A stretch of DNA of 64,000 nt from Hypoxylon rubiginosum (lineage: Eukaryota > Ascomycota > Sordariomycetes > Xylariales > Hypoxylaceae). The position numbers and the translations under genes were made by a program. The notes beneath the pieces are model-generated. The model was not told where the DNA came from. It did not search any database and worked only from the letters and a program-made list of their open reading frames with translations. This document shows, one piece after another, positions 1-64,000 of this stretch. Where the stretch lies: positions 62,001 to 126,000 of the forward strand of contig CADCXA010000066.1 of NCBI GenBank assembly GCA_902806565.1, written 5' to 3'. How positions within the stretch are numbered: the first letter of the stretch is position 1; the number at the start of each line of letters is the position of its first letter.

Positions 1-899
1 AAATAGCGGGATGGGGACAGAGTCAAAATTGCCGACCTGATCCGGATGCATCTGCGTAGCATTTAAATCTGGAATCTCGAAGTCCCACTGTCTACCATCC
101 CCCATTGCACCTGGAGGCTCTAGCCATGTTTGTTCTGGCTCATTAATGACGGCAGTAGGTATGCTCGGTAAGGCATGTGTGATAGTGGCGGTGGTAGCCG
201 GAGCAGCGACGGGGCTTATCTGAGCCGCCCAGACGCCCTGGGTTGGTATCGAACCCTGAGAAGGTGATGGTAGTACTGTAGCCGCGAATGCAGCTGCCTC
301 TGGTTCCGGACCAAAACCTTCATCACTTGCCCCTGCGACACCCTCACCTGAGAATCCATCCCAATCCTCGGCTGTGCGATACACGAACGACTGTGCAGAC
401 CTGGCTTCCAGTGTCACATCGCCGGTCCCGCCTGTTGAAGCGCCGGCCCGCCAGCCGTTCACTTCAGCGAGAAGCTCATCTCGCTCTCGTTGGAGCTCCT
501 GGATATGCTGGTTCTGCTCACGGTGCCTCTCGATTGACTCGTGGACGACAATATGTTTGGAGAGCCGGTTTGGCTCCGTCTCAGACAGGGTGGGAAGAAA
601 AGACGCGAGCTCCTAAAGATGACATTTGGTTGGATGACTGTGACACTCAACTGTGACCATAGACGGGGACGAGTACGTACAATCAGCTTTTCCCTGAACG
701 CTTCCCTTCTCGATTTCTCAAAGACACGGTGCGCTGCCCTGTCGTTCGGCGTAAAGTTCCGTATGCGTTTTCTATTCTGAACGCCGGCTTCGCCACGCCT
801 AGTGTCTGCTCTTTTCTCCCCTTTATTCGTCGACTCGTGTCGATCCCGTCCGTCCCGCACTATGGCCATCATTGAGGTTTGGGAAGGCATTGCTTTCAT
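1..899 (-). CDS. bHLH transcription factor (partial, C-terminus beyond window)
   Basis: Two exons: 681-899 and 1-612, separated by a 68-bp intron (613-680, donor GTACGT, acceptor TTTAG) that keeps frame. At least 277 residues are visible and the end lies off the window edge. Residues about 47-105 form a basic helix-loop-helix: a basic stretch (RAAHRVFEKSRREAFREKL), a loop rich in Ser/Pro/Thr, then a second helix (SKHIVVHESIERHREQ) that runs into a leucine-containing coiled coil to about residue 123. The rest is low-complexity, rich in Ala, Pro and Thr, as in activation regions. Inference: a nuclear DNA-binding regulator. It lies beside a terpenoid-type locus and could be its pathway regulator, but nothing in the sequence proves that. 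The ATG at 899 is the first in frame; a later Met (MMAIV) is possible. Confidence 0.82.
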
Positions 900-1914
900 A
901 TCAATTGAACAATCTTCGATTTGATATGATGGCAGGCAAGATGCCCAGCGCTACTCAGGCCTTTGGTTAACAAAGCACATACCCCTCACAGTACTTCGCA
1001 CCGTCACCTCAATTGTTAGCTCCCCTCCCTAGGTACCGAGGCCCGGCCAAAAGATTGATGACATAATCGCAAATTAGCTGTAAAAGGTACGCGCTATAAC
1101 CACCGTAATTATAACGGGTTAGCACTATGATCAACCCTATCAGCACCAAGCTCTGGCAGGAGGGGTGGTTGAGGAAAAACGAAGCTCTTACATCGCTTCA
1201 CAAGCAAGTTGAAATTGATCCTGGATCTTGTAGGATGATCTTATAGGAGGATCTTAGCTGACTCCTGAACCTGAAAACCGATTTTTTTTTTATAGGTACG
1301 CAAGCTAAAAGAGTTTCTTTGATACCACATGCTTTCCAACACCTAGAGTGGACCATTAGACTGAACTTCATCTTGCCTTCTAGACTCTAATACGCGCTAC
1401 CCCCTGGCCTGCCGACCAAATTATAACCAAATTATAACTTCGCTAACCCAATTTTTCATATTCCTTGTAACAGAATTTCCTCTCCAAATTGCCGCCTACA
1501 TTTAGGGGCATGGGGATCTTCTGATACTATACAGATTCAATACGTCGGCCATTTCGTTCCAAATCGTGGGCATGGTGAGTTTATGAGGAGCTTTCGGCTC
1601 GCTGTTCATCTTTCGCATCCGTTTGGTGAACGCTAATCGGCGCGATACTATAACCGTGCTATGAAAAGCGAAATACTATAGACATGATGATCACACAGCT
1701 ATTTCAATAACACCTGAAAGGGATCAAGATAGTGCTAGAATTTTGCTAGGTTCTGGTAATTCCTAATTGCTATCTACCTTGGGTACCCAGCCTGGTATTT
1801 ACAGTCCTGGTAAGAACATGATTTCTTTTTTTTGTGTTAGTCAAGGTGAAGTAGCCTGGATAGAGTTCTGTTACCGTCACGAAGACAGGTATCTTATATA
1901 AATACCTAGGTAGG
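900..1914. other. Intergenic, no gene seen
   Basis: About 1 kb between the bHLH gene and the membrane protein gene. It contains AT-rich stretches and one exact TACCTAGGTA copy at 1903-1912, just beyond the stop of the next gene. It probably holds the bHLH promoter. No coding frame with protein-like composition was found. Confidence 0.6.
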
Positions 1915-3028
1915 CTAGTTTTCGACAGATGACAACGCTCTCTCTCTTATGTACCAGCCGAAAATGAAAGCCGCGCCTGGTCCGGCGATAGCTGCAACTA
2001 TAGACACGAGTGCAACGTTCAGAACCCAATTGGTGCTCAGCAGGCCAGCGGAGGAGAGATCCAAGAACGAATATGTCAGCCACAAGAAAGAGCTGCTGAA
2101 GACGGCTAGGTGGTCTGTTTGAAGTGCCTTTCGCACATGCGGCACATACTCCGATTGTGCTTCGGCCAGTGGTATGAAAATGGTCGACAAAGAAAAGGGA
2201 GAGAATGATAACGTGTAAATCCAGACGCCAGCTGAAACGAGACCCAGCACTGCCAGGACGGTCTTGGGAGACGTAAGAACACCAGACTTGGGTAGAAGCG
2301 GGCTGGCGACTCTGCTAAGCAGGAAATTGCTGATGCCGATCCAGACGGGGGCCAGCTGCCAAGCCCAGGTCCAATAATGTCGCGTTGCTAGGTTGGGGGC
2401 GAGGAACATGGCGAATACCTCGCACGTGTGGAACGCGAGGACGATCAGAAGCAAGAGCCCGCTTTCCTGGTGGCCGATTTTTCGGCCCCGAGCCGACGTT
2501 CGGGCCAAATCTGACGCCGTGGGTCCGAAGGCGAAGCTCAGGAAGTAGAACACGGGCGCTACTGATCCTAAGCCAAGAAGCTGCCCAGCAAAAGTAAATA
2601 GCGTCGGACTGCGCCAGGGTATTGTTAGAGTGTGCACTGCGTGTAGACATGTTACTTGAGACTCACAGAAACGCTGGCGTGTAGGCGCTTCCGGCGCGAC
2701 GTGATTCCAAGATCCATATCGCGTACACAGGCCCGAGGTCGACCAGGAACGAAAACATCTGCCACCAGGCGACACTGTCGTATCCGAAGGTGGAAGGCGA
2801 GAACGTGGCCATGGTGCCGCGCCATACTTGGTCGAAGAAGTCAACGTTGTGGAAGTGGTCGATGATCGGGATCCTACCGCCGTCCCATTCAATTACGCCC
2901 GAGTCGGCGTACGGCTGCTGCATCACCACCAGCTTATCGATGTCCATGTTGCGGAAGCACCAGGCCGCTATGAAAAGAAACGGCACCGCGGCTACGGCGC
3001 GCCGAGCCTTGACTCCTATGGGTGCCAT
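1915..3028 (-). CDS. Polytopic integral membrane protein of a fungal secondary-metabolism type
   Basis: Exon 1 is 2667-3028 and exon 2 is 1915-2608; the 58-bp intron has GTGAGT and GCGCAG ends and joins in frame to give 351 residues. The ATG at 3028 is the first in frame and is followed by a hydrophobic N-terminal segment. I count about eight hydrophobic stretches long enough to span a membrane, plus an acidic/aromatic loop (IIDHFHNVDFFDQVW) near residue 55. Family recognition is by resemblance only: it recalls membrane proteins found in indole-diterpene and meroterpenoid clusters (PaxA/AtmA type, some of which act as terpene cyclases). The GMC oxidoreductase and broken UbiA prenyltransferase next door make a terpenoid role plausible. 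The catalytic role is inference. Confidence 0.75.
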
Positions 3029-3655
3029 TGTGGATGAAGGGCAAGAGGATCAAGGGAAGTTGATAGCAAAGATGGGTGGAATTATATGTAGGACAGAGGA
3101 GAAAACTAATGAACTCTGAACAGACTTAAATAGGACCATTTCACTTCGGCCGAACCGGCTTCAAAATCTTCAAGTGGCACAAGTGGCACAGCTGGCTGGG
3201 CTTTTTCTCTTACCTCGTGTAATGAGGACACAAGAAATGATAGGTAGTGATGCGGCACAGCCCTTGCTGATGCCAAGCCAAGTGGGTTGCAGAGGTTAGA
3301 TACCCCTATGATTATATAAGGCCTCGATACTCCGTTATAGGGAATTTAACTATGTATATATAGGGTGTACTCTATTATCAGATATAATTGCCCCTATTTA
3401 GCATCGGTGGAAACCGTGAATGCTATTAAAGAGATACGTTTGCTGGTAAGAAAAAGAGTCAGGTGCAAAATTACCCAGGTATCTGGATAAATAAGAGTAT
3501 CCGCTGCCAAATCTTAGGCATTGCTTGTCCCGTAGCTAATCTTCAACCCTTTGGTACTCGATGATGTCTATCGTGCTTAGTATTAACTAATCATGAGCGA
3601 CACAATATACCCTGAAGGTTCATGGATACAGGTCATTGCTCAAGTTAAAAATGTA
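3029..3655. other. Intergenic, AT-rich, no gene seen
   Basis: About 630 bases upstream of the membrane protein gene. The sequence is AT-rich with many stops in all frames. Presumably it contains that gene's promoter. Confidence 0.5.
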
Positions 3656-3960
3656 TTAGACGTCGTACTCATTCCAACATGCGCCATCTATACTATATTC
3701 CCAGTTCTTTCGAATGGGCTTGCAAAAGAGAAGGCCGACTGAGATTGCTAGAATGACCCAAATTGCAGATAACGCTATGATGAAAAGGCCTGCTATTCGA
3801 ACGTTTCGAGCAACGAAGATGTGCATGCTCAAAACTGTAATACTCATCTTGACAGAACGTAAAAGATAATCAAACTTATTACCAGTCCATAGTCCACAAA
3901 GAGCAACAAAGAAAACTCTTTTCCAATCTCCGATGTTCAATAACCAACCAGAAGGGGATA
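3656..3960 (-). pseudogene. Relic of a Pth11-like/rhodopsin-domain membrane protein
   Basis: The minus-strand frame holds a segment with the layout of the fungal rhodopsin-like (Pth11-type) domain: a helix beginning VKMSITVLSMHIF, a second hydrophobic helix, then a Cys-Pro...Trp...Gly-x-Cys element (CKPIRKNW ... DGACW) that usually follows the third or fourth transmembrane helix. The frame has no suitable upstream ATG, hits a stop right after this element, and lacks the other helices. It overlaps the 5' flank of the GMC gene on the opposite strand. I read it as a truncated remnant, not a working gene. Family assignment rests on pattern only. Confidence 0.35.
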
Positions 3961-4167
3961 TTTTAGCTCCCGGTCCGCTAATAGTGTTGGATAAGGCTCT
4001 GGTAGTACGGAAAGACCCTTTTGGAGTTTCCCTTACCTCCCTTAGTGGTATTTCATCTCCCTTATTATCTACAAAAGGTACCCCATTCTTCTTTATTTTC
4101 ACCTTTTTTCTTCTTCCCTCTAAGTAGCACACAATTCTGTGCACATCACGTCACTCTATTGATCAAC

Positions 4168-5959
4168 ATGGTTGCTACTGAAGGTTGGGATTACATCATT
4201 GCCGGTGGTGGACTGGCCGGCTGTGTAGTTGCAAGCCGCTTGAAACAGTACCAGAGGCCAGCCCGCATTTTACTCATCGAAGCAGGCCCAGACGTGAGCG
4301 GAAACTCAGATATTCTTCACTTCAGCTCCCTGAACTTCATCGGCGGAAAATTCGACTGGGGTTACAAGAGTGCGCCCCAGAAAAGCTACGATGGGCGACA
4401 GATTGATATCCCTTCCGGCCGTGCCCTTGGTGGTGGCTCCGTAATCAACGGCTGTAAGTTTACAATTATGGATCATGCATAATGAAAGACTGCGAGACAA
4501 CTACGTGCGTTGGCGTTAAATCATTATTGACGACCTTATTAGGTGGATGGTTCCGAGGCTCCAGAGCGGATTACGATAGCTGGGGCGAAGTCGTCGGCGA
4601 CCAACGCTGGAGCTATGACGGGCAGCTCCCCTACTTCAAGAAGACAGAGAAGTGGTACAACAACCTCAATCCCGAAAGCCATGGCATTGATGGCAAGCTT
4701 CAAATCGAATCCCCTATTTCGGTGGGCCGGATCTACCCTCTTGCCAACACCATAGAGCAAGCATGGGAAGAATTTGGTGTGCACAAGCTTCCTGGCAACG
4801 ACTTCAATGCTGGGGCGAATATTGGGTTCGGCGAACTCAATGAGAACCGCGCACAAGGTGCACGGCAGATTGCACCTTTTGCATACTCTTTAGATGGTGT
4901 TACTGTGCTGACTGACACGATGGTCGCATCTATTCTCGTGGACAAGAACAATAAAGCCACCGGAGTTCGTTTGGCTGACGGTACAGAGATCCATTCAGAC
5001 CAAGTCATCGCCTCCACGGGTGCATACCGAACCCCCCAGTTGCTCATGCTCTCGGGGATAGGACCTAAGGAAGTTCTAGAGAAACACGGTATCGAAGTGA
5101 AGGTCGATATCCCCGGCGTAGGACAGAACCTCAATGACCATATTATGGTATATCTCAACTGGAAATTGAAGAACCCATCCAAAGGGTATGCTCTCGGCTC
5201 AAGTAATGCCATTTTTGCTGAACCTCGCTTTGCGACAGGCACGCCATTGAGTTACATTGCCTTTACGGAAGTGCCTCGCCCCGACCTGGAAGCCGCCATT
5301 GCCAAAGATGAAGGCAAGGTGGATCCGAACCACTACCTTCTTAGGAGAGAATGGGCGATGATGGAGAACATCGTCATGTATCTAGCTATTCCACCTGTTG
5401 GAACTGATGGTACACATATCAGCACTGCACAGATGGGACTCAAGCCTACATCGCGCGGGGCTGTCACCATCGTATCCAAAAGCCCAGCCGACAATCCGGT
5501 TATCGACCCTAACTACTTCGCCACCGAGGTTGATAAGTCCGTTTGGCGCCATTCCCTGCGCAAAATTACGTCTTTCATGACAGGAAATACTGTTTTGGGA
5601 CGTGATATCGTTGAGTGCGAGACGCCTTTCCCCGGCTTCGCTCCCCTGTCCGTCGACGCAAGTGACGAGTACCTTGATAGCAGGGTCAAAGCTCACGGCA
5701 TGTAAGTTGATGCTATATTTCATTTTTAGGTGGTACATCTACTAATATGTTCACCGGATGCAGGTCTACCTTCCATGGTTGCGGTACTTGCGCGATGGGA
5801 ACAGTGGTAGATACAGATCTACGGGTGAAAGGAGTGCAGAATCTGCGTGTTGTGGACGCTTCTGTGCTTCCCATTTCCATCGGAGCACATATCCAGGCTG
5901 CTGTTTATGCTCTAGCGGAGCAATCAGCTACCATTATATCGCAGGATAAGGCGGCTTGA
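4168..5959 (+). CDS. GMC-family FAD-dependent oxidoreductase
   Basis: Three exons: 4168-4453, 4543-5701 and 5764-5959 (introns of 89 and 62 bp, both GTAAGT donors), giving 546 residues. An N-terminal ADP-binding fold ([10 protein letters not shown], residues about 9-18), the first GMC signature ([12 protein letters not shown], about 84-95, continuing across the intron) and the second ([16 protein letters not shown], about 254-269) are all present. The C-terminal catalytic pair is retained: His in [10 protein letters not shown] and His in [13 protein letters not shown]. The length matches the glucose-methanol-choline family. No signal peptide is visible, so it is probably intracellular. The family oxidises alcohols using FAD. 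Its place next to a UbiA prenyltransferase relic suggests a terpenoid tailoring role; the substrate cannot be read from sequence. Confidence 0.92.
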
Positions 5960-6185
5960 ACTTAGAAGGCCTCTCGTATCAAGTAACGAACGCCCCCCTC
6001 CCAACCAAAAAGGAGAGAGAAAAAGGGGCAAAGCTGACTCCAGCCACTTGGGGACATAGTCCAATAGTCACTCATTCTATATAATCTAACTCTATACTGT
6101 AGACACGCGACTACATATCTACTGCACAAGTATTATCCTTCATCACGTTGTCATATGACTACTTATAACCTGTTTCTATTCCAAA

Positions 6186-7136
6186 ATGTCTATTTCGTCC
6201 CATCCTATCCTGAAGCGTTCCAATTCTATCCCCGACACCATAGACCCGCGTCCGTCTTCATTTCTGCTATGCTTACCTCGGTACAAAGTATGGCTCTTTA
6301 TCTCAAGAATGTTACTCTAGTAGGTGTTTTATCTGCCACACTAAACACCTCTATCGCTCCTTTACTTGCGATGGATCCAAGGCTATCATATGCTCAGATA
6401 GTCACCACCGTTCCGTCCCAAGTGCTCTGATCTTGGAGTAATCTCTTCCTCTTCAACCTTCGTAATGGCGAGGCATTGCAGAAGAGCCTTGAAAAAACCC
6501 TGGAAGCCCCTTCCCTTGGGCCGAATTACATTCGAACAGGCCACAACTATCATCCACTGCATGTATCCAACTACGTTGATCATAGCGATCAGCTTCGGAG
6601 GACTAGTGCCTTGCTTACTCGAGATGGTCTTTCGCCTGTGGTAAAACGAATAGGGTGGAAGCAGTAATCCTCTTCTCAAGAACTTCCTCCACGGACTTGG
6701 TACTCCATACTTTCTAGCTAGGTCACTCGAAGTGGCTACGGGTCGTTTTATGCTCGTCAGTCAAAGCAAATAGCTGACTTAGATATTGGCCATCGCAGGT
6801 GCTATCGCCGCTACTAGTCACATTCAAGATTTCAGGGACGTGGAAGTAGACCGAGCAACCCGCCGAAAGACCATACTACTTATAATCCGGGATATAAATG
6901 CTAGAATACTGGCTGTTCCTGAGGTGGGGGAATTCACTATAGTATCTTGCTGGTTTTGGGAGGCCTTGTGGAGGAAGTGTGTTGTGGCGAGCATGGCTGC
7001 ATTGATGTTGGTAATGAAACTGCTCCTGAATCCGAGCGAAAAGGGGGACGATCTAGCTTGGAAAAATCTATGGTTTCTTTGCATGTTGAAATTATTTTCA
7101 CAACCACTCTTCACCATGCATCGTCATGTGCTATAA
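6186..7136 (+). pseudogene. Broken UbiA-family membrane prenyltransferase
   Basis: Translation in two frames gives an interrupted fungal UbiA-type prenyltransferase. Frame of 6186: an N-terminus ending KVWLFIS; then the +2-shifted frame gives a membrane helix (NVTLVGVLSATLN) and a TGA at 6428-6430 where Trp is expected. The first frame resumes with KPWKPLPLGRITFEQA, the usual motif after the first Asp-rich site, followed by a helix, stops at 6642-6644 (TAA) and 6651-6653 (TAG), and GGSSNPLLKNFLHGLG. From 6786 an open stretch carries the second Asp-rich motif (HIQDFRDVEVDRA) and a hydrophobic C-terminal half. At least two frame changes and three stops make it inactive. Two of the stops sit at expected Trp codons and fit G-to-A mutation. 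An intact relative would prenylate an aromatic acceptor or act as a terpene synthase-like enzyme. Confidence 0.85.
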
Positions 7137-7480
7137 CCTTAGTAGTAATGGAATGTATAGATGAAGCGAAGGAATTCTCCTGGTCATCTTTGGCCTAGTT
7201 ATAAGCCTGTTGGAAATCACGATGCAGCGCGACAGGCTTCTTAAATATTTCCATTAGAAGGTACCTGAAACATGGCGAAGGTAGCTCCTTTCTCCTAGTC
7301 ATTCATCATATACCCCCTCATTCTTCCACCAAACACATCATCAAGCCTTCACTCTATCATATCCGCCAATATGTTCAGTCGGTGTTCCACATGCCTTCAA
7401 GATACGAAATCCTTGACGGGGAGCCTTGCCGCCGAGTGTGCTTGAAATGAACAATGGAGATGTGCAAGCTACTTCTGCTT
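7137..7480. other. Intergenic, no gene seen
   Basis: Between the 3' end of the prenyltransferase relic and the SnoaL-like gene. No conserved frame was found. The C-terminal remnant of the relic may extend some way into it. Confidence 0.45.
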
Positions 7481-7930
7481 TCATTTCTTAGCTGCCTCCT
7501 CGGCTGCCTTGGCCATCTTCGGTAACATCTCCGCCGAGTGTAAGCTGTCCGTAAATTCCAGCACATCGTCCACCATGGTCCCATCTTCACTCAGCGTCAC
7601 GATGAAGATGTATTCGTTCTGGTACAATCCGGCAACCGTCGGGGAGTGTGATCTCAGGTGCATCGCAATCTTCCTTGCTTCCACGTCCACCATTATTTCC
7701 TCCCCCTCGACTAATTTGAGTTCAAACGTCGGTGTGATGGTCTGTAGGGCTTTAACGAAGGTTTTGATCTCATCGTTGCTCTTCGGAGCTTGCTTCAAAC
7801 ACTCGGGTCCCATGCGATAGGTGCAGTTGGGACTGCCAAGCCGCGTTACTGCTTCGGGCGTAAACTCATTGAAGCCCTGCAGGAAGATTTTGGCGGTCTT
7901 GAGGAGCTGCTCTCGGGACGGCGGCGACAT
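7481..7930 (-). CDS. SnoaL/NTF2-like small protein, Trt14/AusH-type
   Basis: Single exon, 149 residues, starting at the ATG at 7930 (codons upstream in this frame have no ATG). Features of the fungal SnoaL-like family related to the meroterpenoid isomerases/hydrolases Trt14, AusH and PrhC: an early helix (LKTAKIFLQGFNEF), a SPNC..R.GPECL element, a central VDVEARKIAMHLRSHS strand, and a GLYQNEYIF...FTDS strand pair near the end. The family forms a cone-shaped alpha+beta barrel and rearranges or lactonises a late intermediate. The C-terminus is Lys/Ala-rich. The function in this organism is inferred from family and from the neighbouring GMC and UbiA genes. The same fold also occurs in many unrelated single genes, so a general NTF2-like role remains possible. 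Confidence 0.78.
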   Translation of the reverse strand: MSPPSREQLLKTAKIFLQGFNEFTPEAVTRLGSPNCTYRMGPECLKQAPKSNDEIKTFVKALQTITPTFELKLVEGEEIMVDVEARKIAMHLRSHSPTVAGLYQNEYIFIVTLSEDGTMVDDVLEFTDSLHSAEMLPKMAKAAEEAAKK

Positions 7931-8461
7931 TTTGGCTGTCAAGAAGTTTGGAGTTTGAGTTGTGATCTTGGGTATTTTTATCTGGTCGCTAGGTATTTTC
8001 CGTTGGAGTTGTATGCCCTTACGAATCGATCAATAGCCCTGCTTCGCCTATTTATACACCTTGGATGACTTGCACACCGCCCCTTTTTCCTCTCCGCCAC
8101 CGCGCAACTTCATCATGCCATGGCTGGCTGGTCCTATCTCCATCGACAGGCATTGTTGTTGGAGGAACCTATCGCATCGTGCCGCATTATGTTGCGAAAC
8201 ACGCCACAGAACTAGATAACTCCGCCCTAGCTAGCTGGCTCCACTATGGGAAATCCAGAATGGGGTATAAGATGATCACGGATATTGTGACGAAAAATAC
8301 ATTCCGTACTAATAACACTGTACTCAACTGTATAACAGGGAGACAACCCAAATTTGTAAAATCCTGGCTCATAACGTGTTGGCACAACGAACTGTGACGG
8401 AGATCAATTACTTCTCAATAAAAGGTAAGTAAATTGATAAAATAATGTATAACCGCTCAAA
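7931..8461. other. Intergenic, no gene seen
   Basis: About 530 bases between two minus-strand genes. It should contain the promoter of the SnoaL-like gene. No protein-like frame. Confidence 0.5.
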
Positions 8462-9225
8462 TTAAACACTGTCCTCGATTTGTTGGACTTTCTCGAGGAC
8501 ATGACGCGAAAGCGATGATGTGACAAAGTAGAATATGATATAGCAGGGGATGAAACTCCCATAAAATATTGCTATCTATCAAAGGAGGTAACTATTAGCA
8601 ATCGACTCTTAAATCGCGACTCTTTGACTTACATTGATTGAATACCTGTGAGGATGGAAATCCTTAGGAACAGGATAAAAGACTAACACTAAAAGCCCGA
8701 TAAGGTACGCCATAACGCTATAGCTGAGCAATTGGACAGGTGCTTGAAGCACAAATACAGCTTTGTGGGATGGTTTCCCCTGACCGCGTCGAAGTAACAC
8801 GGGCAATAGACTGTGCCCAGTTTCGACCTTTGCGAGCGCACACCCAAGACTAGACGATTGTTGGAATGCCATGACGGCAGAGATAATGGCCATTGTGAGC
8901 GAGTTGTACCATAAGGCCTCCACTACCCAGTGGGTTCTGGCTACGTGAGGCCAGGAGAAACTAGACACGACGATCGAAGCAATGAATGTGCCCTATATAT
9001 AGGAGCATATAGTAAGTATCCCGTTAAAAGAAATATTAGAGGGGAATCGAATCTTACAATCAATGCAAGAAAGTTCAATTCTTTCGTCTTATTCTTGATC
9101 CACGTCTTTGCTCTGGCTTCTCTATTGTCGCCGTTTTCGTGTCTACTAAGTACGTCCAGAGTAGCATAGGCATTCACCCAGGTATATCCGAAGTGTATCC
9201 CTAAGAAGCCCCAAATCTTCTTCAT
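8462..9225 (-). CDS. Uncharacterised four- to five-helix membrane protein
   Basis: Three exons: 9058-9225, 8633-8992 and 8462-8575, with introns bearing GTAAGA...ATATAG and GTAAGT...TGATAG ends; all joins keep frame to give 213 residues. I chose the ATG at 9225 (MKKIWGFLG) over a non-ATG extension. Hydrophobic segments: near residues 4-24, about 52-75 (LNFLALIGTFIASIVV), 85-105, 140-165 and 175-195. A conserved-looking cytosolic stretch (REARAKTWIKNKTKEL) precedes the second helix. I recognise this as a common uncharacterised fungal membrane protein but cannot name a function. It lies at the edge of the terpenoid-type locus; membership is uncertain. Confidence 0.72.
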
Positions 9226-11431
9226 GTTGCTGTGATACCAGTTAGCTTGGTGCTTGGGGAGCGAGACCTTCGTCGTACTTCGACCCCATCGTGAAAATTC
9301 GACTTTCAAGGCACTAGACGTATGGAAATTTGGCGTTGTTTCTAAACGGTGACTATGCTATAATGGCAATAGATACGAAGCTGTTATTAAAAGGTGAACG
9401 GGCGAGATATTGGAATTATTTGTATCTGCCTAGGTACCCCTTACGCAATATTATATCATTTCTTCTTGATACCTGCCATAAAACTACTCCTCGTAACGGA
9501 ACAGCATCATTACATATGCCTAGTAAGTACTGGCCGTGATCGACCAATGACATATGAGTGCTAGCTTGGCCCCTAATCGCTTGGATGATTCTTTGGGTGA
9601 CGTGGATTAGTTTAAGCGCCCATAATCTTTGGGTACCGCACTGCTGTGTACAAGCTAGTCCTAGTTCTAGACCTTGATTGCGCCAGGCTGACGGACCTGT
9701 TGAGGTCCTTATATCACCGGGGTCAATGATCGGTCCGTGCCGGTAGATCTGAGTGATACCCTACGGAGGTATTAATAGCCCTGCCCTTGCTTCTACATAC
9801 ATACATACATGCATCATGACGTATTATTTTCTTGTTCCCAACTATGACCAGTCCAGTGACTGTAAGATCTAGAATTCATTGGCTCTCTTGTAGTCTTTCC
9901 ATAGCAAATGTCGACGCAACTACTGTCTTGCTTTAAGATATGCAGCCATGAATATACTTCCCCTGCATAATGTTAGAAATCCACAGGGGTATCTCGTGGA
10001 CTTGGAAGTAGGTCGGAAACACTACGATATTGCAGATCCGTAAGGTATCAGAATGGATACACCGTGTCATAGACACGAAAAGATAATTTGCTCTCATCCA
10101 ATAATTATCCCGCAGTATGTGGCAAAATCTTTAACGTTACGTCTCGCATTCTCCGCTTTCGTTTCTAAATATTCCCTTAGCTGTCGTAACCCGGCGTTAA
10201 GAAGCTTCGTAGCTGTTTCGTCAGCTTGCCCGACTTCCTTACGTCTGCTTGGTCTTGCTAATTCGTAGTTCAGTACCAGTGAGCCATACAAACAGGCCTC
10301 TTAGTTAGGAAGAGAGCCTCCCTAGGTAGAATATCCTGCTCAATTAAGTATAATTCAGGGGTAAGAGTAATAATAATAACAAGGATCTTTCATCTGGGGG
10401 ACTGCTTTATTGAATAGCAATTGATTTCTGAAATCTTAACCTATCCTAGTCTTTCTTGTTGATACAAAGACAGGATTTCCATGCCAACTCTGTCTAGTAA
10501 TGAGGCAGCCAACTATTCTCAACGTTCTACTGCAGGCTTAACTAGGTACCCAGTTACTGCATTAGTATGCCGAGGAGTTCCAGCCTCCTCTGTTCTCGGT
10601 GGGTTAGGCACCAGCACATGCAATGCTACCGTATCATCATTATGCTGCAGTATGCAGTCAGATCGGTGAGGGTAGCCGCTGTCAGATTTACCGTAGCCGA
10701 GCGATGGCTCCCTATTAAGCCTTTTATTACATGTCGACCTAAGCTTATTCTAGGACTTCGGCGTGAGTAATCGTATCATTGGTATCAACGTCAATACGAA
10801 CCAACCCTTCGAGAGCATACCTACCTGCCTACTAGGTAACATACTACATAGATATGTAAGTGATAATCAGAAGGACATCGATAATCTTAAGAAATTACAA
10901 GCATGCGATAGCGGCCTAACCGATCAGTAACCTTCTGGCATACTTCATTGGAATCCCCGTAGGCAGATGATAGCCTATTCCGCTCACCGAATATCAATTG
11001 GAGCCAGCATTTCTTAGACGAAGCGGAAAATTGTTTTCCTACCTACAGCCTCACTCAAGGTCTGCTCGTGGTATGAATACGTTTTGCAGATTTAATCATT
11101 GGCCACCCCCTTTTTCTCCGCCCCCAATGTGGTATCATCACTGACGTGGTCAACGACTCAATTTCCGATACGGTTGTCCTAGAATTAGCTAATCACGAGG
11201 CGCAGTAATGATTCTATTGGACATCATATTGCGGGTATCTGGACTATTGGTAGATGGTGCATACAAAAGAAATGGCACGTTGTATGTAAGATTAAAGATG
11301 TGTAATGGAGAAGCATTAGGTAGCATTGCTGAATCTAGGTCTTGGGTTGCGAGAAGAAGCACGACTCGAAAAGTTCAACTTTTCTTGAGAAGAAAGACAA
11401 CAGATCGGTGGGGTATAACGACGACGAAGTG
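9226..11431. other. Gene-poor AT-rich region
   Basis: About 2.2 kb without a convincing gene. It contains a short TACA microsatellite near 9797. A minus-strand open stretch (10094-10291) has helical composition (QLREYLETKAENARRNV) but no recognised domain and no supported gene model, so it may be a relic. CCTAGGT motifs occur near 9429 and 10320. Confidence 0.5.
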
Positions 11432-12342
11432 ATGGCTTTGCTACCTATGGCAGTTTTGAGTCTTGAGAATCCCGAAAATAATGCACCCCTACTTTGGCCT
11501 AGGGAGCCCTACTCTTGCGTGTTTTATGACGAGATGATTACCGGACCGTTGGCTGACTGGAGCAATGCAGTGTCTCACCACGAAGATAGACTTTCCGACT
11601 GGGCTGTCACCAAGCTCGAACACAGGAAGAACTTCCATTTTTCCGCTGTCCAACACGAGTTCCTCAAGTGCACCGTCAACCAGATAAGCAGTCCATCCCA
11701 GGAGCCGAAGCATATTTTCATCGAGCGGATGGCAGACAAGGATGAGGTTACGGTCGGCTGGAAATGGATACAGCATCCTCGGCTAGCTAAGTGGTGGATT
11801 CAGAGATTGATGCGAGGGTACTTCAGTGATACTACCCGTGGAGGTGTATCAGTGCTAGCCAGCTCATCTGCTTTGGCTCGCTGGAAAGCAATCGGCTACT
11901 CAGGCTCGGATTTCTTGTGTCATCTTGATTTTACTCAGCAAATGCTCCCCTTATCGAAACTTCGCCGGGTATTAGTCGACTCGAGCAATTCAGTACCAAA
12001 ATACTCTGTCACGGATTCAAATTGCTTCTGGTTTGCTTTCACGGTGTACGAGACCTTGAAGAAAGAATATCCGTGCTCCGAACTCAGGGGTGGCTATTAC
12101 AAACATAGAGGGAAGTTCGCTGGCCTCAGTATACTACCATTCAATCTGGTAAGTAATGAAATATACATCCTAAAGGTGTAGATTATATGTCTGACATGAG
12201 ATCTAGTTCTCTACCCACACCGTACGACACTACTTCCTCACCTCCACTTATACTAACATTGTTACCCTAGGCTACAAAGGATATCGAACGGGCCAAGAAG
12301 GATATTAAACGAGCTAAGAAGGAAGCAAGGCGGAACTTTTGA
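11432..12342 (+). CDS. Hypothetical fungal protein, unknown function
   Basis: Exon 1 is 11432-12148 and exon 2 is 12271-12342. The 122-bp intron has a GTAAGT donor, a textbook TACTAACA branch site near 12250 and a CCCTAG acceptor. The product is 262 residues. The frame is open upstream of 11432 but offers no ATG; a first exon further upstream is possible. No signal peptide or membrane helix. Visible landmarks are a central segment with a TDSNCFWFAFTVYETLK element followed by GGYYKHRGKFAG, a pattern I associate with uncharacterised fungal proteins that share a Cys-Trp-Phe core. The C-terminus is a short Lys/Arg-rich helix with a repeated AKKDIKRAKKE heptad-like run. No enzyme motif was found. 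Confidence 0.6.
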
Positions 12343-13203
12343 TCTTGCAGATGGCTGCGTAACATGGCTGCGCAACATGGGTCCGGAAAAACCTGGCAGC
12401 TCACTCCCCTGAGAATGGGTTAAGGTGGAAGGGATATTGGAACAAATACGGCAGAATATGACAAGCAGTATATATATTCCATGTTGACAATGATACGTAG
12501 GTGCAGCCCTTAAGTCTAGGGATGATTTCTGGTAGCTCCCCCCTGAGTCAATAAGTACCCCTAAAAGCTTCTTGGCGGGCTCGTAGGGAGCCTGAAATCT
12601 GCTGAAGTTGGTCGAAATGATAATCTTAATTCCGTGCTGAACGGAGACTATGAGCTGCAACTATGTTATGTTTTCCTGATAATCTTGAGCTCAATAAGAT
12701 ATTACATAATTATCGTAGCCTTGGTGTAGAAAATGCTGATAGCTACCTAGGTACCTTAAGGTCATTACATACCTCCCCCTATTACATAAGCCGCAGCACA
12801 GCATTTCCTACAACACTGAGTAATAAGTATCTTAAAATGTTAACTAAATAAACTTTAAACTAAACAAATATAATTGTACCTTAGTTTTTTAATTATTATT
12901 ATGTTTTATATGAAAAGCTAGCTTGCAATGAAATTCCGTCTTAAGTTCGTTCCTAATCCCGGCGTCCTCACTTAGGGGCTCATAACTACCTAGTTATCTC
13001 CGCCTTATACATGAAATTTAACATAAAATAGTTAAACAGTCAACTTTTACCACTATAAAAGGATAGAAATATGGTGGAACTAGGACGCGCTTTTGCTTAC
13101 CTCTCCATCTGACCCTTAGGCTGACAACTTTGGCTCAGTAACATTGAGTCTGTACGTATCTCCCTGCTAACCTGCATCTAGCCTTCAAGATTACACATTT
13201 AAG
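12343..13203. other. AT-rich intergenic, no gene seen
   Basis: Strongly AT-rich from about 12660. It has a TACCTAGGTA copy at 12744-12753. No coding frame with protein character was found. Confidence 0.5.
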
Positions 13204-13455
13204 ATGTCTACCAATCGCTCTGTTTGGCAAGACAAAACCTGATGTGCCAGGCGTTATCCGCGAGAGCCCGACCCTTGCGCAGCTTGAAGACCGCCAGGTT
13301 CTAATCAAGGTTCGCTTATGGGCGATGAACCCTGTCGACGCCATGTATTTAGGACCAGTCGTTGCCTTTCATTACCTACCTGGTCATCCTGGGCTAAGAT
13401 GTGGCTGGGATCGTTAAGACCGTTGGCTCTATAATAGCCTCGAAATTTCTAAGTA
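13204..13455 (+). pseudogene. Fragment of a zinc-binding alcohol dehydrogenase/enoyl reductase (MDR)
   Basis: The start of a medium-chain dehydrogenase/reductase is readable only by changing frame. An ATG-led N-terminus (MSTNRSVW) is followed in another frame by ESPTLAQLEDRQVLIKVRLW and AMNPVDAMYL, the usual N-terminal catalytic-domain elements. A further frame change gives DVAGIVKTVGSIIASKF, matching the G-D-x-A-G-x-V segment. Nothing of the NADPH-binding domain follows; AT-rich DNA takes over. This is a truncated, frameshifted relic. Such proteins include trans-acting enoyl reductases of polyketide pathways and toxD-like proteins; which one cannot be told. Confidence 0.72.
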
Positions 13456-14334
13456 ATGGTTATATCTTTCGTAAAATTTAGTAAGTTAATAGTTAAAGTA
13501 AACACCACGATTTAGCGATACTCACGCATCAATCTAGTCAATAGGAAGAAGTTAAGCTTTATTTATTTTAAAGCCGCAAGGATAAAGAACTACTAGAACG
13601 CGTGTCTTTGGCCTAATTACGAACCATAAGAAGATTATATTAAATAATATTTTATTTTAAATATTGCCTTTATTTTTAATTATGTGCTTTAGAAACCGCA
13701 ATGTTAGGATAACCTTCATCGGTAGTGCAGCCCAGTGAAGTCACTTTCTTGAATGGGGGTGCTTTTCTATTATGGAACATGTAGATGCTGTTAACCAACT
13801 CCCACCTACTCCCACACGTAGCATACACCAAATAAATGCACCTAGGTAATTAAATGTTGTAAATTGGCCCAAGTTAGGCCGGAGATATTTGAATACCTAG
13901 GTACATTTAGTACAATATCCTACCTAAGTTGCTCCTCAGTTGCTAATTCTACAATTGCATGGATTATGTACCATCCCTCTGTGATCTGTTTGAAATTTGG
14001 CCGTTTTATATGGACGATCGAATCGCCTTGTACTGGGGTGGTCGTTGTTGCCCCGGTACCCTCGTCTACTTCGCTCTTGCCTCAGGCAGACCTTGGGTGT
14101 CTAGGTACCTAGGTAGTTCGCACTTGCCATTCTCAAGAGGCAGGCACAAATCCTCGCTAGATTTTCCGTCGTCAACGTTTTTGCCCATAATCAATCCTTC
14201 ACCATCTTTCCCTCTTCCCCGTCTTCTCGTCACATCAACCCAACGCATAAGTATGACCCTCGCGCTTTTAGCAAACAGCAACTTTTACTCAGTACCCTCG
14301 CTTTTTGCGCTTTTCCGTCGCATCGCTGCGAACA
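13456..14334. other. AT-rich intergenic and F-box gene promoter
   Basis: AT-rich to about 13860, consistent with RIP-type decay beyond the MDR relic. TACCTAGGTA copies lie at 13894-13903 and 14106-14115. The last 200 bases before the F-box ATG are pyrimidine-rich, as in fungal promoters. Confidence 0.5.
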
Positions 14335-15819
14335 ATGGCAGACGCCTGGCCAACCTACGAGGCCACCGCGCACCCAAAACTCGAATCTCTCCCGGCCGAG
14401 TTGATCAACGAAACCGTCAAATATTTGGAACCCAAGGACATCGGCTCTCTTCGACTGGCAAACCGCAACATATGCGGCAAGGCTTCTTACCACTTTGCCA
14501 AGTATTTCGAGTGTAAAACCATCGAACTCACGCCCGACTGCCTATTCGAATTCATCTACCAGGCTACTACCAGCACACTCGCACGCCGTCTTAAGCACCT
14601 CACCATTCAAGGCTATGCGTACAGCAAACGGAAGTACAGACGCGCGAAGGAGCGCCGCAAGACTTATCAGGATTCATATCTTCTTCCCTACTTGGTGAAA
14701 GCATTCAGCTGCCTGCAACGATATTCTCCGGATGGGTATGGACTCTCCTCGCTGTCTCTTCGCATTATCCCTGGCCAGGATATAATGGGCACGATTTATG
14801 TACCACTCGAATACCGTTCCTACAAAACCATCTGGGACGTGGCGATGCGCACCTTCATCATGGCCATGGAAGCCCTAAAGCAGACCCAAATGCCCGTTCG
14901 CGACCACCTGGACATCTTCAGCGGCCTCAACGCATGCAGTTTGAGATACGACACCTTCACTCAATTCGCCCACGAATTTGCAAGCCAGCAGGTAGGGATC
15001 TTCAGATCTCTGAAACGCCTGTCAATATCCTTGTCGCTTGACCCCAATAGCGAGGGGGTTCCTCTGCCAGGAGACGTGACGGGCATGCATCCCGGGTTGT
15101 TGGGCAGAGATGGTCTCCAACGTCGATGTATTCGTCGGGTCCTACAGGTCCTAATGCACGGGCTGCACTTCATGCCAGAATTAGAGGATCTCGACTTCCA
15201 CTGGTACAACATACCCAAGCGTGACGACCATAATAATGGTCTCGTTCTTTTGGCGCCCGGTCGAGTGCCACCAACCTTCCACAGCGCGCCACCGCTCATA
15301 GCTACGAGTCTCAAGAACTGCACTCTACGCGGCCTTTTCATATCCGAGTCGGATCTACTGCACTTTCTCCGGGTCGTTTGTCCTACAGCAGTGGGTCTAG
15401 AATTCATCAGCTTGACCTCTGGAGATTACGCTCGGATCATTCAGTACCTAGCAAGGCGAGACAACAAGATCACGAGTTACTATCTCGATGATGTGCGCAA
15501 GGGATGCCAGCTGATGCACTTTTCTGTGCCTGGGGAGCCTAAGTACAGGCGGACAATTCCTCAAATAGGCCCTAGCACGCTCAGACAAGAAGATATAGAG
15601 GCGAAGGAGTCTGTGACTTTCCATTCTGCGCAAGGCGATGTTATAGTGGATTCCAACTGGAAAGACTGGAATGATGCGAATATGGCAAACTATGGCGGGA
15701 TTGCTGCTCGTTACTACAATTTTATGAGATGGAATAAATCACCTGTACCTGGAGATACCAGAAAGGTAATGGGGCGAAGCAAGAAGGCGGGTAAGCAGCG
15801 GGTAAAACCAACAGCATGA
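14335..15819 (+). CDS. F-box domain protein
   Basis: Single exon, 494 residues. I start at the ATG at 14335 (context GAACAATGGC), not the non-ATG codons upstream. The F-box is at about residues 15-58: LESLPAELINETVKYLEPKD, followed by a SLRLANRNICGKASYHFAKY stretch. The rest is a long region without recognised repeats; some segments (LEDLDFHW, LKRLSISLSL) look like the irregular leucine-rich strands usual in fungal F-box proteins. By family it should be a substrate adaptor of an SCF ubiquitin ligase, binding Skp1 through the F-box. No target can be inferred. The C-terminal tail is basic (KKAGKQRVK). Confidence 0.85.
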   Translation: MADAWPTYEATAHPKLESLPAELINETVKYLEPKDIGSLRLANRNICGKASYHFAKYFECKTIELTPDCLFEFIYQATTSTLARRLKHLTIQGYAYSKRKYRRAKERRKTYQDSYLLPYLVKAFSCLQRYSPDGYGLSSLSLRIIPGQDIMGTIYVPLEYRSYKTIWDVAMRTFIMAMEALKQTQMPVRDHLDIFSGLNACSLRYDTFTQFAHEFASQQVGIFRSLKRLSISLSLDPNSEGVPLPGDVTGMHPGLLGRDGLQRRCIRRVLQVLMHGLHFMPELEDLDFHWYNIPKRDDHNNGLVLLAPGRVPPTFHSAPPLIATSLKNCTLRGLFISESDLLHFLRVVCPTAVGLEFISLTSGDYARIIQYLARRDNKITSYYLDDVRKGCQLMHFSVPGEPKYRRTIPQIGPSTLRQEDIEAKESVTFHSAQGDVIVDSNWKDWNDANMANYGGIAARYYNFMRWNKSPVPGDTRKVMGRSKKAGKQRVKPTA

Positions 15820-16824
15820 AGATTCAATCAATCTCTGCCTACTTCTTGCGGAAGGGTATGTCTGGGTATCTTGCAACTCGAAACTCTGCATGAGCACCCC
15901 TGGAGGTAGCGACGGCATAGCTAACTCTAGAATAGCACAGATATCGTACGAATATGTAGGACTCCTAGCTTCGGGTTCACCATCACTTCGCCGCATTTGC
16001 ACTTGGTTTCTGTTCTCCCGCCTCGCATATATACGAGGAGTAGTTTTAGAAGTCAAGTTTAATATATATCATTATGCGAAACTATCTGCTATTGCTATAC
16101 AGCAATTGACGTTGGGGGAGATGATTGTCATTGCTCGGTTATCAGACCTGTGATAGAAGTTCTCCTAGGTAAAAGCGATATATCGCAACTGTTCTATCGG
16201 CTTTTAACGCCTCGGGATTGGCACATGAAGGAGGGGGAGCTTCCTTTCCATCCTCGTTATCTACCTAGGTGGGTCTACCATTGGGGATCAACTTCGAGAG
16301 CTGCAGCTTATCGCGGGTGGAGCTCGGCGTGTCGGGTTCGGCGACGTCGGTGCGGACGCAGACGTAGACGGGACCGGGCAACGGGGAGGGAGGGAGGGAA
16401 CGAAGGGGAGGGAACGGAGGAAAGCGGGCGCGGGTTTCGACCGCTCGCGCTGTTCGGTGGAGATGCTGCTGTGAACGGTGACTTGCGACACTGTCTGCGC
16501 ACACTAGGACATGGCGGACGTGGCGGACGACGCGAAGTCGGGAGTCGAGATAGCACCAAGGCGCTAGCGAGAGCGTTGTCGGTCGCGCAAGTTGGCCTAT
16601 TGGCACTGTGTGGGTACTCAGCCGGGATCGGGTCGGTCGATCTGAAGCGGCCGGAAAGATGGTTTCACAAGCAGTTTTGGATCGTTGGCGTGGCGTTTGT
16701 GGCGGGATTTGTAGGCGAATGCGTTAACATGTATTTGCCTGGTGGAAGGTGGAAGGTGGAAGGCACACCTTAACACCTCGCGAACCTCTTTGGCCATGAT
16801 GTGCAGGGTCAACCCTACTTCAAC
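15820..16824. other. Intergenic with an unsupported GC-rich open frame
   Basis: About 1 kb. A plus-strand open frame (16150-16773) has an Arg/Gly-rich middle and a hydrophobic end (VGVAFVAGFVGECVNMYL), but frames on both strands are open because of GC-rich repetitive sequence, and no family is recognised. I do not call a gene. CCTAGGT motifs occur at about 16164 and 16264. Confidence 0.4.
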
Positions 16825-17805
16825 CTATCCCAGGAATAAGAAGGTAAGTCCATCCATTCCTTCAGACCTGCCGGACTCTCCAACAATTTGGATACGACAC
16901 CGCACTACAGCGTACCGCTCCGTTTCGTAAAATCGTAGCGCATCCTCCTCCTCGCGACTCTTGACAAGATACGCAGACCCTGTCACAGGCGGCGCTTTCA
17001 GGTCCGCGTGAATCATGGCGCGGTATTTTCCCGCCCAAGTTGTGAGTCTGCCGCCTCGGACTTGCGCTGGCAGTAGGTCGGCTGTGGAAATCTCGTCTCG
17101 TTGCAAAACCCGAGCCAGAACGTCCTTGTCGGCTAACGTGCCATAGAAGAAATACCAAACGGGGTATTCATTCTGTGTCGGTGTTGCTGCCGTTTCGTTT
17201 TGCAACCGGTGCTGAGGCATCGTCGAGTCGATACCGAGGGTTGGATGGCGGCAAATCGGGGAAAGGTCCTTTTCTGCGTCGGAAATCCGAATGAAGGTTG
17301 GCCGAAAGTCTGTGCCCTGGTCTCGCAAGCGTTTTTCGATGACTTGTTTTGCGGTTGCATTGATTATACAGAATTCCACGTCCTCGCCGCCATCATCGGC
17401 GCCCTGATACTTAGTAGGCGCACTATCCAGATTTCCGATTTCTTGGGCGGCCTTAACATCTGGCAATAGCCCCTCTAGCTTAAGCAGAAACCTCGACTTT
17501 GGATTCATGCGCGCATCGCCCCGGGGACTTCGTGGAGTGGTTGGCAAGCGCTGCGTCGCGAGTGCGTATTCGTAAGACTCCTTGTCGAACCCCTTTAGGC
17601 TATCCTTAATTAACTCCCAGGCATCCGAACAAAGGGATTTGCGACCAATACTCGATCTCCACTCGCGAATCTCCCTCTCCGCTTCGGCTGCGGTGAGCCC
17701 GAACAAGTTCTTCCAGCGGACCACGTCGGCTGCCAGATCGCTGTCATCTTCGTCGTATACGTTGGCGGCTAGACCTTCACAGGCCGCAAGCAAGTCGAGA
17801 TCCAT
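16825..17805 (-). CDS. Gamma-glutamylcyclotransferase/AIG2-like protein
   Basis: Single exon, 326 residues, ATG at 17805. The C-terminal third is a GGCT-like (AIG2) domain: the glycine-loop strand VWYFFYGTLADKDVL at about residues 216-230, a VRGGRLTTWAGKYRAM segment, and GSAYLV followed by a Glu in FYETERY, the position of the usual catalytic acid. The N-terminal two thirds are alpha-helical and acidic with no recognised domain, a layout seen in fungal GGCT-like proteins. Some family members release 5-oxoproline from gamma-glutamyl compounds; others are not enzymes. The substrate is unknown. The 3' end lies close to the GC-rich open frame described for 15820-16824. Confidence 0.78.
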   Translation of the reverse strand: MDLDLLAACEGLAANVYDEDDSDLAADVVRWKNLFGLTAAEAEREIREWRSSIGRKSLCSDAWELIKDSLKGFDKESYEYALATQRLPTTPRSPRGDARMNPKSRFLLKLEGLLPDVKAAQEIGNLDSAPTKYQGADDGGEDVEFCIINATAKQVIEKRLRDQGTDFRPTFIRISDAEKDLSPICRHPTLGIDSTMPQHRLQNETAATPTQNEYPVWYFFYGTLADKDVLARVLQRDEISTADLLPAQVRGGRLTTWAGKYRAMIHADLKAPPVTGSAYLVKSREEEDALRFYETERYAVVRCRIQIVGESGRSEGMDGLTFLFLG

Positions 17806-18333
17806 GTTCGTTCGTATATAAGAATCTACACGGATTTCCAGCTTGCGACTCAGCCTTTGAGGTTGTTCGTAGCATGGAGGGAAAAGAAGGCCAGACGACC
17901 GCCGGGTCTCCTGTTATATACTAAATTTATATACCAAATTAACTTGCTTCGTACTCTAAAGTTATCGTTTCATATCCGTCACACTAGGTCATTAGGTATC
18001 AGCGATAAAAGCTTTCCCAATTTAGGCCGGTGAGCTCCCGTAGAAAAGATTGAGAGAGCACGTTTCAAGGCTATCGCCCATTCTACCATGGGTGCTCAAA
18101 GTTTGTACCGCTGCCACAGGAAAAGTCTAGATCTCTTCACAAAGTTCACACCAGGACTTTCAATTACACATCTACCTAATTAATTATATATAAAGCACAT
18201 GTGAGATGCATCCCCGCCATTTCCTAGAAAAGGAGACAGTTTCTTGGCGGCTATTACTCTTGTCTAGTACCGACTACTATCTCATCATCCCTAATTTGAA
18301 CAATAAACAGACACCCTAATATCAACTGGCAAG
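17806..18333. other. Divergent promoter region
   Basis: Shared 5' flank of the GGCT-like gene (minus) and the Sar1-like gene (plus). No coding frame of note. Confidence 0.5.
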
Positions 18334-18879
18334 ATGGGGGGGATTCTCGACTGGGTCTACAGCTTCATGGGATTTTTCGGTCTACTTAAGAAGCAGACCA
18401 AGATCCTCATCCTCGGACTAAACAAGGCTGGAAAGTCGACATTACTAATGCAAATGGCTCACCGTAGGCCGGGAGGCCTCCAACCTACCATACATCCCAC
18501 ATCCGAAGAGCTAGTGATCCAGAGTGTCAGATTTGTGGCAGTTAATTTCGGTGGCTACCGGCAAGGCCGACATGTCTGGAGCGACCATCTCCAGGACGTT
18601 GCCGGAGTCATCCTCCTCGTCGACGCAGCGGATAAAAAGCGGTTTGTCGAGGTAAAGCCCCAGCTCGATGCTCTGCTGGCCACGAAGGAGATGCGGAAAA
18701 TTCCGATCGTGGTGTTAGGAAACAAGGTTGAGCAACTGCACGCCGTCTCAAAGGAGGAACTGCGCCACGAGCTCGGCTTGGGGCGCATCCGTGGTCGGCC
18801 TATTGAGTTGTGTATGTGTTCCCTCGCTTTGAGGCTGGGCGATGGGGAGGCATTGCGATGGCTTGCAGATCATATTTAG
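18334..18879 (+). CDS. Divergent, intronless Sar1-like small GTPase
   Basis: Single exon, 181 residues, ATG at 18334 in context CAAGATGG. The frame is Sar1-like throughout: an amphipathic N-terminal helix (ILDWVYSFMGFFGLLKK), P-loop GLNKAGKS (28-35), switch I LQPTIHPTSEEL (49-60) and a C-terminal ELCMCS/RWL end. Key positions differ from the COPII GTPase Sar1. The Asp of the DxxG motif is Asn71, the catalytic His after GG is Tyr75, the NKxD motif reads NKVE (130-133), and a short loop near residue 150 is missing. No intron is present. It may be an old retrocopy or paralogue with altered or no GTPase activity; genuine Sar1 must be elsewhere. True function unknown. Confidence 0.82.
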   Translation: MGGILDWVYSFMGFFGLLKKQTKILILGLNKAGKSTLLMQMAHRRPGGLQPTIHPTSEELVIQSVRFVAVNFGGYRQGRHVWSDHLQDVAGVILLVDAADKKRFVEVKPQLDALLATKEMRKIPIVVLGNKVEQLHAVSKEELRHELGLGRIRGRPIELCMCSLALRLGDGEALRWLADHI

Positions 18880-19214
18880 TTTGGAAAATGAAGGTGATGG
18901 AGGTTCTCCTTGAAATTGTCACAGCCTACCACGGCGGAAGTACATGTACCTATCCAGAGCTTCAAGTAGGACAGCATAGCCACTTGATGGTTGAGTGGCG
19001 ACCAGTTACAATACACATCCTTCTGCAGGCTAGAGGCCGAGACCGAAACGCCGACCCCCTTCAGCCCCGAGGTAATCTGCCTGATCAAACTGGACTTCTA
19101 CCCAGCTTCTTGAAACCCCGCTCCCCAAAAACCACCATCTTTCTTTCGTTCGGCGCGCTGCAATGTGGTATCCATACCTTTCATGATACACGCAGCGACA
19201 TAATACATTACAGG
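18880..19214. other. Intergenic, no gene seen
   Basis: About 335 bases between the Sar1-like and the ankyrin-type genes, on the same strand. One frame is open but lacks protein character. Confidence 0.45.
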
Positions 19215-22200
19215 ATGGCCGATCCCGTCGGTATCACAGGTACTGCAGTCGGCATAGTATCACTATGTCTTCAAGTGTACAGCGGCTTAAAGGGTTACCT
19301 TGATGACTACAGAGGTCGCAACGAATACGTTCGCAAGGCTTTGGCAAATCTCGACAAGTTACGAAGACTAATAAGCGTGGTCGAATCTGTCATTCCAGCC
19401 TTGAGAAATGGCCATTATACACCGAGCCAGACTGTAGTGCTGTGTCTGCAAGACTGCGAGGTTCAAATAAAATCCCTAGATACGGAGCTTCAGAAGTATA
19501 ATAGACCTGCTACCAACGACCTAAAAGGGAAACTCAAAGAGACGATGAGAAGCTTGGAATTCCCTTTAGCTCGTCCTGAATTAGAGAGATTAGCTTCCAA
19601 TCTTGATCGGATCAATAGTCTGATCACGGTTGCGCTTCAGGCGCTCGAGTTGTATGTCGCCAGTTCTCACCTACCTTCGTCTATTTGCATCTTTTTTTAC
19701 AATTTGGTACTAATAAAATATAAAGGCATATTCAGTCGACTAATCAGGACCATCTAAAAGACCTTGGTGACTCTATCCGAGCGGCAGTGGTTGATATAGC
19801 AACCATCCAAGCCAAAGTTGACGAGATTCAATCGAGAGGAGCTGCTCTAGAAGCATGTGTGGGCAGCAATCAAACTGCCATCACGGAGATATCTCGAGAT
19901 CTACACGGGCTATCGCTTGTAGCCACCGAGATCCGGTCCTCAGTGCCGCAGATCAACCAAATCCAGGTCAACACCTCTGCCAGCATAGATATTCTACGCG
20001 ATATATCCTCGGGTTATCGGCTACAGCAACTAAATTCAATAACTCATGAGGAAAGGCTGAATGAGTTGAAACATGCCATCATCTCCGCCAACGAAAACTC
20101 GCCTGGAGAAAGGCTCTTTCAAATGCTGATGTCAAAACCTGATGTCCTCAAGAGCTGGCAAGATGACATTACCACAATTAGACATGCCTCATCCAATATA
20201 TCAACGGACAACGCACTACAATCCAGTCAATCTAGAAAGAAATACCAACTTGGTGCGAAAACTGGTAGTTGTGGATGTCGATACCGTCGTCGCATAAGTC
20301 GACAGTCGTCCAGCTGGCTCTCCTTCACGCGTTTCAACGAGTCGATTGTTGCTTTCCATCACGAGCCTGGATGCTCCATGTACGGAAACACCGAAGACAA
20401 TCGCGAACGCACGGTCGGTATTATATTTACAGGATTGCATCGATTACTCAACATCGCGGTTTGTGCCAGTCTAACTAGGTGTAATGGTGCCGGTGGTGCC
20501 AGCATCAGCCCAACATTTCGATACTATGCAATGGTAGATAGCAAACGATCTCCTGCATTCCGCATTGTAAAGACTATGTCATTTGGTATTATTCATATTA
20601 ATTATCTTCTGAGAGACCAAATTATGGACAATGCAATTACACAGGCGTGCCAACAGATCATTCGCGTTGCAATATCAAAATTGCAACGCGTTTTTACTAA
20701 CAGATCGTCATTACCAACCGATATTAATCAATACGGGTGGACACTAATTGAATCATTCGTTCACAATGTAAGTATTATGACAATATTTACATGCTTGCAC
20801 GATATTAATGGTAGCGAATAGGATATCTTTCAGGGGGAGCCATTGAGAGTACCAAGCGACATCCCGGTGATTGAGGCCCTATTACTGGGCCTACTAGAAC
20901 TTGGTATCCCCAGCATGAGCAACTCGTTGCATATACGGTACAAGTATGTAAGAGAAATCGGTATAAACTTACAGGCCAGAATGACTAATTTTTTCAGGTC
21001 TCCTCTAGTAGACGTCATCCGTTTTCAACGAGACATAACGGCAAAAAGGGGACCAGTATACGACAAGAAGATAGCTACATTAGTTTTTCAGAGTCGGCCT
21101 GAATACTATACTATAGCGGTAAACTGGTATATATTTTGCAATCCAACCGCCCGAAAGTGCCTGGCTGAAGTTGAATGCATTCAAGAGGGTGAGCATACCA
21201 ATTCTGTTAAACAGATAATATGCACGTACTAAGTCTCTACTAGCATTTGGTCTTGACGATCCCCTTTGTATAGCTCTCCTAAGAAAAAATGAGCTTATGG
21301 TAGAACGTGCCCTCCGATCCCACCCAACATCATCGGACTCTTTGATGTGGAATGGCATTTCGGCGGTTCACCTTGCGGTTTTCTGGCCGAGGGGACTTGA
21401 ATTACTCTTTCATTTCTGTCCAAACGTCGACTTGAATATGAAATGTAGCAGACGCGCACCATTATATTTTGCGTTGTGCGGGAGTCGTGACGAGGCTTGC
21501 GAGGAGCAAAGCGACACATTATGCAATACCTGCCCTTGCGCTGAATCAGTAAAGGTTCTACTAGAGCATGGGTGCCGTGCTGATGCTAGGTTTGAATTCT
21601 ATAGCGATATAGGAAGCCCTCATGCTACTTACGCTTTCCTAAGTCATATTAAATCATGGCGGGTGCGACTAATGGAAATAGCGCGGCACGAGCTTTGTGA
21701 GACTGAAATGTCCGATATCAGTTTTTGCAACTCATCGGTTTTAGACCACTCAGCACCAAAGGTAATTCGGAAACTCGAGGCCAGAGGTATCTTCCCATCT
21801 CAAGAGTTGCAACTGGATCCCCGAAGTATTCGTCTTTCGCCACTATCATATGGGTTCGAATCAAGCTCAATCTATCATGTCCTACGCCGTGTTTCTAGCA
21901 TGGAGATCGCCTTTAGATTAGGATTCAGAGACATCGATGTGTTCTATCAGTCAGAAACACCCGTCATGAGGAAAAGCCTTCCTTTGTATTGCTGCGAGTG
22001 GTTCCTTGATCATGGGGCGAGCATCACCAACCTAATGCCATCAGCTCCGAACCTGGCTTATTCTGAGAAAATCCCGCTTTGGACAGTTGCCCATTTTATA
22101 ATGTCTCGAGTCGAAAGATACAGTGAATCGGAAGATTTAAGAGATCGACTTGTACTTAAACTATGTGGCTTGGACATAGGTGATGGCTGCGATTGCGGCT

Positions 22201-22760
22201 GCTCTGATTCAGAGGGTGGATGTAGCCCTCTGAAGGTGTTTTTAGCCTCTAGGCGACGCTATTCGCCGCCCATTCCCGATGACCTGTCGCAATTTATAAA
22301 AGTCATTGATACCCACGCGTCAACATCGCCTACTATTGCAGGTACGATAATACGTGCTTGTACGTTTGAAGCCCTGGAGATCCTACACACATGCTGCGCC
22401 ACAGTCTATTTTCCCCCAAACGCCCGTAGCGATTATGGTGAGGATTTTCCTCATATTCGCGATGAGGATGAACAGTTACTAGAGGAGCTCGAGCACTTGG
22501 TGGCCGGATTTAAGGATCATTTCCATCCTGAGGAGCAATCACTCTCACAGTTTATGGGAGGCTATTGGAAAGACCGTATGGAGCAAATCAAAGAGGAAAA
22601 GGCGGCCAGGCGCTTGTCTCAGGAAGAAATAGACGCTGCTGCAAATCTGGGCATAATGTTGAGAGAAGAGAGTCCGGAAGAGCAGGTATCAGAAACGGAA
22701 CCCACATTGTCGGATCTGGTAGAGAACTGCATTCATCGGCTGAACAAGATTTATATGTAA
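19215..22760 (+). CDS. PigL_N-like N-terminal domain plus ankyrin-type protein
   Basis: Five exons: 19215-19651, 19726-20767, 20834-20943, 20998-21188 and 21244-22760. All joins keep frame, giving about 1098 residues. Residues 1-110 match the fungal N-terminal helical domain of the PigL_N/Helo-like group (MADPVGITGTAVGIVSLCLQ, then a conserved helix ending SVVESVIPAL). A coiled-coil-like stretch (about 150-250) follows. Then comes a middle region typical of Sordariomycete ankyrin proteins (basic RRRIS, CNGAGGASISP), and from about residue 600 degenerate ankyrin-like repeats (DDPLCIALLRKNELMVERAL; AVHLAVFW; VKVLLEHGC). There is no NACHT or NB-ARC P-loop between the two ends. The function is unknown; related architectures belong to fungal NLR-like and incompatibility repertoires. 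The exon 3/4 junction (GTATGT...TTTCAG) could also be read through in frame. Confidence 0.78.
20663..20690. repeat. Perfect 11-bp inverted repeat inside coding sequence
   Basis: CGCGTTGCAAT (20663-20673) and its exact reverse complement (20680-20690) are separated by six bases, inside exon 2 of the ankyrin-type gene. It may be a chance hairpin or an insertion footprint. Confidence 0.7.
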
Positions 22761-23010
22761 TTCCGGTAGGAAATGGACTATCTACGATATGGCTCTCGCC
22801 ATGCCATCATTTGTATATATCCTACTACGAGGCAAGTAAAACCGCTTGCAATTCTTCACGCATTTTGACGTATGGGCGTGTTGTCACCAGCACCCCAGAA
22901 TCTCAGAGGGGACGAAAGGTGTCCATTTGTCGGTGAAGGCTACCTCCGCCATAGTCCATACAGCCGTATCCCCGAAAGCCGTGCTGGGACCAATGTCCAG
23001 CAGTGACCAT

Positions 23011-24282
23011 TCATGTCTGATTCTTGAAGCCTCCATCGCCGTACATGCCAAGTGCATTCTTGTACCACGTATCCCAATCAAATGTTTCCACCCCATTGGT
23101 GACTTTCCACCACCCGCTAAAGAGACTCTCGAACTGTTCCCGTCCCCAAGGATCGGCCTCAATGACTTGCTCAACTCTAAAATGCAGCTTTTTCTCAGCT
23201 AACGCAGAAAGTTCGACCGCCCCTTTCTCCTCTCGCAGGATCTTAGCAAGACGCTTTTCCTCTTCGCTTGGCGTTGAGAGACCTTCACCGTAGAGCTCGC
23301 CGAGATTGTACAGCAAGAGAGGGGATTGGAACGCCGAGCCCTTCGAAGTAGAAATGGCCAGTTCCCAGTCGATGATGCCGGTGATGTTGTAGTCATCATC
23401 AACTAAGAAATTCGCGTCTCTTGAATCCACATGACGGAGGAAGAAGAGACCCGACTCATTCGGTGGGAGAGAGTTAAGGAGACTCATACAGACGAGGTAT
23501 TGATCTAGAGGGGCAGAAGTTGCGACTTGCCTAGTTTTGGCGAGCTGGATTTTCTGTTGAATTAAGGCTTCATAGTATTTGTTGGAATGACTGAATGGGC
23601 CGAATGGGATCAATTTTCCATCCGAATCGTAGTCGAAAAAGGCTGGTCCGACTTCTGGTAGACCCGTGGACGAAAGTTGTAGACGTCCTAGCCTATTGAG
23701 AGGATGTTGTTCTAGGTTGGCATAGATGTCTGCTAATTGACGAGAGAACTTTGCTTTCTGCACCTCGCTTGCTTGATGCCATTCCAATGGCTTCCCCGCT
23801 AGCTTTTCAAGCAGAATATACCCAGCGCCAACAAGATTCATAGGATCCTCGTCATCAGCACAGTCGTACACCTCAGGGACTGGAATGGCAGTTTTAGCAA
23901 GGAAACGATACGTCGTAAACTCGCTGCGCCTATCGAAGTTCCTCTCCTGCAATGGGGGTACATTGTGATTCGGCAGGCGGAACCTTGCCAACCAAGTCTT
24001 TCCATCGTCGAACGCGATCGAGCCATGGTAGTTACACCCGCCGTGGACCTCGGAGTTGAAGTATGCTTGATCAGGTGGTGGAAGGTTAACAGTGCATTTA
24101 ACCCCGTTGCGTAAAGTCTCTGCACGCGCGCGAAGGGCATCGCAATTAATAGTTGCTAACAATCTGGATATCACCTCTTTGCCCGCCTTTCGTCGGACTG
24201 AATTTAGGTCTTGGAGCTTAGCTTGGTCCCCAGACTCATATATCGCGATGATATCCTGTAACCATGTTAGACATTCTGGCAT
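23011..24282 (-). CDS. APH-family (aminoglycoside phosphotransferase-like) kinase
   Basis: Single exon, 423 residues, ATG at 24282. It carries the protein-kinase-like fold of the fungal phosphotransferase (APH) family: an N-lobe strand FDDGKTWLARFRLP, a Glu in an EFTTYRFLAK helix, hinge segment YILLEKLAGKPL, catalytic Brenner-type loop RHVDSRDANFLV, and metal-binding GIIDWE. The C-terminal helix region ends in WDTWYKNALGMYG. These fungal proteins phosphorylate unknown small molecules or proteins; antibiotic resistance should not be assumed. It is convergent with the ankyrin-type gene (250 bp between stops). Confidence 0.88.
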   Translation of the reverse strand: MPECLTWLQDIIAIYESGDQAKLQDLNSVRRKAGKEVISRLLATINCDALRARAETLRNGVKCTVNLPPPDQAYFNSEVHGGCNYHGSIAFDDGKTWLARFRLPNHNVPPLQERNFDRRSEFTTYRFLAKTAIPVPEVYDCADDEDPMNLVGAGYILLEKLAGKPLEWHQASEVQKAKFSRQLADIYANLEQHPLNRLGRLQLSSTGLPEVGPAFFDYDSDGKLIPFGPFSHSNKYYEALIQQKIQLAKTRQVATSAPLDQYLVCMSLLNSLPPNESGLFFLRHVDSRDANFLVDDDYNITGIIDWELAISTSKGSAFQSPLLLYNLGELYGEGLSTPSEEEKRLAKILREEKGAVELSALAEKKLHFRVEQVIEADPWGREQFESLFSGWWKVTNGVETFDWDTWYKNALGMYGDGGFKNQT

Positions 24283-25657
24283 CGTTCATGTATTGTTTTT
24301 TCCGTTCGAACCTCGTTTGTAGGACAAGTATGCAGTGCTGACTCGACATGTTTTGTGCAGAAATGTCGGTGACAAAGCTCGCACAGTCTCCCGAGCGGCC
24401 TCAAAGCCGGCTGAGCACATGACTGAACCGCACAGGGCCACTTCATGTTGTTGGATTGGGCTGATTGAGGACCGTTATTTTCTTGGGAAATAAAAGGGAA
24501 TCAGCTTGACTAGGAGGTATGTATGTAAATATGGAAATACTAATTCTACGTACCTACGATTTTCCCTGTTAATTGCCTAGGTGATTCACTCGGGCCTCCA
24601 GCACTTAGGTCCCTATATTATAGAAGGTTATTGGGCAGTTATAGGGCATACAGAATATTATGTCATCAAATTATTATGATGAGTCAGCACAGACTCTCGA
24701 GCCGAGTTCCTAAAATTGCGATTTGTTGGTTTAGACCACACAGCACCAAAAATAATTTAGAAACTCAAAGCCAAAGATATCTTCTCATCTCATAAGTTTC
24801 AACTAGATTCCTGATATATTCGTCTTTTACCACCATGATATAGCTTCGAATCAAGTTGAGTGAGATTTATACCTAGGTGGTAGGTAGTTGGCAATGAAAT
24901 ACTCGTTAAAGAAAGGGTTAATGTTAATTCATTTTAGTTTAAATAGATCTCTTATTTATTACTTATAGACTTTATTTACCCTAGAGATAACTATGGTGTA
25001 ACCAAGTGGAGGCACACTACTTATCAGTGAGATGTTATAGTAGCATATATCCTCTGACAGCCAGCCCCTTTTCTCCTCACTTATATCTACATGTAACATA
25101 GGTAGCTTTATATGCATGAAGCAGTGCGCATGTCAGTGTGCATACCATATTTAGGTCACATCATGTGAGAATGCATCACACCCTGAGTATCGTCAAGTAA
25201 AGCTCCGGAAATAGGAGCGCTTATTAGTGGGTTACTACTACAACACTAAAACGTCTCCCTCCTATCTCCCCCTATCTAATCCTAAGGACCCCTATCATTG
25301 GTGAAGATCAACTCAAATGGGCAGGTGAAATCCTTATGCTTTTCGCCAAAGCATGTCATCGATCGTCGATACTCGGCTCAAGAGAATCTACAGCCGCTTT
25401 AAATGTCAATTGTACTCGAGAAGAGACGTGCCGGCGACGTGTCGGCGATCAATATATCAAGATGATGACGGACTGCATAATCGACCCACACTCGGCTACC
25501 CGCTCTACCCCTCTTCTTGTCCGATTTATTTAATAGACGATCCCATCCTCCGAAGCTCCCACGACACTTTCTTTTTTCCTCACATCGACTCATCTACATC
25601 AAGGCTAGCCTCGATATTCGACTACATAATTTGACTGCTTTGACACATTCCATTGGT
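24283..25657. other. Decayed intergenic region
   Basis: About 1.4 kb, AT-rich, with no intact gene. It contains the mutated ankyrin-gene fragment (24724-24865), a CCTAGGTGG motif near 24871 and low-complexity pyrimidine tracts closer to the NMT1 leader. Confidence 0.5.
24724..24865 (+). repeat. RIP-like mutated copy of part of the ankyrin-type gene
   Basis: These 142 bases line up without large gaps to 21728-21868 in exon 5 of the ankyrin-type gene. Most differences are C-to-T or G-to-A (for example GGTAATTCGG becoming AATAATTTAG, and CTCGAGGCC becoming CTCAAAGCC), with in-frame stops created. This is the footprint of a duplicated segment after repeat-induced point mutation. Confidence 0.8.
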
Positions 25658-25708
25658 ATGGTCTTAGGGAGCACCAGCCATCATGGAGCTATCTCAGTAT
25701 CAAGGTAA
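25658..25708 (+). other. Short upstream ORF in the NMT1 leader
   Basis: A 16-codon ORF (MVLGSTSHHGAISVSR) starts at an ATG at 25658 and stops across the 5' splice donor at 25705. If the leader intron is not removed from this donor, ribosomes would meet this ORF before the NMT1 ATG. Its role is inferred from how thiamine genes of other fungi are controlled. Confidence 0.4.
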
Positions 25709-25909
25709 CGTTGGTCAAACGCATGGCGGGTGCTCAATGTTCTAGATCCTTACGACCACTACCCTCTGCGGAGGAGAAGGTCTAACAGGTGAAAGGCATC
25801 AGGGCTGAGATTACACCGTTCAAACTTGATCTGGATAATTCCAGCGAAAGGACATGCTGCTTCCCCCTTCCCCCTATTTTACCGAGCAGTGATGTATTAA
25901 CTATCGCAG
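25705..25909 (+). other. 5' UTR intron containing the TPP aptamer
   Basis: The donor AAG|GTAACG at 25705, a branch-like TATTAACTAT near 25894 and the acceptor CTATCGCAG ending at 25909 define a 205-nt intron just upstream of the NMT1 ATG. It fully contains the TPP aptamer, as in NMT1/thiA genes of other filamentous fungi, where ligand binding changes splice-site choice. Confidence 0.75.
25721..25857 (+). promoter_or_regulatory. TPP riboswitch (THI element)
   Basis: The conserved thiamine pyrophosphate aptamer elements appear in order. P1 is GCATG (25721-25725) pairing with CATGC (25853-25857). Next come GCGGGTGCTC, a long variable stem typical of fungal versions (about 25741-25795), the THI box CTGAGATTACACC (25805-25817), and TTGATCTGGATAATTCCAGC followed by GAAAGGACATGC. 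It lies inside the leader intron of the thiamine gene NMT1. In Neurospora crassa NMT1, TPP binding alters 5' splice-site use and lowers expression; the same mode is expected here. Confidence 0.92.
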
Positions 25910-25925
25910 TTTTGCTTGATCCACC

Positions 25926-27184
25926 ATGTCTACCGACAAGATCACCTTCTTGACAAACTGGCAAGCATGGCGGTGTCTCGCTAGATATGAGCACTCACTA
26001 ACGTTAGCAGGCACGCAACGCCATACCACGCCCCCCTGTATCTCGCTCAAGCGAAGGGCTACTTTAAGGATGAAGGCATCAAGGTCGCTCTTCTTGAGCC
26101 CAACGACCCAAGCGTATGTCTTAAATACCGCATTATGACTCTAGATACGATTCTCATGTGCCATAGGATGTCACCGAGATCATCGGCACCGGAAAGGTCG
26201 ATCTCGGCTTCAAGGCCATGATCCATACCCTTGCCGTAAGCTATCATTAAACCTCTGCTTTGGTCAACATTCACTAAGAAGGGTTATGATCTAGGCGAAA
26301 GCTCGTAACTTCCCAGTGCTCTCCATCGGCTCACTGTTAGATGAGCCTTTCACCGGCGTCGTATATCTCAAGGAGAGTGGCATCACCCCTGACTTCAGGA
26401 CTCTTAAGGGGAAGCGAATTGGCTACGTTGGCGAATTCGGAAAGGCATGTAACTCTTCCCTTCCTCTCCTTGCGCTCTACTAACAGTCCTCTAGATCCAG
26501 ATTGACGAGCTTACCTCTCACTACGGCATGACCCCGGCGGACTACACTGCTGTCCGCTGCGGCATGAACGTCTCCAAGGCTATCATCAAGGGCGAGATCG
26601 ACGCCGGCATCGGCCTCGAGAACGTCCAGATGGTCGAGCTCGAGGAGTGGCTCGCCGCCCAGGGCCGCCCCAAGAGCGACGTCCAGATGCTGCGCATCGA
26701 CGAGCTCGCGGAACTAGGATGCTGCTGCTTCTGCACGATCCTGTACATCGGAAACGAGAAGTTCCTGGCGGAGAATCCGGACAAGGTGCGCGCGTTCATG
26801 CGGGCGGTCAAGCGCGCGACCGACTTCGTGCTGGCGGAGCCGGCGCGGGCGTACGCCGAGTACGTCGACTTCAAGCCCGTCATGGGCACCGAGCTCAACC
26901 GCAAGATCTTCGAGCGCTCCTTCGCCTACTTCTCGCAGGACCTCAAGAACGTCGAGCGCGACTGGGCCAAGGTCACCCGCTACGGCAAGCGCCTCGGCGT
27001 CCTCGACCAGAGCTTCGCGCCCAACTACACCAACTCCTTCCTGTCCTGGGACCTCGACGGCGAGTCCGCCGACCCCACCGGCGACCAGAAGCGCATGGTC
27101 GAGCTCCAGAACGACGTCGCGTGCAAGGGCGGCTTCCGGCGTCTGGACCTCGGACAGGTCAACGGGACTGCCATCCAGGCTTAG
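25926..27184 (+). CDS. nmt1: HMP-P synthase, thiamine pyrimidine biosynthesis (NMT1/THI5)
   Basis: Five exons: 25926-25960, 26011-26113, 26167-26235, 26295-26444 and 26495-27184, giving 348 residues. This single-turnover enzyme builds the thiamine pyrimidine from its own active-site His and bound pyridoxal phosphate. The PLP Lys62 and suicide His66 lie in [10 protein letters not shown], and the CCCFC iron-site motif is at residues 195-199, the expected positions. Introns 1 (25961-26010) and 4 (26445-26494) have GC-AG ends (GCAAGC and GCATGT donors). Only these choices restore the conserved [10 protein letters not shown] and EFGKIQIDEL junctions. Introns 2 and 3 are GT-AG. Control by the TPP riboswitch in the leader intron is expected. 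The last exon is much more GC-rich than its flanks. Confidence 0.96.
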
Positions 27185-27428
27185 GTGGAAATGGAACCCC
27201 AATCGGGGGCATTGCTTTCTTTGAGTGAAGTTGTTTTGCAGTACGGGCTCACTCCTTAATGAATACCTGCTATATATACGCTCTTTACATAGTGTCACAA
27301 ACATAATTTGACACCAATGGGATTAATCCCTATTACACCATGATCATTTCCGGTAGTCACTATTTCGTAAACCGCTATGATATTTTCGTAGGTGGTCGTT
27401 ACAGCTCTTCCATGCGTTCTCCTTTTCG
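27185..27428. other. NMT1 3' flank
   Basis: Short region downstream of NMT1, no gene seen. Confidence 0.5.
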
Positions 27429-27567
27429 TCATTCGCAAGTGCTACCGTCAACCACACCGATAGTGAATACCGCCCCGTTGTTCATGACGCCGTCCGAGTA
27501 CCAGCCCATTTGAAAGCGCTTTCCTTCGAAGTGCTGTTCCAGCTTCTGTTGCGTGAGCAGAATTGGA
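27429..27567 (-). pseudogene. Isolated terminal-exon-like fragment, unknown family
   Basis: A minus-strand open stretch following a CTTAG acceptor-like site reads as about 45 residues, including LEQHFEGKRFQMGWYSDGV and an ending VVDGSTCE before TGA at 27429. It looks like a real protein C-terminus, but no upstream exons were found. I treat it as a relic of an unknown gene. Confidence 0.35.
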
Positions 27568-27841
27568 GCTAAGTTAATTTAAGAGATGAAGTCAGGCAGG
27601 AATACGCGTCATGGCATTGGCAAGTTGCGTAAGTTGAGCGCTTCCCTGACAAAGCATTCCCCTACTATCAGCCTTTCGAATGCTTCCCCGTCTTCGGTTG
27701 CTCGTCCTTTGAAGTGATAAGCCCACACTCTACCTTAACGACATACCTAATGAAACGGAACCAGCTTAACTCCTGACCGCATACTTGATGAGATACCAAT
27801 AACAGGACGCCCCCTTTCCGTTGTTTTTCTTCTCGCCCGGA

Positions 27842-28206
27842 TCGGCGTACGACACGGAGATGAATCGAGAATATGAGAAGACGTTTGCGGGCGCTATGTC
27901 GAAGAAAATACTGACATACTTTGGGAATACATCCAACGTCGCAGCACGCATGATCACGGATGCTGCTGTTAACCACGGAGACGAGATTCATGGGAAGTTC
28001 TTGTCATTCCAGGAGATCGAAGGGTAAGCAGCACTAAAGTGAATTCTAGAACGAGAATCCTGCTACTAACACTACGTCGACGAAGCATGGCAACCATTCT
28101 CTACACCCCCGACGACCAAAGGATCTCGGAGCAGCTATGGAGTGAAACGATGGATGAATTGGCATTTGCAAACATCCAAGAACTTATGAAGGAGATTAAT
28201 GATTAG
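27842..28206 (+). pseudogene. 3' fragment of a short-chain dehydrogenase gene
   Basis: Two exon-like blocks, 27842-28023 and 28086-28206, join in frame through an intron with GTAAGC and CGAAG ends and finish with a normal stop. The encoded C-terminus shows a fungal SDR-like ending: MITDAAVNHGDEIHGKFLS then an ILYTPD and a W-x-E-T-M-x-E-L helix. The Rossmann fold, TGxxxGxG and YxxxK parts are absent upstream, where only intergenic DNA is found. It is therefore a truncated copy. Confidence 0.55.
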
Positions 28207-30380
28207 GAGACGTAATGATAGTAATGGGTTAAGGGGCGACCGGCTCGAATGTTGAAAAGTCAGGAAATGGGAGGATTCTAATATTAGATGCACCCGTACC
28301 TTTGTACATGAGATACATAGGTACCTATGTATCTCACTACCTTGGTACATACCGGATAGTGTGCCCACCTAGGTACATTAAATTACCTATATAGGTTCCG
28401 AGCCTATGACCGAGAGACAGCTCAGCTCGCCTCACCTGCCCCTGCAGACCAGAATCCGTGGATTAGACAAGTTCGGACCGCGCCAACGAAGGAAGCGCTT
28501 GGCTCGGAACTTGGGAAATCGAGTGGTCTCTGAAGAATATCCTCGACGATCTCGAGCGTATACAAAACGGGAGAGACAGGAATATGACTAGAGACTGCTA
28601 CGAATTCATCATTATCGACCAAGTCCCCGGAAGGACATTCAACATCCTCGACGTGGTGGCTGATGCGCTATGTAAGCTGAAAGGAGATCTGCCACACGAC
28701 GCTAGTGGTCTGTGCAGAAGACCGCGACGGCGCGGAGGCTAGTCTCAAAGCGCTGTCTAACGTCGGCAACAAGCACGGGTATCGGATCGCTGTGGGAGGG
28801 AGTACGCCCCGCTGCTTTGTAGGGCGCGGATGCGTTGTGCCGGGCACTCCGTGCTCACTGTCCTGAACACTGTTCAACTTCCAAATCGTTACCCGTCAAA
28901 GGTCAAGGCGAAATTAGCAATATCCATGTGGAACCCTCTCGGCCTCGGCCGGTTGCCAAGCCGGCTCCGCTCCTGAGCCGGTTCGGCATCATGAGTATGA
29001 GGTAAGCATACCCGCCCCTGGCCTAAAGATAGATATTTATTATTGGCCTTAGAAATCATGTATTTGTAGTCTACTCGCCACCGACAGGTCAAAGGAGGAA
29101 ACGACGTTATGAAAATACGAAATACCACCCGGGGGCCGAGTGACATAATGCAACATCAGATGGGAAACATGGAGACGGTGACCCAAAAAAGATTGGTGAC
29201 CAGGTAGATGTAATATTCTTAGGGCCGACATTCAGGGGCTGTAAAGGTACGTTCCACGACATTAGCTACGAGTCTGTGATACGTAAACAGCTCACGGGAG
29301 TGGATGAATTAGCCGACACCGCCGTCTGAACCCATTCTGAGCCCCCTTCCCCTTCCCCTTCCCCACACCATCAAGCGCGTCTTATCGTACGTTAGATACT
29401 ATATATAACTATCTTCATTTCTAATTACAGCATGGTGCTCGAAGGGGCACGCTCCTGGGAGACAGAGTTAAATCTAGTAAGCTCAAATGCAGCTGCGGTT
29501 TACCAACGCTAGCGAACGCCACGAAGAGAAGATGGTAAGAATCAAGATTGCATATTCCCGGTCAGCCGCAAATAAGGGGCTTTTTATTATTTGCTCGAAT
29601 TTGGGGAAGGATGGATCTCCGGTTCTAAATCAAATGCAAAGCTGAAAATCCCGTATGGTTAATTGACAGCTTGCATTTTTAGGCAGGTAGTTAATACGTG
29701 GGATTTTAGCCACGACAAATACGGCATGTGACTTTTATAACTACCATCTTCGTGGACGGTGTACTATAGCTAGCTACGAATCCATTTGACGTATATTCAA
29801 TGTCGGTTGACGTTGAGAGTAGTCCGTTTAAGTCAGGTGTTCTAAAGGGGAGTTTACAAACTACACTCGAAGTACGAGTGAACCAATGGTAAGTTATTAC
29901 TATTATCTCACATACTAAGGATGTAGTCTTTACTTTCAGCTCTCAGCTTCTATAACGAATCCGGGTATTTTCTTTCAAAACGGATGGTGGTGCGCGAGAA
30001 CTACGCCTCAGGAGCTTGATGACGCCATGCGGACCTGTCTTGAAGCAACTACATGTGTGAGATCAGAAACACGTCTTCAATATCCAAGGTGTGTCTAGAT
30101 GATTGCAAGACCGGCACTTCACGGAACTTCATAGTTTAGAAGTGCTAAATTTAGACACCTATTGTAGGTACGGCGACAAAAGCCAGAACCTCAAATGCTA
30201 TCAAATTTGTGTATATAATGGTGAGTTCCTGCCGGTGTTAGTATGCCCATCAGAAAACATCACCAAGAACAAGATATCAAACAGACTTCTCTCTCCTCAA
30301 CCCTAAGAATACAGTTTACCTCGCAGCCACCTTCAAAAACACATTTTCACCAACATCAGCCGGAAAACCTCGATATCAAG
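28207..30380. other. Gene-poor region with palindrome and relic frames
   Basis: About 2.2 kb. A plus-strand stretch at about 28510-28700 is open and protein-like in short runs (NILDDLERIQNGRD; FNILDVVADALCKLKGDL) but shifts frame and matches nothing I know. A CCCTTCC microsatellite lies near 29345. The 5' leader of the KP4-like gene is at the right end. Confidence 0.45.
28309..28336. repeat. Perfect 28-bp palindrome
   Basis: The arm TGAGATACATAG (28309-28320), a central GTAC, and the exact reverse complement of the arm (28325-28336). It is flanked on both sides by further GTAC-containing sequence (GTACCTTTGTACA left, CCTTGGTACAT right). It is not part of any gene found here. Confidence 0.85.
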
Positions 30381-31072
30381 ATGTTCATGAACACTATCCT
30401 AGCTTTCTCGGGCCTCGTCGCCTCGACCTTCGCCCTACCCGCGGATATGTCCGCTAACCCATCTGACCCCCTGAACCCTCGCGCCTTGGGAAGTAAGTTG
30501 GCATCGAAATCTACCTTAGTTTAGAAACATTGCTAACTCTATATGCTGCAGTCAACTGCCGCGGCTCGGGTCTCTGCGACTTCGCCACGATCGAGAACCA
30601 CAGCGGCGTGCGCATCCTGCAGCTCTGGCACGACATCCTGCAGGCCACAGACAAGGACCCCAGCACAGTTTACAACAGCGGCGACCACATCGTGTGCATC
30701 GGCACCTCGGCCACCGTCACCGTCGGCGCCAGTGCCAGCGCCGAGGTCGATGGCCTTGGAGGCGAGCTCAGCCTCTCGTCCGACATCTCCATCGGCACCG
30801 GCGGCGTCTGCCTCTTCCCGCAGGGCGCCTCCCTCACGCTGGCTCAGATTCGTGATCTGGTCGACGCGCTCGGCAACCACGGCTGCGCTACTTGCGGATC
30901 CGTGCCCATCCACTTCGTCGACCAGGGCAGCAACGACCCGTCTTCGGGCATCCTGACGTCCAACTACGTCGGCAACCCCTTCTGTAAGTTCTGCTTACTC
31001 GTATATCACTCTAGGTGCTTACTAATTCGGTCACTAGGCGGAGGGAACTGCATCAACAGCGTTGGGAGCTAG
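30381..31072 (+). CDS. Secreted KP4 killer-toxin-family protein
   Basis: Three exons: 30381-30492, 30552-30983 and 31038-31072 (both donors GTAAGT), 192 residues. An N-terminal signal peptide (hydrophobic core ILAFSGLVASTFA) precedes a short pro-like region. The mature part follows the KP4 fold pattern: INCRGSGLC near its start, a central GDHIVCIG, GGVCLF, a helix (ASLTLAQIRDLVDAL), then HGCATCGSVPI and a C-terminal Cys pair. It has about nine cysteines after the signal. The founding KP4 member comes from a virus of a smut fungus and blocks calcium channels; chromosomal KP4-like genes are widespread in ascomycetes and their roles are mostly unknown. Activity is not implied. Confidence 0.85.
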
Positions 31073-32538
31073 ACATTTCCCCATTAATGTTTTCTACATC
31101 CCGATATAGATAGATGCGAAGGAAGGGTCACTGGTGCATATAAGGCGTTCAAGGGGGTGCATTCGTTATTTTTTCTTCATACTTCGGTTCAACACGGATA
31201 TATAGAATAGACAGGTTGATTTTCATTATATACATCATCGAGTTATCGACCACTGAGGTCTCCAGGACCATATTTGACACTTAATTCATCGTTACAGAAT
31301 ACCAGCCGTTTCGCGGCACGGGTGTTAAAAATAATAAAGAAATAGAATACTACCATTACGGGAATGTAGGCGAAACCAGATCGACGTATACATTAGGTAA
31401 GTCTATTCTGGTCGGACATAATTCGGACAGGGGCAAACAGGATGGATGCAAGCATACTTCATAGCTCGATGTGTCAACCGAAACACCGGACCCAAAACTC
31501 ATGTCAAATAAGGTCAAAGGGAGATCGCCAGATAGCGCTAATAGGGATCGAATCTACACTTCCTTTCAGCCCCCCGAGTATATCATCTCGGCCTGCCCGA
31601 CTAGAAGGAGCGAAGAACACGAAAGAAGATCTGGAGTTTCCCCAGTTATGCCAAGCCCCGGAGGCGGGTGGATGACTAGTGCTATGCTATCGCTGAGGTA
31701 GGTATGGGGTACGGACACGACGAACATAGTACTCCAGTTATTTCTGACTCGTGAACGAGGCTAGCCGGGGCCCCGGGGGGTGCGAGTTGTCGGGATGTGC
31801 TCCGGAATATCAGTTTCTCCCAGCTCGTCTGACTCAAATATACCGGCAATTAGAAACACTGCAGGCCCTAAAAAAAGACCGGCGCCGTAAGAACGGACCG
31901 GCTTGACAAGCGTGGGCTGGCTTGGTGACCGGTGACAGGCACGCGGGGGACCGGGGAAAAGGATAGGACGTAGATGACATAGTAGATTGACTCGCTCAAG
32001 CAGAATATAGGTCATTCTACCGAAATGTAGGTCATTATTCCCGTGGAGATGAGGTATTCATGGCGCGTTAGGGCTGGCAGCCATATGCTCCCTGCCGGCC
32101 AGGGACAGTAGGGAGACGAAGTATATAACTGCCGTCTATTCCCTCAGTCCATTTCGATATTTTTTCTTTTCTCCTCATCACAATCACTATCATTTGTTCT
32201 TCAACATTCCAATCACTTCAATCTTTCGATTGCACCAGCAGGTCATTTAGTACCTGCAGCCTTTCATTCAAACAATCAGCATTCGATTCTACACTCTCGT
32301 TGAGTAGAAATCACCAGCTCCTTGTTAACTTCGGATATCGCTTTTGGCCTATCCAACACTTTGACTCAATATCGATCATCAGTCTTTTTCGAACCCTCGA
32401 GATACTTCAAACGTATACCTAAAGCCGTCGCTTTTGCCCATTCCTTAGTCTCCCTCACTTTGCAGCAACAGCAGCAAAACCAACTACCGCAGATAAAAAC
32501 AAGTCTAAATCAAGCAATCACCAAGACCAAAAAAGAAA
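31073..32538. other. Intergenic, no gene seen
   Basis: About 1.5 kb between the two small secreted-protein genes. The last 400 bases are pyrimidine-rich with many short CT runs, as expected for a strong fungal promoter and leader. No conserved frame. Confidence 0.5.
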
Positions 32539-32883
32539 ATGCTGTCTCTCACTCAGATCGTCATCGGCCTGTCCTGCACCCTGGGCTCCGTCCTCGCCTT
32601 CCAGGGCGACATCACCTACTACACGCCCGGCCTGGGCTCGTGCGGCGAGACCAACACGGAGGCGGACATGATCGTCGCCCTCTCGCCCTCCCAGTTCGAG
32701 GCGCAGGCCGACCTGTGCGGCAAGACCATCGCCATCACCGTCGGCCACGAGAACGCGACCGCCAAGGTGGTCGACAAGTGCCCCGGCTGCACCGCCGAGT
32801 CCATCGACGTCTCGCCCGCCGTCTTCAAGCAGATCGGCTCCCTCGACGAGGGCCGCCTCAAGGTCACCTGGTCCGTCTTGTAA
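32539..32883 (+). CDS. Small secreted double-psi beta-barrel (RlpA/expansin-like) protein
   Basis: Single exon, 114 residues, ATG at 32539 after an A-rich leader. A signal peptide (residues 1 to about 20, ending VLAF) is followed directly by a DPBB domain: GDITYYTPGLGSCGETN, an Asp/Met-Ile-Val-Ala-Leu-Ser strand, CGKTIAITV, and VVDKCPGCTAESIDVSPAVF with the conserved Asp-x-Cys-x-x-Cys. The four cysteines can form two disulphides. Short fungal DPBB proteins bind cell-wall polysaccharide or act as plant-interaction proteins (barwin/cerato-type relatives); enzymatic activity is usually absent. The coding part is very GC-rich compared with its flanks, suggesting strong codon bias and high expression. 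Confidence 0.88.
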   Translation: MLSLTQIVIGLSCTLGSVLAFQGDITYYTPGLGSCGETNTEADMIVALSPSQFEAQADLCGKTIAITVGHENATAKVVDKCPGCTAESIDVSPAVFKQIGSLDEGRLKVTWSVL

Positions 32884-33967
32884 ATCAGGAACGGATTCTC
32901 TCGGCCCCCCCGTGTGCTATATAAATAATAGAAGGTGATGGTTCCTTTTTTCTTCGCTTCTTGCACGATAGATAGAAAAGAGAACGGCGCTGTTCGAGAC
33001 TCCTATGCTGGACATTAGGTCAATCGTACGATACGACACATTCACGGAAACGCGCTTGATCAATAACGGAGTTGGAAGAAGAAGGGAACATGGAAGATAT
33101 CCATATATTTTTGTTTAGATCGTGTGTTTCGAGACATGTTGTCGAGTCCCTCTTTTTGGGTTAATACTTACCTTAGAGAACAAATGAATTCAATTAGTTT
33201 AGAGCTCTGTCGAACCCTTTAGTCTTCAACTGATATTACATTTGCTTGACTTGACTTGATCTCATATATCCTACTACTTGAATCTACCGGCTGCTCGATA
33301 CAAGATGTTTTGTTTCATTAAAATAATATTTGTGCGATGTAAGGGGTAATTGTACAAGGGAGCGTGGAACCTAGTCGAATTTGACTGGGCAATCCATCAA
33401 CAGAAATAATATATCATAAAAAGAAACATGTTTCAAAACGCTAGGTGTTATTAAGTCATAACTATTGTATGTTCGAAATTCTCCGTTGACCCCTTTTGCT
33501 GCCTCCTAGCGAAGTTCGTAGCTCACTTTGCGGCCTAACTTTAGGAAGATGCGAATGAAAACAGTGATAGTAGCTGAAAGCATAAGCTCCCTCAACGACA
33601 ATTAAAAATCCCACCGTATGGGACGTCCGAACTAGAGACCACAAAGGTTCCTTCACGGATTCCTGTCTCTAGCAATACGCAATGTCTAATTAGTGTACTA
33701 AGGAAAGGTAACGTGCACGATGAAAACAGCTCAGGAAAGACATGTCGCAGGCAAATCAAATTCAGAAACCAGAACAGGTGAAAGCACGAAGTCTCTCAAT
33801 TCATAACGCATGGTACAGATACAAGCCCAGCTTTCATACCTTGGCGGCAATCTAAATGCAACCGCTCCAGACGCCAGGCCACGTAAATTTTAATCCCGAA
33901 CTCCATACCGAGAGCCTTATCTGCTTCTCGTTACCCAAATCCGAAATCGCCTCCCCCTTTCCTTTTT
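32884..33967. other. Intergenic, no gene seen
   Basis: 3' flanks of the DPBB gene and hacA, which are convergent. AT-rich, no coding frame. Confidence 0.5.
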
Positions 33968-34265
33968 TCATGATGACGATGATACCGCCGATAATACAAA
34001 TTTTTTAGTTGATGTCTGTTCTTCTGGGACGCTTGACGATCCGGGTCGGGAACCTGGCGACGGGGAGACTATAGTCGCCTCCTCCTTCGATACTGATAAT
34101 TCTAATTTCCGTTCTTCGACTCTGATTGCCCACAACAAGGTGAGCAATATCTCGCGAGACGGTAAGCTGGTGCCTTCTGGCCACATCTGCGGTCCACGGC
34201 TACGATCACCCTTGATACCCGGGGATCCAACTGCCAGCTCCTCGACCCGGTCATCGCATCCCTTC

Positions 34266-35596
34266 TCAGACACCAACCGCAATAACTCCATCGTCGCATC
34301 CATGAGTGGACGCGCCAAGATGGGGCTGCAGGTTAAGAGCTTCTGAAGGGTTTTGATTCTCAGAGTCGAAGAGGCTGAAAGCGGGTTCCGGTTCTTGGAT
34401 GGCCGAGTCGCTTCCCGCGGTCGCGCCTGGAGCTGCGCCGCTGACGACATCGTCGCTGAGAAATTGGTCGAAATCGAAGCCCGGAAATTGGGGGGTAGAG
34501 TTACCAGCCAGATTATTGTATTCAAAATTGAGGGGGTCGGATGGAGGACTAAATTGGCCTTGAGCGCCCCACGAATCAACGTCATAGGATGCCGAAAGGC
34601 TGAAAGCATCGCCGAAGAGGCTGTCAGCAGCGTTTGAAGCTGTAGAAAGAGTGACAGCGCCGGAGGCGATGGCTGCCGTGAGGCCAGCCACGACTGAGGA
34701 ACTTCCACCGACTGACACTGCTGGTCGCACAACACCGCTGCTGGATGTTGTGTCATGTCGGAGGAAGTAACCTCAGAAGTAGAGGCCGTCGCGGCTTGTT
34801 CATGCATCGACGTTTGAGGGGTATCATCATCAGGAATAGGAGTAAGTTCGGGAGAGAGGGAGGCAGGGTCGACGGTGCCGTCCTGTTCAGGCATGAGAAT
34901 AAAGTCATTCATCATGCCCGGTTTGTCTTGCGCCGAGCCATCTTGTGATGTGCCAAATAGCGGCTGAGAGAGAGTTAGAGGCGACGGCTGGAACCCGTCA
35001 AGGGGAGACGAGCCGTGGCTGGCGCCGGAGCCTTGTCGGAGTTTGTTCAATTCATCCATCAACATCTCGTTCGTTTTCTGCTGGTTGGCCAGCTGCTCTT
35101 CTAATTGTTGGTTTCGTTGTTCCAAGGCCTCCACCTCCTGACGCTTGCGTTCCCGAGAAGACTGGGCGGCGCGGCGGTTTCGAAGAACTCGCTCGACTCG
35201 TCGTTGCTCCTTTTCATCTTCGGTCTTGGCTCGCTTTCTATTGATTAGGTTAGAAATGTGCATGTAATACTAATCGGATTCTATGCCATCATACCTCGGA
35301 GGTAGGTTAGTCTTGGGCTCCGGGAGGACCTGGCCCCATGACTTCCGCTTCTTGGTCGGCTTCTTCTCCGAGTTCTCGGGGGCTGGAGAGGAGGCAGCCT
35401 CAGACGGCGTACCTCTCTCTTCGCTGGTGTATGACGGGGGAGTCATGATGCTCTCCATGGAGTTCAACGCGGAAGTTGTGTCGAAGAGAGAAGGATACAT
35501 GTCGCCAGGTACGGACATCAATGACTCGGCGGGAGAGGCCTCGAACTTGACTTGAGGAGTCGAGTTGACTGTTTGTTGACTTTCCCAGGCAGACAT
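34266..35596 (-). CDS. hacA: bZIP regulator of the unfolded protein response (HacA/Hac1)
   Basis: Exon 1 is 35295-35596. A normal intron (35238-35294, GTATGA...CAATAG) joins exon 2, from 35237. The ATG at 35596 begins MSAWESQQ. The bZIP lies at about residues 102-165: KRAKTEDEKEQRRVERVL, RNRRAAQSSRERKRQ, then a leucine zipper. The Lys/Arg-rich run before it (KKPTKKRKSWGQVLPEPKT) is typical of HacA. Removing the 20-nt Ire1 intron at 34718-34737 shifts the frame and gives 417 residues ending HGCDDGVIAVGV, the usual HacA C-terminus. Without that cut the frame runs on to 33968 (523 residues). It binds UPR elements of ER chaperone genes. A short uORF lies upstream. Confidence 0.95.
34718..34737 (-). 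promoter_or_regulatory. Non-spliceosomal 20-nt Ire1 intron of hacA
   Basis: Reading the minus strand, CCAGCAG occurs twice; the distance from the end of the first copy to the end of the second is exactly 20 nt (34737 down to 34718). Both copies fit the CNG|CNG-type cleavage context. Excision moves translation from the long default frame into the frame encoding the conserved HacA tail. The ends are not GT-AG. Confidence 0.88.
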
Positions 35597-38500
35597 CTTG
35601 AATACAGTGGTTGTTGTTTTTGTTGTTTCTGTTTTGTCAGGAGGACTTGAGTTCTTCTGGCTAATCACAAGCAGGCGAGCAACTTGGGTAGTATTGCGTT
35701 GCTTAGCTTGCTTCCGAAATTTGGTGGTTTCGTAGCTGTAGAAGTTGAAATGAAATGGAGCTGAAAGTAGAGAGGTGCCGTCCTAATTCCTCAATACAAA
35801 TAACAGCTTGATTCACCTACGCCAACGCATGGTCTAGGCAAAGGAACAAGGGTACGGTGAGTCAGGCGCTAGATTCGAGTCACAATCAGGTGAAGATAGT
35901 GTAGGCAGTAGTGGAAAGACAATAAAGGACAGAGTGGCCACTTGGTGTGTGTGCTGTGATTGGTGGTTGATGGGTTGTGGGTGTGTGTGTCGAAAACTGA
36001 CACCGGACTTTTGGATGGGGGACGGGAGGCTCTCTTTATGTTCTACGTGGCCTGTAAAACAGGAGGTGAAATTGTTACCTGAGCCATCGGGTCCCCCCTG
36101 TAAAGTCTTAGGATGTGTCAGCCATTGGTGGGGCAATGGATCTCCAATACGTACCTCCCTTGTTCGGGTGGTGTGTGCGACAAGCAACAAGGGGTAGGTG
36201 ACTAGGGGGACTAGGGGGGGGAACTTCGGGGGCAGGAGAGGGAATGTCAGGGGTTGATTGATCTCAACAGGGCAAGTGGATCTGTGGTACCAAGCCACCG
36301 AGACGAATGAGATGAATGAATGAGATGAGACTCGCTAAAATTACCGGTACTATCTTCACTTCTGTACCCTCTGTAGCAGTTGTAGCCTTCTGTGTTTAGT
36401 GATTGACAACACTGTAGTGCCTGTGCTTTAGTGCCCACTCCGCCTGCTCCAACTCTTCCACCATTAGGCATTTTCCTTGTTCTATTCTTTTCACTTCCAT
36501 CCATTTCATACACATATCCATCCGGCCCGGCGCTGCAATCGCAAACACACCCCCATCTGTACAACCGGAGGGACCATGTTGCATTATTAAATTCATTCGT
36601 GCGATTAATCAATTTACTTGGTTAAATTTCTACTCGAGGGAGAAATGTGCCGAATTAGTTGTTGGGGGTCTTGTGTGTGATAGGTGATGGTAATAGTACA
36701 TTATCCTCATTCTCATCCTCAACCTCAACAGGCAGACAGGTACATACTACTTCAACTAGAATAGAATATTTGATCTTTGTAGGTGTGCTACGAATAGGAA
36801 TGATGCTGTACCACAATTAAATATCCTATCCTATCTCTTTCATTCCATAGGTCGAATCCTTCTGGCGGGAGAGTTAGGTGTTGATTCCCTCAGCCCTCTG
36901 GGTATTTTTTACTGGATCGGCACCGGCAATAAGCCTATTCGGAATAGCCCCAAGGCTTTTGGTGGTTATTATTAGCAACTCACCCAGCAAGCTGGAGAGC
37001 GTCAGCTAAATTCATGTCAGCCTGCCGCTGACTTGCAGGTCTACGGTGAGAAGCCTCGCTCTTTAGTCCAACAGAAGGATTCATGACGTACAGTCAACCA
37101 CCATACCAGCGCCCTTATCAGCATCAGTACCACGATCAGATGAAGCATAAACTTTAGGATTCGATAGGAATAGTCCGATTTCACGATTCGTTTAACTGTG
37201 CTTCTATGACGTCGATATAGGCGTTTTCGTTCGTTCGTTCACCGTCTCTTCCATCCCGCATTTCGCTCATAGGCACTACTAAACTATCAAACTACCTACA
37301 CCCAGCTAATTCATTCCCTTCGACCTGTGCAAGCTAAGATGGAACCGAAGCAGATTTGGAGAAGAAGAAAATGAAAAGAAAATTTTACATGAATAATCTA
37401 TTCGCAATTAATCGACACCCGGGGTATTAGCCTGTAATACTGCCGAGCCAAAGGGGCCGGCAAGCTACGGCGGAACGACTACCGAAGCCCGTCCGCAGTC
37501 TCACCCATTTACACGATTGACAGGAATCTGGAATCTAAATTTTGAAATCTGGGGAAGAGCCGAACTCTGCGGCTGTATATCCTAGGATTCTAAACAAAGG
37601 CTTTTCTCTATGATGCCAAGATATCTACCTGGATTCGACCTATGTTTGACTTGCTGTATGTATGTTGTAGAAGCTGATGCTAGTGTTTTACACGCAACAC
37701 TACAGGCCCAATAGGTAACAATTCACGATGCTATAAAAATGGCGAATCACTTGCCTTAATTCAGTACCTGATAGACATGTCGATCAAATCCCAGCACCAA
37801 ATATCAGCTCAAGAAACCCTTGCCTTGCAAACCCATACGGCGATATTCGTGTGCGCCTGTTACAGCTTGATAAGGTGGGCTCGCATAGAAAAGGAGTATG
37901 CGGCTCATGCGGCACATTAAGGTAATATGGTGCAACAGCCATAATAAAAAGACATCATCAGTATGAGTATTGTTACTCCTCTTCGATCTTCGATCATCGT
38001 CATGGTCAAAGATCGTCAGGTCCAAATTCATGCTTGATTCTGCTTAATCTGAGTATGGTTTGTTGGACCTACGTAGTTGTAGAGAGCTTCTTGATCCTTT
38101 TCTAGAATCCCATGATCCTTCGGTGCAAGCTTTGCTTCCAAATTTGGACGCGCCAACAGCATGGTTCGTATGGAGACTAGGTAAGCATGTTATGTATCTT
38201 GACGGAATCTTATCATGCTAATGACGGCATTAGCAATGACATTCAGGTGTAAGGTGAATGTCGCTTGTTATAGTATAGAAACAACATGAGGCACAAAGAT
38301 GAGTGATGATTGCTCCCAAGGTTTGTTACTTTGCACTCGGTAAAATTATCTCCATGCGTACTAGAATAGGGAGGACAGCATCCATCGGTTATCATTCTAC
38401 CTGTTCGGGTGCGAACAGCCGGTAACAAAATAGAAAGATCTCGACCATATCAACTATCGAGCTCGTAGGCTCGGTAGAGCCGCAAACAATAATAGCTGCC

Positions 38501-41168
38501 AACATGGGAAGCTAGAATATTAATGCCGTGAGACAAGACCCCCCACTCGTGTCAGTTCCTTGCTCGCACCTTGTCGCCATATGGAAGCCCTGAAGCCCCT
38601 GAAGTTCTTCAGATCGACTTTCTGATGGCCCCCAAGCCCCGTTGATCTACGATGGTTTTACAAGGTTAATTTCGACATTTACACATGTATGTGGTACATA
38701 TTGTAGTTATTTGAAACCGTGGAGAACACCAATAAGGACCAGGAAGGAGTCAGCTCTCGTAATGCGATGGAGACAATCGCGAGATTCGCCTATTAATGGC
38801 TACTAGGGCTGACTTAGTTCTGCTTTGATGACTTCAGCGCCGCTGAAAAAGGGTTGGTTCGTTTTTGCGCCGTGTAACTCAGCCTCCCTCGCACCCGTTC
38901 ACCTGCATTAAATTACATCGAATTACCTCACTTGCTGGTGCCATCGTGCGATGCTGGTTTCAACCTGAAATCATCCAGCCGACTGACTTATGAGAACCAC
39001 TGTGCAATGTTGGAGGTGGCAAGAAAAGCTAACACAGAATAGCCACATATGACCATGCTCGGCACAACCTCTGGAGTCGGGGAGCCTAGTACAATGCGAC
39101 AATGAAACATTGTTTAAGAAGGGAGATCAGACCTTCAGACCTTCCATCCACGGATCTCCAATTCCACCGCTCCAAACACCTTCCGCTTCAAATTGAATAC
39201 CCGAAGTTCCGCCCGTCTACACACAGACGGCGCCCAGGTGCCTAGCAATTGGCAATCTACCAGCCGAGCGCGGTGGATCTCGGTCCATCATCCGAACGTA
39301 GCATTCGAATTCGCAATCTTTCCCCGCAAGCCCGATTTAATTAACCAGCAGATCTGAGTGAGGGTGAAGCATCTCTCTCCAATTCACAATGCTATATCTC
39401 TATCGGGACAAGTTAATAAAGCGATCATTTGGGACGTTAAAAATTCAGCCATGTCCCCATCCAGGTCGTTGGAGGCTAGGAAGTTTTGATATATCACTTG
39501 GCCACCTAACGAGGTAGGTGACAAATACATCCGTGCAATAGGTACTGTATTGCATCTCCTATTCTCTCCTCCTTCTCCCTCTCCAACTTGGGATCAAATC
39601 ACTGCATTGATCAAACTAGTGTACGAAGTAGCTTACGTCAAAAACTCACGCACCTTCGTACGAATCATCCCCAAGGTCAAACGACCAAAGAACGAGGGCC
39701 AGACGCTCGATAGGGGGACGTGTGGAAAGGGGGTCTAACGTGACGCCTGTTTCAGGAATTTGTGGGCTGGGCTCAGCTTTGTTCTACTCGATGTTCTAGC
39801 CCCTTTTTTTTCAGATGGAGGTTCCGAACCACCAATAGGGAAATTGTTCCATCCCTTTTGTCTGGTTCCCCCGTCTTCCCGAAAAGGGGGCTCGGACAAC
39901 CACCCCTAACAAATCGAAATGGGACTCAAGACGAGGCGCCGCCCCGTATTTGAACACGAGGAAACCCCCGTGATTACGCACGTTCGATACGCTACTATCG
40001 AATCGCGATTCGGCGACGGGTTCGCCACTATTACTATGTGCCAACGAACGCTAGGTAGATAATTACGCGACGCCGCCAGCTCCTTTTTGCATGATGATAG
40101 CTAAGTATTGACCAACTAGAAAGTATCAGAATCGCAGAGCTTGCCTATCTCGTCAGACTCGTTTTCTATGCGGGCTAGAATTGCCAATATCACACTCACG
40201 TCAGGTTTTAGGGCTGACTACCCTCGCTTGTCTGGCTACCTCCTTTTTCGCTAGGGCCCAATCGCATTGAAGTATCCGACGACGGGTTCGTGCACTCCCA
40301 GAACCACCACGCTAATTTACGAGCATAGCCTATCTGGAACGGAGGCGAATGGTATTGACAAAATATGCTATCACATTATGAACCGAACATCAAGGTCGCT
40401 AAATACGTAATACATACATAGCCCTTGAATAGTACGAGACAGCACAGGTCTTAATACCGAAGCCAGAAATAATAGCAACCCCCGATCATGCCGGATAGGG
40501 GTTGCGGGATTATTCCGGATTGTGACAAAAGATAAGTAATATTTCTGGGGTGTTTGAATCAGTACGGGGGATCAGTACGGGGCATACACGAAGAAGGCAG
40601 GAGATACGACTTTTCTAGCCGCATACTCATTTGGTAGGTTGTTCTAGGATCGGCCGGCTATTATATTCCATAGCTAGCACTATCTCGAAATTCATCTTCA
40701 ACATTCAACAATTTGTTACTCCTTCTAAGTAGATGAGTAAGACAATAAGATGCGGCGGAGATCAGTCATGAACCTGATATGTAGAATGAAATATGTTTGA
40801 TTAACACTTTATAAGTTTAAAAAGATGAATTTCGCATTGAAATTTCAGTCTTGTAGATATTTCATGTGGCGCAATGTGGCGCTGCTTACCTGCTGCTATC
40901 GATAAGTATTTGTGGCTCAGACGGTGCTGCGTCATTCGTCATTCGTTAGAGAGGCCGGTTGAGTTCGCCCCCACCAACTGAATGCCTGGAAGCCGACTGG
41001 GCCAGAACCACGAACAACCCCATATCAATCCTAACCGCCACGACGATCATCACGATAACCTTTTGACGACCATCCTATCTTTCTGACATCTCGGGACATT
41101 GAGACAGATTGTTCCGATTATCGAACGAGTCAACAGTCCCGACAACCGCATATACACACACAGTCACA
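35597..41168. other. Long gene-free stretch between hacA and DID2
   Basis: About 5.5 kb between divergent genes. The first 1 kb (minus strand) probably holds the hacA leader and promoter; open frames there (35834-36298, 36247-36612) lack protein character. 36.6-41.1 kb is moderately AT-rich with scattered stops; I found no gene, tRNA or recognisable transposon. It could contain non-coding RNA or degraded elements. Confidence 0.5.
35813..35830 (-). other. Short uORF upstream of hacA
   Basis: A five-codon minus-strand ORF (MRWRR, stop) is the nearest upstream ATG I could find to the hacA start. It acts only if the transcript begins upstream of 35830; uORFs in hacA leaders are known from other moulds. 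Confidence 0.35.
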
Positions 41169-41970
41169 ATGGCAAACCGACAAATGGCTCGCGACATGCA
41201 AGTCGAGTTCCAGGCTCGCGTACGTCCCCTTACCCCCTCCCCACGACGCATCCCAACACGTCCCGCACGTCGCTAACCGCGTGTCCCCCCGCGTACAGTT
41301 CCAGGCGAAGCAAGCGCGGCGCGAGGCCCAGAAGGCGGCGAAGCAGGACCCGCTCCTCAAGAAGCAGATCCAGGACCTGCTGAAGAAGGGCGACACGGCC
41401 AAGGCGTACCAGAAGGCCAAGATGCTGCTCTCCAAGCAGGCGCTTGCCCAGCAGATGGACCAGATGGCCGACGTCGCCGAGCTCAACGCCGCCCAGATCC
41501 AGGCCAACAACGCCATGAACCGCATGACCAACATGATGGGCCAGTCCTCGCGCACCATGACCGCCGCCCAGCGCAACATGAACCCCGAGCGTGTGCGTCT
41601 TTCATTCTTTCTTTTTTCTTTTTCTTTTTCCCTTTTCTCCTCACAAAATCAAAGTACTAACGCCTAGTCCCCCCCTTTCTCTTACCAGACCCTCATGACG
41701 CTCGAGCAGTACAAGCAGCAGACGGAGGAGTACAAGGTGAACAGCGACATCTACCAGGACGCCATCTCGCAGACGACCGCGCAGCAGGCCTCGGACGAGG
41801 CCGTCCACGAGCTGCTCGGCAAGCTCGCCGACGACGCCGGCGTCCAGCTCCACACCGAGCTCAACGCCGCCCAGCCCAGCAAGGCCGAGCCCGCCGCCCC
41901 GCAGGCCAGCGAGCCCACCGCCGAGGAGGAGGACGCCCTCCAGCAGCGCCTGCGCGCCCTGAGGGCTTAG
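41169..41970 (+). CDS. did2: ESCRT-III-associated protein Did2/Vps46 (CHMP1)
   Basis: Exons 41169-41219, 41299-41592 and 41689-41970, 208 residues; introns begin GTACGT and GTGCGT. The protein is helical with the Snf7-type layout: a basic N-terminal half (FQAKQARREAQKAAKQD, then KKGDTAKAYQKAKMLL), a central helix ending RTMTAAQRNMN, an acidic second half, and a C-terminal MIM1 motif (EDALQQRLRALRA) that binds the MIT domain of Vps4. Length and charge pattern fit CHMP1/Did2, about 200 residues. It recruits Vps4 and helps remodel ESCRT-III during multivesicular body sorting at endosomes. The N-terminus is less typical than the rest. Exons are very GC-rich compared with the introns. Confidence 0.88.
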
Positions 41971-44900
41971 AAAGCCAACGGGGGCGGAGGTAGAGGCGGG
42001 GGAGAGGGAGGGGGTAGTAGCGATGACGGCGGCGGCGGCGACGGCGGGGACAGCGGGGACGACGATGTTCCTGTTCCGCGGCTGTTGGCGGAATGAGGTG
42101 GAGCGAGCGAATATAGGTACAATACCTACGATACGCGGGTAGACAAGTACGATTAGCTACGGCAGGGTTTGATTAGCATCACGACATAAGGGATTGGAAT
42201 GGCGTTTCGGTGTTCTTCCTTTTCTTACCGATACATCCCATTGTTTTTTTCCCACCCTGAGAGAAAGTAGTCTTTAGCTACCTACCTAGTGATAAATAAT
42301 CATGCATTAGAGATTTAGATAGCGCTTGGATCTCATATTCCATCCTCATATTCCGAATATTTAGCCATAACTTGTGTCTACTGTGCTAGGCCGTCGTGTT
42401 CTAACTTAAGTAGGGGGTAATTATGACAATATAGCCTCAGCGTTCCACATTTTCCTATCCTTATTCTTTGTCTTCCTTAATCTTGCCTGAACATTGGCAG
42501 AATTTTTGCAATCGCCCTTCTATACCAGCATCTATAGACCACCTAAGAAGGATATAGGAAGTCAAATAGTCAGCAGACACTCAGCTTACATTCCGTTGAA
42601 TACAAGACGGTAATTCATATATTCAGGTCATTACAGGGTGCGACATGATCTAGATCTACAGTGTGCAAACAACATTCCAAAATATCCATTCCGCTGACAA
42701 AACTCGCGTTTAGTCGGAAGTAGCCGTAGGACAGAAGTCTTCATGGGTAACGATAGTAGTATGTAGCAATGCGTACTTGCTCGATCATAGTATTAGAACC
42801 TCTATAGTCTCTATGTACCTGAGGTACGTGGTGTAATAGCCTCTCCCATCTCATAGGAGTTACTGTCGGAGCCTCTTATTTATACCCTCCCACGACAGCT
42901 ATTACGAGCTTGGTTGAATTCAGGCTTTTCGACCACTAAGTTCTCCGGGTTAAAACACGCTGGGTTATGGCAGAGGTGGGAGGTATGCTAGAACCCCGTA
43001 TCTCTTGCCGTTAACAGCAGGTATTTTGCCTCCCCTTAAGCTACCACGCCGAGCTGATACAGTAATGACCTTTTTGCCAGTGGCGTTAGCGTTGTTGCCA
43101 GTGTCGCTGACGTCACTGTCGCTATCGTCAGCTCGTGGAGCTTGTCGAGCTGGTGCCTTTTTAGCTACGGCCGCGGTAGTCTTGCAGCGCTTGTTAGCTA
43201 CCGCGGTGTTTCTTCTACTGCGTGAATGATTGCTGGCTAGACTGCTAGATGCGAACAGATGGAAGAAGGGAAAAAATTATTTGAGGAAGGAACTGGAGTG
43301 TGGGAGATCTTTTTATCTTCGGCGACAGTGAGGGTGTGGATATCTTCATGTCTTCCAAGATAGCTGTGCCTAGTTCCTGAGTCCTTGGTATCTCCTTAGC
43401 CGGTTTCGATTCCGGGACGGCTTGCGAGATCTGAAGTAACCCCTAGATGCGGCTAAGGTTTGCTCTATGAGACGGTTGTATGCCAGTGATGATACATGCT
43501 GCTTGGGTGGTACATATCTCTGTACAGCCCAAATGAATCTGTGAGGATCTGAAATAGTAGTGAGAACATTTTCCGCCGTACACGAGTATCAAGGAGAGTC
43601 GCAATCCTCCGACCGTACTCGTTCCGGATGAATCAGCGTGGAGCTACCATATACACGTGGTGATTAGTCGTAGTCGACGTCCTGTTGCTCAGGAGAAGGC
43701 TGAGATAGTAAAAAGGTGTAGTGTTAGAACACCGCAGGGGCGTACGATCGTACGTAAAAGATATTATCTCGCTTTTGATTCTTCTAAATTTATCAGCATT
43801 CGTAATTGAATAGGTAAGACGATAATACTTCAAGTTATACGTACCAATACGTTGCTCTTGCAAGGCGGCGTAGGCTGTGACTGATGGTCCAGTTCCAATC
43901 ATCCGGCATGGATTTTTCGTTGGCAAAATACGGGCAGGCTTTACCCTCTCTATGTAGGTAATTGCGTACCAGTCTAATCCTCAATCTTGAGTATGACGCG
44001 AGTAATCCGAGATCTCATACTATTGGCCCATACGGTAGTACAATTGTCTATAGAATACCTTCTGTTAAATCTTATTTCGACTCCTGGATGAAGCATGATA
44101 CTCTGAGTATATACGAATGAACAATGAATGGTGAAGGGATTTGTGTGATAATCGTTGATGTACATCTGCCCTAAGAAGGTCCATATTAGGCAGAAAGACT
44201 CGACGAATGGCTAATGTTGTGATAGTTGGGCTGATGTATACTGGCACTTGCTTCGCCTCTCTGTGTTCTTCGAATTTGGTTAAGGATGCCGAAATAGGTT
44301 GGGTGATTCAGCGAAGTTGAAGTTGAAGTTGAAGTTGGGAAAGATGAATCAATTGGGGTTGAATCTAGAGTTTGGAAGATTAAGTTTAAGATTAGCCTAC
44401 TTCTGGTGGAATAATTTCTCAATACTGGGTAATCGTTTAAACTAACCTGTGACTAGCATCTTATGAGCATATTCACGTAGTGAGTAGGATAATATTTACA
44501 TGTAGGTAGAGAAATCATGACGGCACAAATTGGAAAAGGGGGAGGGAGCGATGATCGAATCTCCAGATTAAAACTTGATAAATGTGAAGTTGAGTCTCCT
44601 AAGGCTTTTTTTATCATATAACCTTTTTATCTAAAGTGAAGCACTCTATGCTATCTAATAGCATTGTATCAGAGAATAGGGAGAATAGGGGACCGTGGCG
44701 ATTGAGAGGTAGGTAAGTACAAACAGCTTCTAGCAATGACAATAGCAACCAACTCGAAGGTGAGGATATAGGTGGCGAGTTTTCAAGCTAGAAATAAAAA
44801 TAAGAGCAAGATCAACACCTTTAAGATGAGCTTTGATAAAATAGGAACCCTAGAGCAATAATATTTCGAGCGGTCGTCTTCGCGGCGGTCGTCTTCGCGG

Positions 44901-45340
44901 CGGTTAGAAGATTCCTTGGCTTATTGAGTTCCCTCTTGTTAATTCTCAGGTAGGCAGCCGGTAGGTATCCTAACTGCATGTAGTAAGAGCATATGGCAAT
45001 TGGCTGAGTAGCTACATACTATGATGAATAGAGAATGAATAGCAGTAAGAACATGTTGGCAGTTGCGGAAGCATCGCAAGATAGAGCAAAGGGGGCAGAG
45101 AGAAATGGGAGGTGGCGGAGCAAAGAAAACGCAAGCCACAACCAGCCACAAAATGACCTCATTGCCATAAGGATCAAGAGACGCAGGGGTCCGAGAGCAA
45201 AACCACGTCAGTCAGACAGGCAGCAGCGAGTCTCATTTGCATCAGTTGAGCTTTAAGCAAAAGCAACTAGAACGAACTTCATCATCGTGAGCCTCTCAGT
45301 ATAGTATTTCAGAAACCAAAAGTTACACGTGCATATCGTC
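41971..45340. other. Gene-poor region
   Basis: About 3.4 kb. A GC-rich GGC-repeat tract follows DID2 (about 41980-42070). On the minus strand, about 42965-43250 is open with a Lys/Ala/Asp-rich composition (KKAPARQAPRADDSDSDVS) but lacks a start and a family. A 15-bp tandem repeat (unit CGGTCGTCTTCGCGG) stands at 44871-44900 and a GAAGTT microsatellite near 44320. No confident gene. Confidence 0.45.
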
Positions 45341-46381
45341 ATGGGTCGGCTAGCACCATGGGCCAAGTACCGAAAGGAATGGGAGGAGATCCGCGACGAA
45401 CGGAAAAAAGGGGGCAGCATCCTCGAGCGCAAGACCTCTTCTTCTTCCTCTTCTCCTTCCGGCGATAGCATCACCAACCTGATCCCGGACCCGTCGTCGC
45501 CCCCCGAGGTCGAGCAGCGGTACAAGTGGATGCCGCAACTCCTATCGGCCAGTCTCGGGCTGTCGCGCGTCAGGTTCTACTCGGAACAGGGCCGGTGCCC
45601 GCTCTTCCGGCTACCCGTCGAGCTCCGGCTCGCGATATGGGAGTACGCCGTCGGTGGTGGTGAGATTACGGTGGTGCGCAAGGTCGACAAGCTTGCGCAC
45701 GTCGTGCTCCCGCGCGACCAGGAGCGGCTCGACGCGGCCTACGCGGCCGGGCGGGCGTCGTGGCAGCCCGTCGGGTCTGAGAGGCGGGTCAGGGCGGACC
45801 AGGTGCTGGCGGACGTCAACCTGTTAGCCATGCTTCAGAGCTGCAAGCGGCTGTAAGTCTTTTTTTTTTCTTTTCGGGAAGCCCCCCTACCCCCCATTTG
45901 CGGTCCGCCGTCGATAGCTAACAATATATTTTCACGTGTGTGTCGTCGTAGCTACATCGAAGCCCTGCCGGTCCTGTACGGGCGCAACGCGTTCGAGTTC
46001 CGCACCATGGAGTCCTTCCACCGCTTCCTCGCGCGCGCGCCGGCGGCCGGCCTGCGGGCCGTCCGGTCGGTCCGGGTCGCGTGGAACGGCTTCGGCTACT
46101 GGCAGTACTACGAGAGGCGCGTGCCCGAGGCCGAGATGGAGCTGGACCTGGAGCTCGACGAGAGCTGGCGGGAGATCTGCGGCGCCGTCCTCGCCATGCG
46201 GGGCCTGCGGGACCTGTCGCTCCACTCGTGGCGCGCGTTCGACCTGCGCCCCCACCAGAGGACGACTACCCGTGCTGAGATGGTCCGCAGGATACTCGCG
46301 CCGCTGGACGGGCTGCCGGAGCAGGTGAATTTGTCCTTCACCGTTCAATCGGGGGACGACGTGTATAATTATACCCGCTAG
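45341..46381 (+). CDS. 2EXR/DUF7730-type fungal protein
   Basis: Exons 45341-45852 and 45952-46381, 313 residues; intron with GTAAGT and GTCGTAG ends. The ATG at 45341 (MGRLAPWAKYRK) is preferred over a GTG upstream. A Ser-rich linker follows the basic N-terminus. The core begins at about residue 88 with CPLFRLPVELRLAIWEYAVGG, the hallmark of the 2EXR/DUF7730 group (an F-box-like helix without proven Skp1 binding). It continues with LLAMLQSCKRLYIEALPVLYGRNAFEF, the usual second landmark. These proteins are abundant in Pezizomycotina and their function is unknown. The coding sequence is very GC-rich. Confidence 0.85.
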
Positions 46382-46649
46382 AATTTTGAGCATGATGCGA
46401 CCGAATGCTAGTTATTTTCGATTCCTCGTGGATGCGCTTTAGATTGCATGCCGCTACGAGATATTACTATACAATGTTCACCTTGAAGAGATATCGTATG
46501 TTTTCAGTAAAAGCTCGAGTTAAAAAATTCATATAGTGCCTAGGGAGGTATCTACCCAACCTATCATTACCTTATGGTATCATGCTGCTCCAAAACGCCT
46601 GGCGCCCGTACAATGCTAGCCGTGTCGCAAAATCACCCGAATATGCGTT

Positions 46650-49600
46650 TCAATATATCCAGCCAATCCGGCGGTGTAGGTCAAGATCGTACTGGACCTC
46701 AAGGTCGTGCACCTTGTCCTCCAGCCATGTCTCGTTATCCGCGCGAGGGTCTTGCCTCAGGAGATCGGCGAGCTGCAGCGCTGTCCTGCGCTTGATATTG
46801 TCATGGTCGATATCTACGTAGGCTTCTGTGCGATGGAGGATATTCCTCAGCTCTATCTCAGCCTCATCGTACAGGCTCTGGTGTGCTAGATTCGTGGCCT
46901 TATGACTGCGTACGCGCAGCACGTCCGGGTGGTCGGCGCCCAGTGTGGCGTTGAGGATGACGAGGCACTTTTCGTAGACCCCGCCGGCATGATCGTAGCG
47001 ACCTTGCATGTCGTAGACCTGACCCAGCTGCGACCAGCACTTCTGCGTAGTAGGATGTTCACGGCCAAGGCGTGCCAAGTGGTTGCGCAGTGCTCGGTTG
47101 AAGAGCTCCTCCGCGTCATCATATTTGCCTTGTTTCAGGCGGATCGAGGCCAGGATCTCGAAAGCCTCGGTTGTTTTAACGTAGTTAGCGCCGGCTGTGT
47201 TTTCGTACGACAGCAAGACACGTCTTATGTTAGCCTCCGCTTCGTCGTAGAACCCGACTTCCACTAGGTTCTTAGCAAGCTCCTGCACAGCCTCAAGCGT
47301 GCTTAGATGCACGAGCCCAAAGCGCTGTTCTTGTATAGCCGCGATTTGCTTCGAGAGGTCAAGTTCTTCCTCGGAGTTAGATTCCTCGTGGGCTATTTTT
47401 CTTAGCAGACGCAGCGCTTCGATGTCTGTCTCGTCGCTCGGGGATTGCTCTTCTAATATCGACAGAGTCGAATTCGGCAATGCGCCCACACCTAGATTAG
47501 CAAGTTCTCCGCATATTGCTTCAGCTCGAATGCTATCACCCGATATACGACGAGTTATGGCGAGGCGCATCTTTGTATTTCGGAGCGCAGAGTTAGTTCC
47601 TTCATTCCGACTAACCTGCAGATCATAGAATACGATTGCATCCTTGATCCGACCCTGTCTTTCACATATGCGACCCATCATGTCCAAGTCGATTGCCCAA
47701 TCGTAGGACGACGGACTATAGGCCTTGACGAAATTATGACAGCGGGACATGACAGCCGCGATGTCACTCTCGGCAAACGACGTATCGACTGCCTTGTCCC
47801 TACCTCGTACCTCTTGTAGTGAGTTTGTAACTGACAACGTCGACTCACAAGCCAGCTGACTGGCAGATCGACGTTGATCATCGGTGAAGAGGCGAAGGCC
47901 ACATTGAAGAACTATATCCTGGGTAACTAGATATCTTTCATCCTCGGTGAGGGCTACCAGCGAATTCTCTTCAAGTTCCTTGATGGCTGCCATCGAATCT
48001 CCAGCTAGAGCTAGTTAGTCGCGCATGGATGTCTAGATCGGTGACAACTCACGACAGCTCTCTCTAAATGACTTAGACAAGAAAACCGATAGACAGACTG
48101 ACTCCATTGAGAGAACACAGCAGACTTCAAATATGCGAAGCGAGAGGGTCTGTTGAAGTTTGTCACTAGTAGGAACCTTGTTGATGGTATTCTGTAATAC
48201 GTCTTCGACCTTGGTAAGTCCGTATTTCAAAGAAGCGGGTGGCTTCCCTTTTTCGGCACTTGACGAGAGTCTCAAGCGCCGCATATATTCTTGTAAGGTT
48301 ATTCGCGTTGACGATATATAAGAAGCAGCGCTACTGAGTGCTACCGGGATGTATTTGAGGGCACTCGACAAGTCGTTAAGGTCGCGCTCTTAATTCATCA
48401 GCGACACGAAAACGTAAGTAGAAAGGGAGACAGATACAGACCATTGAACTGCGAGAAACCCGTGGAAGCCCGTAAGAGTGATAAGGACTCATCAGGACTA
48501 AATGGACCCACTCGATACTTTTTGGCGAAGCTCCATTCCACTGGCTCTCGCGAAGTAATGATGCAGTGACCGTGAACGCATGTTGTATTAGGGATGAGTT
48601 TCGCAATATCGGGGTCATCCGGAGAAAGCTCAAGATTGTCCAATACCACTAGCCATGTAGAATTCTCTTTACTCTGAAACCACTCCATCACTGCGCCAAT
48701 CGTTAAACGTAGCTGGTTCTCATCGAGTTCCACGTTAGACGAGGAGTCAGTTAAGATACGGAGCGCCGTGATAGAACTGGGGCTATGAGGCTGTCGAAGA
48801 AGCATGCGCGCAATGTTTACCAGGCCCTGTTCGATGGAATGCCGACTCGTAGCGGGAATCCAGAAGATAGAAGAAAAATGCTCTCGATTTGCGTAGGCAA
48901 ATTCTCGAGCAATCTCGGTCTTCCCTATGCCGCGCGGCCCATGGAGGTTGACAACTGCACATGTGCTAGGACAAGGGCGCGAACATTCCTCGAGGAGCTC
49001 CTCACGGAGGAAACTGATTTCTTCTACTCTACCGATGAATCTTTGATTCCGAGGTGGAATATTAGCCTGGATGCGAAAGTCATCTTGTTCGACATTCTCT
49101 ATAGTTTGGTCTTCTGCTGAGAACTGTTAGCATTTCTTATCAAATGATTTAGGGGTAGCGCTTATAATACCTTCTTCAACCCGTATCATTTCCATGTACC
49201 TCTTCGAGTTCATTTCTTCTTCTGTATAACTGTTACTTTTGCTGCTTTGCTATACCGGCGCTCTATACAGGCTGACTTTACCTTTGCTCCTTGTGTGCCT
49301 TCTCCAATTTTCTTGCGCTCGCTTGTTCGCTTCGTGACATAGACCCAAGATTTCATCACAGACCTTTCGATAATCTCGATTGTCGCGGTTGTTGAATCGA
49401 CACATGTTCGCGTGGTCTGCATCGATGACATCGACTCTGTCTCCATATGGTTGACGTCTATTCGTAGGTTTTGGCACAATCTTGCACTAGTCAGTCTCGC
49501 TGATGTGCATAAAGATCGCTGGGTTCGCATACCATGCCTGCCATAGGCGTTGGTTTTCCCTCGTAATACGAGACTATTGAGATATTATCACTTAACGCTT

Positions 49601-50357
49601 TGAATGGCTGCAGCCGGTTCTGCAAGCTCAGGCTCTGCTTATCCAAATGCTTAGCTAGACTTGGATTGCCTGTTTTAGTTTGCTCGATGATACTGGCTAG
49701 AGTTTTCTGCCAGGTGTACCGTTCCCCTCTCGACATTGATCCGGCGTGGGGAGTGCCCAAGAAGACAATTCCAGTAGTAGAAACCGAAACAGCCAAGTGG
49801 TCGGATCCTTTGGCTTGACTGGAAAAGATAAGAGCGCTTTTTATGACGACACCTCCAAGACTATAGCCTACGAATATCAGTGGCCGGCGAGGGCAGTCCT
49901 TGCGAACGTCTGCCAGAGCCGAGAGCAGTTGCTGGGAATGGCGATAGAGAGTTCTTTGGGCCAGGTATTCTGGCGTCGGAGCAATGGATTTGTACCCGTA
50001 TGACAGTATGCGCACACCGATATGGTCTGCTTGGGCATCTTTGGGTAGGAAGTCGGCCGGCCAGACGTTGGCCTCTCCTGAGTCCTGAGCAGCCCATTTC
50101 CACGTCTGAATGCGATCTCCACCGAGGCCATGAACGAAGCAGATGCTATGTATCCCTCCTAGTCAATAATGGATCTGGGCGATCGAAGGTCTAGTTCTAA
50201 CTCACTCGATATCCGGGCTATCGGGTTTGTGGAGTTCAACAATCGCATTGTCGCCATCGAGCTGTTGAGCCTTCCGCCGCATTCGCCATAGCGACGGGAC
50301 TAGTAGCGTAGACGTAAGTCCCCCGATGCCCAGAATAGCGCCTGTAATATCAGCCAT
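46650..50357 (-). CDS. STAND receptor: alpha/beta-hydrolase (SesB-like), NB-ARC, TPR
   Basis: Six exons: 50206-50357, 49533-50145, 49282-49486, 48442-49113, 48053-48388 and 46650-48004; frame kept throughout, 1110 residues. N-terminus: short hydrophobic stretch, then a lipase/esterase-like domain (ICFVHGLGGD, nucleophile elbow GYSLGG at about 144, FLGTPHAGS at about 175). Middle: NB-ARC with P-loop LHGPRGIGKTEIA (about 380), Walker B WLVVLDN (about 476) and CIITSRE sensor strand (about 507). C-terminus: TPR array from about 830 (AEANIRRVLLSYENTAG; AEELFNRALRNHLARLGREH; GGVYEKCLVILNATLG). Fungal NLRs of this plan sense non-self and can trigger regulated cell death; some use lipase-type effectors. 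Exons 4-5 use an unusual GTCTGT donor. Ligand unknown. Confidence 0.88.
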
Positions 50358-51582
50358 CCGGCTTCACCTCGTGCTCGTCGAGTTCTTCAAGTCGTTCAAT
50401 CAACACGACTCCTCACAACACCATGTATGTACATGTATGGTCCTAATAAAAATGAGGCAGACGAGTCGAGTGATCCCAAACGCCGATGCTAATATAATCC
50501 ACCGATGTAGTGGCACGCAATTTGGGAAAATGATAAAATGCGAACAAGAAATGCCTAGTAGTAGGGTGTACGAAAATAGACATTCACTCTAGAATGGGCA
50601 ATGGGCGCCTGACGCGGGAGAATCCGACGCTGCGTTGCTTTAAGGCTAGGCAGGAGGCGGTGCTGAGGGGCAAGGTTGGTCAGCCCGGATCCGAACACTA
50701 AGAACAGGAACAGGAACAGGAACGCCTAAGCTCTAAGCTGAGAATAGCCGGACTAGAAGTTGATGTGACAGCGTGACCAATTGTATAAATAGGAGGGAGC
50801 TAATGCGCTCGGCGAGGTAAAGGGTAAAGTCTATTAAGTATCAGTTAGTCCTGTACGTGACAGAGAGGATTTAAAAAGTAAGGCTCAAATCTTAGATTAC
50901 TATTTCTACACTTATATGTCGATGTGGTACTGGATGCGACAAATGCATGTCTACGAAAGTGACCTAGGCGGCACCCAGTCAAGTGGTAATGCGGTGTAAC
51001 TTAGCGCTGGAAGAACCAAGACTTTTTTAATAGCCGGCCGTGATACCGTAACATGCGGCACAAGGCGCCTAGTGAGTGCAGGTGCCAGGTGGCTGCTAGC
51101 TAGTAGGTAGTATTTCGCTTATTACGTGCAATTACGTCATCTTGACAGTAAATTATCTATTAGACAACATGACGGTCCCCCCTATTCACACCCACAAGCT
51201 GTATCAGTATCAGATACACCATGAATACATCCCAACACCATCTCTGTAGCACGCTCTGCGTGTCATAGGTGTCTGCCATTGCTGGCTTCAATCTTTTCTC
51301 CAGCTTATACATTTTCATGGTCGATCGCCTTCTTTTGTCGTGCAGATTATTCATCCGTATTGACTTGCGCTGCCAATCAACATGCTTCTACTAGGATGCA
51401 TGGCAGAAAACGTACTTCGGAGTTGCGGACAGCCCCTCCTCTGTATGGAGAGTCCACGGCTTGATGTCGGTAGAAAGTAGTAGAGACCACCGTTCATACC
51501 AGGTCGACCAGTCAATTGGCCCGGCCTGTCTTGACCAGGTAGTCTTGGGGAAAATACCGCTAGAGATACCAATGCGACGGCA
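50358..51582. other. Intergenic, no gene seen
   Basis: About 1.2 kb upstream of the STAND receptor and downstream of the GT32 gene. A short GGAACA tandem repeat stands near 50704-50722. No coding frame with support. Confidence 0.5.
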
Positions 51583-52617
51583 TCAACCTGGGTGACCCTC
51601 CCGCCAGGAACCCATGAATAGATGTTTCACGAGAACCGTCGGTCCCGTTCCATCCTGTAGGTGCTCATGTTCTAACCATCCAAACGAATCTATCGGGAGA
51701 ACCAAGACGTCGCCAATCAGCATTGGCTCCTTCATTCGGTCCATTTCATTCCCCGTGTACTTGTCGCCCGTCATCTTGGAGAAATAAGTCATCAAGACAT
51801 CGGTAAAAACGAATGGGCCGGTGTTGCTCATAACTTCTTCGAAGGAGACGCGCTCCCCGGGCGCCTTAGACGCGAGAAGTTGGTCGAGATTCTGCTCCAC
51901 CTTTTCGATGAGGTTGCCAATCGCCGGATGGTTAGGCTTCGCTAGGACGGTGTATTGCGCCAGCTGGACGGAATAAGGCGAATCTCGCCAGATCGGTCGT
52001 TTGTGGTGGTCATTCTCGATGCCGACGACAAGATTTACTCTCGAACCTTGGTACTTCTCGGGGACCCACTCCGCGATTGGCCGGACCGGTTTAACATCGA
52101 TGTCTGCCCAAACGCCTCCGTTGCTGTATAAGATTAAATATCTTAAGAAGTCCGCCTTGAGGATGGGATCGGTCAGGCTGGCAAAGCGTCGCGATGTATT
52201 TGAGGGGAAGTTATCCAGGACAAACGTGTTGATGTTGTCGTCGGTGATGCGTTCATATCGGTAGTCTGGATTCAGCGCGCGCCATTCATGTGGGAGGCCA
52301 CTTGAGCGATCCGTTGGGTTCTCCGAATCGTCTTTCCAGCTCTGCCAGATCTTCTTGGGAAATTCTTCGCCTTCGTGTTGAGGCGGAGGGGTAACTATTA
52401 GTATTTGTTAGTGCTGATGGGCGCTTCAATAACTAGTAGCAAGGGAGACTTAACCTGTTTGGAGAGTTTGGGGAAGTTCAGGTACGTTGTAGGACGCGCG
52501 ATAGTATTGAGTGAAGAGGAAGAGATTAATAGCGATGCTGAGCCCGAGAATCCAGTAAAATCTACGGGATGCTACAACGAAGCCGGGCATGGCAAAGGAC
52601 TCGGTTGTTATTGCCAT
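51583..52617 (-). CDS. OCH1-like (GT32) glycosyltransferase, type II membrane protein
   Basis: Exons 52455-52617 and 51583-52394 (intron GTTAAG...TAATAG, branch TACTAAT), 324 residues. A single signal-anchor helix near residues 22-42 (FYWILGLSIAINLFLFTQYY) fits a type II Golgi protein. The lumenal domain has the GT32 landmarks: FPKKIWQSWK, ADFLRYLILY and GGVWADIDVKP with the metal-binding DxD. The family includes the initiating alpha-1,6-mannosyltransferase Och1 and paralogues acting on N-glycans or glycolipids; which one cannot be told. The protein is at the short end for Och1. Confidence 0.9.
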
Positions 52618-53951
52618 GACTGAAGCGATATCGAGGAGCGATATCTACATGCAGGGAAATGATTCAACAATTTTAGGGCATTTGCTATGGGCTCGAGTTG
52701 GTGGTATATGTTGGTTTATGAACAAGACGGAAGCAGCATGAGCCGCCGAAGTGCATGCTTAGCTTATGATATATAGACGATCTGCCCTTGTGCGGCCCAA
52801 CAAAGGATTCGAACTGTTTGAAGCAATCATTTCGTTATACAGTGCTTAGTTATTTTTGTACACGCTACCGCCTCGAGCTGCAGCGCTTAGGCACCCAGGA
52901 CCCAGAACCCAGGCACCCAGCCAGCCAGCCTTAAGCGAGCCCAGTTATCTGGTCACCTACCCCGGTCGTCTCGTGCACCCCTTGCTGCATCCTCTCAGCT
53001 TACAGCCCTACACGTCACTTTCGTCCCGGCGACTATATCGACAATACAGTCTTCCCCCGGTCATTATATGAATCACAATCAATAGAGGAGGATATTCGAA
53101 CTTGAGAGCTGGTTAACTAAGTAAGTACCTAGGTAGTTTCTAGTTAACGACAGAGGAATGCATTGCGATGGGCATGAACTTGCTGTGCCTGAGGAATGCG
53201 GAACCATGCGCCAGGGTTCGTCATTGGCTGAAAAAGGGTTGTTGGTGCAAGTCGTTTTCTTACCCATCCTTCTCATTTTAGTCTCAGCACTCCAAATTCA
53301 AACCAACGTTAGATACCTAATAGAATATACAAGGTATGTACTAATCAAAAGCTTAAATAACTAAATAATATTGCTACAGTTTTATTATCCCCCCTCTTAT
53401 CCTCTTATATAGCTTTGCGACGGGTACGAATCACTAACAACTTAGTGGAATAAGTCGTTTTTTCTAACTCTGTTCTATAGGGAAGAATGACTTCTCTTAG
53501 ACAACCAGACAGTTAGGTTACGCTGCATTGCTGTGCTGCTGTACATACCTATGTAGGTACTCATTTGACATCCTAGTGTAACAAGTATTACTATTACTAC
53601 TAGCTTGGCAATGATTAGCGATTGCACTGTTACAGAGAAATACATATGGTGAATTATGGATAAGTACCTAGGTAGGTAACACGATAGCCAGGCACTGTGT
53701 TAAGGGTTTGGGATGGCAGAATGGATACCATGCCTGATGGATACGTTCCGAGCCCCGGCAAAGTGTTGGGTATTCGTCGACACAATGGGAATCTCAAATA
53801 CTCCGTGCTCCAGCCCGTTATAATACTCTAGCAGGGTCCTATTCTGCAACGACGTCGGGTTATCAACGTTCACCTCCGCCGCTCGTGGGATTCTTCCCCC
53901 CTTTCTCTATATGGTTTCCGGCCTGTTAGATATTATATCTCTTCGTGAGCC
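52618..53951. other. Intergenic, no gene seen
   Basis: About 1.3 kb. Exact TACCTAGGTA copies lie at 53126-53135 and 53665-53674. It should hold the GT32 promoter (left) and the promoter of the Cys-rich surface protein gene (right). Confidence 0.5.
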
Positions 53952-54964
53952 ATGAGCCGGCCGCCAAAGATGTATTCACTAATACGTTCCTTTCACTTGC
54001 TAGCCAGCCTTTTACTCTTTCAATATTTCCAAATAACTTGCAAAGCAGCTCGGTGCTACTACCCAAATGGCGACCTATCTGAAGACGATTATCCCTGTGA
54101 CCCTGACGCTGAAGTTGGCCCTTGCTGCGGAGGTGGTTTAGGAACTGCTTGTCTCAACAACAACTTATGTAAGAGCTCCGAAGGTAATACCATTCGAGGC
54201 TCTTGCACCGATGAAGGATGGGGTGATGGGTGCCCTCTATACTGCACAAGTATGTTCAACTCCTGATACCAACCAGCTCACTATCATTCAAGCGTGTGAC
54301 TTGACAACCGCTACTATACTATCGAAACAAACTTGTTAACATAGATACACAAGGTCAAAACACTGGCGGAACCGACTTGATCTCCTGTTCAAACGTAACC
54401 CACTCCGATACTTCATACTGCTGTGATCATGTGCAGGCAGGGTGTTGCGATGGGGGCGTCGGACGTTTCGACGTACTCCCATCCAATCCCGTCACAACAG
54501 CAACTTGGAATGTAGCTAGAACCCAGTTTGTGGTAATAGCCAGTTCTACTACTAGTTCTACTACTAGCAGCTCGACAAGTACAAGTAGTTCAGCCTCCAC
54601 CAGTAGTTCGGCTACCATCAGCAGCTCAAGCACCACCAGCAATCTATCCAGTTCTCCCACTTCAGAGCCAGAAACCAACGCCGCCGCGGCCTCAGCAGCA
54701 CCAGCAGGCTTGAGCATGGGAGGGAAGGTGGGCGTCGGTGTTGGCGTCGGGCTTGGGGCTCTGCTTCTCGCCGTTCTCGCATATGTCATCTGGCTCCTAC
54801 GGAAGAAGAGCCAGGCCGCGAAGCAAGAGCCATCACAAGAATCGGTGTCGACACAGCAAACTAGTATGGCGTACGATTACTATTCGAAGTGGGTTCCGCC
54901 GCAGGAACTATCCAACGAGCCGATGAGCCCGACTCCCCGTTACGAATTACCAGTCGCCCATTAG
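53952..54964 (+). CDS. Single-pass surface protein with Cys-rich ectodomain and Ser/Thr stalk
   Basis: Exons 53952-54249 and 54345-54964 (intron GTATGT...ACATAG), 305 residues. An N-terminal signal segment (LLASLLLFQYFQITC) leads into a Cys-rich ectodomain (CYYPNG, CCGGGLGTACLNNNLC, CSNVTHSDTSYCCDH, CCDGG). A Ser/Thr-rich stalk (residues about 165-215, SSTTSSTTSSSTSTSSS) follows, then a transmembrane helix with a Gly/Val/Leu core (VGVGVGVGLGALLLAVLAYVI) and a basic stop-transfer RKKSQ. A cytosolic tail of about 50 residues contains Tyr and Pro motifs. The layout resembles WSC/Mid2-type wall sensors, though the Cys pattern is that of an uncharacterised fungal family. Role in wall sensing is inference. 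Confidence 0.8.
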
Positions 54965-55578
54965 ATGACAGATCGCTGGCCGACAAACTACCTACCTACA
55001 CATATATTCAGTACCCTACCTCTTAGAGACAGCGATTAAGATATGTTAATATTCTGTACGAATAATTTCATGTAGTTAGGTTAGACACAACCGGCAACTG
55101 TCCAACCGAAAAGAGATAGGTAGTTGACAGCTGTTGGTATTTAATAAGTTGCAAACCCGAAGACTCTAGAACATATCATTTGGCAACTCTTTTACACGTA
55201 AATACTCCCAACTAAGTAAAACATGCTTACTATAAAATTTAGATATTTTGTGAAAGAAGAGTCTTATGAAAATATCCACCTTCTTCATGGAGTCAGGGGC
55301 GAGCCCGAAAGTACAGGAACAACGGGAGGGTCCTTTATCACCGACCCAACCCCTTATCTGACGGTCAGGGGCCAAGAGGCTAGATCCCTGACACTTTGCG
55401 TGTGTGATATGAGAGACTGAGCTTTTACATCCTAAAGCATTAAGTGTTGGAAGTTTATGCATAGCGTAGATAATATTTAATGACATGGAACACTACCTTA
55501 TAAAGAAATCAAGGTCATCCTAAATAAATCCTGTGAAACGCCAACTCCATCTACCGGGTATAACTATAAGTACAGTTT
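54965..55578. other. Intergenic, no gene seen
   Basis: Convergent 3' flanks of the surface protein gene and the gasdermin-like gene. AT-rich, no coding frame. Confidence 0.5.
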
Positions 55579-56520
55579 CTATGCGTACAATGCAACATCA
55601 TCATCGGAGTCTTCGTCATTGGCTTCCTCGGCGAGCTCGTTCAACCGTTGGTCGCTGGAGTCGAGGTTACCCCCGAGGATGACCTCTTGGTCGCCGGGGA
55701 TCCTGGTGGCCGGGAGCGAAACAGTCATGGTTTGCGGGTGGATCAGCTCGCTCGAGATTTCGATGTCGTCCTCCGTGGTCCTCTTAGGCCGGAAGACCGA
55801 CGTCAGCCCCGACAGCAGCCCCGACTCGCGCTTCCGCGTCATCTGTATGTATCCGCACGCCACCACAACCTCGCCATCGTAGGTGCCCTCGGTCTCGGAC
55901 AGCCTGGTGCTGGAGGACGACAGCTCGCCTCTCAGGTCCGCGGTGCGAGGGGGTGCGTGTAGGGCCTCGCTGGGTATCTCGAGCTCTACGCCGGTCTCGC
56001 GCGACTGGCTGTGCTGGACGTTGAGACTCATGTCCATGGCGCAGATGATGCTGGTAATGATGCCGAGCTTCCCCTTGGGGTTCTTGTTGAAGTACGTGAT
56101 GATCGGTTCTGCGTATTCGCGGTGTTTTAGCAACTGCTCGATCCGATGGGGCGCCTGGTCCATAGTCAAGCGGCGGAAACCTGGGATCGAGGCGTTCCTC
56201 TCGTTCGAATTGTTTGTAGAATGAAATAGCGCAAGTGCTTTACTCAGAGCTACTTTGGCGTCACGCCCCCTGGCACTCCTAAGGAGCGTCGTGGCCTCTT
56301 TCGCCTTGATTCCTTGTGGATAGAGCAACTCGTCAAGCTTGCGAAGATCTGGACCTTCGGGCGGCAAGTGGGGGAAAATGTGCCCTTCAGTTGGCCGCTT
56401 CAGGGGATTGTCCTCATCTTCTGGCTTGGCGGACGTGAAGGGTACCGCCCGGCCTAGAAGATGGTTGACCTTGTCCTGCGTCGCAACCTCGGAGAGAAGA
56501 AAATAAGATTTGGGTGCCAT
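55579..56520 (-). CDS. Gasdermin-like candidate (fungal RCD-1/HET-Q1 type)
   Basis: Single exon, 313 residues, ATG at 56520, starting MAPKSYFLLSEV. There is no signal peptide. Residues 1-55 contain a SYFLLSEV strand, LLGRAVPF and a Pro/Asp-rich loop; residues about 140-185 hold strands with alternating polarity (KLGIITSIICAMDMSL) and about 218-232 another (EVVVACGYIQMT). The C-terminal 60 residues are acidic and low in structure (ending EEANDEDSDDD). Length and strand plan fit fungal gasdermin-like pore formers, whose C-terminal tail is removed by a protease to start cell death. The divergent neighbour at 57841 encodes a CHAT protease, a known fungal gasdermin partner type. Recognition is by pattern and context; a different family is possible. 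Confidence 0.5.
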   Translation of the reverse strand: MAPKSYFLLSEVATQDKVNHLLGRAVPFTSAKPEDEDNPLKRPTEGHIFPHLPPEGPDLRKLDELLYPQGIKAKEATTLLRSARGRDAKVALSKALALFHSTNNSNERNASIPGFRRLTMDQAPHRIEQLLKHREYAEPIITYFNKNPKGKLGIITSIICAMDMSLNVQHSQSRETGVELEIPSEALHAPPRTADLRGELSSSSTRLSETEGTYDGEVVVACGYIQMTRKRESGLLSGLTSVFRPKRTTEDDIEISSELIHPQTMTVSLPATRIPGDQEVILGGNLDSSDQRLNELAEEANDEDSDDDVALYA

Positions 56521-57840
56521 GTTAGACTGTCGGACTGTTGTAGACTGGATAGCCAGGCAATGAGAAAACGGGGCTTGATACGGGGTTATGTATGTCTCAA
56601 TTGGAGAAATATTTGAGGCTACCTACATCAGGCTCCCAGGCTCCAGGCCTGTATTATACGGTGACATAATGCATCACTTGGTGCAAGGTGGGAGCCCTCA
56701 GTCAGCTACAGCTATAGGCGTTTTCCAGTGCGCCGCATTGCGCCTCAATATCGCCAATCGCCACTCGTGACTCGTGACTCGACACGGCAGACAGGCTCGA
56801 AAGCAAACAAGACTCGATAATTTAGAATTCAGCCCCCAATGACCCGTCCGCAAGAATAAATCAAGGCATCCGTCATCGTAATTTGACATATGCTAAACTG
56901 CTAAAGAACTGCAGTACTTAGCGAGACAACTAGCCCAATGAAGTTGAACATGTACGGTCTACTATTAGTCTATTATTCGTTCTGGCAAAGGAAAACATGG
57001 ATGACAAATTAAGCGGTACTTTCTAAGTGGTTCTGGTTCGCTCACGGTCCGAGCCTTACCTAGGTACATATATACCTATACATATGGAGTATCATATGTG
57101 GAGTATTCAAGGGGGTTAAAAGGTGGTTTCGGTATACCGCTGTAATACCGGCGTCGGGGAACGCTGCAGGCATGTTGTGTTCAACCCGCGCAAGTACCTC
57201 TGATTGGTATCCGTCTCTTGTGATCTATCATAGATAACCCCGCATAAGATAGCGGTGCCTTAGGGATAGCATTGTGGACGGTAAACTCCCGTATAGTCCG
57301 GAATTTATATCATCTACGAAGATGTTATGCATGTCTAGTACGTACGTATGTACCTTATACCCAGGTATGTTAAATGCCGGAACACTTATACTCAATCGCG
57401 ACGAGACTTGAACAGACAGGTAACAATATGTTTTTACTTTTTAAAGACTGAAAGGATGACACGGGCCGCGACCCACAACTCCATCTATCGCCTACGCCTA
57501 CAGCAATTTCGATTTCGCTTACTGCCTGCACCTATATGTCACCTATATAGGTATGTAGGGGGTAGACTAGTCACACTATAGATACACTATAGATGTAACT
57601 ATGCGTAACATTTAGCGAGAAGCTCCAACTCAGCCGCAACCCAGCCGCTGTTTGGGGGCAGAACCAGGCCCTTCTCCAAAACGCCTTGAGCCTCCAAGCT
57701 ACCTCTACAGTTACCTCTACAGCTTCTGTAATTACCTTTTCATCTTTGCATCCTCGTGAAAAAGGAACCATAGGCGAACTGGTTGAGTCCGTGATGCAAT
57801 TTCCTGATATGTCTATATCGTCCTGTCTGTCACATTTGCA
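56521..57840. other. Divergent promoter between gasdermin-like and CHAT genes
   Basis: About 1.3 kb shared 5' flank, allowing joint regulation of the two genes. It contains a TACCTAGGTA copy at 57057-57066 and ATAT/ATAC-rich runs near 57070. No gene seen. Confidence 0.5.
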
Positions 57841-60356
57841 ATGAGCCGGGGAACCTATGAGCCGACAGTAACCACACCTCTTCTTAATGGTGTGCAAAGA
57901 GTACTAGCGGTACTAGCGGTACTAGCGACTGGTACTAGTAATGGCTTCGCAGTTCATGGTCTCGCCAACAGCTCTTCGAGACTTGACTACAACCCAAACA
58001 CGATCCCCAGGCCTACCTCATCCGTAGACAAGATTACGATTCAGGGCAAGGAGTACGTGGGATCGTGCGTCATTGACGGGAGACAGTACCGAAAGTGGCG
58101 AGTAGTTGTCGCAGTCGCTGGACAACCGGAGCGGGAGCCCATCGACCTAATTGATCCTTTCACGGCAGAGGAATACGACAAGAACGACAATCACAAGGTA
58201 CGACGGGGCAAACTACAATTTCTTGATCCAGATGTAAGTACTTCTTCTACTTGTACACGATGGATGCGTAGCTTTAAACACTTTCCCCTCGTGCTCTTAG
58301 CATAGTGCACATGGATTGACGCTAACTATCGCAGCGCGCCAAACGATACTTCAACGCATTGTTCAAGCAACTGAACCTGAGCTGCTGCCGGAGTACAGAT
58401 CGTCGTATCTCCATCCATGAGGATGTTACCAAAGTCAGCGAGTCCAGCGACTTTGCGAGCGTCCACTCGCTTCTATGGGAAGTTCTCGAACACCCTGATT
58501 TCTGGCCCTGTAACCAAGCCGACGGTGGCATACCCGTCAAGAGAGTCAGGTTGAGCCGGACGTTGAACGTCTTAAGCACCGGTTCGAATACTACGCCGGC
58601 AGGCCGCCAAGCATCCAGCATAGCAGCGACTCGGGCCGAGTATCGCGTCCTCCTGGTCATAGCGCGGTCCTTTAAGAAAGACAGCGACCAGAGATACGTC
58701 GACTATCGGCCAAATCTCATACAGTACGTATTTTCTGACGCAACCCTCACATTCCACCTAGTAACAGAACAGTATTGATAACTAGTTTTCATTAGGGGTC
58801 CGTTGCTTAAAATTGCACGGAAAGCGAAGCAAAGAGGGATCGCTCCCAAGGTGCATATCGATGTAGTACGGCCTGGGACCATTGAAGAGCTCGATGAGTA
58901 TCTCGATCCGAAGAGCGACAAGTCATACGACATAGTCCACTTCGACCTGCATGGGAAGATCGGACCCGTGAATCCAATCTCTAGATCACGGGGGGTCAGA
59001 GGCACGGGATTCCCAGCACAGGACGGTCAGACGCCCCTGGAGCGTCAGTGCTATCTCCGTTTCGCGAAGCCGTACGACCCGGAGCTTCTTCGGTTCAAAA
59101 GCGACGACGACGCGAGGGAAAAGCTCCTGACCGACGACACGTCGCTCATCGACGTCCCCGTGAAGCAGATCGCCGAGAAGCTTCAAGAGTGCCGCATCTC
59201 CAAGGTAGCCCTGAGCGCTTGTCTATCGTCTTACGCGCAGAGCCAGGTGTTCCTGAACATGTGCCACACGCTCCTCAGCCACGACGTGGCCCACGTGTCG
59301 GCCATGAGCTTCCAGATCCTGGAGAGCACGACCCAAGTCTACTATAGCGCATTTTACGACTCCCTCATTCTACAGGGCGAAGCCTTCCACGTTGCCGCGG
59401 CGCGTGGCCGCGAAGCCCTTCGCGCGAATAATAAACAGTACGGTCATGCGGTACTCCCTACTAATTACCACCGTTATCCCAGGAGTTTCAGTAACGAATG
59501 GTGGCGGAGCCCCCAAGTGCAATCTAGCCAGTTACCTCTGTTCGCCCTATATCTAACCCGATACGCCGTCGTCCTCTGCCTCCTCCTCGCGCTCGGCCTC
59601 ACGTACCTGTGGCTGCCGCTACGGTTCTTCTGCACGCTGTTACCCGTCGCGCTCTTCGTGGCGATGTCGGTTTGGGTGCTGACGACGAGCTGCATCAAGA
59701 AGCTCGCGCCGGTCGAGGAGCAGGCGCGCGAGCAAAAGCGGAGCGAGAAGTCGAGGTTCGAGGTCGACATCGAACACCTCGTCATCGAAGACCGCCTGAA
59801 GTCCGAAGCCAACCAGGGCGCCCTGTACGTGTGGAGCACGGACTACTCCAAGGAGCTCATCGACTGCGTGCACGACCTGGCGCAGACGTGGGTGCTCACC
59901 GGCTTCGTCGACGCCGTGGACATCGTGTCGGCGCGGGCCTTCTCGTGGACCCTCACGAGCCTGCCGCCCCTGCGCTGGCTCTGGACGCGGCGGTACCGCA
60001 GCGACCGCCAGGGCACCGTCGGGCGGCGGCGGCTGCTCGTGCTCGAGGGGTTCGACCGCTTCTACCCGAAGCACGCGCGGGACGGGGACCTCGGGGCCCT
60101 GCGCGCGGCGCTCGGCCGCATGGTGGCGTTCGTCGAGGGCTACGACCGCGACGACACGTACCTGCTCATCACGGGCTCGCACGACGAGGAGTGGTGGACC
60201 GACGGCCACCGGTACACCGACGAGCGCCTCATCAACACCATCCTCCGGGCCGTGCCGCACAACCACAACATCACGCCCGCGAGGAGGCACGTGCCGCGGT
60301 GGAGCCAGCAGGCCATGAGGAGACGTTGGTCGGCGCTTTGGAACGAGATGGTTTAA
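57841..60356 (+). CDS. CHAT-domain (caspase-like) protease with membrane anchor
   Basis: Exons 57841-58233, 58335-58723 and 58796-60356 (GTAAGT...CGCAG; GTACGT...CATTAG), 780 residues. The CHAT domain spans about residues 235-480: EYRVLLVIARSF, RPGTIEELDEYL, the catalytic His in DIVHFDLHG (His313) and catalytic Cys in VALSACLSS (Cys403), then AFHVAAARGREAL. After it come two membrane helices (about 515-561). A C-terminal domain with a Walker-B-like strand (RRLLVLEGFDRF) and TYLLITGSHDEEW follows. Residues 1-200 match nothing I know; a VLA triplet is encoded by three identical GTACTAGCG repeats. The family cleaves after specific residues; some activate gasdermins. The gene is divergent from the gasdermin-like gene and ends 145 bp from the HET gene. 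Confidence 0.88.
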
Positions 60357-60501
60357 TTGCCCCCCCTGTTTGTATTTTTGCATCTTGCATCTTGCATCTC
60401 TCGGGGAATATACTTGTTGATGATACCACTGGTGGCAAGCAATTATAACATAGCTACCTCCTCCTGCTTTTGTATATATATATAGGACTCAAAGGCCATG
60501 T

Positions 60502-62811
60502 TTAAACAATTTCAAGAGTTCGAATCTCGCAGTCGAGGAAAAACCCGACGGATAGAAAAGAGCCGCCGCTTGTCGGTGGCCCGAACGTCCCAACTCGAAC
60601 GTGCCCCTGGCCAGTCGGAGCGGGGTGAAGGATAAGTCCGTACGGCAGTTCCATGGTGGACCAACTGTCGTCCTCGTCGTCGGGTTCTTTTTCGGTGGCG
60701 GTTCCTACGAGAATAAGAATGAGGTCGCGCATGCGGTCCTCGCTCTGCTCCGAGGACCAGTCCAGGTCGTATTGTACCGCCCCGTTGGTATTCAGCTTCA
60801 GAAGGCAGATCCCAGTAGTTCGAGATATGGCAATCCATTCCGCTTCGGATAACGGACAGACATGTCCTGTTAAAGATAATACGGCAGCGGAAATCTCGCC
60901 GTACTCGTCGACGCCTCTGGGGGTCACCGTCACGTCAATACTCTCGCATTTAGAGTTGTACTGTAGAGGGTCGTCCCACATAGACAGCTCGCCAGCCCCG
61001 TGCGTAGATAACTCACCGCGGCATATCCAGCTCCAAGACGGTCCTATGTCGGAACAGTCCTGTAGCGCTTGCAGGAGGGAATCCAGAGTTCGATGCGGAG
61101 GGTCTTGAAGCCTCCAGAACAGCCCGCAGAGGAGGTCCTTCTTCCAGAGCCCCGCGACGTACGCGTCCTCCATAATTGAAGCGAAATAGCGAGCCAAGCC
61201 AGATAGTGCCGGGAGAGTGTCCGTCAGAAAGGTGATATTACGGGCCGAGTACGGTAGGGCGACGCGGACAGCCCAGACCTTGTACAGTTCCGTTTTATTG
61301 CGCGGGTCGGTAAGCTCGTCCAGAAATAATGTCTTCTGGAATTGTTTAGCCGTCCCAAAGAGTTCGGACCTGGCCTTATTCCGGCACATGAAATGAACGC
61401 CGGAGTTGGCGAAATATATTAAGCGTGAAGACATGACTTGTTCTTGAAACGTCCAGGCCCGCCGACTCCATCGGCAGTTCCGGAACTCTGTTTCGGTCCA
61501 GCTGATAGTCGAATGTCCACCGCCGTATATCGGGCGTCCCTCTACGTTAAAATGCCGACCCGCCGTCGACGACGAGAACACGAATGGGAGCTTGACGGTT
61601 TGGGGGCTCTTCGAGAGGAACCCTTCATCGCACGAGGTGGATGTGAGAGGGCAGATTGTCACGTACGAGCAACTGTATATCCTCTCCATTTGAGATGCTT
61701 CCCTCTCCCAATCCGCCCTGTCACCTTGTCTGATGCAGAGGGCGTCGATCCATATGTACTGGATTGATAAAGCCCTCGCTAAGACGACGAAATCTCTGTG
61801 CACGGGGGCTAGGCTATCGAGATGGATACTGCTTAACATCGAGGGCTCCGAGTCTTTCGTCAACTTGAACTGCTTTGAGGCCTGGATGGGATCGCCCCAG
61901 CAATAGCTAAGTGTCGCATAAGATACATCACGGCTAGTATTAGAGCTCTGTAGGCCATTTGTATGTATCACTCTACATTCGTTCTCGGTTATTTCGAGTA
62001 GCCTGGTGGGTAGGAACCGGGCCGGTCTTGGGTGCCGGCAGTCTTTCATACAACGTCCAATCTCGGATTGTAAAAAGGATATAGCATCTCCTCTCAGCGT
62101 GTCCCACTGAATCGGGTCCCGGAGAGCGAGCGTTGGAGAATATGGCTCTGCCATCAGTTAGCCTTTAATGTACGCGAGTCAACACAGCTCAGCCTTACTC
62201 AAATCAGACGTCAGAGGAAATCGCAAGCCGATATTGAAGTTATTCACGTTAAATTCCTTAGTAGACTCGGGTGACGGGTGACACTCGACGAAGAGAAACC
62301 AAACTCCGAACTTAGCATCTGGACTCTCGAACTGCGAGTCGTAGTCCCAGGAATATCGGATATGCAGCGGTAATCCTGGCTTGATAGGTGTAGACCGGCC
62401 GAGATTAAGTATCTCGCAAAACTCGACGGACTGAAGGGCGGAGCGAAGGAGTTGGCAGAATTCGCAGACCTTAGAGGACTGTAATAACTCGGGCAGTTCG
62501 GGATACGTAAGAACTTTTTGCATGTATAGGAGGAATTGTTCTACATAGAGAGGCCCTAGGGGGTTCAATGTAGGTGACCATTCCTTCCAGCTCTTTTGCT
62601 GGTCTGCTTCTGAGAGGGTCTGCGGCGTGAGGAACGGGAATCTCAATATTTTCTCACATGGATGGCATAAGCGTGATAAAGAGCCTACGGCATTTCGATG
62701 TTAGATGCGGTGGAGGGTTACAGTATGAGCAATAATTTTTCTTGCAGCATTACTGATCTCGCCGGCAGTGACTAATTGTAGTATTGAAAATAACCTACTG
62801 GGAGACGCCAT
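60502..62811 (-). CDS. HET-domain (heterokaryon incompatibility) protein
   Basis: Three exons: 62799-62811 (a 13-base first exon, MASP), 62199-62684 and 60502-62147; donors GTAGGT and GTAAGG; 714 residues. An N-terminal Cys pair (LCHPCEKIL) and CEFCQLLRSAL typical of HET proteins come first. The HET domain begins at about residue 243: VSYATLSYCWGDP, then IQYIWIDALCIRQ, WEREASQMERIYSCSYVTI, and later WSRRAWTFQEQVMSSRLIYF. HET domains drive cell death in vegetative incompatibility and often pair with NLRs or gasdermin systems. The gene is tail-to-tail with the CHAT protease gene. The tiny first exon is supported by frame and by normal splice signals but is the least certain part. Confidence 0.9.
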
Positions 62812-63387
62812 TGTGTCTAGTTTAAGCATGAAATATGAGCAATTAACATTAGACAATTGAATATCTTGAAGAATCGGTGCTCGCGTGAGGGGCATAGAAT
62901 GAATGGGGTTGGCTTACAAGCGTCTGTCTTTAACTCTTTAACCCCTATCCTGTTAGAGACACATTCCGACTAACACTTGGGCAGACCTTGAAAAAGCTTA
63001 GCTAATACTTATAGCAGAGTTGCTATAATTAAATTAGTATTTCAAGGACTTCCCCATAAAATGGCTCTTTGCCACACATTATCTGAAAGGGTCATAGGTT
63101 GCTTTAAAGTTTGAAGTATTGTATGCTCTCTCTCAATGAAAGAAGAAGTCCATAAGAAAATGGATGAGGTCAACAACTCCGGTCCTAACCGGCTCTGACA
63201 CTAACAGCCAATAGCGGGTCTTGTAAAAATTTGGGGCAATTGTCAGCAATCGGGGATTCCCACTCTCGAATATCTGTCTATCAGTATCGATAATTTATCC
63301 AAGAGTGACATTTCTAACCGTCTCTTTACACCCATTCAATCCAGGCTTACCCTAAGTCGTCAGGTGTAGTATAGATTACCATCAAGT
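62812..63387. other. Divergent promoter, HET gene and lipoyl synthase
   Basis: About 575 bases between the start codons of two divergent genes. No coding frame. Confidence 0.5.
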
Positions 63388-64000
63388 ATGGCGTCTCCTT
63401 CGGCTTCAATATGTCGCCTACGGACGCCCTTGCACCGGGCAATTTCCAGCTCCCTAAGCTTAAGCGCAACCAGATCTTACGCCACCGTCCCAACAAACAG
63501 CCCGGAACCTTCTTCTTCTTCCTCCGCCAAACCCGCCCGCCGGCCGACATACTTTAAAGACACGACGATAGCGTCGCTAGACGAATTCCTGCCCACGTCT
63601 TCGGCCGCGGCCCCCCTCGCGGCCACCGATGCCTACCAGCTGCGCACCGCCGAGGTCGGCCCCGCGTCGAACCGCCGCACCATCACGCGGCTGCCCGAGT
63701 GGCTCAAGACGCCTATCCCGGCCGGCAACGACAACTACAAGAAGATCAAGCAGGACCTACGAGGCTTAAATCTCCACACGGTGTGCGAGGAGGCGCGGTG
63801 CCCCAACATCAGCGAGTGCTGGGGCGGCAGCAACAAGAACGCCGCGACGGCCACCATCATGCTGATGGGCGACACGTGCACGCGCGGGTGCCGGTTCTGC
63901 AGCGTCAAGACGAACCGCAACCCGCCGCCCCTCGACCCGCACGAGCCCGAGCACACGGCCGAGGCCCTGGCCCGCTGGGGCCTGGGCTACGTGGTGCTGA
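63388..64000 (+). CDS. Lipoyl synthase, mitochondrial (partial)
   Basis: Starts at the ATG at 63388 and runs open to the window end, 204 residues visible. The first 35 residues are rich in Arg, Ser and Ala ([20 protein letters not shown]), a mitochondrial targeting sequence. The radical-SAM lipoyl synthase hallmarks follow: the auxiliary cluster motif [12 protein letters not shown] (C-x4-C-x5-C) and the SAM cluster motif CTRGCRFC (C-x3-C-x2-C), preceded by ATIMLMGDT. The enzyme inserts two sulphurs into octanoyl-E2 proteins to make lipoate for pyruvate and related dehydrogenases. The remainder lies beyond the window. Confidence 0.96.

What the first reader, a model, noticed from the sequence alone, without database searches (positions are those of the whole stretch)
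55579..62811. Possible gasdermin/CHAT protease/HET cell-death module
A gasdermin-like candidate (55579-56520, minus) is divergent from a CHAT protease with intact His313 and Cys403 (57841-60356, plus), which is tail-to-tail with a HET-domain gene (60502-62811). Established knowledge: many fungal gasdermin-like genes sit beside subtilisin or CHAT protease genes, and cleavage of the gasdermin tail starts membrane permeabilisation (RCD-1, HET-Q1/HET-Q2). What is unusual here is the third partner, a HET-domain protein, and the membrane anchor of the protease. The gasdermin identity is inferred, not proven.
Basis: partly seen in the sequence, partly recalled or inferred. Interest (0 to 1): 0.88.

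Follow-up and report, generated by a model that had tools for sequence, protein, structure and literature searches.

The report
Fungal gasdermin with membrane-anchored CHAT protease
[quoted passage not shown] that kind of pair is already known in fungi, but this protease looks tied to a membrane and fused to an unusual ATPase-like domain that seems to have lost its ATP site.

The parts
55579..56520 (-). gasdermin-like gene, single exon, 313 aa
   Evidence: ORF; 14 relatives; fold matches to gasdermins; prok_gasdermin profile E 0.0087
55729..56520 (-). predicted pore-forming domain, residues 1 to about 264
   Evidence: gasdermin rows align within model residues 1..269
55582..55728 (-). acidic C-terminal tail, residues 265-313 (net charge -11, 5.3 kDa): candidate inhibitory tail with a conserved VSLPxTRIxGDQE-like block and a DSDDDxxLYA-like end
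   Evidence: inhibitory role inferred
56521..57840 (.). 1.3-kb intergenic stretch between the two divergent start codons
57841..58233 (+). CHAT gene exon 1
58335..58723 (+). CHAT gene exon 2
58796..60356 (+). CHAT gene exon 3 (CHAT catalytic part, two hydrophobic segments, AAA+-like domain)
58950..58952 (+). catalytic His313 codon
   Evidence: invariant in 17 of 17
59220..59222 (+). catalytic Cys403 codon
   Evidence: invariant in 17 of 17
59532..59696 (+). two predicted transmembrane segments, residues about 507-561 (hydropathy only)
   Evidence: two windows of mean hydropathy about 1.5 or more in 15 of 17 members
59715..60353 (+). C-terminal AAA+/P-loop-NTPase-like domain without Walker A, residues 568-780
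   Evidence: model pLDDT 73; Foldseek and VIA matches; no GK[ST] at that place in 17 of 17
60502..62147 (-). HET gene exon 3 (HET domain); neighbour, probably not part of the module
   Evidence: no close relative beside the pair elsewhere
62199..62684 (-). HET gene exon 2
62799..62811 (-). HET gene exon 1

Best explanation
A two-gene regulated-cell-death module. The 313-residue protein is a fungal gasdermin: residues 1 to about 264 form the pore-forming domain, and the acidic last 49 or so residues hold it inactive. The divergently transcribed neighbour encodes a CHAT cysteine protease tethered to a membrane by two helices, with a C-terminal AAA+-like domain that has lost its P-loop and so probably serves as a sensor or assembly surface rather than an ATPase. 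On a trigger (unknown), the protease cuts the gasdermin in or near its tail; the freed domain oligomerises and permeabilises a membrane, killing the cell. Shown here: gene structures, catalytic residues, conserved linkage, hydrophobic segments, predicted folds. Inferred: cleavage, inhibition by the tail, pore formation, the sensor role, which membrane.
Confidence: 0.75

Rival explanations
1. The protein is a gasdermin but works without cleavage, like RCD-1, by partnering with divergent alleles; the protease has another substrate.
For: RCD-1 is the best Foldseek match and is activated without cleavage (passages of PMC12881547).
Against: RCD-1-1 and RCD-1-2 are 257 and 244 aa; this protein is 313 aa, with 49 residues beyond the matched fold that carry conserved motifs, and it travels with a CHAT protease.
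Confidence: 0.1
2. A three-gene module in which the HET-domain protein is a sensor or second effector.
For: Only 145 bp separate the CHAT and HET stop codons; [quoted passage not shown]
Against: A close relative of the HET protein was found only in H. rubiginosum; the other hits listed (best 120 of 289) are at most 40% identical, while the pair recurs across named Xylariales. At least 150 HET matches in the genome (206 candidates, 150 scored) give a 5-8% chance of one within 5-10 kb, before counting the local excess of three in the first 130 kb of this contig.
Confidence: 0.06
3. The 313-residue protein is not a gasdermin but another substrate or regulator of the CHAT protease.
For: Weak model, low TM-scores and sub-threshold sequence scores.
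Against: One family dominates the fold matches, the profile hit recurs in 10 of 15 members, and CHAT pairing is typical of fungal gasdermins (reviews).
Confidence: 0.09

Closest known systems
Fungal gasdermin/CHAT two-gene clusters (Clave et al. 2022, not read; known here through passages of PMC12881547 and PMC10197012)
   Same: Gasdermin-like gene beside a caspase-like CHAT protease gene; a tail of about the 5 kDa that HET-Q1 loses.
   Different: Annotated partners mostly carry WD40, ANK, TPR or NLR parts; here the protease carries two predicted membrane helices and a P-loop-less AAA+-like domain.
RCD-1-1/RCD-1-2 of Neurospora crassa
   Different: Shorter, activated without protease by the partner allele; no significant sequence match found here.
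HET-Q1/HET-Q2 of Podospora anserina
   Same: Gasdermin with a short tail and a protease.
   Different: HET-Q2 is a subtilisin-like protease and an idiomorph of HET-Q1; here a CHAT protease adjacent on the same contig.
Bacterial gasdermins (7n50, 7n51, 7n52)
   Different: Sequence similarity far below the family cut-off.
Fungal NLRs with an N-terminal CHAT domain
   Same: CHAT effector followed by an NTPase-like fold in one chain.
   Different: No Walker A, and two hydrophobic segments between the two domains.

Membership tests
Gasdermin | Gasdermin pore-forming fold | tested here: met
Gasdermin | Significant match to a gasdermin sequence profile | tested here: inconclusive
   prok_gasdermin E 0.0087, 10 of 15 members, best 0.0014, below the 100-bit cut-off; none in Pfam; hhalign with seven bacterial candidates not significant
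Gasdermin | Genomic pairing with a protease gene | tested here: met
Gasdermin | Pore formation, and release by cleavage of the tail | not testable with these tools
   needs experiment
CHAT protease | Catalytic His and Cys motifs | tested here: met
   HFDLHG with H313 and LSACLSS with C403, both invariant in 17 of 17; motif meaning recalled
CHAT protease | Match to Pfam CHAT PF12770 | tested here: met
   11 of 17 family members at E<=1, best 2.4e-7; P0030 and P0029 above the cut-off; the window protein itself none
NLR/STAND receptor | NTPase domain with P-loop (Walker A) | tested here: not met
Gasdermin-CHAT-HET module | HET gene conserved beside the pair | tested here: not met
   close relative only in H. 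rubiginosum, others listed at most 40% identical (best 120 of 289 hits); strain-level presence not tested

The most novel reading that the evidence does not exclude
A membrane-resident, nucleotide-independent gasdermin trigger: a CHAT caspase-like protease held at a membrane by a helical hairpin and controlled by a pseudo-AAA+ domain that assembles or senses without ATP, cutting a gasdermin right where it inserts. This would be a one-protein membrane counterpart of an inflammasome, conserved across Hypoxylon and its allies.
Probability: 0.35. Interest if true: 0.72.

Novelty: new variant of a known kind. Interest (0 to 1): 0.52.

Why it matters
What activates the proteases that trigger fungal gasdermins is named a major open question (passage of PMC12881547), and the 18 architectures annotated so far cover only about a third of some 1500 such proteins (passage of PMC10197012). 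This family offers a concrete architecture to test: a membrane hairpin plus a P-loop-less AAA+-like domain. It also shows that gasdermins with no Pfam match can be proposed from gene pairing plus fold.

Tried and rejected
HET gene as third partner: rejected for want of conservation and for the high HET density.

Hydroxynitrile lyase similarity: E about 0.01 over 34-74 residues; rejected because none of the rows listed in the fold searches is such an enzyme.

Paralogues in the own genome: only the locus itself for both proteins, apart from a 28% hit at C22:81760-82083 with five stops, E 0.028, not found with P0014; treated as chance. Pfam CHAT in the own genome gave nothing, not even this gene, so it says nothing about other CHAT genes. 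prok_gasdermin in the own genome: nothing, not even this gene.

Profile-profile test against seven bacterial gasdermin-like ORFs: not significant; an unrelated pair, A1 against A2, gave a similar level (E 0.15). The viral structure library gave no match at or below E 1.4 (best row E 1.4). PADLOC: none for either protein.

The key paper (Clave et al. 2022, PMC8851545) is not held and was not read.

Full report
What is there. The window lies in a 48.3-Mb genome (C66:62001-126000), by its closest named relatives a Hypoxylon near H. texense and H. rubiginosum. The three genes stand as described. The 313-aa ORF is one exon. The CHAT gene has three exons and encodes 780 aa. The HET gene has three exons and encodes 714 aa, 711 of 714 identical to an H. 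rubiginosum protein.

The tail. The fold matches end at or before residue 269. Residues 265-313 (49 aa, 5.3 kDa, net charge -11) are variable in the middle but conserved at both ends: T264, M265, V267, P270, R273, G276 and G283 are invariant in all 15, as are L311 and Y312 in a DSDDDxxLYA-like end. HET-Q1 loses about 5 kDa when cleaved (passage of PMC12881547). That this tail inhibits and is cut is inference.

Linkage. Gasdermin-like proteins were found in 13 named fungi, 12 of them Xylariales by my own knowledge of the names. For ten independent 40-Mb genomes chance gives about 10^-17; related genomes are not independent, so this shows conserved linkage, not ten separate events. Misses: P0003, P0010, P0014 and the unnamed P0013 without a listed CHAT partner; P0021, P0025, P0030 and the unnamed P0017, P0022 and P0029 without a matching gasdermin contig. 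The database clusters at 90% identity, so some may be hidden. The two distance matrices correlate (r 0.88, Mantel p 1e-4, window plus 10 genomes, CHAT compared from residue 262 on), which common descent alone would also produce.

The HET gene. Apart from P0031 of H. rubiginosum, the hits listed are at most 40% identical (best 120 of 289 listed). No protein named from H. texense is among those 120, although its pair is 92-95% identical to the window's. The genome has at least 150 HET matches (150 scored of 206 candidates, some with stops), giving a 5-8% chance of one within 5-10 kb, and three lie in the first 130 kb of this contig. It is best seen as a neighbour in a HET-rich region.

Place among known things. 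Fungal gasdermin genes near CHAT proteases are established: 19% of fungal gasdermin genes lie within 10 kb of one, and one P. anserina pair was tested (passages of PMC10197012 and PMC12881547). A CHAT gene is also an allele of a heterokaryon-incompatibility locus in Aspergillus fumigatus (passages of PMC11138114). Searches led me to passages of six papers (those three, PMC11760362, PMC9815663 and PMC10907252). The passages I saw describe no membrane-anchored fungal CHAT protease with a P-loop-less AAA+-like part; a figure legend in PMC10907252 lists CHAT, transmembrane and NACHT or nSTAND parts among bacterial target proteins. No paper of the library holds both Hypoxylon and gasdermin. The library lacks most subscription journals and the key paper. 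Verdict: a new variant of a known kind.

Noticed in passing
46650-50162 minus: An NLR-like gene 5.4 kb from the gasdermin, with other open frames between: esterase-like exon (PF05057 5e-5), AAA_16/NB-ARC exon (4.7e-10) and TPR exon (2.3e-25), resembling SesB-like NLRs.
   Followed up: partly
18807-19757 plus: Weak hit (2.2e-4, below cut-off) to PF17111, listed as PigL_N and as Helo_like_N, an NLR N-terminal domain, in PMC9815663.
   Followed up: no
L099-L105: Seven unnamed bacterial genomes (7 of 58 in the phylum of G001; 0 of 9 in that of G002) carry gasdermin-like ORFs that all keep a Cys-Gly after an N-terminal hydrophobic stretch, as in lipoproteins (my reading); their profile hits solved bacterial gasdermin at E 2.4e-4, though L101 alone hits none.
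   Followed up: partly
   Followed up: partly
63388-64000 plus: Lipoyl-synthase-like gene running off the window end next to the HET gene (354 bacterial or archaeal stretches encode a relative; the name is recalled).
   Followed up: no
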